Of a DNA stretch of 64,000 nt, positions 1-64,000 are shown one piece after another. The DNA is from Hermatobates lingyangjiaoensis (taxonomy: Eukaryota > Arthropoda > Insecta > Hemiptera > Hermatobatidae), in contig JAPFBL010000035.1 in the NCBI GenBank assembly GCA_026182355.1, forward strand, positions 620,001-684,000, written 5' to 3'. Positions within the stretch are counted from its first letter, which is position 1. The number at the start of each line of letters is the position of its first letter. Position numbers and translations under genes: made by a program. The notes beneath the pieces are model-generated. The model saw nothing but the letters and a program-made list of their open reading frames with translations. It was not told where the DNA came from and did no database searches.

Positions 1-1737
1 AAACGAAAAATATATTCAGAATTTTAAAACAACGGGAAATATTTTTTTTTCAATAAAATGTAAAAATTTTGACTTATAATTCAATCTCAAACCTTGTGAG
101 AGCGATAAAAGCCATACTGTTTGATGGATCAAAATGAAACTATGCCTAAAAATAGAACATTATGTGGAGAATGAGTTGAAATATTTTTTTCTAAAATTAC
201 ATTCGCTAAAGGGGCGTTGCAGTACGATTTGTGTTTTCAGAAAATGTTTTTTTGACGCTAAACGGCTCATTAAAAAATAATTAAAATTTGACCAAAAACA
301 GAACAAAAAATTAGCAATTCATAAAAAAAAAATCATGAAGTTTCAATTACGGGAAATAGCAATAACTATATAAAAACTCTTTGTTTATCCTAGACTAAGA
401 GATCACCTGCTATACTTGTCGATTTTTTTGTATTTTTTTTCATTGTTTATATTGACTTAGAAATTTTTTGAGCGAATCCACTGAGATAAAATTGATGTTT
501 CTAATGGAAAAATGAAAATATATTATTGACTTATAAGAGATGTAAGAGGAATAATATTGTGCAGGAAAATGATAACACTCATTAAAAAAAAATCGTATAA
601 TATGTTATTTGACAAAGGGGAAGGAAAATGATCTTATTAAATACTAAGAAGCCATAAAATTCCCAGTATAATAATTCTGTTAAAAACCAAAAGTGTAAAA
701 GATAATTTAAAATATAAATCTTTCGTTTAGAGATTAATAACTGTAATTATCGTACATCTTTAATTAACAAATCACCTTAAAACAACATTTTCTTCGCTGT
801 TTAAGATGTTTTTTCAGAGAAAAAAAGGGTATTTTACTGTTTCAAATTTGAAAATTTTACATTAATATTCAATGTAGAAGGATGTCAAGTAAACGATGTA
901 AGAAATCTACTGGCTATTTGAACAATAGCCATGTTCTCTTGAAGGATAATATTTCGTTTCAAGAAATGTTCACATTGGTTTTTCAAAAATGTTATTACTG
1001 CTGTAGTTATACTAATGAAATTATTTGCAAATAATAAATTATTTGTGATGTACAAAAATAAGCTTATAAATTGATATGTCCTTCAATCACTATCTGTACT
1101 ACCTCACAAATGCAATGCTAATAATTATATCCCATTTAGATATTTATGTTATGCTTAAATGATACGTTATGTTTTATATACTCAAGAAATTTGACATTGA
1201 GTTACTTATAGTAAAGTAGAGTGTAGGCCACTCCAGATTTTTTTTATTAGTTGTTCCTTACATGATATTTACATACATAACAGAATATAGAATTTAGTTG
1301 TGTCAGTTTTTTCAGTATGTTCTTTTTGAGTAACATTACTTTTTACCAACATTACTTGAACCCACAGTATTATTCAACAGTACTTAAAACATAGATATAG
1401 CAGCATTCTGATGAAATTTGTGTATTTTATTTGAATGTTTTATTATCATTAAAAATCTGTTAACTTGATGATGACATGTGATTGTTAAAAGCTCGTTTTA
1501 TAACTTTATATATATATTCAAAGTAAATATTGAAAGTTCAATAACTGTATTAAGTATTTTATCAAATGTATTTCGTTTACCCGACATGTCTATATCAAAT
1601 TTCTTCAGCGAACCTGTTCCATAGTACGAGTATACCAACACAAAGTAAACAGACAGGAGGTTAGAATGAGTTAAGAGGGCCATGAAACTGCTATCACTTT
1701 CAATAAAGTATGCATGAGAGATCTGCCGTCAACATAT
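1..1737. other. AT-rich non-coding DNA with degenerate dispersed repeats
   Basis: No coding exon is recognisable. Two weak repeat relationships can be seen. The stretch near 300-620 resembles 12790-13060 and 29560-29830; all three carry a TCACCTGCT-like core (more diverged in the last) followed by a T-rich tract. The stretch near 1170-1250, with a CTTATAGTAAAGT core, resembles 15265-15320 and 17625-17690. These look like old copies of unnamed elements. Confidence 0.5.
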
Positions 1738-1766
1738 ATGTATGTTATATATATGTAATATATATG

Positions 1767-1810
<44 letters not shown>

Positions 1811-2050
1811 CCGTAAAAAGGAAAACGATCCAAATGGACAACAAACGTTTCACGATGAATCACAAACACAGAACTAAGGAACAAACAAGACCAAGATCGC
1901 TTGGTCTCCAACCGTCGCTTCACAAGTGCTCTTGGTGACCCTATCTCAATTCCCCTGATGACGGTTCAACCGAAAATTAGAGACAGTAAGTGTGTTTGTT
2001 CCTTAGTTCTGTGTTTGTGATTCATCGTGAAACTTATATATATACATATA
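1738..2050. repeat. Family B foldback repeat with (TA)n
   Basis: A (TA)n tract at about 1760-1807 is followed by a foldback. The arm at 1847-1887 is repeated as its reverse complement at 1995-2034 without visible mismatch. The right half carries a hammerhead-like core near 1955-1979. Related family B copies occur near 4140-4320, 46499-46600 and 61650-61970. I infer a Penelope-type terminal repeat inserted as an inverted pair at a TA microsatellite. Confidence 0.6.
1951..1984 (+). ncRNA. Hammerhead-like motif, family B copy
   Basis: CTGATGA (1955-1961) is followed by one C, a GGTT/AACC stem II (63-66 with 68-71 of the same hundred), then GAAA (1972-1975). The palindrome AATT (1975-1978) would be stem III, with A1979 as the H17 cleavage nucleotide. 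Stem I pairs poorly in this copy, so it may be inactive. The order of parts matches type I minimal hammerheads. Confidence 0.35.
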
Positions 2051-4000
2051 TATACTGTAAACTTCTAAACCACAGTAAGAATTCAGAAGAATCACCATGA
2101 ACAACAAGTTTCAACCTAAACAAGTGGTTTTCATCAGAGTAAGAGTGAGTAATAGTAGTTTTCATCATTTACTTGTGAGTAGCTTTTTGTCATAATGCAC
2201 TAAACAGTACCCCTCCAATCCTAAAATATTATTAAAAAACTTAAGGTTCTTGAACACACTGAGAACTAGATATATGACAATCAGATTTGTTTAAGAGTTC
2301 GCTATGTATACTGGTTACAACACCTTCGTCAGACAATCAATCATCCATCACACGGTGGAATAGACCGTCAACAAATCTTGTGAGAGATGCCATGTGACTA
2401 ATTTATCTGATTATGAACGGTAGCAGATTTGTCAGGGTAGTGCTAGTTGTGTCTCAGTAGTTTTGTTAATGCTTATGCACTTATTATTACCCAAACAAGA
2501 TTCTTGCTTTGATTCCTCTCCTCTGTTTGATGTATTCTAATCTCATTTAATATTAATATATACATTCTACTGTCTTATGTATAATATCCCCATCAATGCA
2601 AGCAAGAGCCCTTTAAAAGTTCGTTTATAGTCATTAGAAATTAATTTTGTGAACTTTTTTGATAATGAATAACAATATCTAGGTGCATCGCATGCCGTAT
2701 GTGTTAACACCATCTAAAAAGCCAGAATCAAAGAGATTTTAATTAAAATCGTTTCAGCGATAACAGGAACATAAATATCAAATTCGGTGATTATAGGCTG
2801 CTTCCTTTTTGAGATATTCTACTAATACACGTAAACAGACCTATTTCCAAAACTTTATTTATTGGACTCAATGGACCTCAAAACATGTATTTCCGTTAAG
2901 AACTCGCTTTTAAAGTTTTGACAGGAAGGTAATACTTTAACTTCACTATATTTTATGTAGAGAGGTAATTATCATAAAATATGGTTGATTATCATACTAT
3001 AGTATTAATTTATAGTATCACAGTATTAAGAATGTTATTCTTCTTGCATCACGTATTAACTGTTCAAAATATCTTCGAAATTATTTAATAATCTTTAAAT
3101 AACATATTTAACTTATGACTTATAAGTTATACTTATAACTATAAATGACCTTTAAATATGTTTCACTGAATTGTAATAAAATAATTTTAAAATGCAAGCA
3201 AATTTAATAAATACAGGAAGCTATAATTCTAAGTTTCCCTTTTCTACAGCTATATTAGCATTCACAATACTCAGAATGTCTTGAAATTATGTTTATAGCA
3301 TACTAATTTTAGTTAGATTATTCTCAAGTTCATTCTTCTAGTTAGTGGTTTAGAGAAAGATTTTTTTTTGAATTCATAAAATGTACCGTAATACTCCGTA
3401 TCATCGAAATAATATTAACAAAAAAGTATAATCGTTGGCCACTAGTAAGAGCTATCTCTGGGTAATATTTTATTGCAATCTTCCAAATGTTATAACCAGC
3501 ATCTTGACTACGAGCTCTGTGACTCAATGATAAGTCAACATTTTTGCATACTAATACAAAACTGACCTTTTTGATCCTTGGAAAAATTTGAAATGTTATT
3601 TTAGTTACAGCTATTATTATTTTTTTAATGATCCCAAAATTACAAGATTCTAAACTAGTAGTTTAGAAAAATAATGCCTATAATCACTAAAGGGGTTATT
3701 TTGGTGTAAAATAAGATTTTGATTCGTCAAACGAAGTGAATTATAGTCTTACTACAAACACATATGGAAATATAATCAACAACGTCAAAAAAGGACTCAG
3801 AGAACATCAGATCGAGTAAACACATGAAAATCTCGGATTGAAATTTTTCCATATATAAATATATGAAAGTAGAAGTGGGATAAACCAATTTATTTCACGT
3901 TTAAAAAATAAATTACTCAACTGTCTTGGCTTAAATAACAGTAATTTTACAGTATTTAGGAAATAATATGCCTGGATTTTGACTTGTTACTATATTCTAT
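2051..4000. other. Non-coding, no recognised element
   Basis: AT-rich sequence with no exon, long repeat or conserved motif that I can support. A diverged hammerhead-like piece (CTGACGA on the - strand near 2312-2320) suggests an old Penelope-type fragment, but the GAAA box is lost. Confidence 0.4.
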
Positions 4001-4330
4001 AATATAATATAGGTTTGTTTGTAGAATCGAATCTCTCAGTCTGAAGATCGTGAATGCCGAACTGCGGCACACTTTAATGACACATGTTTAAAGAAGATCT
4101 GCTGCCTATTTATACTACTATATATATACACACTTTTTGGTTGGAAATACGATCCAAAACGGACAAATATAGTTCAATATAGACAAAGAAACATAGAGAA
4201 ATCAAAAGAACACACTTGCAGTCTCTAATTTTCGGTTTAAACCGTCTTCAGGAGAGATAAGAGAGGGAAACCAAGCGCACTGGTTCAGAGACGGTTGGAG
4301 ACCAACAGTGTTGCCGCATGCGCGCCCGGT
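4001..4330. repeat. Composite of two Penelope-type repeat fragments
   Basis: 4020-4115 matches the arms and left flank of the palindrome at 5930-6115. 4130-4320 is a family B copy on the - strand with a hammerhead-like core at 4221-4257. A short TA tract separates the two parts. Confidence 0.55.
4221..4257 (-). ncRNA. Hammerhead-like motif, family B, best copy
   Basis: Read on the - strand: TCTC (stem I), CTGAAGA (4251-4245), one C, GGTTT/AAACC stem II, GAAA, palindromic AATT as stem III, A as cleavage-site nucleotide, then GAGA, which pairs with the 5' TCTC. All core boxes are intact. This copy supports reading the damaged family B copies as decayed ribozymes. Confidence 0.45.
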
Positions 4331-5002
4331 CACAGAAAATAAGGTAGAGAGGAATCAATTGATTTGATTGATCATTGTTTTGTTAAAAATTATGCCAATT
4401 TTTATTTTTGTCCTTTTTGCGAGTGAATATTTCTAACTTTCTGAATATGACTTTCCACCTTTCTGGTAATATATATATATATACGTGTCTGTGTGTGTGT
4501 TGTGGGTGGGTGTTGTTGGGCAGTGAGTGTGTGTGTGTGTCTGGTGGGGATTGGATAGAAGGAGGTGCGTGTATTTTGTTCTATTCTGTGTAAACGATTA
4601 CGCACGTGGCTGATAGGCCAAGGTTATGGGTTCGCAGTGTTGTTTTAATCTACTATCACATGACCAAGTAACTTTAAAAAAAAATTGTCTTAATATCAAG
4701 ATTTGTAATGCCATAAATATTCAACCTTATAATTGTGGAACAAATTTAGATATGTACGGTCAGCATTAAGATATCTTTAAAAAGATGCAATTAGAAGTAA
4801 AAATTTTGTGGTCCGTTTCTGTGAAAAAACAATAATATCAATATTTGAAGCTATCTTTACGCTTAAAGTAAAGCTTAAGTATAAATTTGAAATGTAGAAG
4901 TAATGTTGTATATCTGTCCTACGGTCGATAATTTATTGTTGTTTATATATATATATATACATATATAACAGATTCAATAATATATCAACCGTTTGATAGA
5001 AT
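4331..5002. other. Non-coding with TA and TG simple repeats
   Basis: Contains a (TA)n tract at about 4469-4484, GT-rich simple sequence at about 4486-4545 and a second (TA)n at about 4945-4970 next to the following foldback. Open frames here are simple-repeat artefacts. Confidence 0.6.
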
Positions 5003-5385
5003 ATGTGTGCTCTCTAATCGGGTTCCGTCAATTTTCCAGGATAAAAAATCAAACTCTCGTTGCCAACGTTTCGGTTTTATTTAAAACCTTTTTCATAGGC
5101 AGAAGTAAGAATTTTTTAACTAAGAAAATGAAATTTACATTATTCAAAGGAACAACAATGTTAACCGGACAAAACGTTCGACTAGACTGTCGAAGTTTAG
5201 TCTAGTCGAATGTTTTGTCCGGTTAACATTGTTGTTCCTTTAAATAATGTAAATTTCATTTTCTTAGTTAAAAAATTCTTACTTCTGCCTATGAAAAAGG
5301 TTTTAAATAAAACCGAAACGTTGGCAACGAGAGTTTGTTTTTTTATCCTGGAAAATTGACCGAACCTCGATTAGAGAACACACCT
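5003..5385. repeat. Large foldback repeat, arms about 180-190 bp
   Basis: The sequence reads into its own reverse complement around position 5199, with only scattered mismatches and small indels over arms 5003-5192 and 5206-5385. The arms carry a GGTTTT/AAAACC hairpin followed by GAAACGTT, resembling stem II, GAAA and stem III of a hammerhead, but the CUGANGA box is degraded. (TA)n tracts lie on both sides. A diverged single arm lies near 35640-35730. Two head-to-head copies of a Penelope-type terminal repeat are the likeliest origin. Confidence 0.7.
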
Positions 5386-5411
5386 ACTATATATATATAT
5401 ATATATATATA

Positions 5412-5500
5412 CACTTTTTCGTTGGAAATACTATCCAAAACTGACAAATATAGTTCAATGTAGAAAAAGAAACATATAGAAATCAAAACCATATATATAT
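5412..5500. repeat. Family B fragment
   Basis: Matches the segment at about 4132-4207 with few mismatches, starting just after a (TA)n tract and ending at another TA-rich run. Confidence 0.5.
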
Positions 5501-5670
5501 ACACAATATATATATATCCCGCTCTGCCTTCTTGCGGGACTCTTCGCTCTTCACACCTCCTGATGACGACGATGGTCGAAATATCGATGTGAGTTATGTC
5601 TGTGTCTTTCTGTGTGTTTCCTTCGTTTTGAACTTATTTTATTTAAATATATATATATATATATATATAG
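5501..5670 (+). repeat. Family C Penelope-type repeat
   Basis: A short unit between TA tracts (about 5500-5515 and 5647-5669) that contains a well-formed hammerhead motif. A decayed relative lies near 12095-12140, and the duplicated segments at 6285-7661 contain a further relative on the opposite strand. Confidence 0.5.
5552..5593 (+). ncRNA. Candidate type I hammerhead ribozyme, family C
   Basis: CTGATGA (5560-5566), one C, stem II GAC/GTC (5568-5570 with 5575-5577, loop GATG), GAAA (5578-5581), palindromic ATAT (5581-5584) as stem III, and C5585 as the cleavage nucleotide. Stem I pairs 5586-5593 with 5559-5552: G-C, A-U, mismatch, G-C, U-A, G-C, mismatch, G-C. Every conserved core position is present. 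The open end is stem I, as in Penelope-associated minimal hammerheads. Cleavage has not been shown. Confidence 0.6.
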
Positions 5671-5929
5671 CAATTAAATAAAACTATCCAGAAATTTAAT
5701 AAATTAAATTAAACATGTGTTCACAAGAACTCGTGAAACTTTTAAATCCTTCAAAAACCGAAGATGGATTTTGTTCATGATTACTTAGAGTAAAATAAAA
5801 ATATCACAGTTCTTATTACTTTGTGTAAAGAATAAATTATTCAGTTGTAACATTCTTTCGGTTAATAACTCTATTTTTAATCCAACATCAAATATTAGAG
5901 TTTCCTTATGTAAATTAATTTATATATTG

Positions 5930-6115
5930 GTATAAATAGGCAGCAGATCTTCTTTTAAACAAGTATCATTAAAATTAACCGCAGTCTCGGCATTCACATC
6001 TTAAAGAACTAAAGAGAGATTCGATCCTACGAACTAACCTCCTATAGGAGGTTAATTCGTAGGATCGAATCTCTCAGTCTTAAGATCGTGAATGCCGAGA
6101 CTGCGGTTAATTTAA

Positions 6116-6118
<3 letters not shown>
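5930..6118. repeat. Palindromic foldback, arms about 65 bp
   Basis: Arms 5976-6043 and 6049-6115 are near-perfect inverted copies with a few bases at the centre. A partial copy plus flank lies at 4020-4115. A long (TA)n tract (about 6119-6162) follows. Confidence 0.7.
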
Positions 6119-6165
<47 letters not shown>

Positions 6166-6284
6166 CTTTAAAATAAAGAACACACTGAAAAGTAAGAGAA
6201 ACTCACTACTATATTTCGATGGCTTCGTGATCAGGAGGATAGAAACGAGTTGCTCTACAGGCAGACCACGGCAAACCACAACTG

Positions 6285-6873
6285 GTCGATGGTCTTGAAG
6301 AAACACTCAGTGTTTGAGTATATATAAAATATATATATATACATATAATATATCAACGTACAGACCACAATAAGAAGTTAGATAATAGACAAGGATCATC
6401 CAGCCGTAACTAGCGGTCTTTGTCAGAGTTGAATACAAACTGAAACCAAAGATGTAGAACTATTTGGTAGAGGGATTGAGAAGAGAGAGAGTCTCTGTGT
6501 GATGACTTCTTTAACTCTTATCCATAGAAAAAGAAGTGATATTGTTAAAAACTGTACCATTAAAGGCAACTCGACCGCTTTTCAAATTATATATAACTAC
6601 ACTGAAAAAACAAATACAAAGAACTGCTACAAGCAGTTCTATATTTCGACTCTCGCCGCCATGAGAAGGATTGGGCCTCTCGGATCCTAGGCAGCAACAG
6701 TTTCTGTTCCTTTCCGTGGAGTAATCTTGAATGTAATGTATTCTACTTATTTTGTTTGTAGTTTGATGGGTGTTGTTATTGAATATATATATTTTAAAAT
6801 ATATAAACAGTGGTCCAACCGGAATTAATATAACTAAACATTACTCCCTTCGTAAATAAATGATCGTAATAAG
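6285..6873. repeat. Direct repeat, copy 1 (about 590 bp)
   Basis: Almost identical to 7069-7661, with only small indels and substitutions, in the same orientation. The repeat contains family A-like sequence (about 6360-6440), a family C-like hammerhead remnant read on the - strand (about 6638-6665) and TA-rich tracts. Tandem terminal repeats of this kind are usual for Penelope-like elements (pseudo-LTRs). Confidence 0.7.
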
Positions 6874-7068
6874 CCAGCCAGGCATTCCCCCCAATCAGCT
6901 CCTCTACAGAAGTTACACAAACATGGGTGGTGATCCCATACATCGGTGATCCATCCTTAAGAATAGCTAAATTATTGCAAAAAATGGCTTTAAGGTTGCT
7001 TAGAAACTCAGGTGACTTAAAGCCTGTTATCGTTAAAATCTCTACAAGACCCCTTCTATTCTGGATGT
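6874..7068 (-). other. Unique spacer with an unexplained open frame
   Basis: Between the two direct repeats lie 195 bp whose - strand is open and non-repetitive in composition; the open frame runs from 7150 to 6794, into both repeats. The encoded stretch includes NLKAIFCNNLAILKDGSP and ITTHVCVTSVEELIGGN, which look like ordinary protein rather than simple repeat. I do not recognise the family. It could be an internal part of the element or a captured host exon. Confidence 0.35.
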
Positions 7069-7661
7069 CGAATGGTCTTGAAGAAACACTCAGTGTTTGA
7101 GTATATATAAAATATATATATATACATATAAATATCAACGTACAGACCACAATAAGAAGTTAGATAATAGACAAGGATCATCCAGCCGTAACTAGCGGTC
7201 TTTGTCAGAGTTGAATACAAACTGAAACCAAAGATGTAGAAACTATTTGGTAGAGGATATGAGAAAGAGAGAGAGTCTCTGTTGTGATGACTTCTTTAAC
7301 TCTTATCCATAGAAAAAGAAGTGATATTTTAAAAACTGTACCATTAAAGGCAACCTGGACCGCTTTTCAAATTATATATATACTACACTGAAAAAACAAA
7401 ATACAAAGAAACTGCTACAAGCAGTTCTATATTTCGACTCTCGCCGCCATGAGAAGGATTGGGCCTCTCGGATCCTAGGCAGCAACAGTTTCTGTTCCTT
7501 TCCGTGGAGTAATCTTGAATGTAATGTATTCTACTTATTTTGTTTGTAGTTTGATGGGTGTTGTTATTGAATATATATATTTTAAAATATATAAACAGTG
7601 GTCCAACCGGAATTAATATAACTAAACATTACTCCCTTCGTAAATAAATGATCGTAATAAG
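7069..7661. repeat. Direct repeat, copy 2 (about 590 bp)
   Basis: Second copy of 6285-6873, about 786 bp downstream. It ends at the same AATAAG boundary as copy 1, after which the flanking sequence becomes unique and runs into the rough homeobox exon. Confidence 0.7.
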
Positions 7662-7789
7662 TGTTGTGTTCTGCGTATTTTTTAGTAGATCCAAGTTCAC
7701 ATTAATACTTAAAGGACTAGTTTTGGTGTAACTACCATAATACCTCTTGTTAATTGTAAGAATAAAAAATTAAACATTTCTCTTTACAG

Positions 7790-8024
7790 TGGCCAGGAGA
7801 AGACGCAAGGAAGGAAGAGGTCGTCGCCAAAGAACATCCTTCAGCAGTGAACAGACACTGCGCCTCGAACTCGAGTTCCACAGATCAGAGTATATCTCGC
7901 GAAGTCGAAGATTTGAACTTGCAGAGGCTCTTAGACTTACTGAAACACAAATCAAGATTTGGTTTCAAAACCGAAGAGCGAAAGACAAACGAATAGAAAA
8001 GGCACAACTCGACCAGCAATACAG
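7790..8024 (+). CDS. ro: rough exon with complete homeodomain
   Basis: The acceptor TTTACAG ends at 7789 and the donor GTAAAG starts at 8025. The first two bases complete a codon begun in an upstream exon. The homeodomain is encoded by 7819-7998. Hallmark residues are in place: F8, L16, F20, W48, F49, N51 and R53, with [12 protein letters not shown] in helix 3 and Gln at position 50. An Arg/Lys-rich run precedes the domain. Confidence 0.93.
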
Positions 8025-11000
8025 GTAAAGAGCGTTACTTATTTCAGTTTTTTTCTTTTTTCACAAGCAATTTTTTTTTACATTTTATTAACAAACTTAC
8101 TTTTCCATTGTTAAAGAAGTTTGATGATTTTTCATATAATGCTGATGTCTGTTTCATAACAATATTAAATTTCAACACTCTAGAGTTAGTAGTTTAAGTG
8201 GAAACGAATTCCTAGAATCCATTTTGGCCTAATAAGTGACTCATTCATAATGAAATATTGCCTGAAAACGATAGGTCAAAATTGTTTATAACACTACACT
8301 AAAGAGACACTATGTGTAAAATATGAATTTGAATCATTCATAATCAAAAGTAATTTCAGTATTATATTCTAATAATTATTTATTAAAATAATGTTTGCAC
8401 TCTATTTGTAATAAAGTACGATTTGCTCGGGTTTTTGCAAAAAGACCCCGTTTCTGGTTTGTTTGACTGACATTTAAAACTTAACAACTCCTACTTCTGT
8501 CTACCAAGTTTACTTAGATAAATGGACCAATAGTCAATTCTAAATACCAATTTAAATACAACTCGACAAGTTGTCCTTTATTGAGCCAAAGGCTGAGTCA
8601 ATATCAAAAGAAGGTATGTGTTGTTGAGAATGATTTAGTGATTAGACAATGAAGTTTGCATTCCAAGTTGTTAATGCAATCCTGGTAACACTGCCTTACC
8701 TCTGTGAGAAATGAATCTCCAACTCTCAGTTTATCACGTAAGGTAAAAGTCGAACTAGGCAAAGCAACTAGAATATATTTTTAATAACAATTATTTTTAG
8801 TTGCAACGTGTGCTTCACAACTCATTGTTGGCACTTTTTTTATATTATCTTATTGATGACTTTCATTTAATTATATTAGTTTAATAGCATTTTGTTGTTA
8901 GGTAATTGATTAAAACTTCAGTCACAATGGGAATGAAAAACAGACCCATGTCTTTTATTATAGATATATATAAGATTTCACAAAAACACGTGAAATAACA
9001 ATCAATGATCAAACCACAATATGAAATGGGAAAACAAGACTAAGATCTTTTAACCGTAACAAGCAGTCTTCGTCAGAGTAGTTGGGTTTTGACTCTGACG
9101 AAGACCGCTTGTTACGATTGAAAGATCTTAGTCTTGTTTTCCCATTTCATATTGTGGTTTGATCATTGATATATATATATATATATATATTTGTAAAAGT
9201 TGGAAGCAGTCCTTCATTTAAACATATATTGTTAAATAACACCCCATATTTGGCTTGTTTCTGTTTCTTGTACAATTTCTCCAGTTTCCGGAATTCCTTC
9301 CTCGTCTCTTCATTAAAACTATAAAGCTTATCACCAATATTGCTAGTCGACATGTTTCGAATGTACCACATTCATCATCAGGACAATAATGAGAATAATA
9401 GTAGGATTGTTAGTTTATATAGAGAGAGGTGGATTACTATTGGAATGTTCACAAGACATCACTCTGGATCACGGGGCATTATGGGGGATTAATGTAGGGT
9501 GGTTGGACTCACCTACTACCTGGCTAATCTGGTTTGACCTGTTGGAAAATAGTTTTAAAATTCAACAAGAATTATTAAGTTGGATATTTATGGCTGGCTG
9601 CTTTTCTTGAATTATTAATGCTTCTAATATTTGTAATTTAACATGGTTTCTTTCTTTAGAGATAATTTTCGTGGAATTCACGATCATTTCTCTTGTGAGT
9701 TTTGTCTTATTGAGTGCTGTTGTATGGCATTTTGGCGCGCGGGCAGAAAGGTGCATCGTAATTCTTCTTGATAATGAAGTCTTGGTCATTGCTACAAATA
9801 AGCTTTTACGGGCCTCGCTCCTTCTGATATTACATGAGTACTCATACACAAGACTTGTTTCGTTTAATTTTTTTACACTGGGACTATTTTTCATTATTAA
9901 ACTGCTTATTGAAGGGCTTTGGTAGTAGGTTATCAGGGTCAAACTATCCTCAAGCTTAATACATTTAACATGGCTTTTTATGATACTTTTCAAGACACGT
10001 TCATCAGTTTTATATTCATCTGTATATTGGTTCTTGTAGAATATTTTGTGGTTTGTGCCTGTCTTTATGCTCTTATTGTCTGAGGTGAATCTGTTCTCCA
10101 GGTATCGTCTTAGAATGTAGTCGAAATATTTGTTTGAGTAACCATTGTTATTAGCGCTTGCTTGGTTGAAGAAATATTACTGTAAAAAAGGTCCCAGGAT
10201 GAGGTGGTCTTGTACGTTTTGTGGATGAGGGATCAGATAGTGGCGTCTTTATACCGTTGAGGGCATTCACTCTTCGCATTGAAGAGACTCACATTCTTCG
10301 CATTTTTGACTCTGACGAAGAACGCTTGTTACGGTTGAAAAACCTTATTCTTTTTTTCCCATTTCATATTGTGGTTTGATAATATACTCGATTATATATA
10401 TATCTTACTCAACATGGTTGAGAAACGGTATATCAGATAGTCCAGAATATGGAAGGTTCGGGATTTTATGATTTTAATAGTCAGACATAGTTCGTGTTTT
10501 TCAGGTCATCTGAATTATCGGCTTCCTGCGTATTATACCCCACCCCCCATCTCACTCTCTCTCTCCCACTCTCTATAGGGTAGAAAACCAATAATTGTGA
10601 GTCTGTTAGATTCGTGAGTTAGGGAGTATGAAATGTCCGTGTTACAGGATGATTGCTGCGTTGTCCAATAGTGTCGTGCAGGCATGATTGGGTCGTGACG
10701 TCACACCACCCCTGCATACACCCCTTGTCTGTTCACCTGTCCAAGCCTTATCAGAGCACTGCCCTAATTCCCAGATTATCAGTTTTTAATTAAACTCAAC
10801 CCGGTCATTATCATCAAAATTTAATTTCTACCTATCTATTTCGACTAATTTGAAAAAAAAATAACTTTAAGCATGCTTTCTCAATGTGTCTTTAAATATT
10901 AATCTATTTCCTACAATTTATAAACATTATCTGCAGAATCTGAAAAATTGTTCAGGTATACAGGCGAGGTGAAGAGAAGCTTGCACATTCAGAATAAAGC

Positions 11001-14000
11001 TTTCCCTATAACAATATGCTTTATATTCAACTCGACCTCTTTTACATAATCTATCTGCACACCATCTACTGAAAATACAATCAATAGAAATTATAGAAGT
11101 CAAGCTCATGTTAACGTTAAATAATGTCCTCAATAAAACAACACGTTATCATCGCATAGTTCTTAAACACAATCCAGATCTCATTTTCATTTTTATTTTG
11201 AAAAATAATAATGGAATATATTCATCCTTTATCTACCATAAGAATGATATAGTGTCAGATATTTTGATGTATTGATATATTGATGTTTATTGAAGTCTTG
11301 AATCCAAGTTCGGGTCAGTTTTGCCAGAGCACTATGGCACTAAGCTCACATTGGTGGAAGCTAAAGCAATCTAATCTGTAAAGGGACTTTCGGGAAGTAC
11401 GTGTAGTTTGAATGGTTATAGGGAAGGTGTTATTCTTAAGGATGGAGATAAACATGGATTGGGATTGATAAGTTTGGCAGCTTCAACATCTAGAGTGATT
11501 CATTGATTTAGAATTATTAAAAACATTGGAGATATATGGAATAATACTTTTGATATTGGGAGGTTTACGGTATGATACAGAAGGAGACTTATAAAAAATC
11601 CAATCAGCAGAAGAGAAAAAGAAGTGTAAAATAATGAACTTTAATAACAGTGTCAAGTTAGTGGCCACCAGTAAAAAGCAATAGTTGAAAAAGTTTGAAT
11701 CAGTATGATCCATTTTAAATGCAGACCGCGGCAGCATCTCGGTGCAGTGTAACACGAGTATCGTTAAATTAGGTTGATAACCCATTTGTACAATTTTTAT
11801 TTCATTTGGTTGTGGTGAAATTTACTGTCTTGGAGATTACTTCAAAGGTCAATACATATTGTCAGATATATCGGGGTGGCCTTCTTAATATGAACGGGAT
11901 GGAAATTATTATTTTGAAGGTGATGTTATGAATTTGTAGTTTTAATAAGAACAGAGGTTTTAAAGGGATAGAAGCGGAAAATTGTGGCTAAAGAAAATCT
12001 AAACGTAGAAAGCATGTAAACATGAACTGGAGTTTTCCTGGTAAATTTCCAAAATTTCCACTCTCAATTTCTTGAACATAATTTTAAACATCTCATCACG
12101 ATGACGACGATGTCAATATATTGAAGTGAATCTAATTGTATAATCCAAAATAAACTTATAAAAATTTAGCAAGAAATTATATGTTTATATATAGAAATTA
12201 TGCCTATTTATATAACTTGATTTGTATTGTAACTTGGAATCCGTATAACAAGTAAAAAAATTTAATGAACTATTGGCGTAATATTAAAAAAATGACGTAA
12301 TTCGTAGAGTTTATCAGTTGAGCACCTCTGAAGTCCACTTACCTATTGAAATCCCCTTCCCTAAGTCCTTTATTCTGCTCTAACGAGGGTTTTAGATCAA
12401 CAGATAACTCTGATTGTTATGTGATCAAGTATTAAAGAGAGGGTGAGTGGCTCAAGAAGGGTGGCTCTCCATTAGGGGATGTTTTACAGACAGGTTACAC
12501 CCCCTTCATTGTCCACGCAACTCAACCACTATCTGATTGTTTCTTTTATTTATTAAAACATGAGCCATTAATAAAATAAACCTTCAAAACAGATTAGAAC
12601 ATACCTTTTTTTTTATTTTTAAATGATAATCTTAGATCTGGCAAAAGTAGGACTCCTCGGTAGTTTGGACAGTAATGGTTTGTCATGGTCTCATTTATTT
12701 CCTATTATACTGAAAGAAAAAACGTTTGAAGAACATTTTGATTAAATAACATATCATTTCTAGTGCTACATTTTGTCAAAAAATTAAACCTGAAATTAGT
12801 AATCCATAAGAAATGTTCATAAAATTCTGATTACTTAAAAGCACGATTTACCGATAAAAACTGAAAATTCGTCATAGGATAATGAATCACCTGCTGTATT
12901 TGTCAGATTTATTTACATTTATTATTTACATTTATTATTACATTTATTTAATAAAATAAAATTGTTATTTAGAGGTTCATTTAAGAAAATGAGAAACGTT
13001 TTAATGAATTAATATATGTTAGATGAATAAAATTGTTAAATGTCAAAAAATAACTCCTATAAAACATTATTTTCTGATGCATTCAATGGTATGCTATACT
13101 TTTCAAAGTGTTCGGCAAACCAAACTAATCAGTCTACACGTTGTACCTTTGAACAAAACTTATTGTTAGATATAGTTCCTGGTGTTTTAATTGACCCCAT
13201 TGTCTTTGGGTAATATTGAAATGTAGGAAATGTACTCTTTCATTCTTTATTAAAAAATTGATGCTATTTTTAAGCTATTTCTTTGATGATTTGATGAATC
13301 TAACATTTTTCTGAGAAAACAGAAACATTTTGAACTCTTAAAGGATTTATTTTGGTTTAGTTATTGAATACAGAAAAAGCTCATGATAGACTCTTTCGAG
13401 TCAATAGATGTTACTAAATGTATATAGTAGTTAATCCATAAACTATAGAATATATTATAGTAATATTGTAAATGAATAATTAGTGTAAGTACTGGATTGA
13501 CCACAGTAGTGAACACGAAAGGTATTCTCAGGGAGGAGTTCTGTCGCTCCCATTCTTGTGATTAATTATAGATGACGTACTGATTACTCTATAAAACAAA
13601 GGCTATGACGCGCGAGGGTATGCAGAAGACCTTTTATTAGAAGAAGAGTGATGTTTAGTACTACTGCTTTCCAGATGATGCAGTATTCTCCCCCGATTGT
13701 TGAAAGATAGATAAAGGAGAAATGTCTGGGTTCAAATGTACCTAAAATAGTCCATATATCTGCATGAGGAGAAAAAAACCTAAATCTATCATAGTTACGG
13801 GCATATTTTTCGAAGGTCTTTAGATGATTGATGAAAAGGAATAAGCTGTGTAGCAGATCCACAGCTAAGAGCACAAGAGTAATGTTCTGCTGTTAGAGGA
13901 TATTTCATAGAACATGAGATTTCAACGTGAAATCTTTGATGTGCTAAGAGCACAAGAGTAATGTTCTACTGTTAGAGGTTATTTCATAGAACATAGGATT

Positions 14001-17000
14001 TCAACGTGAAATCTTTAATTTGACTTTACAGTAGTATTATTAATGTTCTGGTAAAACCGCTGAAACCATATGCATTAGTTGTGTGGTATACAAAAACAAG
14101 CGTATGTAGTGAAACTAAAACAATCACTCTTTCTACTAACTCCAATTTTAAAGACTAATAAACATCTACCACTTAGACACTTATATCAACAATTATTAAT
14201 TTTCTCTTTCTTTCGAAATTAAAAGACCTCTATGGGAGAAAAAGTATTTAAAAATATTAATAAAATCGAGCATTAATAGTTTCATCTCTATACTGGTTAG
14301 ATAAAATGCCTTTCATATATTATTATTTTACAGGGGGAGTCAAAGTCAACACAATCATCACTTGGATCTCATGCTTTCTGATTTCAATAAAAAATATACT
14401 ATATTTCTACATGTATTTTTTTATAAATATATTTCTAGTCTCATATGAAGAGTAATTATTAGTAATTGAAGTAGTGCGGTTTTATTCATCTGAGTACCTG
14501 GAAACAATAGAATACTAGGGAATGAGTTAGTAAAGGATCCACTCTTTTGGAGTTTCTGTATTCACTTCACTTTCACAGGAGTGGAACTGAGAAATAAATC
14601 AATAAGAAAGTAGTTAAAAGATGGTAAGATAAGCAGGGTTATATTTAGTTTAAAATCTCATTCCAACTCTACTTACATTAGTAATAAATACTATATCATC
14701 AAAGGGAAACTTTAAAAGTATATATAGTACATATATTTGAAATTTGATACTTTACTACTAAATTTTGCATCAGACGAAGAATGCAGACTCTGTGTAGAAG
14801 AAATAGATCACCTTTGATCATATTATATATAAATATCAACCAATATCAATGGAAATGATAAAAACTTCGGTCAAATCGTACCTAAAACCATACTCGTACA
14901 AGTGAAGAATACTTATCTATGTACATTTATGAAGGTCATTAAAGAACTGAAAATATAAAGGTAAATTTTGTTACAGTAGAATGCACAATATGATAGGTAT
15001 AAATGCTAAGAATACAAGTCCGATGAGATTCAGGCCTTAGTTTGATATTTAATAACATTATAGATTAATCAATGATTTCACGTTTCTTGTAACTGATAAA
15101 ATGATTAAAGCTACAAATAATTGAAATTGTATGAATAAATCATATTGATCATATGATTATAAATAAATGATACCCATTGATTAAAATGTATGTATAGCCG
15201 CATTAAGTAAAGCAAAACTTAATATTATAATATGTAATATAATAAATATAATATTATAAAACTTGATATTATGTTTATTTATAGTAAAGATGAGTGTAAG
15301 ACACTTCAGATTATAGAGCGTCATAAACAACTCATTATTGAAACCAAACGACTGATATGAAACAGATATCAATATTTAATCATTTCAATCTAACCCAAAA
15401 ATTGTCAAACCAGAACATATTGTACAATAAAATCAATACAGTGAAATCAATTTCAAAATATTTCAGGAATTGGATTTCCACCATTTTGATGATGCATCAC
15501 GAAGAATCAAAATACTAATTCATAAATATACATTTTAAAATGCATAAATATAGAATTCAAATCACTAAGAAGCCTTACATCACTTTAACAAGGATTTAAG
15601 AACAACTATCTGTCTAGAGAGTAAAATTGGATTTAAAAGAAACTCTTGCATAACACTCAAGCAACCTGCCAAGATAATAATTTTATTCTAACAAAGGAAT
15701 TATTACACTACTTTTGTAGGGCTTCTAGTCTCTCTAATAAGCTTGTTTGAAAATGCAATATACCTAGCAATTTATGTTACTTCTGTTCAAAGAAAAACTT
15801 AAGTCATTAAAGAAAATTGCAATAGAATTATAAATTTTCAACTCATTTTTTCATTTAAAGCACTGGACCCTTCCTAGGCTGCTTCTATTTCAGAATGTGG
15901 TGAATTGGTATGTTCAATTCTTTTCTCAAATCTAGTTCAATGTCACCGCTCCATTTTTGATCTAGCCCCCTCATACAGATGAAGCTATTTCCATGGAGCC
16001 CGTCCTAGAAAGTCCTTTGTCTCAGACAAAGAACCATTGCATTAATTTAACATTTTATTATACAATTCTAGTATGAAAAGCTTGAATAACACAAACACAT
16101 AGTTATAAAATTTACTTAAAAGAGGATTAAAATAGATTCATCTGAAGAATTTGTAATTGGTGTCTTGAAGATTAAACTTCATTGGATTCACGGAAGATGC
16201 ACAATTAGAATCAAAGTTACAGGTAGTCATTCTAATAATTGTAAAAAGTGATGTTAAGTATGAAGAATGTTGTAATTACTCGCAAATCTCTTCATTGAGA
16301 AATTGTAATGAAAATCGTTAGCTATATAATTGTTGACATGCAAATGTGTCTACTGTTTTTAGCAAATGTGTCTACAATATTCTCATCATGAAAAATCTGG
16401 ATTAGCCTACACTCAACTTTACTATAAGTAAACATAAGTACACTTCTTGACTACTTGAAGAAGTAGCTTAAAAAGTTATTATTCATTTTGTAATATAGAA
16501 CAAATGAGTCCATTCAACATTCTTCAATATTACCAAAGATAATGTAATTCATAAAGACAAGAAAATTTAATGTGATGTTAAGTTTTGTTTCAAGGTGCAA
16601 CATATAGATTGTTTAAAACATCTTGTTGGACTAGTACATTATACTTTGGACAGCATCAGAAATTATATGTTTCATTCCAGTTGAGTTTTTACATGAAAAA
16701 ATGTTATTCTTATTACATCTCCTATTAACTCAACGAATCATTTCAAATTTTTTCTTTCAACCTCTAAATATCAATTTTTTCAGTCGATTCACTTAAAAAA
16801 GTCAGTATAAATAATGTAAATAAATGTAAACATCCAACAAGTAGAGCAGGTAATCCATTAGTACGCGATGAATATTTAGTTTTATAGCTTTATTACACTT
16901 TCCAGTAATTGTAATTTCATATATATGTTTCTTGTAAATTGCTAATTTTCTGTTCAATGTTTTATTTAAAAAAATAATTTCTGAAAAAATTATACCATAT

Positions 17001-17859
17001 CGCTTCATTAGTTAATATAAATTTAAAAAAATAATACTCCAATTCATGTGCCATTAACGCCGTATTTCAAAACTATAGAGTTAGTAGTTTAGAAGAAAAA
17101 ATTTTATCTAAAAACACATTTTGTCCAAGAGAGGAGAAGAATTGGGAATTTTTGATAGCAAACAAACTTCTGCACTTTCGACCATTTTTGCACTACACAC
17201 CTCTGCTGTTCACGGAGCAAAAAACAATTGGTTCCAATATAGTTTAAAAAAATTTTTCCAACTGAATTTAAATTAGTAAAGAATATTATGTCTTCAAATG
17301 ATGAATTGGGAGTAATGTTTTTATCAAATCATACCTAAAACTAATATAAACGAAGGATACTTTTCTATGTATGTTCATAAAGGTCATTAAAGAACTGAAA
17401 ATGTGAAACTGAATTTAATAACAACAATGCGATGCACAATACTGTGGCCACGGTGCTTACGAGTTCCATTAGATTTTACCTGCAGATTAATAACTTTAAT
17501 ATTATCACAGTTATCTATGATTAGTGTTTTTATAACTGATAAGCATATGTAAACAAATGTTGCTTTACTGATTAAAATGTTTATATAGCCACATTAAAAC
17601 AAAACAAAAATCAGTTGGTTGTCAAAGTGTTTGATATTAAGTTTACTTATAGCAAAGTTGATTGTAAGCCAATAGAAATTATTATAATAATCATACATAA
17701 ATATATTTGTTTTATCTCTCAAAGTTAATTTAGTAGTACTTATGTATTCATTGCTTTTTGATTTTCAGGAACTTGGCATTAGCAAGTGGGTTTGTGTACC
17801 CTGGACAGTCGTACTGCGGCCTTTGTGTTCTGGAGCCAGAGCGTCCTACTTCCAATTAA
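7790..17859 (+). CDS. ro: rough homeobox protein, two 3'-most coding exons
   Basis: Homeodomain transcription factor. In Drosophila, rough acts in eye photoreceptor patterning; the role here is inferred from family only. Coding exons seen: 7790-8024 and 17769-17859, joined in phase (AG|G gives Arg). The first carries a full 60-residue homeodomain, and the second adds 29 residues beginning [12 protein letters not shown] before TAA at 17857-17859. The stretches [13 protein letters not shown] and [10 protein letters not shown] are diagnostic of rough as I know it, unlike Gbx or the Hox classes. The N-terminal exon(s) are missing: the phase at 7790 needs one base from an upstream exon that I could not find in 1-7789. 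The 9.7 kb intron holds Penelope and LINE remnants. Confidence 0.85.
8025..8964. other. rough intron, first part; nothing recognised
   Basis: AT-rich sequence without an identifiable element or exon. A short stretch near 8175-8235 (GAGTTAGTAGTTTA) recurs near 17080, and a diverged form near 3655, so a small old repeat may be present. Confidence 0.4.
8965..9192. repeat. Family A foldback repeat
   Basis: Two inverted halves: about 9000-9072 and 9088-9168. The shared unit begins GATCAAACCACAATATGAAA and runs to the hammerhead core. A (TA)n tract follows at 9169-9191. Other family A copies: 10305-10380, 22380-22880 (two), 28010-28135, 46640-46850, 52050-52290, 57105-57240, 57665-57835 and 61430-61608. 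Confidence 0.7.
9091..9133 (+). ncRNA. Candidate type I hammerhead, family A
   Basis: GACT (9091-9094), CTGACGA (9095-9101), stem II region, GAAA (9120-9123), palindromic AGATCT (9123-9128) as stem III, T9129 as cleavage nucleotide, then AGTC (9130-9133) pairing perfectly with the 5' GACT. Stem II has one substitution relative to the 46771 copy. Confidence 0.42.
9160..9345 (-). pseudogene. Penelope-like element, N-terminal domain fragment
   Basis: The - strand frame encodes [11 protein letters not shown] followed by [14 protein letters not shown] and then a (TA)n-encoded Ile-Tyr run. An LPxFTNI-type motif after a Lys-rich helix is, as I know it, found near the N-terminus of Penelope-like proteins. 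It lies downstream of the hammerhead at 9346-9384, as expected for a terminal repeat that includes the start of the element's reading frame. A related motif ([13 protein letters not shown]) is at 46858-46902. Confidence 0.5.
9346..9384 (-). ncRNA. Candidate type I hammerhead ribozyme, Penelope copy 1
   Basis: Read on the - strand: GTC (9384-9382), CTGATGA (9381-9375), one T, stem II GAATG/CATTC (9373-9369 with 9363-9359, loop TGGTA), GAAA (9358-9355), palindromic ACATGT (9355-9350) as stem III, C9349 as cleavage nucleotide, then GAC (9348-9346) pairing with the 5' GTC. The GUC cleavage triplet is the preferred one. It lies between the endonuclease frame of a Penelope-like element (ends 9562) and that element's N-terminal-type fragment, where terminal-repeat hammerheads are known in this family. 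Confidence 0.65.
9562..10173 (-). pseudogene. Penelope-like element, GIY-YIG endonuclease C-terminus
   Basis: Open on the - strand from an in-frame TAA near 10174 down to the stop at 9562. Recognisable parts in order: [29 protein letters not shown]; the [17 protein letters not shown] segment; the GIY-YIG-like core VYEYSC...[17 protein letters not shown], with Arg of the SLSRR helix; and the acidic end [17 protein letters not shown]. Penelope-like elements end in such an endonuclease. The reverse transcriptase is absent, so this is a 5'-truncated copy. Family A units lie on both sides (8965-9192 and 10305-10385). Confidence 0.75.
10300..10390 (+). repeat. Family A half unit
   Basis: Matches the right half of the family A foldbacks, with CTGACGA and a stem II-like hairpin, but the GAAA-palindrome part is altered (GAAAAACC), so the ribozyme-like motif is broken. 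Confidence 0.55.
10391..12090. other. rough intron, includes a GC-richer patch with a CRE-like site
   Basis: 10540-10800 is visibly less AT-rich than its surroundings. It starts with a CT-rich simple tract (about 10550-10575) and contains TGACGTCA at 10696-10703, the palindromic CREB/ATF core. The remainder to 12090 shows no recognisable element. An enhancer role is only a guess. Confidence 0.35.
12090..12140 (+). repeat. Decayed family C fragment
   Basis: The stretch GATGACGACGATG with downstream GAAGTG lines up with the hammerhead-bearing unit at 5555-5593, but both the CTGATGA and GAAA boxes are mutated. Confidence 0.45.
12141..13485. other. rough intron, degenerate repeat
   Basis: 12790-13060 resembles 300-620 and 29560-29830 (shared CTGAAAATTC, TCACCTGCT and TTTTAATGAATTAATAT pieces in pairs). 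The rest is unremarkable AT-rich sequence. Confidence 0.4.
13486..14140 (+). pseudogene. LINE (jockey/CR1-like) reverse transcriptase remnant
   Basis: Broken + strand frame. Readable pieces: a GVLS...F motif (about 13535-13555), then [15 protein letters not shown] (about 13596-13642), which matches the RT motif normally written [11 protein letters not shown]; the second catalytic Asp region reads AED here. Further on, [20 protein letters not shown] (about 14048-14107) resembles the thumb/C-terminal RT region of the same group. Several in-frame stops and an internal 80-bp duplication show that it is dead. Confidence 0.65.
13863..14022. repeat. Tandem duplication, 2 x about 80 bp
   Basis: The unit starting GCTAAGAGCACAAGAGTAAT is present twice in direct succession with few differences, inside the LINE remnant. 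Most likely a local slippage or duplication after insertion. Confidence 0.75.
14141..17768. other. rough intron, second part, with dispersed repeats
   Basis: 14870-15330 and 17330-17690 are diverged copies of one element in the same orientation (shared AAAGGTCATTAAAGAACTGAAAAT-like segment, GATTAAAATGT and an ATAGTAAAGAT/ATAGCAAAGTT core). A short reverse-oriented relative lies near 16395-16440. A consensus acceptor TATTTTACAG at 14324-14333 is followed by a short in-phase frame; it is treated as a finding, not as an exon. No other coding signal was seen. Confidence 0.4.
17769..17859 (+). CDS. ro: rough terminal coding exon
   Basis: The acceptor TTTTCAG ends at 17768. The first G completes the split Arg codon; then comes [17 protein letters not shown] and a short tail ending at TAA 17857-17859. 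The start agrees with the sequence that follows the homeodomain in rough proteins (RNxxxAxGF). The tail has two Cys, and no known domain. Confidence 0.82.
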
Positions 17860-20439
17860 CCTCACCATATACTAGAACAACTTCTCTCTAAGTCAACTTT
17901 TAGTCAATAAGAAAGTACTTTTGTTTCATCAGTTAACTTGAAAAACGGTCTTAAACAACTTCACAAAACTTAGAAATTATTAATTAAATTGAGAGAGTTA
18001 TTAGTTAAATAAAAATTATCGGAATTCAAATATAGTAACCTTTAGCTAAATGAAATACAATTATTTTAAATTTTTATAATCATATTATTAAAAAATAAAT
18101 TGCTATCAGTTAAAAAAATTGTTTTCTTTTGGTTATTTTAGTAGTAGAAGCTCATTTTATTCATAATAATTCTAGAAGTATTAAACAATTTAAAATAATT
18201 TTATGTTTATTAATTTTTCAATAAATAAATGACTTTAATATTCTCAAAGAATGTTTGAGTTATTATTTTGAAATGACAATTTTTACAGAAATGTTTTAAT
18301 ACTTTTTGAAACTTGCAATGTTAAATATAATTTGACAGTATTTTATATTTAATCTTTCAAAAAGTGAGAAAAAATATTTTATCTGTTCTTAAGCGCAAAT
18401 ATTGTAAAAATATTCATGAAGTCTATTACAAAATATATATTAAAACATTTTTTTTCTAAAGCTTCTCGAATGAAATAGAATTTATAACAAACTCTAAATT
18501 AAAGTTATTACTGTTTTTTTAAGAAAGAATTTTTTTTTGCGAATTCTAATGTATATACAACCAACATATTGGTGAAATCATGTAAATGTTGTTTTTATAA
18601 AAACTGAAAGAAACATTTAAGAAATTGGAAATGTATATTTATTGCAAATCATAGAGTGTAGAATTCATGCTTCAGATATTACTCATTTTTCCCGAAAGGA
18701 TTATTTTATAAATTTTTTTATTGTGATATTTATTAATTTCTTTATGCATTTAGCTTAAAATATTTTCTTTCTTAAAAAAATATGGTCATTATTTGTTACA
18801 TACTTTTATAAACTTGAATAGGCGAATTGAATATGTCAGATTGTCAAAGTGGGGTGAAATTAATAACTCATTTGAGTTTGTGAAAACTAATTAATAACTT
18901 TATTAATGACTCCTTAATCGTAACTTTTAAGTTTTAACAACAGTTTTTCTCATAGGTACTGATGGCTTATAAGTTAATTCCATTAGTATTGCAAACTAGT
19001 GCAATACTGCCTATTCTAAGATGTCTTCCTGAGATTTGCAAAGAATGTTGCGACCATTTTCATATAAAAATCAACTATTTGGCAAGTATGACCAAAACAT
19101 AAAATAATGGCAACAAAAAAAAAAAAATCGTACAAACAACATGAATAATATTTCACATCCAGAAATACGACTCAGTCATGAATTCTGACCTGCATTATAT
19201 GAATTTGCAAAAAAAAACATGCATGTGATTTAAGCTTCACCATTGGACTTCAACTAGTCACGTTCATCTATTAGCTCCAAGAGTGTCATTCCTGAAATAG
19301 ACCACTGAGCTATAGTACCGAAATATATTACACTGTAACTAAAAAATGAATATTCAGTTTTTCAAATATCATAAAAATTATTTATGCAATGTATTATTTT
19401 ACTTGACACCATAAGTATATATTTTTTAAATTTATTTAAATAAATGAATGACATTTATTAATTTTTTAAGTACTTCAAAATACAGATGTTTATGAAAATG
19501 ATTTGAATTTGATGCAGAACATTGTTCAAGTTATAAACCTGTTACAATTTAATTTAATGTACATAAAATATTATGTGCTTATTTATACATATATAATCTA
19601 TAAACCACTTCAGTGTTTTATAAGAACATTAGTGTACATATTTCTTGAAAGATTTGTGTATTTCCATACATTGTAGATATTCATCATACTTTTATTAGTA
19701 TTCATTGTATTTATTGTTTTTGTGTGTTATTGCTGTATTCAGACAATTTTTTTCTATTATAGTACATTTGTTTCTAGTCATAACGGGTATTGTTAAAAGA
19801 AATTTGAGTGAGAGTTATTAAATATCTTCTTTTGTACAAATATTTCTTGTAATAAACATTTTTGTTACGATTTTGTTTTTAAAAATGAATTTCCAGTACT
19901 TCTAATTTTTAATAAGTATTATACAACTGAAGACATTATTTAGAAAAATATTCTACTTACTTGTTGTTTCCACAGTTTTTTAGAGCAATAACCTACAATT
20001 TTATGTATTTATAATATAAGCCATTGTCAGTGACATGATGGAATCTGCAGAATTACAAGAGATATTCTATTAAGAGATACAGGCAGAAACTGAAACTCTG
20101 TTATGTACGATGGAATTTGAAATACTCGTACAATCTGTAGCTCTGGAGGAAAGTATTTTCCAGTGTTTCACAGTATCTGCTAGTATCTGATACCCGCTGA
20201 AGCTCTCAACAGATCAGACACTGTACGCGCGACACAATCTGATACACACTCTGAAGCTGTGGGCAACTATTTCCATTCTTTAGCCCCATGTTACGAGGTG
20301 TAACACATTAATCTGCGTAAAAAAATATACATTATAAGTGTAAATTATATTGTAACTCGTTATAATAACATATCTAATTATTAAAGCGACATAAAATAAT
20401 CAATTAGACAAATTTATTTAAAAAAATGAAATGTGGATT
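17860..20439. other. rough 3' UTR and AT-rich downstream DNA
   Basis: AATAAA occurs at 18220-18225, about 360 bp after the stop codon, and again near 19851, so either could end the transcript. Otherwise the region is very AT-rich with no exon or recognised element. 20020-20290 is somewhat richer in GC but not identifiable. Confidence 0.4.
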
Positions 20440-20830
20440 TTTACGAAATGAGACTTTTAACTGTTACACAATTTTTCAATAATATTAATACACTTGTCCC
20501 AACGGTGGACTAGTCACTTTATACCCGATGAAAAGTTTTCATTATGTTAATTGTGTCACTTTTTCATAAATTTTTTGGCCTCCTCGATGTTAATGATGGT
20601 TCTTCAATGTAATGCTTCCGTGATTGGATCAAACAAATCATAACTCGAAAAATTTAAATTTGGTTTGTAGGAAGAATGAAATAAATGCCTTTTATCAATG
20701 GTTCCTTGGTTAACTGGCATTGTGTGGGTGATTACGTAGCAATATCTAGTCTCAAATCCTCTTTTCCAGATCCTTGACGGCTTTTCTCTCAGCATTGGTT
20801 TAACTTTGTTCATCAACATATCAGAGTAGT
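20440..20830 (-). pseudogene. Mariner-like transposase C-terminal remnant
   Basis: On the - strand, HSSYKPNLNFSSYDLF matches the mariner/Tc1 signature usually written HPPYSPDLxPSDYxLF, followed by EALHWRT and, after frame damage, IKxLVHRWDKCI, typical of mariner C-termini. The N-terminal half and the terminal inverted repeats were not identified. Stops interrupt the frame near 20550, so it is inactive. Confidence 0.65.
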
Positions 20831-21190
20831 AATCAGGTTGATATCTATATAAATAAAAGAAAGGCTTTGTCTGTACATTGCTTAGAACTGACTCATTTCA
20901 AGTTATCTTTACGTCCCATACATTAGAGAAACCGAATCCCCCTTAGAAACAAGTAAACTCAGTCACCATGAGACATAGTAAGTTGAAACTTTGACACTAG
21001 GTCTAACTTAAAACCTAAGCTTTGAATGGATTGAAAATTCAACGTAAAAGCGAAGTAACGGACTTTTAAGCTGTCTTTGGCTAACTTCACAGACATGTTT
21101 ATTTTAAAAATATACAGGTATTGCAAGTAGATATTGTTAGTTGATTTCAATTTAATTTGCATTTAAGCTACCAGCAAGAGATAATTGACA
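20831..21190. other. Intergenic, nothing recognised
   Basis: No exon or repeat identified between the mariner and Helitron remnants. Confidence 0.4.
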
Positions 21191-21840
21191 AGAAGTTTTA
21201 ACAAAGTTCAAGATCTGGCATCTATTCAGAAAAATCAATAAACAAGTTATTGCACTATATCAAGCTGAGGAAAGAACTTACAAGTCTGTAAAAATATTGA
21301 TTAGTGATGAGGAAGGAGTTCATTATCCAATCCAATTTCTTGACCCCATGACTGCTCCTGGACTACCTGCTAATGACTTAAAACTTAAAGTAGGGGCACC
21401 AACAAGTTTTGCTCTTACAAAACTTGAGTTCACCATAAATGTGCAACGAGACACGACTCCAAATTCGTGCTTTGCACAGATACGTCATAAAGGCTGATAT
21501 CATGATTGGCTGCGGTACTGGGAAGTCAGTGTTTATACCCCATCTCATTGATACTTAGCAACTGACCCTTTTAATTGAAACGGTTGTGATTTCCTGTCTG
21601 CGTCTGTTTCGTAATGACGATAAATAAGTTGCATGAACAAACTCTATCTACGGCAGAAATTGAAGTGAGCTAGACTAAGTGTTTTCATATGGTCAACTGT
21701 ATGTTGCTTGCTCAAGATTCAGATGTTCCAACTCCCTGTTCTTCCATGCATCTCATAGACAGACAACTAATGTGTGTATACAGAGAAACTTGCTTAACAC
21801 TGTTATATTAAAGAAATTCTTAAAACAACTAGAAGGAGTG
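21190..21840 (+). pseudogene. Helitron helicase (PIF1-like) C-terminal remnant
   Basis: Readable + strand pieces in order: ERTYKSVKILISDEEG; HYPIQFLDPMTAPGLPAND and LKLKVGAP (about 21320-21405), which match the Helitron helicase stretch before its last motifs; a broken region with DIMIGCGTGKSVFIPHL (about 21498-21549); and VFSYGQLYVACSRFRCSNSL (about 21682-21741), the conserved motif VI region. Frameshifts and stops separate the pieces. No CTRR hairpin end was identified. Confidence 0.75.
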
Positions 21841-22379
21841 AAGAACTGGGAAATAATAAGTGAAACTGAAGAAAATGAGGAATTATAAATAATAAAAAAT
21901 AAAAAAATAATAATAATGTAAATATTAAGAAGAAACCAACTAAAACTTAAGAAAATCCAGGAATATAAATATGAAATATTCAAATACCAATAATGAAGGA
22001 GGTTAGAATAAATTATAAGTTAAAACTAAAGTTGTATAAGTAATAACTTAAAATCAAAGAAAATAAACGCCAAAATAAATCAGATATAAAAAGAATAATA
22101 ATAAAAAATTATATTACTACAAAAAACTAAAACATTAAATTATAAGAAAAAATATACAGTAAAATAATAATAAAATTGGACGATAAGATAAACAAATAAA
22201 ATAAATAAATAACTAAAACAAATAAATAAAAGAAAATAATAAATAACAAAGAGAGAGAAAAAAGGAAATTTCTAACCATGTGAAACATCCCTATCATTTA
22301 AGTTAACTTATCATCATAAATCGTCCTAAGAGCTTATGAATGCACATACATATGTACATAACAAGATTTTCAAAAATTT
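21841..22379. other. A-rich intergenic DNA
   Basis: Strongly A/AATA-biased low-complexity sequence; nothing coding. Confidence 0.5.
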
Positions 22380-22890
22380 TTTGATTATATATATCTACGT
22401 CCAAACCACAATAAAGAATGAAAAAAAAGACTGAAAAAACTTATTGCCTTTTAGACGTTGATTGTTCACGTGAAATCTTATTTTATATACATGTATATAT
22501 GTAAAAGATTTCACACGTGAAACAACAATCAATGATCAAACCACAATATGAAATAAAAAAAACAATACTAAAATCTTTCAATCGTAACAAGGAGTCTTCG
22601 TGACTCTGACGAAGACCGCTTGTTACGGTTTGAAAGATCTTAGTCTTGATTTTCCCATTTCATATTTTGGTTTGATCATATATATATACATAACAAGATT
22701 TCACAATAAACACGTGAAAAAATAATCACTGATCAAACCACAATATGAAATGGGAAAAAAAGACTAATCTCTTACTAAGAACCAACTCAGTTGGGTTTTT
22801 GGCTCTGACGGAGACAGCTTGTTAAGGTTGAAAGATCTTAGTCTTTTTTTCCCATTTTATATTGTGGTTTTGATAATTGAATATGTAAAA
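22380..22890. repeat. Two family A foldback repeats in tandem
   Basis: First unit about 22395-22675, second about 22690-22875. Each has a left arm starting near GATCAAACCACAATATGAAA and an inverted right arm ending in ATTGTGGTTTGAT or ATTTTGGTTTGATC, with a hammerhead-like core in the right arm. The second unit has CTGACGG instead of CTGACGA, so its core is damaged. Confidence 0.65.
22602..22645 (+). ncRNA. Hammerhead-like motif, family A
   Basis: GACT, CTGACGA, CCG/CGG stem II, one extra T, GAAA, palindromic AGATCT, T, then AGTC pairing with GACT. Same as the 46771 copy except for the inserted T before GAAA. Confidence 0.4.
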
Positions 22891-24619
22891 AGATTTCAAA
22901 GTAAACAGGAGAAATAAAAATTACTTCTAAAACACAGTAAACAATTATCAAGTGTGACTACGATCTTTCATCCAAAACAATTGGCCTTCGCTAGATTTTC
23001 ATTCAAACTAACAGTTATTTTTAATCTTTCTAGGGTTTAGTTGTTGATATATAAATGTATGTATACATAATTACTTTATTATATATATATATAATTATTC
23101 TGATGTAAAATTCAATACGTCATTTGGGAATGACGTTGTTTATAATAAAAAGTTCTTAAGTGGAATGTGAGCTATTATTTGTAAGAGGTCATTTGTCTAT
23201 TTGTAAGTATGGGAGTTTAATGAAGTGAAGATGTTAGTAGGGTGGTTTATGAGATTTGAGCTAAGGGCTGCGGTAGAAAGGGATGATTGATCAGTCCTAA
23301 GTGGGGCATCTCATGACCGAGTCTCGCCCCCACCTCAGACTAAACTATCCCAACCGCAAGCCTCCCCCATTAAGCCATCGGCACATCAACCGTCTGTTAC
23401 TCACCCATCAGCTGCTTGCTTTGTTCCCCTTTCCTCCCCAGTTAAAACCTATTTGCGCACGTAATCAAGCGAATAAAATTCACAAGCACGCAATATCCCT
23501 CACACTTAAATCCCATTTATAAACCACTGTTTATTAACTCTGCACTCTAGCCTTTCTTCAACTAACTCATATTTCTAACAAAACCTCTTCACTTTTTGCT
23601 TTAATTATTTCACATTCTGTTTTATTCAATGCGAACCACTCAATCTACATACTACTAGGACCCTAAGTTACTTGGCATAAATTGTAAAAGCAGTAATGAA
23701 ACCTACTACAAACAATAACTCAGCTTATACGCTGATTTTGAGTTCACAAAGGCAAAAACTTTGAAACATATTTCTAACGCTGACGTCGAAATAAACAAAT
23801 ATTTATTTTTTTGTTTCTACAGGTATCGGGTGTGTAACAACCCTCAACATTACCTTACTGGTTTTTAAAATTAGTGAGCAATCAATTATAATGAAAATAT
23901 AATTGAGATGTTTGATTAGAAGTTACGAACATTTGAAATGTATGAGGGTGTTATGAATGACTGTGATTCATTAATGAAAAGGAACAGGTTATATTAGCAT
24001 CAATTTAAATATTGTGATCTACAAATAAATCATACAATTCTACTTCAAAAACTAAACAAGACTCCATAACTAATAAACACTCAATAAAATCCCTAAATAT
24101 AATAGCAGAATTAGCGACTTCAAATAATGGGTTATCAATAAGGTGAACTAAGTTTAGGTGGTTAATGGAGTTATGAAATTTGTATGGCTATCTTTTAACA
24201 GATTCAATAAAAGTATAATAGAACAACTGTATATATTATAAATAATTACCGTATTTGATATTATTACGTTTGGTGCAATTTATATTAAATAATGGGAATG
24301 GCTATACATATTATTTAATTAATTATCTTAAGAAATAAATTATTTAAATTTAAAAGTGATTATCAATTATCATTGTGATTAAAAAGGAATTTTGCTTCGA
24401 ATAAAGAAATTATTTTGAACTTTAAGATTTTAAAAAGATTAAGGTAAACAAATTCCATGAGTCACTATAGTATCAACTTAAAAGATTTTCTTTTGAATGT
24501 TATATTTCTTTTAAATTAACCCAAAATTAATGATGTTATTCAAATTGGGGCGCAGAAAATACAAAATTATAGTAATTTTGAATAATCAGGAAAAACAATA
24601 AACGTATCAGATAGACCCA
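22891..24619. other. Intergenic, unidentified; GC-richer block 23210-23520
   Basis: 23210-23520 is clearly less AT-rich than its surroundings and has a C-rich strand (cytosine runs around 23325-23440). It gives a 73-codon frame that looks like composition rather than protein. I do not recognise an element. Confidence 0.35.
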
Positions 24620-24818
24620 ATGATAAGTTGGAGGTCTTATGATTGAAACTACTTCTCTCGCCGACGTTTCGGCATATATTTATTTCATCTTCAGAACTAC
24701 AACATGTTTCTTTTATAATTAGCATTATTAAAAAAACATGTAGCTCTGAAAGTAACATAAATATATGTCGAAACATTGGTGAGAGAAGTAGTTTCAATCA
24801 TAAAATCTCAACCCTCAA
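24620..24818. repeat. Foldback repeat with diverged arms
   Basis: Arms about 24632-24715 and 24735-24815 are inverted copies, both including ATTGAAACTACTTCTCTC or its complement. The left arm, read on the - strand, carries a hammerhead-like core. Confidence 0.6.
24658..24698 (-). ncRNA. Weak hammerhead-like motif
   Basis: CTGAAGA (24694-24688) and GAAA (24670-24667) are intact, followed by palindromic ACGT and C as cleavage nucleotide (GUC triplet). Stem II pairing is poor and stem I relies on two G-U pairs, so this is probably a decayed member of the Penelope-type series. Confidence 0.25.
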
Positions 24819-25880
24819 AAAAAATTATATCATATATTACTTTTATATAATAATAAAAATAAGTATACTAGATATATAGTAAAAAACAAATAACATGTTT
24901 TAAAAGTATAGAGAATGATTCAAAAGAACAACAATGTATTCTTATCTAGGTGAAACGATTGTGATAAAGTTTACCACAAACAGCATGCCATGAATAAGAT
25001 AAAATAGATGATTTGAAAGTTAAAATTAAATTGATAAACATACAATGCGGTGTTCTATTTAACAATTCACATACATCAAAGCAACTATCACAAACTTAGA
25101 GAAAAAAAATAGTTGGTTTATGAATTTTGGTGACTCTTTGTAAGTAATCTTTTCTTATTACAAATACGCCTTTCGGTACTTTTTTTTTAATCAGTAAACT
25201 TTTGAATGGAATAGAAATATCTATGTTGGTGCTTTTGATACTGAATTAGAAATCCCCAATTTATTACCAATCCCCAGGATTTCTCAGGTTGAAAATATAG
25301 GGAGGGCACCATCAGTCGACCACGTTTTCAAAATTACTGGTAAGTAAAGATTGGCAAAATTTAATTTAGAATTATCCAAACTTAAGTAGTAGGTTAAAAA
25401 ACCCGGCAGACAAGAGAGGAAATCGGTGCGCGTACAGTATAATTCATAACCAAGCCAAGTCAATACCTTATGTATATTTCCATCATTCAATCTATCTATA
25501 TAACATACCAATATGCTGCATCATGAAAAAAACTATCGAAAAACTAAAATAAATAATGTAATTGACATTCAAACTACCATCAAATAGTATAATAATAGAA
25601 ATGAGAGTTAGATATATGTCGCCTGTAAGAAACTGCAAATAGGGGCAGGAGAACTGAAAAAAAAAAGCATAGAAGAAAAACAAAATGTGGCAACCAATCT
25701 TACAGGACATAAGGTATGTTAGAACGGACGGCAGCGTGGTAACGATTGTTGTTTCAGTAGTCGACAAGTGGTCGTAAACACGTGGCAGAGTAAGAACCTT
25801 AATAATTTACATCGATTCATGAATAACGTGATATAAATAAGTCACGGAACACACTTAACAACCACTGTTACTTAACTACA
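24819..25880. other. Intergenic, nothing recognised
   Basis: AT-rich; open frames on the - strand near 25284-25767 show no known motif. Confidence 0.35.
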
Positions 25881-25881
25881 T

Positions 25882-26108
25882 ATTTGAGGGTTATCTGGTC
25901 AGAAATTCAACTCATCAATCCAACTTTTCGAAAATTTGTATTTTAGGCTTAAAAGAAGTGTAGTATTTAGGTCGGGAGGTTCTCACCTATTTTTGTTAGA
26001 ACCTACTGATCTAATTCCTACACTCTTAGTAAGGAATTAAAATGAAAAAATTCATTTATTTAAGTTAGATTAAGAGTTGAGTTTTCGATCAGATAACCCT
26101 CAAAAAGT
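25882..26108. mobile_element. MITE-like element with about 42-bp terminal inverted repeats
   Basis: TTTGAGGGTTATCTGGTCAG starts the left end and its near-complement ends the right end at 26063-26108, with about five mismatches in 42 bp. The interior is non-coding, about 140 bp. No target duplication could be fixed, so the superfamily is unknown. Confidence 0.6.
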
Positions 26109-27995
26109 CTAGTAACAGAGGTTAACTAGTGTGTAAAAATGTGTAGTCTTTTTAGCACTACTGTACGACATTTTGTCTATGAATTTATGACATTTCTGTA
26201 TTATTACTTTGCACACAACAAATAAATACACTGTCCCTTTAAATTTCATATTATCTTTTGTTTTCAAAATATATTTCCTAATCTTATATTGTTAAACATA
26301 ACAAATAACAAAAAAGACTCAATAGCAGAAGCGAGAACCATGTTTAAGCATTGATACTCAGGGAAGGACTTTCGATGTTTCTGAAGTAGCAGGTTAGAAG
26401 GAGAAGACGAAAGGCCAGTTGGCCATTCAATGGACAACAATAGGCGGGCGTTTAATAATCACCGCTCTGTCTGGTCAAGATGCGCCAATTCCAATAATCA
26501 GAGCTCCTTCCTTCAATCAGTCCCTGACTCATTCTTCTCCCAGTCACAAAAGACTTGTTTTTTCTTTCCAATCAAGACCCTTCGTTTTCTCAAAACGCCT
26601 GATTGATAACCATAACAGTGGATCTAATAGTACCAATCTTTTTTTAACTTTTGTGTATTTATTTTTCTTTATGAAAAGAAAATACGATTCCTTCTTCTTA
26701 TAAAATTCATTGTAAAAGAATATTAACAAATATAATACTGTTTAAAAAATGTTTCGATGGCCATATAGAACTTTTTTACAACATCCCAAGAAGTAACTAC
26801 AACTAATCAACCATATCTTCCCTAAATACTCCTTATTCAGTGACGACAAACCGACTCACCAGAGACCATTGCGAAAAGACACCTCAAGAAGTATTAGACA
26901 CATATTCAGCGCAGGGTATCAGTATATAACTCAGTTTTTTCTATTTGTGTTTCTTTGTACACCGAATAATATGTGTATAAATATGGTCACCTCGTAGTTC
27001 GTAAATGACTCCACTTTTTTATTCTTGTCATTCTATTACTTTCCTGAAGCCTTTGGAATGCCTAATTACATAGAAATGTAATCCTTTCCTTTTTATTTGT
27101 TAATACGTTTACAATACAATTTAAACATACTTAAATGTCATAAATGTACCAACCATGAAGCAGAAAGATTAAACATTTTATCAGGAATCAAGTTTATCTC
27201 TTCGCAATCAACAGTGTTAAAATATTCACTGACACCTTCTCCATATATAATCTTCTCACATCTTCACAAAAATTCAAAATTGCAAGATTAAATAAAAGTT
27301 GGTTGTGTTATCGACCGTGGATTGAATATTAATGTCCTTCATAAAAACATTCAGAGGCTCATGCTTGCTTCATTTATTTAACAAAAACTATTCCTGCCAA
27401 GCTGGATTTAAATGTTCAAATATGAGATATTTGTTCTAAAAATATATTTAAATAAACACGCATTTCATCATTCAACGTTGCAATGATTAATACGGTTGGT
27501 TCTAATTGCTGCTACACTGTCAACCTAAATAGTTCCCTGGTCACAGCAGTCACTAGCGCAGAGCTGACTTATCAAACAATGCTATTCACTCCTAAAAAAA
27601 AACATTAAATTCATAATGTCATCACATTTCAGGTACTTTATCGCCCATTTAAGCAAAGTGCAGTGCTCTCCCCACACGTAGCTGTCTCAATGACACAATA
27701 ATATCATTCAGCCATGGCAGTATACATACTTGAAAGCCGCTCAGAAGGTAGTGCACGTTTCTACAGCCTGCCAAGTGAAGTAATCACTATTAAAGGTTAA
27801 GTAGTATCCAAGTAGTACGCATTGCGGTTCCTTTGTTGACGATTCGTCAAAGTTCCGAGACGTACTGTGTCAGTTCTTTAACCTTAATTTGATATATATA
27901 TCAGCATTTCTCTGTATACCGAAAACACTTATTGTATTTTTGTGTTTTACATTACGTTTTCTATTCACATGAAACAAAAATCAACGTCTTAAATA
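26109..27995. other. Intergenic, nothing recognised
   Basis: No exon, RNA gene or defined repeat could be supported. Open frames at 26419-26703 and 27097-27291 lack recognisable motifs. Confidence 0.35.
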
Positions 27996-27999
27996 CAGC

Positions 28000-28140
28000 A
28001 ATAAATTCCGGAATGAGACTAACATCTTTTACCAAAAAACTAGTACTCTTCAGTCTGTTCGAGTGTGACTGACGAAGTCCAGCTGTTTTGATTGAAAGAT
28101 CTTAGTCTCGTTTCTGAATTTCTTACTGTGGTTTAGACAC
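28000..28140 (+). repeat. Diverged family A foldback
   Basis: Left arm with GACTAACATCTTTTACC and right arm with GAAAGATCTTAGTCTCG. The core keeps CTGACGA and GAAA plus AGATCT but has lost two bases 5' of CTGACGA that would form stem I. Confidence 0.5.
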
Positions 28141-28329
28141 AGTGTTTAATCTTAATTCTTAGAGTCCAGATATATGCCAACACAAAGCTGAGCTTGGGTT
28201 CCAATAATCAGTTCTTCCGTTGGTTGTTGTTGTTTTGTTGTCCAATGCCCGCACTAATAGGCTATCTCTTTTAGTGTTATTGTAGGAGCGGAATGTAATT
28301 AGCTTACTTTAGCTCATTTGTTAACTCGC

Positions 28330-28740
28330 ACTCATTTTAGTAATGGACCAGTCAAATTACCGAGTTAATTTTATACAGGGAGTCTTCAATTTTAGCTAAA
28401 TGAAATGTTTTTAGAATAGGGATCTTTAACGAGTATCCGACATCACGCAGACTCGGCACCGACGGCTTAACGTCCTCTCCGAGGAAGGACGAGGCCAGGT
28501 TTTTTTCACTTTTCACATGAAGAAAACGTGGGAAGTGACCGGCACAAAAGGTTTTTTTTTACCTTACCCTGCACCCCAGTTCTTCCGTTTATAAGAGCAT
28601 TGACTTTATCATTGCCAGCCACGCAATTCTCTTTTTTAAGGAGACACCTGATTCAAACTGTAATGCCACTTAGCGGCATTCAGGGGAAAATTTGTCCCCT
28701 GAGAGTCCTATGGACTCATCTCAATTATTAATTATTCTAA
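28330..28740 (-). repeat. SINE copy, diverged head
   Basis: On the - strand it contains GACGTTAAGCCGTCGGTG, GATGTCGGATACT and GTTAAAGATCCCTA, matching the body of the SINE at 38445-38770. The 5' part differs and no clear tRNA boxes are visible. Confidence 0.55.
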
Positions 28741-28819
28741 CAATAATATTTATCAATACTTTAATTTTCTTATATTTTAACAATAATTCTGTTATTTCAA
28801 TTATTTCCTTTATATATGT

Positions 28820-28975
28820 AAATATATAGTTCAATGTACATTCAGATACACAGAGCAATGTGTCTCACTATGTATGTGTTTTCTTTCTCTCTCCATGTGA
28901 GTTTCTTTGTGTTTGTATGTACATTGAACTATATTTGTCCATTTCGAACAGCAAAAGTGTATATATATTGATTAA
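28820..28975. repeat. Inverted pair of family B end sequences
   Basis: ATATAGTTCAATGTACAT near 28825-28842 recurs inverted at 28918-28935, flanked by AAAAGTGTATATATA as in other family B copies. The ribozyme part is absent. Confidence 0.45.
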
Positions 28976-29005
28976 TTTACCACAATGAAAATAATTTGGA
29001 AACAA

Positions 29006-29042
29006 TGCTCTAAGGCCTTTCGTCAAACATCGTCAGAGAGCA
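29006..29042 (-). ncRNA. Candidate type I hammerhead ribozyme, Penelope copy 2
   Basis: Best copy in the window. Read on the - strand: TGCTCT (29042-29037), CTGACGA (29036-29030), one T, stem II GU/AC closing a UUG loop (29028-29022), GAAA (29021-29018), palindromic AGGCCT (29018-29013) as stem III, T29012 as cleavage nucleotide, then AGAGCA (29011-29006) pairing with all six bases of the 5' TGCTCT. It lies just downstream, in element sense, of a Penelope endonuclease remnant (29108-29385). Stem II is very short, as in minimal hammerheads. Activity is not demonstrated. Confidence 0.68.
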
Positions 29043-29107
29043 AGTGAACTAAAAAGTAATAAATACTTGTTAACCTGGTTGATTGAAATCTCTAGAATTG
29101 TTGGTAA

Positions 29108-29385
29108 CCCTGAATATGTTTAATGATGAAGAAGTCTTCATCTGTTTAATTATTCTGCTAATAATAACTTTATCCAATTTATAAAGTCCTAGGCTATTGT
29201 TCATTAATTTCTCATAAAAGTTTTTTATGAGTGCACTTTCCACAATATTTCTTCATCTTTCCTAAGACACAAATATTAATTCATTTGCTTCATTCCAGTT
29301 AATCATATGATTACAGTTTCTTATGTGCACGAACAAGGCACTCTTTTCGTCTTCTCTTCTAATCCGATATTTGTGTTACTTTATC
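29108..29385 (-). pseudogene. Penelope-like element, second GIY-YIG endonuclease remnant
   Basis: The - strand gives YRIRREDEKSALFVHIRNCNH then INWNEANELIFVS, typical of the middle of Penelope endonucleases (ALFxHxxxxxHxIxW). After a frame break it gives NIVESALIKNFYEKLMNNSLG, the conserved C-terminal helix with the catalytic Glu. The family differs from the copy at 9562-10173. Upstream, to about 29480, a poorly preserved continuation can be traced. Confidence 0.65.
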
Positions 29386-29480
29386 CTTGTAAGAAGACCT
29401 TTGCTCGTCTCCAATGTTGGACACCTGGACAAGCTGGATACTTTTTGAAATTACATGAAAGAAAAGGGCGTTATAGTCCA

Positions 29481-31398
29481 ATTTATGATTTCATAAAATG
29501 TTTTTTTTTTCGAAAAACAGCTAACTATAAAAAAAGAGATATTTTCTAAGAAAAATCAACTTAAAATCAGTATGCTATACAAAAATATTAAAGCAATTCT
29601 GATTACCTCAAAATATAATAAAGCTTTAAAAACTGAAAACTCAACTTTGGATAACCAATAACCTACTGTAGATACTGATTTGTTATCATTGACTTATAAT
29701 ATTTTCATCAGAATGGATTAAAAAAAAATTGCTATTTAAATGTTCACAAATGAAATTTGATGATATTTTAATGAATTAATATGATATGTAAGTAGATTTA
29801 ATTCTTAAAACTATAAATGCAAACGCTTATCAGTTAAAAATTGTATTACGTTTTCATGGGAGTTTGCTTACCTAAAGGTTGTAATCAATCTACATGATGC
29901 AATCTTGAAACAAATCATATTGGTACATACACAAGTTGTAGGCGCTTTTAAGAATTCCAAGATTTTAGAGTATTGTCGAAGTACGTAGAGGTAGTTTTCC
30001 GTTCTTTATAACAAAACGGCTAGTAATTTCCAGCCACTTTTCGGGTGACTGAATAAAATTAAATTTTGTACCATTTATTGTCTTACTATCAATATTTCAT
30101 TATTTAAACATTGGACGAATAATATTACATTAAATATAGTAATTATTAGGTTATATCTGTAGTGAAATGAAGTTTTTTGTAAATAAACATTTTTAAAAAG
30201 GGCATAATACTTTCTGAAGGACAAGTCAACACAGTTAATTATACAAAACCGGGCTAAGATTAAAAAAAACACCCTAAGTCTTAAAGGAATCATTCTCAGT
30301 GCTGTTTCGTGGATACTGTGGGAGATTTGATATTTCTTGTATATTCTGTCAGCCTTTAACCTTTTTTAGCGAAAGGTTTGAGGTTTTACCTCTTAAAACA
30401 CAGCCTCAATCGGGCAAGAGAAACAGGACGAGACAACAAATGATGAACTAAAGGAGTCACTGCGGAAAAAAAACTAAAGTTCGTGTACAATATTTTAGAT
30501 TTGTAAGTAGTGTGAGCCCCTCTATACTTTGAATGAGGACAAAGAAAACTCTACCGTATAGATGAACTGGTTTAATGGCTTTTTTTTAGAGATGAAGAAC
30601 AATTGACTCCATTCAACTTCACCAAAACAACATCACTTCAAAAACAACTCATTCTTCTACCCATCTATTTTTTTAAAAAAAGAAACCTTTATATAGGTTT
30701 CTTTATATAGGTAAAACGAAAAAAAAAGTTAATTCGGAGTTAAATCTTTGATCCATTTCTAAATAGAAATTTTAGTATTTCGTAAATACATATATGTACT
30801 TGGTTACTTGTCATGTTTACGATCTGATGATATTTACACGAATGTTGAAATGCTCTCTTTGAATTAAATACCATAATTTATGAACATAATTTGAGTTAGT
30901 TTTGTGAATTGAATTGATTTTAGCATAACAAATTGTATAAATATTGCTTCCACAAAAGTGTATTATATAAGTTAAACCATTTAAGAATGTTTTTTAAACA
31001 TAATAGTCAATCTGTATTGTATTCGAATAGTTGAAGCACACAACATTTTTTCATCGACGACTTTCATTCAAAAGTTAGCATTAGTTAGTATATACAAAAG
31101 ATATCATCTATAGGTCATTACATTTCAGACCTGAAAAATAAATACCTTCTAAAAATAATTTAACAGGCTGCAAATTTAATTTGCTTTTAAAGATTTTTTT
31201 AGAAAGGGTAAGTAGGAAAAGAAAAGGAATGAAACAATGGAAGTTATAAATATTTGGTATTTACCATGTTTAATATTAATATAAATGTTGAAAGGTAACT
31301 TTTTCCGTTAAAACTAATACTGATGCCACAGTATTGGTTTCAACCATATCTAAAAGATTCTATTTGAGATCTATTTACATTAATATATATTTCAACCT
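29481..31398. other. Downstream flank of MIPEP; degenerate repeat
   Basis: 29560-29830 is the third copy of the old repeat seen at 300-620 and 12790-13060. The MIPEP 3' UTR should lie just below 31399 on the - strand; an ATTAAA-type signal (TTTAAT on + near 31268) is the nearest candidate poly(A) signal. Nothing else recognised. Confidence 0.4.
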
Positions 31399-31671
31399 TC
31401 ATTCAGATGGTTGTTCCAAAGAGGCAACCAACGCTTCAGCTAAGGCTGAAGGAGTAACCTCAACATTGAGAAAATCCGACACTAGACATGTGCCAGGCTT
31501 TGAGCCACCGTGTCCAAGGATTCCTCGTCTGTAGGACTCACCAGCATCCCTGCTAAAAGGGTCTTTTCTGAAGCACCTTTGCCACAGCCACGAGGCCACT
31601 GCTCGACTCATCAAGTAGGAGTAGTATTTGGCACCGTATCCAACTAAGTGGGAGAACCTCAGCTCCCAAGC
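31399..31671 (-). CDS. MIPEP: MIPEP exon 11 (last)
   Basis: Residues 601-690. Starts [20 protein letters not shown] after acceptor TTTGTAG, phase 0, and continues [11 protein letters not shown]...AAGE-like RDAGESYRR and GHGG. Stop TGA at 31401-31399. The [15 protein letters not shown] block is a strong family signature near the active-site cleft. Confidence 0.93.
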   Translation of the reverse strand, partial: AWELRFSHLVGYGAKYYSYLMSRAVASWLWQRCFRKDPFSRDAGESYRRGILGHGGSKPGTCLVSDFLNVEVTPSALAEALVASLEQPSE

Positions 31672-34600
31672 CTACAAACAGCCATCAGAATTAGCTTCTA
31701 CTCCTCTGACACTCGAAAATGCTAACAATAATAATTCTTATTTGAAAACGAATCATTAGATATGCACTAATTATGAACAGACAGGATTAAAATAGGAAAT
31801 ACATATTTAAAATCATTAACAAAATTATTAATTATGAAAATAACAATAAGGATACTTTAATACAAAAATGTATCCGACCAAATTAAAACCAGGTGCAAAT
31901 CTCAGTACTAGCAACCAAATATGTGCCTCCTCAAGGAGCAATTAGGATGAATTGTGATGATTCATTTGCAGGCTAAATAATGTAGTGGCCAGGAAGACGT
32001 AGAGTGAATGCATCTAAACGATTAAAACAGCTACTAAAAGATCACGAGTTAATAAAGTTAAGAAGATAATTTTAGTTACTTATACAAAAGGTGAAATAAT
32101 GGTCAGACTTTGAGGGTAGATTAGGCAGTTATTACGAGAAAAATATGGTATATGTACATATACAAACAATAAATATACATTAATAAGTAATTACACACAT
32201 AATAATTAGATGGAAAATATGTTCACAAATCAAATTATATATACATATATGTTCATATAATATATCTGCAGAAATATCACAGCAAACAAAACTGATCACA
32301 ATCAAAGAAATAACTACAGCATCAAAGAATTTCTACGTCCTTTCTAACTGACAAATAAATGACAACTAAAAAAAAAGGTGTGAATCAACAAATGAAATCG
32401 AGCAATCAAGAGAAAACTGTAGAACTCGTGAGAAGAACGGGAGCAGTTAACTCAGCGATGCAAATATGCATTAAATTTTGTGGTGTTTCATCCTTTTAAT
32501 TAGGACAAATAATTTATTAATTAACTGACTAGACAACTTAGGTAGACTCACTACAGGATTATGTTTACATAGAGTGATGAGTGTTAACTCATTAGAGAGA
32601 ATTAACTATATTAATTCTACTTACTGTTCCTGGCACATGAGGAAGAGGATAGTATTTGTTTTGAGCTTCTTTTAAGATTTCATTGGGCGATTTAAAGATT
32701 CCTGAATGTAAGTCTTGATCAAGTACTGAATAGAATAACTGCAAGTGAGTGTCTGAGGCAGCAAGAAGATGTTTGGAGGAACAGAGTTTATGGATCATCT
32801 CTTGAGGCATGGGCTTACCTGTAGCATAGTGGGAAGCAAAACTGCTAATCACCTGAAAGGAGAATACAACTGGCATTATTCTCCTGACAACTTACTTTCA
32901 TGTCTGATATTGAAAAACATAACACTTACTAAATAAGGAACCCTTTTAATTTCATCACATTATAATAATTTGCTAATATAAATAATTATTTACTTCCTTA
33001 CAAATAGTTGTATAGGAACACTAATACAGTGGTTCGCACTGTATATAATGCCCACCAAATAGGTCGAGAGCCCATTTCCACGAGTTCATGGAGTATTGTA
33101 AGAACACGTAGTAAACTATGCAATTAAAAGATTAATCGTCCTTTCAATTAAATTATTATTCATAACATGAATAAATATACCAAACATTCTTTGTCATTGC
33201 TTAATCATTGTCATTCGCTGCTGTGATTAATCATTTTAAATTTTAAAATATTGTTTTATCAAAATTGGCAATTACTATGTCTTAAGAAGAGTTTTATTTG
33301 ATGGTAATGATATCATTGTTATTATTAAAAGAAGTAATTTACTGGGAAGTTTTGTAAAATACCTCACCAATATGTCATGCAATATGTACCTGGGGTCGGG
33401 TTGTTAACCATTAGTGACTAAGATATTGAGATTTGAATCTTCATCGTAACCCAAGTTTTTTTTTATGATAGAAATTGTTATATACGTCATCCTTAGCTGA
33501 AGATTTAAAGTCGTCGGTCCGAGCCTTTACAATGTCAGGTACTTGTTAAAGATCACTACCCTCTATACTAACAAGCGATTAAGAAAATCCTTAAGCATTC
33601 AATCCAGAATCAACCACACTTTCCCTCCCAGTACAGTACTGAAGTGAAACTAATCATTGTAGATGTCATGAACAAACACGTACCTCAATGTGGTTGGTTT
33701 TATCATTGAACATGATTCAGGCGTTACTCATAGCAATCAAAAGTAGGTCGAAAGAAGCTTCCAATATGATGAGAAACATAATTTGTTACACGGTATAGAA
33801 CCCTCTATTGTTTTTACTAAACTATTTACAACCATACACACTGTATAGTGAACTGTTTAAACTTTGTTTACTTTAAATGATATTTTATTATCATTTAAAC
33901 ATTTTTGTAGCAGTATAGCATAATAAGCCATTTCTTAATCTAATAAAGCTTCCTTTAATTATTAAAAGGCTTCTCGAATACTGCTGCTAAAAGTTTCATA
34001 AGAAACTCTCGACAGTGATTCATTTTCCACTGGGTCATATTTTATAAATTAGTTGCACCAGCCTCAAACTCTGAACAAGAAAAGTTCTTAAGATTATTTT
34101 CATAGAGAATACAATTCTTATTCTTGGAATAAATTTAGTATGTAAGTTGAAAAATATGATATTATAAAAGTTAAAATGTAAACCCGAAGATAAAACTTTC
34201 TAATATAATTAAAACATAAAATATATATATTTTTGGTAAAATGAATTATACTTACTCTTGGATCAGAGGCGAAATATTCCATTAGTATAGAAGGTACTTC
34301 TGCGAGGTCAGTAGAACAGCGAGTGCCAGAAACATGTTGGTATTTCGTCCTGCCCAGCATTGAATGCATTGCATGACCCATTTCGTGGAACAAATTGTCC
34401 AAAATCGAAGGAGTTAAAAGAGTGGGCGTGTTCCAACCAGGAGAAGCTAAATTCAGCATTACCACAACTACGGGCGTCTACAAATAACAATGTTATACTG
34501 AAGTGAACATTGCTGAATAGCATGAAGTGATAAGCAATAATTCTTAAAATTGACATTAAGATTAATAACTGCTGTCAAAAACAAGCACTTTGTGGGAAAT

Positions 34601-37600
34601 GAAATATAAATGAACTCTATATGCCAACACAGTAACATAGAATTTATAACAACAGTTTTCTGAGTACTATTTGACAGTAGAATATCAACAAATATAGTAA
34701 ATAAACGGAATAAGCGCTTCTATAATTCATTAATTATAAATATTTTAACGAAATGAAAGAAAAAAATTTTAATGAAAGGAAAAAAATCTCCACATATAAA
34801 TAGGAAATGCCTAAACTAATAATTAGCGTTCAGCCCACAGACTGAAACCTTTGGTCTTCCGAGATTTGTTCTCAAATATATTTTTACGCAGATATTAATT
34901 TTGCTTCAATATATATAATTTCCTTGCATATTAACTTTAATAGATTACGCACACTTAAATTGCATACTCATAAATAACTTACTTTTAAAGATTCGATTCT
35001 TTACGAAGCTGTACACCAGCTTGTACTACATAAAAACAGCTTAAAGAAGCATGAGGTCCAAGGTATCTTTACACATATCACCCGAAACAGCATCCATACT
35101 GTATAAATAAACTAAAAATAAATCAGATAATAAAAAGCTATAAATAAGAATATGACAATAATTATGATTAAAAGTGTACAAATGAAATGAGACCCTTTTA
35201 ATTAAATCAGTACAGATACTAAGTCCAACGTCGCAAGTAAATTTTCAAGTGCTCCTCATAAAATATCACGAAAATAAATATTTTAAATAAACACTTCCTG
35301 ATTTAACAAATAGTTTATTTGTTATCAGTAATGGCTATCAGTAATAGATTTTTCCATGTTCAAATCAAACTTTCAAAGAGAACGTATAAATTAATTAAAA
35401 TATTCTTTATAGGCATAAATACAATACATTAAGACAAGGAAAACATGAACTATTACATTAGAGTTTCACAAAGAATAATTTTAGGAATTAAATTTTCAAC
35501 ACAGATCTCCAGAATTAACAAAGGCGCCAAACTATACTCTTATGGAGGATACACAGTGTGCTAACAATCCACTCCTTAACACTACATTCAGTTAAAACAA
35601 TTAATGTAACAATTGTTTATAAAATTATTTTTCATTTTTATAACTTTATAATTCTGCTTATAGAAAAGGCTTTAAATAAAACCGGAACGTCTACTTCAAA
35701 AGTTTGATTTGAATCTGAAAACTCAACCGATTGTTATTAACAATGTTTATTCTATTTCACGGTAGATACCTTTATCAATTTTCGTACATAAATATATCTG
35801 AAACATAAAGTTTGTTTCCACAATGGAAGTCAATTGAACATACTAATTGGAACCATTATGCTCTCCTTTGTTACCTAAGTTTTTAAACAAGTAATATACT
35901 AGACTAAAGACTGTGCAGAAATATTGACATAACTTTTCTAAATAGTACAGCTAGCTTACAAACGCTGTCGCTGTGGTTTGTGGATGTTCTATACGAATAC
36001 CAGGGCAATAAACAATTTAAAAGACCTAATAATAACTGGCCGTGGCCAGTTATAATAAATAAATTTTACTTATTAATAAATTTTAGACGTGGCGTCACGG
36101 CTAAAACAGTCTATTACTCATATCTCGTAAATCATCCTAGTTCCCCAGCAGAATAATCATTTGTTCTTTGTTTCCAAAGTACCACATTTATGGGGTTTGA
36201 CCTTTCTAGGCTCCTATGCAAGCGAATGTTTTCATATTTGATAAAAAAAAAGGATGAATATACTAAATCATTTTTGTAATAACTGAAATTATCTAAAGGG
36301 TATACTTAGCTTCATAATTTTATTAATATTACGAGTATATACATATACCACATAAAATAATTTCTATTATAAACATAAAAACCTCCGACGTTTTTCTTAT
36401 ATTTTTACTACTTTTGAATTTCATCCATTGTCAAAAGGAAAATGAAACAGATTCTGTCTTATAACACTAAGATATAATATAAGATAGAATAACAATCAGT
36501 TTGCTCTTGACAATGTAGGAGTTTCAAAATTATTCCAGATGTGACGAAAACGTTCCAGTTCAGATTTTATATTGTCATAATATTATTAACAGCTTCTTTG
36601 GTACTAATAATAATATCATTTTACATAATTTTAGCTGATTTAGAAATATGATTAGTGTAGCTGTATTATTTTAGAAGGAATGCTATAACAAAAGATATTC
36701 AAAACAAAATAAAGAGATAACTTGAACAATACCTGGTAGGATCCATCCGGCAACATCCTGCCACAGCGAATAGTAAAATGGCAATCTTGATTTGGTTTTC
36801 CAGCACGTTCAAAAAAATCACAATAAATGTGGCCCAGCAAGCCTTCCTCATGATGAATAACTGAAATACGACACCCGCTGGATGATCATCTTAGGTTTAA
36901 ACTCCCACCAACTTTTAGAGTAAGATAATTCACATTGCATACAAGGAAACCTTGAATTTAGGGACATGCAAATCCATTTCAAACAGAAATTCATACGAAT
37001 TTGTTCAATCAATTTATAAAAAATATTGTGCTGAAATGAATAATACTAACATTTAAAGAATATTGAAATGATGCTAATCTTAACTGTGAACTTCCCTAGT
37101 CACTGTTAATGAAACCTCCACCTTAATCTTTAAATAACGTAACTATTTGTGGTGCTTATACACACTATGGCGCAAAAAATATTTTGGTTTTTTGATAATT
37201 GATTTCTTATCATACTTAAGGCGAATTAGTATCATAGTTGATCATGTTTGCAAAGAAAAAGTAGAGATAAAATAATGATTGTATTAGTTGATAGAAAATC
37301 TTTTTTAAATATTGAAAGATTAAACATTGAATAAATATTTAATATTATATTCAATATAATCAGCAGCGGCTATAAATTAAACTATTTCCTAACTGAATGC
37401 CTCTGATTATGATAATATCATATTATAATATCTGTAGTATTAATAAATATAGATTGTTAATCATTTTTAGTACATCATATTGACTCTTATACTCTCGGAT
37501 TGCAGGATATAGCGATAACATAAAGTGAATGTCTGTAGTCAGATTGATTTGGTAATTACCATCAACCCAGGGAAAAATAGAGGAAAACTGGAAAGAAATA

Positions 37601-40600
37601 GTCTAGAAAATAGTCAATGCAGAGCTCCTGCGAATTTCAATTGAATGAAAAAATGAATGGATATATTGATTAAATAAAATAAAATATTGACGATATTTGT
37701 AATAAGGTGATTTAGTAATAATTCGGATTAAGAAGTATTAAGATACCCCCTCGATCCAATATATAAAGATGCTTAACATATCGTTAATTCCGTCCTTACA
37801 GATAGAATATTCAGGACACGCACACTTTTTTATTACTTCATCGTTTTATAGGTAAATCTACTCTCTCTTGATATACGAATATATATATATATCGAAATCT
37901 TATACTTCTTTCGTCCGAAATTAATGAACTGGGGTCAAGTGTGGCCACGTGGTGTGCCTGTCATGGTACTGAAGGTTTGAGGTTCAAATGACCATGATAG
38001 CAAATTTTTTATGAAGTAGATGGAAAATATTGTATCGACCTACAGAGAGGACGTAACTAACTGTCGTTTACAATGCCAGTAGCTGATTAAAGATCCTTAT
38101 TTTAAAAAACTTAAGTAGGGTAAAATGTTGGACTCTTTATAATTTCGGAATTCGTGAGGTAATTTGGTTTGCTAATAGCTAAAAGGGCATGAAATATCTA
38201 AATGAGCCACACTTCTGCTTCTACAATACCACTGAGATGAAAGAACAATGATTTGGATATTCCAAAAAAAAATAACAACCTTATGTTGTTTCAAAAGGTC
38301 ATTTGAACTTTTCCTTTCGTAGATTTAATATTCGTCAATTTTTCAATTTTTATATTTTCCAACAAAGCAACTAGAAATAGATACAAAATATTGAACCAGA
38401 TTTAGCTAATAATTATGGTTTTCTTAAATGTTAGTATCACACGAGGGGGACCAGGTTAGCTTAGTGGTTAACGTACTCGCCTCTGAACTGATAGGACCGG
38501 GGTTCGATCGCCACCTGGCCCTCGATTTATTTATGCGGGAGGTGGATAAATCTGAGCACGTCGTCTCTCGGAGAAGGACGTTAAACCGTCAGTCCCGAGC
38601 CTGTGCGATGTCAGGTACTTATTAAAGATCCCTACTCCAAATAAACTTGAGTTAACCAAAATGTAGGACTCCCATTGTAGAATCAATCTTCATTGTGTGG
38701 TATCACAAAGGGCCAATGCTCGACTTACGTGTGTTCCCTTGTGGGACTACCACTGCAACCTAACCTAACCTAGTATCACACGAAATCGGTCAGACTGAGA
38801 ATCTAGCAAAGGTGATTAGTAAAAGAGGATTCAACTAAAAAGGTCAAGCTTTTATTCCTCAGTAAAACTGAGTCCTAACCACAGTCAAAAAGAAATATAT
38901 CAATCTAAATAATCAAAAGTATACTAAAAGAGATATCAACGCTAATATTTAATACTAGAGTTATTTCAAATAAGAGATATTACAAATGTGTACGAACAAT
39001 GATATTTTATTGAATAAAATATTGAATTGTTCAGTAATATTGAATGAAAATGTTAAAATATACAAGGTGTTTTCAGGAAACGGGTTTCCTTGGATTTCAA
39101 GATATTATCTAAATTATGTACGAGCAGTAAGACTTAATTTATCTAAGGACACCCTATTTAAAATATTTGGTTGTATATTTATATTTGTTTCATTGATTTT
39201 TCTTGAATAATTGCACTATTAAGGGTTGAAAATATATTTTTTTACTATTTACCTGCCAATTTGTAAATATCATTGGACCAGACTTCGCCGTGCTCAATGG
39301 GGTCGCTGACCAAGGATATATTGTACAAGCTTTTCATTAGTCCACTCAAGCCTTCCATACAAGTGCCTAGAGACAGATAAGGCATGTAGTCTTTAGGCCT
39401 GATTTCTGAATGCATTCTTTTGAATTTATTCGAAAAATATGGCACATCCCATGGGTATAGTGTCTAGAAATCAAACACAAATAAATACAGAGTGTTTGAA
39501 ATTTGTTTGTTCAAAATTAAAAACAAATTGAAAAAGAAAACATAGTGAATTGAGTAAAAAATAAATCGAAATTTATGCCCATAAAAAACTCAAATATTTC
39601 CTTGGTCTGAAAGTTATATTTGCTTTAAGTTCTTTATGTTGCTTATGAGGGTGATCTAACTGCAGTCCACGGGAAAGGATTTTTATTATATTAATTGTTA
39701 ACAATTATTTGTTATTTAATAGAATTTATTATTTCATAATGGAAATGTATCACGTCACTGTTGTTGATAAACTAATGATCACTATCTAAAACCATAATTT
39801 CATAAAATAATAAAATCGCTTCTAAATATGTCTTTTGACATTCAAGTAGATCAGAAAATCATAATAAAATTTTTTTTCAATATTTATTGGAAACGAAAGA
39901 AAAAAAATAGATCTCGCAACCACATTTCAAATTTAAATTATACTATATATTAAACAATACAAATAAATTAAACTGATATCGAATAACATTTCAATTTAGA
40001 AAGGCATAAAACAATCTATCTGACAGAAATAAAAGTATCAGAAAGTCAGACCAGGTTTTCTGTTTGTATGCTTTTCTGTTATAAGACCGACGTAAAGAAA
40101 TCATGCTAAACGTTGTCCCAAAGATTCTACAATTGATTTCATGAAATAAGTTATTTTGGTTATCATACTATTCAATTATAAATGATCATTGATGTAATTC
40201 AAATAAAAGAATCTGATACTGGCATAAAATATAAGAATGAACTATTTTTCGACGTTGTTGTCGAGAGTAAAAAAATTCGATTGTGAATGTATTGTTAAAT
40301 TTAAAATTTGAGAATACGGTATGTAAACAAGAAGAAACATATAGCCTCAATATGGCTAGATTAGCGGTCAAAATATCTATACTGTTTATGAAATTGAAGA
40401 TTTCAGAATCTCAAGTTTCTTTATTTCATCATTACTGATTAAGTAAGAACTAAGTTTTCAGACATTCATTTCGTTTACTGATATTAAAAAAAATTATTAC
40501 AAATAATTGACTTTCCATAGTAATATTACAATAAAGTATCTTAACATCTCTTTAAATAAGACTCTATACATACGTTTTCGGGCAAACTTTTTTTTTAAAA

Positions 40601-43600
40601 CCGCTCCATTATATAACCTGACAACCTGCCAGGTTCATTTTGTAATTTTTCTTCATAATACTGGTTCAGTATACTGGTTATTTAAAGGTAAGGCGTGACT
40701 ACTCTTTTTTTTACAAAAAATAAAAAACTAAATATAAATAAGCTTTTCTAATATATAATAATTTATTCAATTATTATATTATTTTTATATTATATTATTA
40801 TATATTATTATAATTATTATATATTATTGAATTATTCAATTAAATTACATTCGAAGAAGTAAATTGAGTATTGCGGTCTATTACTACATGGATCAATAAT
40901 ATTGTCTAAAATAACTAAAAATAAAAATTGTTATTCAATCGTATTTTACAAAATAATCCTCTTTACTCGGTTAGTTAGTTATGGAAATCACATTTATTTT
41001 TGTGCTTTTGCCATCTTTCAATAAGACTTTTCCTGATTGCTCCTTCAGCAAAATGTTAGTGGTGATCGCCACTAATTTCGAAACTAATTTCATTCCAACC
41101 CTACTCGAAATAGTATAGCACAATATAACAAGTATGCTGGTGTTTTTTCTAGGTGCGTAAACTGTGGGTTATTTATTACCTGGTACATACTTTTAGTTAT
41201 GAGTTATTCACATTTCAGGGAAAATGATACTAATGAAATTTTCGATGTGCACTTTTATGAACTGAAAGTATTTTTGTTATGAAAAACTCAAAGTAAAACG
41301 ACTTTCTATTGTAAATTCATCTCTGTAACACTTAAACGTAACAATCATAAAGTGAAGGCCATCACATCTCTGTAACATTTAAATGTAACTGTCATAAAGT
41401 GAAGGCCATCACATCTCTGTAACATTTAAAAGTTAACAAACATAAAGTGAAGCCATCAAATGTTGAATCAATTGCATAAAAATTCAAAATTACTTTTTTA
41501 TAAATCGATAAAATCTTCCAATAATTTGTAACCAATATGTACCGCTAACTATACCTTTAGTCAAGGAAACAATGTTTCTTGTTTAATGTATTCTTACATT
41601 TATGTCTTGTTTAAAATTGTAGTACAATTTTTTTTTTAGAATTGTTGAAATAAAGAACTGACTTTGGAGTCTTGATTGAGTTGCTGTTTCATCAAGAGCA
41701 AATTGGCGAACTCCTTCTCAACTTTAGGCCTCAAAAGCGAATCAACTTCATCCAAAAAGTCTCTCACCATGTCAGGAGAACCGGCCAGACTCATCTTTAA
41801 AGCACTTCACAAAAACACAATTATAAACTCAAGTATATAGAACAAGTCAAATAGCTAATTGAGTTAGCTAAATACTTTCCTATAGTAACTACTAATAAAA
41901 AGAATCTTACAAATTTGTGAAAGCACCAGCAAGGGCGTCAACTGATCATGTAGTAAAAAATACTAAGTAGAAGAGTGATAATCTTTACTTATATCACAAA
42001 TGAACTCCACTTTACACATCACTGGTAAATAGTGAAAATAGAAAAGGTATGTAACAAGTCTCTATACAAATTCTGTTCATAATTTGTGTAAAGACTTGTT
42101 TACCTTTCTTATTCCTATTATGAGAAAAATCACAGAATAAATGATTGTAAGAATCATGATTAATCCGATTAAGTACATATGTTTTCACCAAACGAAAGCA
42201 AATAGACTTTAATTCTTCAGTACACTTCTAGGAAAACCACTTTGAACCCAAATTTTTTTAAGAATGAGTCCTATTAATTTACATCTTACTAAAATGTATA
42301 TAAACATGTTAAACAAATGTTTGACATTAGAGTTTAGAAACTAAACTCTTTTTAGAAACTAAATTCTTTTTTTAAGAATGGGTCCTATTAATTTACATCT
42401 TACTAAAATGTATATAAGCATGTTAAACAAATGTTTGGCATTAGAGTTTAGAAACTAACGGCATTACACTACTTTCGTACTATCATTCAGCTGCAGATAT
42501 TAAAGTTTCTACGTCCACATGTAATATCCTTTTTAGTGCGGAACATATACTTTTCCGTACGTTCAAGTGAAAGTTAATCTTCTAAGTAAGGTGGGTTTTT
42601 AAGTTTGTATTTGTTTAATATATTTACTTCCTCCACGCTAACTTCGTAAGGTATGAGTGTACATCGTAATATACTCTTCATTTAAGTAAGCAGTGAGTTG
42701 CTGGATGAAAACCACTGATTCAGTCAATCTAGTTTTTTTTTAATTCATCTGAGTTTTCGTAATCTGTTGGTTTACGGTGTATGAGTAAGGAGCCAAAAAA
42801 AATCTGCGTTAGGTGGTAGGGATGTCCTTCATAATCCTTAGAGTCCCTACCCCATTCAGGGTGATCACTTAGGACTGGTAGCTCCCAGATTGCATTATGT
42901 GCTTGTAATATGTGTATTTCTAGAAATCTGTTAAGTGTTCATGGTAATGAGATGTAGGTAACATGTGGCGAACCTGATTCTAAAGAGACTGCATACAAGG
43001 ATAATCTCTGCATACAAGAGACTGCATCTCTTTGAGGATAATCACTAGGCTTTACTCACATAAGAGTAACTTGAGTCAGTTTTCAATAACGCCCTATTCT
43101 AATACCAAACCACAGGTATAAACTGCGATCACACTAATTACTTGACCACATCTGATCCTAGTTGAATACTCTTATGCACAGGGTTCATCTCAAACATTCC
43201 CAACTCATTCCTAAGTAATTAATGTACATAATTATTCCCTAAAACTTGAAACATTTATACTCTCTGGAGATCTCTGTACTGTCATTTCAAGGTAATTTTT
43301 TCTTAAGTTAAACAATCAAGAAATGGGTCACTACAATAATACATTTATACGAAAATTGTATAAAACTGAACTGAAAAGAGTGTTAAAACAAGTAATGATA
43401 AGGTGAAACTCGTAACATATGTACAATCTCGCTATACCTGTTATATCTCAGCGAGTTTCATAAAAGCTGTCTTAGTTGGCAAGAAATTAGCCTCCACGAA
43501 AACTAGTTTCACTTTTGTTATATTCTTATACATCTTTGTGAACTCACGAAATGCTTGTCTATTTGATATTGAAAAAAATAATTTGTTCAATTTAATGTAA

Positions 43601-46099
43601 AATAAATAAAAGTAAATCGAGTGATTACCGATGAGCAAAGTTAGGAAAGCCGCAAAGGTGAGCAAGTTCTTGGCGTGATTGTAATAATTCAGACAAAAGA
43701 TATTGTTGATTACCATCTGGCAAAAGGAACAATTTGTAGGCAGCTTCTCTTACAGACTCGTCGGGAGAATCAGCGTGCAAGGACGGAACATGAATAAATC
43801 CACCTTCCTGCCGAAAACTAAAAAAAAAAATGAACATTTGGACAATTTTTGTAAAAAGAAAACAAAATTTACAATTATATGGTCATTTCTTATTATATTA
43901 CATACTGCCCTTAAAAATATTAAATTATTTCTATACTGATAATAGTTATATAGTTATAATATAACTAATTATTATATTTATTATATTTATATTATAACTA
44001 TAGTTATACTTAATACTGAGTGCAAGAAACACTACTAATGTCTATATGTGACCACTGCTACAGTTCTAACTATAAATTTGTTAAAGAGACGACGGTGAAT
44101 ACTGAATCATTGTTGTAATCATCGTCATAACTGGATCTAACTCACTTGTGATACTACGACTCCTTTTAAAAGTTTTTCCAGTTTTCTCTTTCTTTTGTTA
44201 ATACTTTTTAAGAAATTCTTTTGAGGGTCCATTATCCACATGTATTCTCATTATATTACAGCGTTCTATGAGGATAACATTTCTCTTTGGACTACTGCAA
44301 TTTTTTTGATGACCTCAATTTACCATAGCCTTGATAGACCACCCTTAATAACGTGGCAAGGACCACGGGGTCTTTGTGCATCTATGCTTGAGGATTACCT
44401 GGCTCCACAAGGACCACGGGGTCTTTGTGCATCTATGCTTGAGGATTACCTGGCTCCACAAGGACCACGGGGTCTTTGTGGATTCCAGTTTGAGGATTAC
44501 CTGGCTCTTCCAGTATGTTGAATGTGCCTACAACTTTCATCTCAAGTCAACTTTGGAAACTTTTAACACATTGTCATGAAAGAGTTATATATTAAATAAA
44601 AATATTTTCAAAATAGAAAAACCAGAGAACTTCATAAAATTAAAAATAAAGACATTGTCATAAGAAAACAGACCAAAACAAAATACCATATACTTCTATA
44701 ACAAAATACCAAAATAATTCTATTAAGTTGAAACTAAAGGTATTAAACGATAACTAAGGGATATTGTAACAATCATAATAGTAACATTCTTAATTCTACT
44801 CCCTAGAAAACTGGTTTGATATTCACGTAAATTCTCAGCAGTTTCCTTCCGGATAATCTGCTGAGAGTGGACATAATTCAATACTAGTAGGGTACAAGAC
44901 GAACGTGCGACCTACGAAGGTTTACTACTATAATCATATTGAAAAGTATACACCAATAATATTACTACATAACTTTTGATGTCTTAACAAAGATAGTTAA
45001 ATCAGATGATCTACATTGGATTGCTTTTGTTCTCCTGCCAAGGAGTAGGTCTCGCAGTCCTTACTTTGTGAATTGATTCAAAGGTGAAATCGACTTCCAT
45101 TCCCAGGCACCCAATTGATTCAATGCTTTCGTAAGACCTACCTCTTGTTTTTTCGCTGGTCCATTCTACTGTCAGAAAAATAGAATCTGAAGATTCTATA
45201 ATGTAGATAACACTTCCGTATTCTCAATAGGATAAAATTCATAATATCTTCTCTGTTCACTAAACTGGAAGAATACTTAGGTGTCTACGCTTCGAAACTC
45301 ACTTCAACTGACACTGGTTACTATTATGGATTTGATGTAACTCTGAAAATAATAAACAAGGATGTGAGCTTTCCACCCTTGTTTATTATTTAGTTTAGGC
45401 AGAAGCAAACCGGACCTAGAAGACTAGCTGGTTCAACTGTTTTGTTAAGATACAACAGACATAAAGGAACCTGATTGATCTACAGTTTATAATATTACTC
45501 CTAAAGAACTCAATTATACTCTAATAACAATGTATCCAGTTATCCCTTGAGAATAACTACAACAATCTCGTCATTTCTAATCAAGAAATATTACTGAATG
45601 CCATCTTTTTTAAAGTTGTTTGGACCTCTTACCTCCTTATTCTCTAGAGTTCAAGGGAATGAGACAGTTGACATGGCGTCTGCAGTAATAGTCCATCCAT
45701 GTTCTTCAGAACTCTGAAGAACCCTGTATTCAGATTGTCTGAAGACTGCATGAATGATATACTGATAAAAACTGAGGAACCACAATAGCAAACAAAGATA
45801 CCGACTTGCTTTTGTTGGACTCAATACATTTATTCTGCACCATTCTTTCTTCAGATTTGTTCTCTCTTGATGACGATATGCTCTTTGGAATACCAATTGC
45901 ATTAAGTGTTTTGTTAAAAAAATAGGTTTTTGCCGAATAAACTTACGCTTCATAGTGTCTTATACGAGTACTAAGTATCATGCCACCTTCAAATAGAATA
46001 AATTTAATACAATATAGGATTTTTTTTTAGCAATTATTAGAATTGAATGATACCAATAAGCTTAGTAATTTTATTTTTGTAAATAACAGAATAGCCAAG

Positions 46100-46141
<42 letters not shown>

Positions 46142-46605
46142 AAATGAAGCATACTTACTGTTCTCTTATATGTAAAGGAATGCTGCTACTTGGAACAGAT
46201 CTGGCTTCCAGAGCACCAGCCATGAATCTCTGCCCCATTTGTAAAATGTAATTGTTTAATCCGACTACTTTCCTTCTCTTTTCCTCATCTAAATGAATAC
46301 CAGATTGTTCAAAATCAAACAGGAACAGGCTAGCAATGTGGCGGTCCATTTCATCCATAGAAAATCTATCGCCTTCCTCGTAAACCTTTTTCAGAGAATC
46401 ATACAATCTTCGATTTGTATTTAAACTAGAATATAGAAATACCTCATTATAATCTCACTAAATTGTACTTAGCACAAACAAAATACATCCAACAAAATTA
46501 GTTCAACCGAAAATTAGAGACAGTAAGTGTGTTCGTTTCTTTGTTGTGTGCCTGTAATTTACTGTGAAACTTTTATTGTCTTTTTGGATCGTTTTCCTGG
46601 TGCCA

Positions 46606-46639
<34 letters not shown>

Positions 46640-48769
46640 TATATATTCGATAAAAAGATTTCACATAAACACGTGAAACAACAATCAATGATCAAACCAC
46701 AATAAGAAATGGGAAAACAAGACTAAGATCTTTCTTAGCAAGATACTCATAAAAACTGAGTTGGGTTTTTGACTCTGACGAAGACCGCTTGTTACGGTTG
46801 AAAGATCTTAGTCTTGTTTTCCCATTTCTTATTGTGGTTTGATCATATATATATTCCTAAAAGTTAGAAGCAGTCCTTCTTGAATACATATATTTAAAAA
46901 CGTTATGTCTGATCAATCTTTAATTTGAACAAACTTGAATTGTAGAAAAGGTTTCGAACTTTGAGAAACATTCAACAAAGTTAAGTAAAGTGAAATCAGA
47001 CATAACGTTTTTAAATATATACAGGGTGTCCATAAAGTATTGTACACTTTAAAAAAAATTATAACATTATTTGTATTGACGATAGAAATAATCTGTAAAA
47101 AGGATTAGCAAGAAGTAAATATATATTTTTTTAAGATTTTATTGAAATTTCCAGATGTCTTCCATCATTAGCAATATAAATGGTAGGATTTGGCAGTTTA
47201 CGGAACACATTTGTCAATTGATTTACAATAATGCCTGAAATCATATTAGTTATTCTAGCTTTGACTAATGTGATTTCAAATATTTTAATGAATTAGGCTG
47301 GGTTGCATATACAATTGTTTTTACATATCTCCATAAAAAGAAAACTAAATGAGTCAAATCTGTCAAACGTGTAGGCCAATGAAATGGTCCACCTCTTCCG
47401 ATCCATCTGTGAGGAAATTCCCGATTCAGAGGTAGTTAGGGAGGTTAAACTTAAATGCAATTTCCATAAAACCTTAAAAAATATAGATTTACTTATTTCT
47501 AATACTTTTTTTTGTTATTTACATCACAAATACAAATAAAGTTATACATTTTTCAAAGTATCAAGGACTTTATGGACACCCTGTATATATATATATATTA
47601 TTCTAAAAATTTTATGCCAATTTCATCCTTGGTTACCTTTTTAAAGAGTTTCTCTAATGTCCTACAGGCTCTTCCCAGCTGCTCGGGGAATAAAAAAATC
47701 AACTGGCCCAAACTTTTCCTTTCGGAAATATATACATATAACCAATTTATGAAACACAATTGAAAGTTCAAAAATAACTGAATCTGAAATTCGGTTTTTA
47801 ATACATAGTAAAATGAATAGAGTAATATCTAACAGACATGCTCCCATTATTTTAAATATTTTTTTGATACATAAGTTAACCCAACTTAACAGTTTCAAGT
47901 TTAAGCTTATTTAGTAATGTTTCATACTAGTCACAAATAGTTGGAAATATCGAATATCATTAATCTCCGATCACTGATGAATTTAATTGAAGCGCGTTTG
48001 TTGATACAATTTACACCTGAACAACCATTGTCAAGCTAAAGTTTTAAAAAAATACTAAAAGAAAAAAGTCGGAAACTAATAGTTGATTACCTAAAATATT
48101 TATGTGTAGGGATAGATTATCAGGATTAAGTAAAATGAAACAAATATTACATCTGTAGCAGAAAAGTGTTTAAAATTATTTGCATATACCTTTCAACAAT
48201 TCCACTAATATTTATACAAGCATCTTCAGCAGAGTTTGAAAAATTTGTCTGAGGATGACCTAAGCGAATAAACTCAGCCAGATCAGCGACTTTGCAAAGA
48301 GTGTCGGAAAGTTCATCGAATATATTAACTAACTTACGGTTCCTGAAACAAAATTACAATATTCATACCTGTAAAAGATATGGAGGTATATCTAGAAAAA
48401 GTTGGTACACAAACCGTTTAGGGTTACATGCTTCGGATATTAAATCTTCTGTTTGTCGTTTCACATTTTCTTTCATCAAGTAAAAACCATCATATGTTTG
48501 TAGTTCAGAGTAACCAAAAAGCCCCTGCATAACAGAATTTATTATAATTGAGGCTAATGTTAAATATGAATTGATACACAATGTTTTTATCTCTAAAAAT
48601 AAAAATTATTAGTACTTACAGCATTCTTCTTAAAGTTTAAATTCAATCGTACGTTTGGTCGTGAATTAAAAGTAGTAACCAAGGAAGAACTCGTACTAAC
48701 ATGCTTAATTAACAAGTCTAACTGATATAATTTAGATTTAATATTAAGTGGTTGAAATAATAATTTCAT
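31399..48769 (-). CDS. MIPEP: Mitochondrial intermediate peptidase, complete, 11 exons
   Basis: M3-family zinc metallopeptidase of the mitochondrial matrix. The family removes an octapeptide from precursors already cut by the matrix processing peptidase. Exons on the - strand: 48620-48769, 48415-48524, 48190-48342, 46159-46425, 43629-43817, 41663-41804, 39253-39463, 36733-36860, 34256-34477, 32625-32852, 31399-31671. The coding sum is 2073 nt, 690 residues plus TGA, all phases closing; known MIPEP proteins are about 700. The N-terminus ([13 protein letters not shown]...) is basic and Ser/Thr-rich with few acids, fitting a mitochondrial presequence. The zinc site is HEMGH at residues 481-485, with the third ligand expected at Glu510 in LAEVPS. 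The introns contain SINE, Penelope and mariner insertions. Confidence 0.95.
31672..32624 (-). other. MIPEP intron 10
   Basis: 953 bp, AT-rich, no recognised element. Confidence 0.6.
32625..32852 (-). CDS. MIPEP: MIPEP exon 10
   Basis: Residues 525-600, phase 0 at both ends; acceptor CTTTCAG, donor GTAAGTAG. Encodes [16 protein letters not shown] through [10 protein letters not shown], the helical part after the zinc site. Confidence 0.93.
32853..34255 (-). other. MIPEP intron 9 with a SINE copy
   Basis: Contains the diverged SINE at 33405-33620; the rest is unremarkable. Confidence 0.55.
33405..33620 (+). repeat. SINE copy, diverged
   Basis: Shares TCGGTCCGAGCCT, CAATGTCAGGTACTTGTTAA and AGATC with the SINE at 38445-38770. 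A degraded tRNA-like head with TTTGAATC lies near 33430-33450. Confidence 0.6.
34256..34477 (-). CDS. MIPEP: MIPEP exon 9, zinc-binding exon
   Basis: Residues 451-524, phase 0 at both ends. Contains [11 protein letters not shown], then [20 protein letters not shown], with the HExxH zinc ligands and general-base Glu, then [19 protein letters not shown] with the downstream zinc-ligand Glu. No key residue is missing. Confidence 0.95.
34478..36732 (-). other. MIPEP intron 8
   Basis: Contains near 35640-35730 a diverged single arm of the foldback at 5003-5385 (TTTAAATAAAACCGGAACGT). Nothing else identified. Confidence 0.5.
35640..35730 (+). repeat. Diverged Penelope-type repeat arm
   Basis: CTGCTTATAGAAAAGGC followed by AAACCGGAACGTC parallels the arms at 5070-5110 and 5285-5325. 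The GAAA box is mutated to GGAA. Confidence 0.5.
36733..36860 (-). CDS. MIPEP: MIPEP exon 8
   Basis: Completes Val408 and encodes 409-450 ([20 protein letters not shown]...GSYQ). Acceptor ATTTCAG, donor GTATTG. GxIYCDFFxRxxKPxQDCHFTI is a highly conserved M3 block. Confidence 0.93.
37925..38160 (+). repeat. SINE copy, diverged
   Basis: Has a box B-like GAGGTTCAAATGA near 37978-37990, then GACGTAACTAACTGTCG and ATTAAAGATCC, in the same order as the intact SINE about 500 bp downstream. Confidence 0.6.
38445..38770 (+). mobile_element. tRNA-derived SINE with 13-bp target duplication
   Basis: 326 bp flanked by perfect copies of TAGTATCACACGA (38432-38444 and 38771-38783). The head folds like a tRNA: CCAGGT (38451-38456) pairs with ACCTGG (38513-38518); a box A-like TTAGCTTAGTGGTTAAC starts at 38457; box B GGGTTCGATCGCC starts at 38500. 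The body is unrelated to tRNA. The 3' end is AACCTAACCTAACC, a short CCTAA-type tail. Pol III would drive transcription; mobilisation would need a partner LINE. Three diverged copies lie in this window. Confidence 0.85.
39253..39463 (-). CDS. MIPEP: MIPEP exon 7
   Basis: Residues 338-407 plus one base. Starts [14 protein letters not shown] after acceptor TTTCTAG and ends [12 protein letters not shown], donor GTAAAT. The LGTCMEGL and GEVWSxD blocks match the family. Confidence 0.93.
39464..41662 (-). other. MIPEP intron 6 with a tandem repeat
   Basis: Contains three tandem units at about 41318-41462; 40740-40850 is a simple TTA/TAA-rich tract. Nothing else recognised. Confidence 0.55.
41318..41462. 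repeat. Tandem repeat, 3 x about 47 bp
   Basis: Units with ATCTCTGTAACATTTAAA and CATAAAGTGAAGGCCATCA follow each other three times, the third slightly shortened. Confidence 0.8.
41663..41804 (-). CDS. MIPEP: MIPEP exon 6
   Basis: Completes Arg290 and encodes 291-337 ([17 protein letters not shown]...LNQDSK). Acceptor TTGTGAAG is pyrimidine-poor; donor GTCAGT. The phase closes on both sides and HR-AL matches the family at the junction. Confidence 0.88.
41805..43628 (-). other. MIPEP intron 5 with a direct duplication
   Basis: Holds the 42252-42466 duplication; the rest is unidentified. Confidence 0.55.
42252..42466. repeat. Direct repeat, 2 x about 100 bp
   Basis: The segment from TTTTTTTAAGAATGAGTCCT to GAGTTTAGAAACTAA occurs twice with few changes (about 42252-42353 and 42369-42466). 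Confidence 0.8.
43629..43817 (-). CDS. MIPEP: MIPEP exon 5
   Basis: Completes His227 and encodes 228-289 ([20 protein letters not shown]...FPNFAH). I chose the acceptor just before TTTTCGG; a CAG nine bases further in would break the frame. [15 protein letters not shown] is conserved. Confidence 0.9.
43818..46158 (-). other. MIPEP intron 4 with minisatellite and unidentified segment
   Basis: Includes the 51-bp minisatellite at 44357-44510 and a (TA)n tract at about 46101-46136. 44990-45960 is less AT-rich and has a 100-codon open frame on the - strand (45953-45651) without a recognisable motif; it may be an unidentified element. Confidence 0.45.
44357..44510. repeat. 51-bp minisatellite, 3 units
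   Basis: The unit begins CAAGGACCACGGGGTCTTTG. Two units are identical and the third is changed in the middle. Because 51 is a multiple of three, an open frame (17-residue unit [17 protein letters not shown]) persists. Inside an intron, so coding is unlikely. Confidence 0.85.
46159..46425 (-). CDS. MIPEP: MIPEP exon 4
   Basis: Completes Ser138 and encodes 139-226 ([20 protein letters not shown]...[17 protein letters not shown]...PLHIRE). Acceptor ATTCTAG, donor GTAAGTATG. Confidence 0.93.
46499..46640 (+). repeat. Family B fragment and (TA)n tract
   Basis: Begins inside stem II of the family B ribozyme-like motif (GTTCAACCGAAAATTAG), so the CUGANGA box is missing. It runs to TTTTTGGATCGTTTTCC and then (TA)n. 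Confidence 0.6.
46640..46850. repeat. Family A foldback, best-preserved copy
   Basis: Left arm 46690-46734 and right arm 46799-46843 are perfect 45-bp inverted copies. The right half holds the consensus family A hammerhead at 46771-46813. Confidence 0.75.
46771..46813 (+). ncRNA. Candidate type I hammerhead, family A consensus
   Basis: GACT (46771-46774), CTGACGA (775-781), stem II AG(A)CCG/CGGTT with loop CTTGTTA (782-799), GAAA (800-803), palindromic AGATCT (803-808) as stem III, T809 as cleavage nucleotide, AGTC (810-813) pairing perfectly with GACT. Stem II needs one bulged A and one G-U pair. The same core recurs in at least nine repeats of the window with different degrees of decay. 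Confidence 0.5.
46858..46902 (-). pseudogene. Penelope-like N-terminal motif fragment
   Basis: The - strand encodes [13 protein letters not shown], closely like [12 protein letters not shown] at 9160-9345. A piece with TLEKLFKK at about 47605-47690 on the same strand may be the upstream half of the same element, split by later insertions. Confidence 0.4.
46883..47021. repeat. Small foldback with about 27-bp inverted ends
   Basis: ATATTTAAAAACGTTATGTC near 46884-46910 is repeated inverted at 46993-47019. The interior is non-coding. The mariner copy is inserted at its right end. Confidence 0.6.
47022..47583 (-). mobile_element. Mariner deletion derivative with TIRs and TA target
   Basis: Ends CAGGGTGTCCATAAAGT and ACTTTATGGACACCCTG are perfect 17-bp inverted repeats, flanked by TA on both sides. 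The - strand interior encodes [20 protein letters not shown] and [19 protein letters not shown], the last third of a Tc1/mariner transposase (WPPRSPDLTPxDFFLWG region). At 562 bp it lacks most of the gene and cannot be autonomous. Confidence 0.85.
48190..48342 (-). CDS. MIPEP: MIPEP exon 3
   Basis: Completes Arg87 and encodes 88-137 ([24 protein letters not shown]...NISGIVE). Acceptor GTTTCAG, donor GTATAT. IFDELSDxLCxVADLAxF is conserved in the family. Confidence 0.93.
48415..48524 (-). CDS. MIPEP: MIPEP exon 2
   Basis: Residues 51-86 plus two bases ([17 protein letters not shown]...EACNPK). The frame stays open past 48415, but the donor GTTTGT at 48414 is required: it restores phase with exon 3 and leaves a 72-bp intron. 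A later GTATGA would give a 26-bp intron and a stop. Confidence 0.87.
48620..48769 (-). CDS. MIPEP: MIPEP exon 1 with mitochondrial presequence
   Basis: ATG at 48769-48767, residues 1-50, donor GTAAGTACT. Basic, Leu- and Ser/Thr-rich with a single Asp, as expected for a matrix-targeting leader. An in-frame start further upstream is not evident. Confidence 0.87.
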
Positions 48770-49168
48770 AACGCTGTAGCATGAGAAACTTCAAATAACC
48801 TTACGAGAGGTAATATTTAGGTTTATGAACCTCAAGTGAATGCTATAACCTCTTATCAGTGTTGAATTCTAAAAATAAGTTGAGTTTAGGTAACGTAATT
48901 TGGTCTCAACTTTGTTTCCTGTATTTTAAATTAATGAAATGTAGTGCAGTTACAAACTGGGAGTCTTTTTAATAAGTCTTTATTTTCTTTTTTTACTTTA
49001 TCAATCGGCATTTCATTTATGTTTTATGTTCTACTAGTTCGTCAAAGATTTTAACTTCCGTCGGCATCCACGATTATATAGTTTTAATGGCTAAACAAAT
49101 AATGTGAATAAAAAATTTAATTCGGTTTTGTTTTGAACTGGTTTGTTTAGTTGAATTTGGCCTTTAAA
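48770..49168. promoter_or_regulatory. Probable bidirectional MIPEP/hippo promoter
   Basis: 399 bp separate the two divergent start codons, so both 5' UTRs and promoters must fit here unless there are unseen 5' exons. No TATA box is positioned convincingly. ACTTCCG at 49054-49060 is an ETS/GABP-type core, common in promoters of mitochondrial and housekeeping genes. Confidence 0.6.
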
Positions 49169-62202
<13,034 letters not shown>

Positions 62203-62432
62203 GTAAGTTGATTTTCAATTTCCTTATCGTATTTTAATTTGATATAAATAAGCTCTTTTATTATAATATGTAAATAAATCCAAAAAGTAAACATTTATAA
62301 GTCAATCTTTTACACCCAGCTACGCTTGGAGAGATTTGGTTTACTTGTAGTGATAAATAAATCACGTCTTACACATTGAGTGCTTTGATGTTTAATTTCA
62401 AGTAAATATATTGAAAGTTTTTTTACGAGGTG

Positions 62433-62982
62433 CATCGTCTCTACTGAGTTGTAAACAAATTGTTAAAAATGTAAGCATCATTTGAAGATTAAGAATATAA
62501 CTCTTTGTGACGTTAACCTTACGACATGAACATACAGATATACATCGAAATTAGCAGCATCTTCTGCGTAGACCACTTTCATAATGACGTTCTCTAACCT
62601 TCTCACTACTCTTCGATGAGACTCAGGTAGTTTCCAAATTAGGGTTGCGAAAAATCAGTAAAAGTGGGTTTTAAATCACTTTTAGGAAATAAAACTATAT
62701 ACTAAGAACTGCTGTATCATTAGTTTTATTTTCCGTAGTGATTAAAGTGTATTTAGTTTGGAAAATACCTAAGTCTTATCGAAGAGCTGTAAGAAGGTAG
62801 GAGAACATCATTAAGAAAGTGGTCAACTCAGAAGCTGCTGCTAATTTTGATTATATATATTAATAGTCTGTGTACATCTGTCTGTTCAGGTCGTACGGTT
62901 AACGTCACAAAGGGTTATATTTTTACTCTTCTACGGCTGTTTACATTTTTAATAATGTTTTTACAACTCAATAGAGACGATG
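62433..62982. repeat. Large foldback element, arms about 215-230 bp
   Basis: Left arm 62433-62645 starts CATCGTCTCTACTGAGTTGT; right arm 62752-62982 is its diverged inverted copy. Spacer about 106 bp. No coding capacity. The superfamily was not identified. Confidence 0.7.
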
Positions 62983-63253
62983 TCTTATTAAACTCACTTC
63001 GTCGTATGGCTTTCATTGTAGTCTAAATGGATTTTTAACTAACTTGTTAAATTTTTGGAATACATTGTTTTTAAAAATTGTTTATCTTCGGAATAATAAT
63101 TGGCAGCCTTTTATACTTTCGATTTCCATTGTAAGAACATGTCTCGTGGCTTCTGTAATTAGAAGTAATCTCATGTATTCTACTTCCTTGTATCACATTT
63201 AAATTTAAATGGATGTTGTTTTAAATGATGTGTGTTTGACAAAAGGATTACAT

Positions 63254-63948
63254 CAGAGATTCCCAAAGTGGGTTCCGCGGAACCCAGCGGTTCCTTAACG
63301 GACTGTCTGGGGTTCCGCGAAAAGCATTTAGAGAAAAAACTTTTCTTAATTTTTTTTCTTTAATGGGGATGGATTTTTGTGTGTTTCTGGTGATCATGAA
63401 ACCGAATAATACTTATACACATAAGTAGAAGTGGCCAACATTTTACTCATATTTGGGATGAATCACTAGTCAGTTTTTGGAGCTATCTGATTCCCGAATT
63501 TCTTTCTGTTGTAAAAATAGCACTTCACACATAGCTACCACTTCCCACTACCTAATTATCTAAAACCGGTTTTTCCTTTTATACTGCCATAAAAACTAAA
63601 TACCAAAGTAGACTTAATGCTCGGTCTGACTTGAGAATCAAACTTTCAACTATAAAACCAAAAATGATTACAAAATAAACTTTGTGTTAAAGTTGCTACT
63701 AATTCTTTTTCATGAGTTATGTACTTGTGGAAGATATGAATATTTAAATCTTTTAGTTTTGAATTTTTCTTCGAAAAATACACATTGCAGTAATATTACT
63801 TTTTAATTGTTTTTAAACATACGCACTGTTTATAAAAGAATATGAACATATTTATATTATGAATGTATAAAATCATTAGAATCTGGGGTTCCTGGGAAAG
63901 TTACTGAAGCAAAAAGGATTCTGCATCGACAAAGTTTGAAAAATTTTG
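63254..63948. mobile_element. hAT MITE with 8-bp target duplication
   Basis: 695 bp flanked by GATTACAT on both sides (63246-63253 and 63949-63956). The left end CAGAGATTCCCAAAGTGGG, followed by GGTTCCGCGGAACCC, is the usual form of hAT ends in animals. The right end, reversed, is CAAAATTTTTCAAACTTTG, imperfectly complementary. No transposase. Confidence 0.85.
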
Positions 63949-64000
63949 GATTACATGTTTTGATAAAATATAAAAAAAACGGCAAGAATGAAAATCTTTG

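Follow-up and report, generated by a model that had tools for sequence, protein, structure and literature searches.

A probable relic of a Penelope-type minimal hammerhead in a 64-kb window of the Hermatobates lingyangjiaoensis genome

Results

The motif at 29006-29042

The window, that is, the whole stretch of 64,000 nucleotides that was analysed, carries on its minus strand a short hammerhead-like motif close to a stop-interrupted reading frame. The features nearest to the motif are the following.

29006-29042, minus strand: hammerhead-like motif (stem I, core, 8-nt linker and palindrome)
28970-29052, minus strand: the motif with its pLTR-like flank (ATTGTGGT at 28986), backed by the R1 model match and the flank test described below
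29127-29438, minus strand: stop-interrupted frame just upstream of the motif, putative remnant of a GIY-YIG endonuclease

In its content the window resembles the nuclear DNA of an animal, with Pfam domains for a homeodomain (7774-8028, plus strand), an M3 peptidase (34118-34477, minus strand) and a hAT transposase dimerisation region (53132-53497, plus strand).

Read on the minus strand from 29042 to 29006, the letters of the motif are TGCTCT-CTGACGA-TGTTTGAC-GAAA-GGCC-T-T-AGAGCA. Stem I is open and consists of six Watson-Crick pairs between TGCTCT (29042-29037) and AGAGCA (29011-29006). Both core blocks are complete, CTGACGA at 29036-29030 and GAAA at 29021-29018, and the type I conserved core CUGANGA...GAAA is present with A15.1-U16.1 and H17, the latter being T (U) at 29012. 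An earlier note, made from the letters alone, had described a six-base-pair stem I, CTGACGA, GAAA and AGGCCT in hammerhead order with a cut after U29012; these letters and their coordinates were confirmed, and the cut site is the right one for a hammerhead.

The palindrome AGGCCT lies at 29018-29013, with GGCC placed between A15.1 and U16.1 and no loop. Within one molecule, stem III comes down to a single A-U pair capped by GGCC, and three pairs plus their symmetric partner are available only in a dimer. In the 8-nt linker TGTTTGAC (29029-29022) 0 stem II pairs can be formed, even when G-U pairs are included. An ATG at 29030-29028 overlaps the core, so placed that the cut would fall 19 nt after it, and the frame that it opens ends at a stop after six codons.

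Folding, Rfam models and chance expectation

The minimum-energy fold of the motif is not a hammerhead and pairs the core elsewhere. Its energy is at the level of shuffled sequences (z of 0.00 for 49 nt and -0.10 for 37 nt), and the shape holding stem I only reaches -4.1 kcal/mol in the 37-mer, against -6.4 kcal/mol for the best fold. The Rfam hammerhead families gave no match at gathering score in the whole 64-kb window, and around 29006 they gave none at E ≤ 10 over either 2001 or 65 nt. The motif had been called well-formed, a description that does not survive the absence of stem II pairs, the predicted fold and the lack of an Rfam match. The silence of Rfam at this site says little by itself, since these models recover no member of the local family described below either, whether at gathering score in the window or in two narrowly scanned family stretches. 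Weak microRNA-model matches in the Rfam scans fell on inverted repeats, were all below gathering scores and were taken as chance.

The chance rate of such motifs was estimated from 1500 first-order Markov sequences of 64 kb, counting Watson-Crick pairs only. Sites with a stem I of at least 6 pairs and a stem III of at least 3 pairs, whatever the stem II, were found in 2 of the 1500 null sequences and once in the window; when a 4-nt segment between A15.1 and U16.1 was also demanded, the count was 0 of 1500 against the one in the window. With stem I relaxed to at least 4 pairs, the window held 5 sites, and the null rate was 2/1500 with the 4-nt segment and 28/1500 without it. Descriptors that required an unbroken Watson-Crick stem II of at least 3 pairs found 0 sites in the window. 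The excess of loop-less palindromic motifs led us to a local family of hammerhead-like units, which had escaped the earlier note.

A local family with paired, inverted units

About 22 hammerhead-like units are present in the window, on a plan of CTGACGA, a stem II, GAAA and the palindrome AGATCT; a BLAST search with one of them gave 21 matches at E ≤ 0.01. We aligned 22 oriented stretches, the 29006 site included, and took 14 of these into the alignment (A2). The family consensus is TTGGGTTTTTGACT-CTGACGA-AGACCGCTTGTTACGGTT-GAAA-GATC-T-T-AGTC-TTTTTTTCCCATTTCATATTGTGGTTTGATCA, with or without one letter after AGTC. Compared with this consensus, several stem I and stem III positions of the 29006 motif have changed with pairing retained. 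All 11 scored core letters are kept in 8 of the 14 aligned units and all five stem II pairs in 5; the core plus every stem is kept in two, 46761-46847 and 22593-22678 (both plus strand). Upon free folding of four family units, the one at 46 kb formed stems I and II, its core being partly paired as well, and the remaining three did not form a hammerhead. Covariation among the 14 units did not rise above shuffles, either as paired cells (82.5% vs 80.4%, 31 of 500 shuffles being as high) or as a score (0.136 vs 0.120, 89 of 500 as high), which is what recent, freely decaying copies should show. A viral-contig scan with the family pattern found no relative. Units 6355-6440 and 7137-7222 (minus strand) have the same score (75.3 bits) and the same aligned sequence; they lie within a larger local duplication, in which the open reading frames 6511-6840 and 7383-7628 share long identical stretches.

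A covariance model, R1, was built from the 14 units with the 29006 site held out; its calibration was short and its E-values are rough. The R1 matches could be assembled into eight head-to-head pairs, at 9.1, 22.6, 22.8, 28.1, 46.8, 52.2, 57.7 and 61.5 kb. These pairs and two further units are listed here.

9004-9167, both strands: head-to-head pair, core on both arms, tail on the minus arm
10298-10384, plus strand: single unit beside a Penelope-like coding remnant (R1 match)
22531-22680, both strands: head-to-head pair, core and every hammerhead stem retained on the plus arm (22593-22678)
22728-22877, both strands: head-to-head pair, tail on the minus arm
27983-28141, minus strand for 27983-28065 and plus strand for 28055-28141: old head-to-head pair, the nearest to the 29006 motif (BLAST, alignment and R1)
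46687-46847, both strands: head-to-head pair, core and every hammerhead stem retained on the plus arm (46761-46847)
52084-52299, both strands: head-to-head pair, tail on the minus arm
57139-57225, minus strand: unit with a tail (R1 match and tail score)
57651-57844, both strands: old head-to-head pair, clear tail on neither arm
61462-61607, both strands: head-to-head pair, tail on the minus arm

A 35-nt tail, ATTGATTGTTATTTCACGTGTTTATGTGAAATCTT, is clear on 8 of 24 unit ends, clear meaning a score of at least 20 on a scale where 99% of random segments do not exceed 11. In six of the eight pairs the tail is on one arm only; the 28 kb pair is weak in this respect (13 vs 11) and the 57.7 kb pair has none. 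On the tail-bearing minus-strand arms 46687-46758, 22728-22825 and 61462-61514 the core is replaced by other sequence and the opposite arm keeps it, and the 9.1 and 52.2 kb pairs have core-like letters on both arms.

In the Adineta vaga Penelope, a pLTR has an inverted pLTR as its neighbour, one of the inverted pLTRs may carry a 31-bp tail, and head-to-head is the commonest arrangement described (PMC3846280). The inverted arms and one-arm tail of the local family match the Penelope pLTR anatomy given in the published passages (PMC3846280, PMC11167929). Terminal repeats of a DNA transposon were considered for the head-to-head units and set aside, in view of the one-arm tail and the Penelope-like anatomy.

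The 29006 site as a probable relative of the family

Over the window, R1 listed 33 matches at E ≤ 10, of which the top 22 (E ≤ 0.012) all fall on family units. Fourteen of these went into the model and so match by construction; the remaining 8 did not. The best site below these 22 is 28970-29052 (minus strand), at 21.0 bits and a window-wide E of 0.025; when it was scanned over 201 nt with filters off, E was 8e-5 under the same rough calibration. Next comes 27983-28065 (minus strand), which forms one arm of the old pair at 28 kb and scores 20.8 bits (E = 0.028); the nine lowest matches, from 16.2 bits and E = 0.29, show no other tie to the family. The earlier note had proposed a covariance-model check. 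With the Rfam hammerhead models it went against the motif, and with the model of the local family it recovered the site.

The flank points in the same direction, with a strength that depends on the scoring. Under a first scoring scheme, 18 of 11113 window segments and 25 of 5000 shuffles resembled the family as closely as this flank does; stricter scoring left the signal weak (310 of 11113 segments and 208 of 5000 shuffles). The string ATTGTGGT occurs 17 times in the window, 15 times in family units, once in the 29006 flank and once elsewhere. As in its relatives, the sequence of the copy gives way to TA repeats, here without a tail (score of 7 out of 35) or an inverted arm; published elements may likewise do without the tail (PMC3846280, PMC11167929). 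The nearest unit on the same strand, 27983-28065, is about 0.9 kb away and badly decayed. We read the 29006 site, from these sequence comparisons, as a diverged relative of the family units and not as a close copy.

The main competing reading is that an AT-rich window has assembled the hammerhead letters, the 6-bp stem I and the palindrome by chance, the flank match being noise. We regard this as improbable. It would account for the missing stem II, for a fold energy no better than that of shuffles and for the lack of an Rfam match; moreover, the 29006 site was not among the matches at E ≤ 10 of a sequence-only profile of the 14 units, and the neighbouring endonuclease is unconfirmed. However, the null rate of 2 in 1500 windows speaks against it, as does an R1 match which, obtained with the site held out, scores above every site outside the family.

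Just past the TA-rich end of the motif, 28793-28965 is an imperfect inverted repeat (62 nt, spacer of 49 nt), to which microRNA models from plants and animals align at scores far under gathering.

Coding remnants

Just upstream of the motif lies the minus-strand frame 29438-29127, with 3 stops over 114 codons where the other two frames of that strand each have 11 over 113; 375 of 4902 segments of 104 codons, taken over the six frames of the window, also have 3 stops or fewer. A stretch within it resembles what we take to be typical of Penelope GIY-YIG endonucleases. Protein searches with the frame returned 1 and 29 candidates, none significant, and Pfam at E ≤ 1, PDB sequences and viral contigs gave nothing. 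A profile comparison with the other endonuclease of the window gave a probability of 4.3%, and the AlphaFold2 model of the frame, with stops read as residues, had a mean pLDDT of 55.3 and was not used. These negative results weigh little either way, given the uncertain coverage of animal genomes in the collections. Of the Penelope endonuclease remnant that had been placed beside the motif, the low-stop frame stands and its GIY-YIG identity finds no support in any search; we keep the frame as a plausible candidate for such a remnant. At its upstream edge, 29442-29500 is 74.6% identical to 188-246 (BLAST E = 5.6e-5), and another repeat may begin there.

A second coding remnant lies between family units.

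9562-10283, minus strand: Penelope-like coding remnant, reverse-transcriptase end plus endonuclease (protein matches)

Nine database proteins match it at E ≤ 0.001, with 40-48% identity. Pfam run on these relatives gave GIY-YIG for P0001 and reverse transcriptase for P0002, neither of which reached the curated cut-offs, and found nothing in the window frame itself. For the endonuclease part (9565-10149), an AlphaFold2 model from ten sequences had a mean pLDDT of 70.0; its Foldseek comparison with PDB was uninformative (295 matches at E ≤ 10, 0 at E ≤ 0.001), and a viral-contig scan with the endonuclease alignment found no relative.

Discussion

The minimal type I hammerheads of Penelope-like elements (PLEs) usually do without the non-conserved part of helix III and may self-cleave as dimers (PMC6155905, PMC7761336, PMC6466107). 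Double hammerheads require a palindromic stem III loop and, among eukaryotes, also have to be arranged in tandem (PMC6466107). Such a palindrome is found here as AGGCCT at 29006 and as AGATCT in the family. As far as the published descriptions extend, the motif resembles PLE minimal type I hammerheads (Cervera and de la Pena 2014; Lunse, Weinberg and Breaker 2017) in its type I order, its palindromic reduced stem III, its pLTR-like setting and a likely dimer mechanism, and it differs from them in that the 29006 copy lacks stem II and sits in a decayed carrier.

A close parallel is offered by the Poseidon PAc hammerhead of Anolis carolinensis. According to the passages on this element, its optional tail of 30-40 bp is flanked by two sites where reverse transcription starts, the element favours AT-rich DNA, and ribozyme and start codon overlap (PMC11167929). 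The start codon following core C3 and G8, the optional tail and the AT-rich target preference are all shared with the material presented here (PMC11167929); in contrast to 29006, PAc has a stem II, and its cut falls 26 nt after the start codon rather than 19 (PMC11167929). The pLTRs of Adineta vaga are alike in their head-to-head inversion and optional 31-bp tail on one copy. The passages on them name no hammerhead, unlike what is seen here, and the local units are shorter and mostly without an intervening open reading frame (PMC3846280).

A non-autonomous retrozyme or a satellite might instead be the source of the motif, which we hold to be scarcely likely. In axolotl retrozyme hammerheads, stem III is reduced to a single pair closed by a palindromic tetraloop, as in the 29006 motif, and the amphibian ones are reported to work better as dimers (PMC7229834). 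However, amphibian retrozymes have a stem II and no open reading frame, and metazoan retrozymes are described as short tandem repeats (PMC7229834), whereas none of the listed tandem arrays lies near 29 kb and the local family has a Penelope-like tail and inverted arms.

For a PLE pLTR origin, the R1 match, the palindromic and loop-less stem III and the TA-repeat end shared with the relatives argue together, in agreement with what had first been suggested for this motif. It is likely that 29006 is the relic of a minimal type I hammerhead from a PLE pLTR, a diverged cousin of the units in the window. The copy is probably a decayed PLE hammerhead of the dimer type, a fossil that marks where an old insertion ends. 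In an intact element, two motifs on one tandem transcript would pair through their palindromic stem III, AGGCCU with AGGCCU, and the RNA would be cut after position 17 to give unit-length RNA, as may be deduced from the published family. What PLE hammerheads do in the life cycle of the element is still called a mystery (PMC7761336). The neighbouring frame might be what is left of the element's own endonuclease.

The suggestion that the motif might still be able to cleave finds no support, with stem II missing and the fold not favoured. Cleavage at 29006 is unlikely, even as a dimer, because stem II is absent, whether lost or eroded; such a loss may have left the copy as an inactive fossil, which on the predicted structure most likely no longer cuts. 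We consider it very unlikely that 29006 is a working hammerhead that cuts as a dimer despite this loss, although its core is complete, its stem I has 6 bp and its palindrome is rich in G-C. The Anolis PLE ribozyme, as reported, cut only with added protein, and its mutation did not stop insertion in vitro (PMC11167929); a need for the element's protein means that a poor fold of the RNA alone does not exclude activity. Nevertheless, there is no stem II, the minimum-energy fold pairs the core elsewhere and the nearest unit on the same strand, 27983-28065, is badly decayed.

Laboratory hammerheads without stem II exist. It is conceivable, at very long odds, that 29006 is a natural dimer hammerhead without stem II that relies on its G-C-rich palindrome and 6-bp stem I to cut, perhaps helped by the protein of the element and with a start codon inside its core; if true, it would be the natural counterpart of those laboratory molecules.

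To conclude, the motif at 29006 is nothing unusual in an animal genome that harbours Penelope-like elements. It adds one more animal genome to the known link between PLEs and dimer-type hammerheads, and it shows that an old copy missed by the Rfam models can be recovered with a model built from local units.
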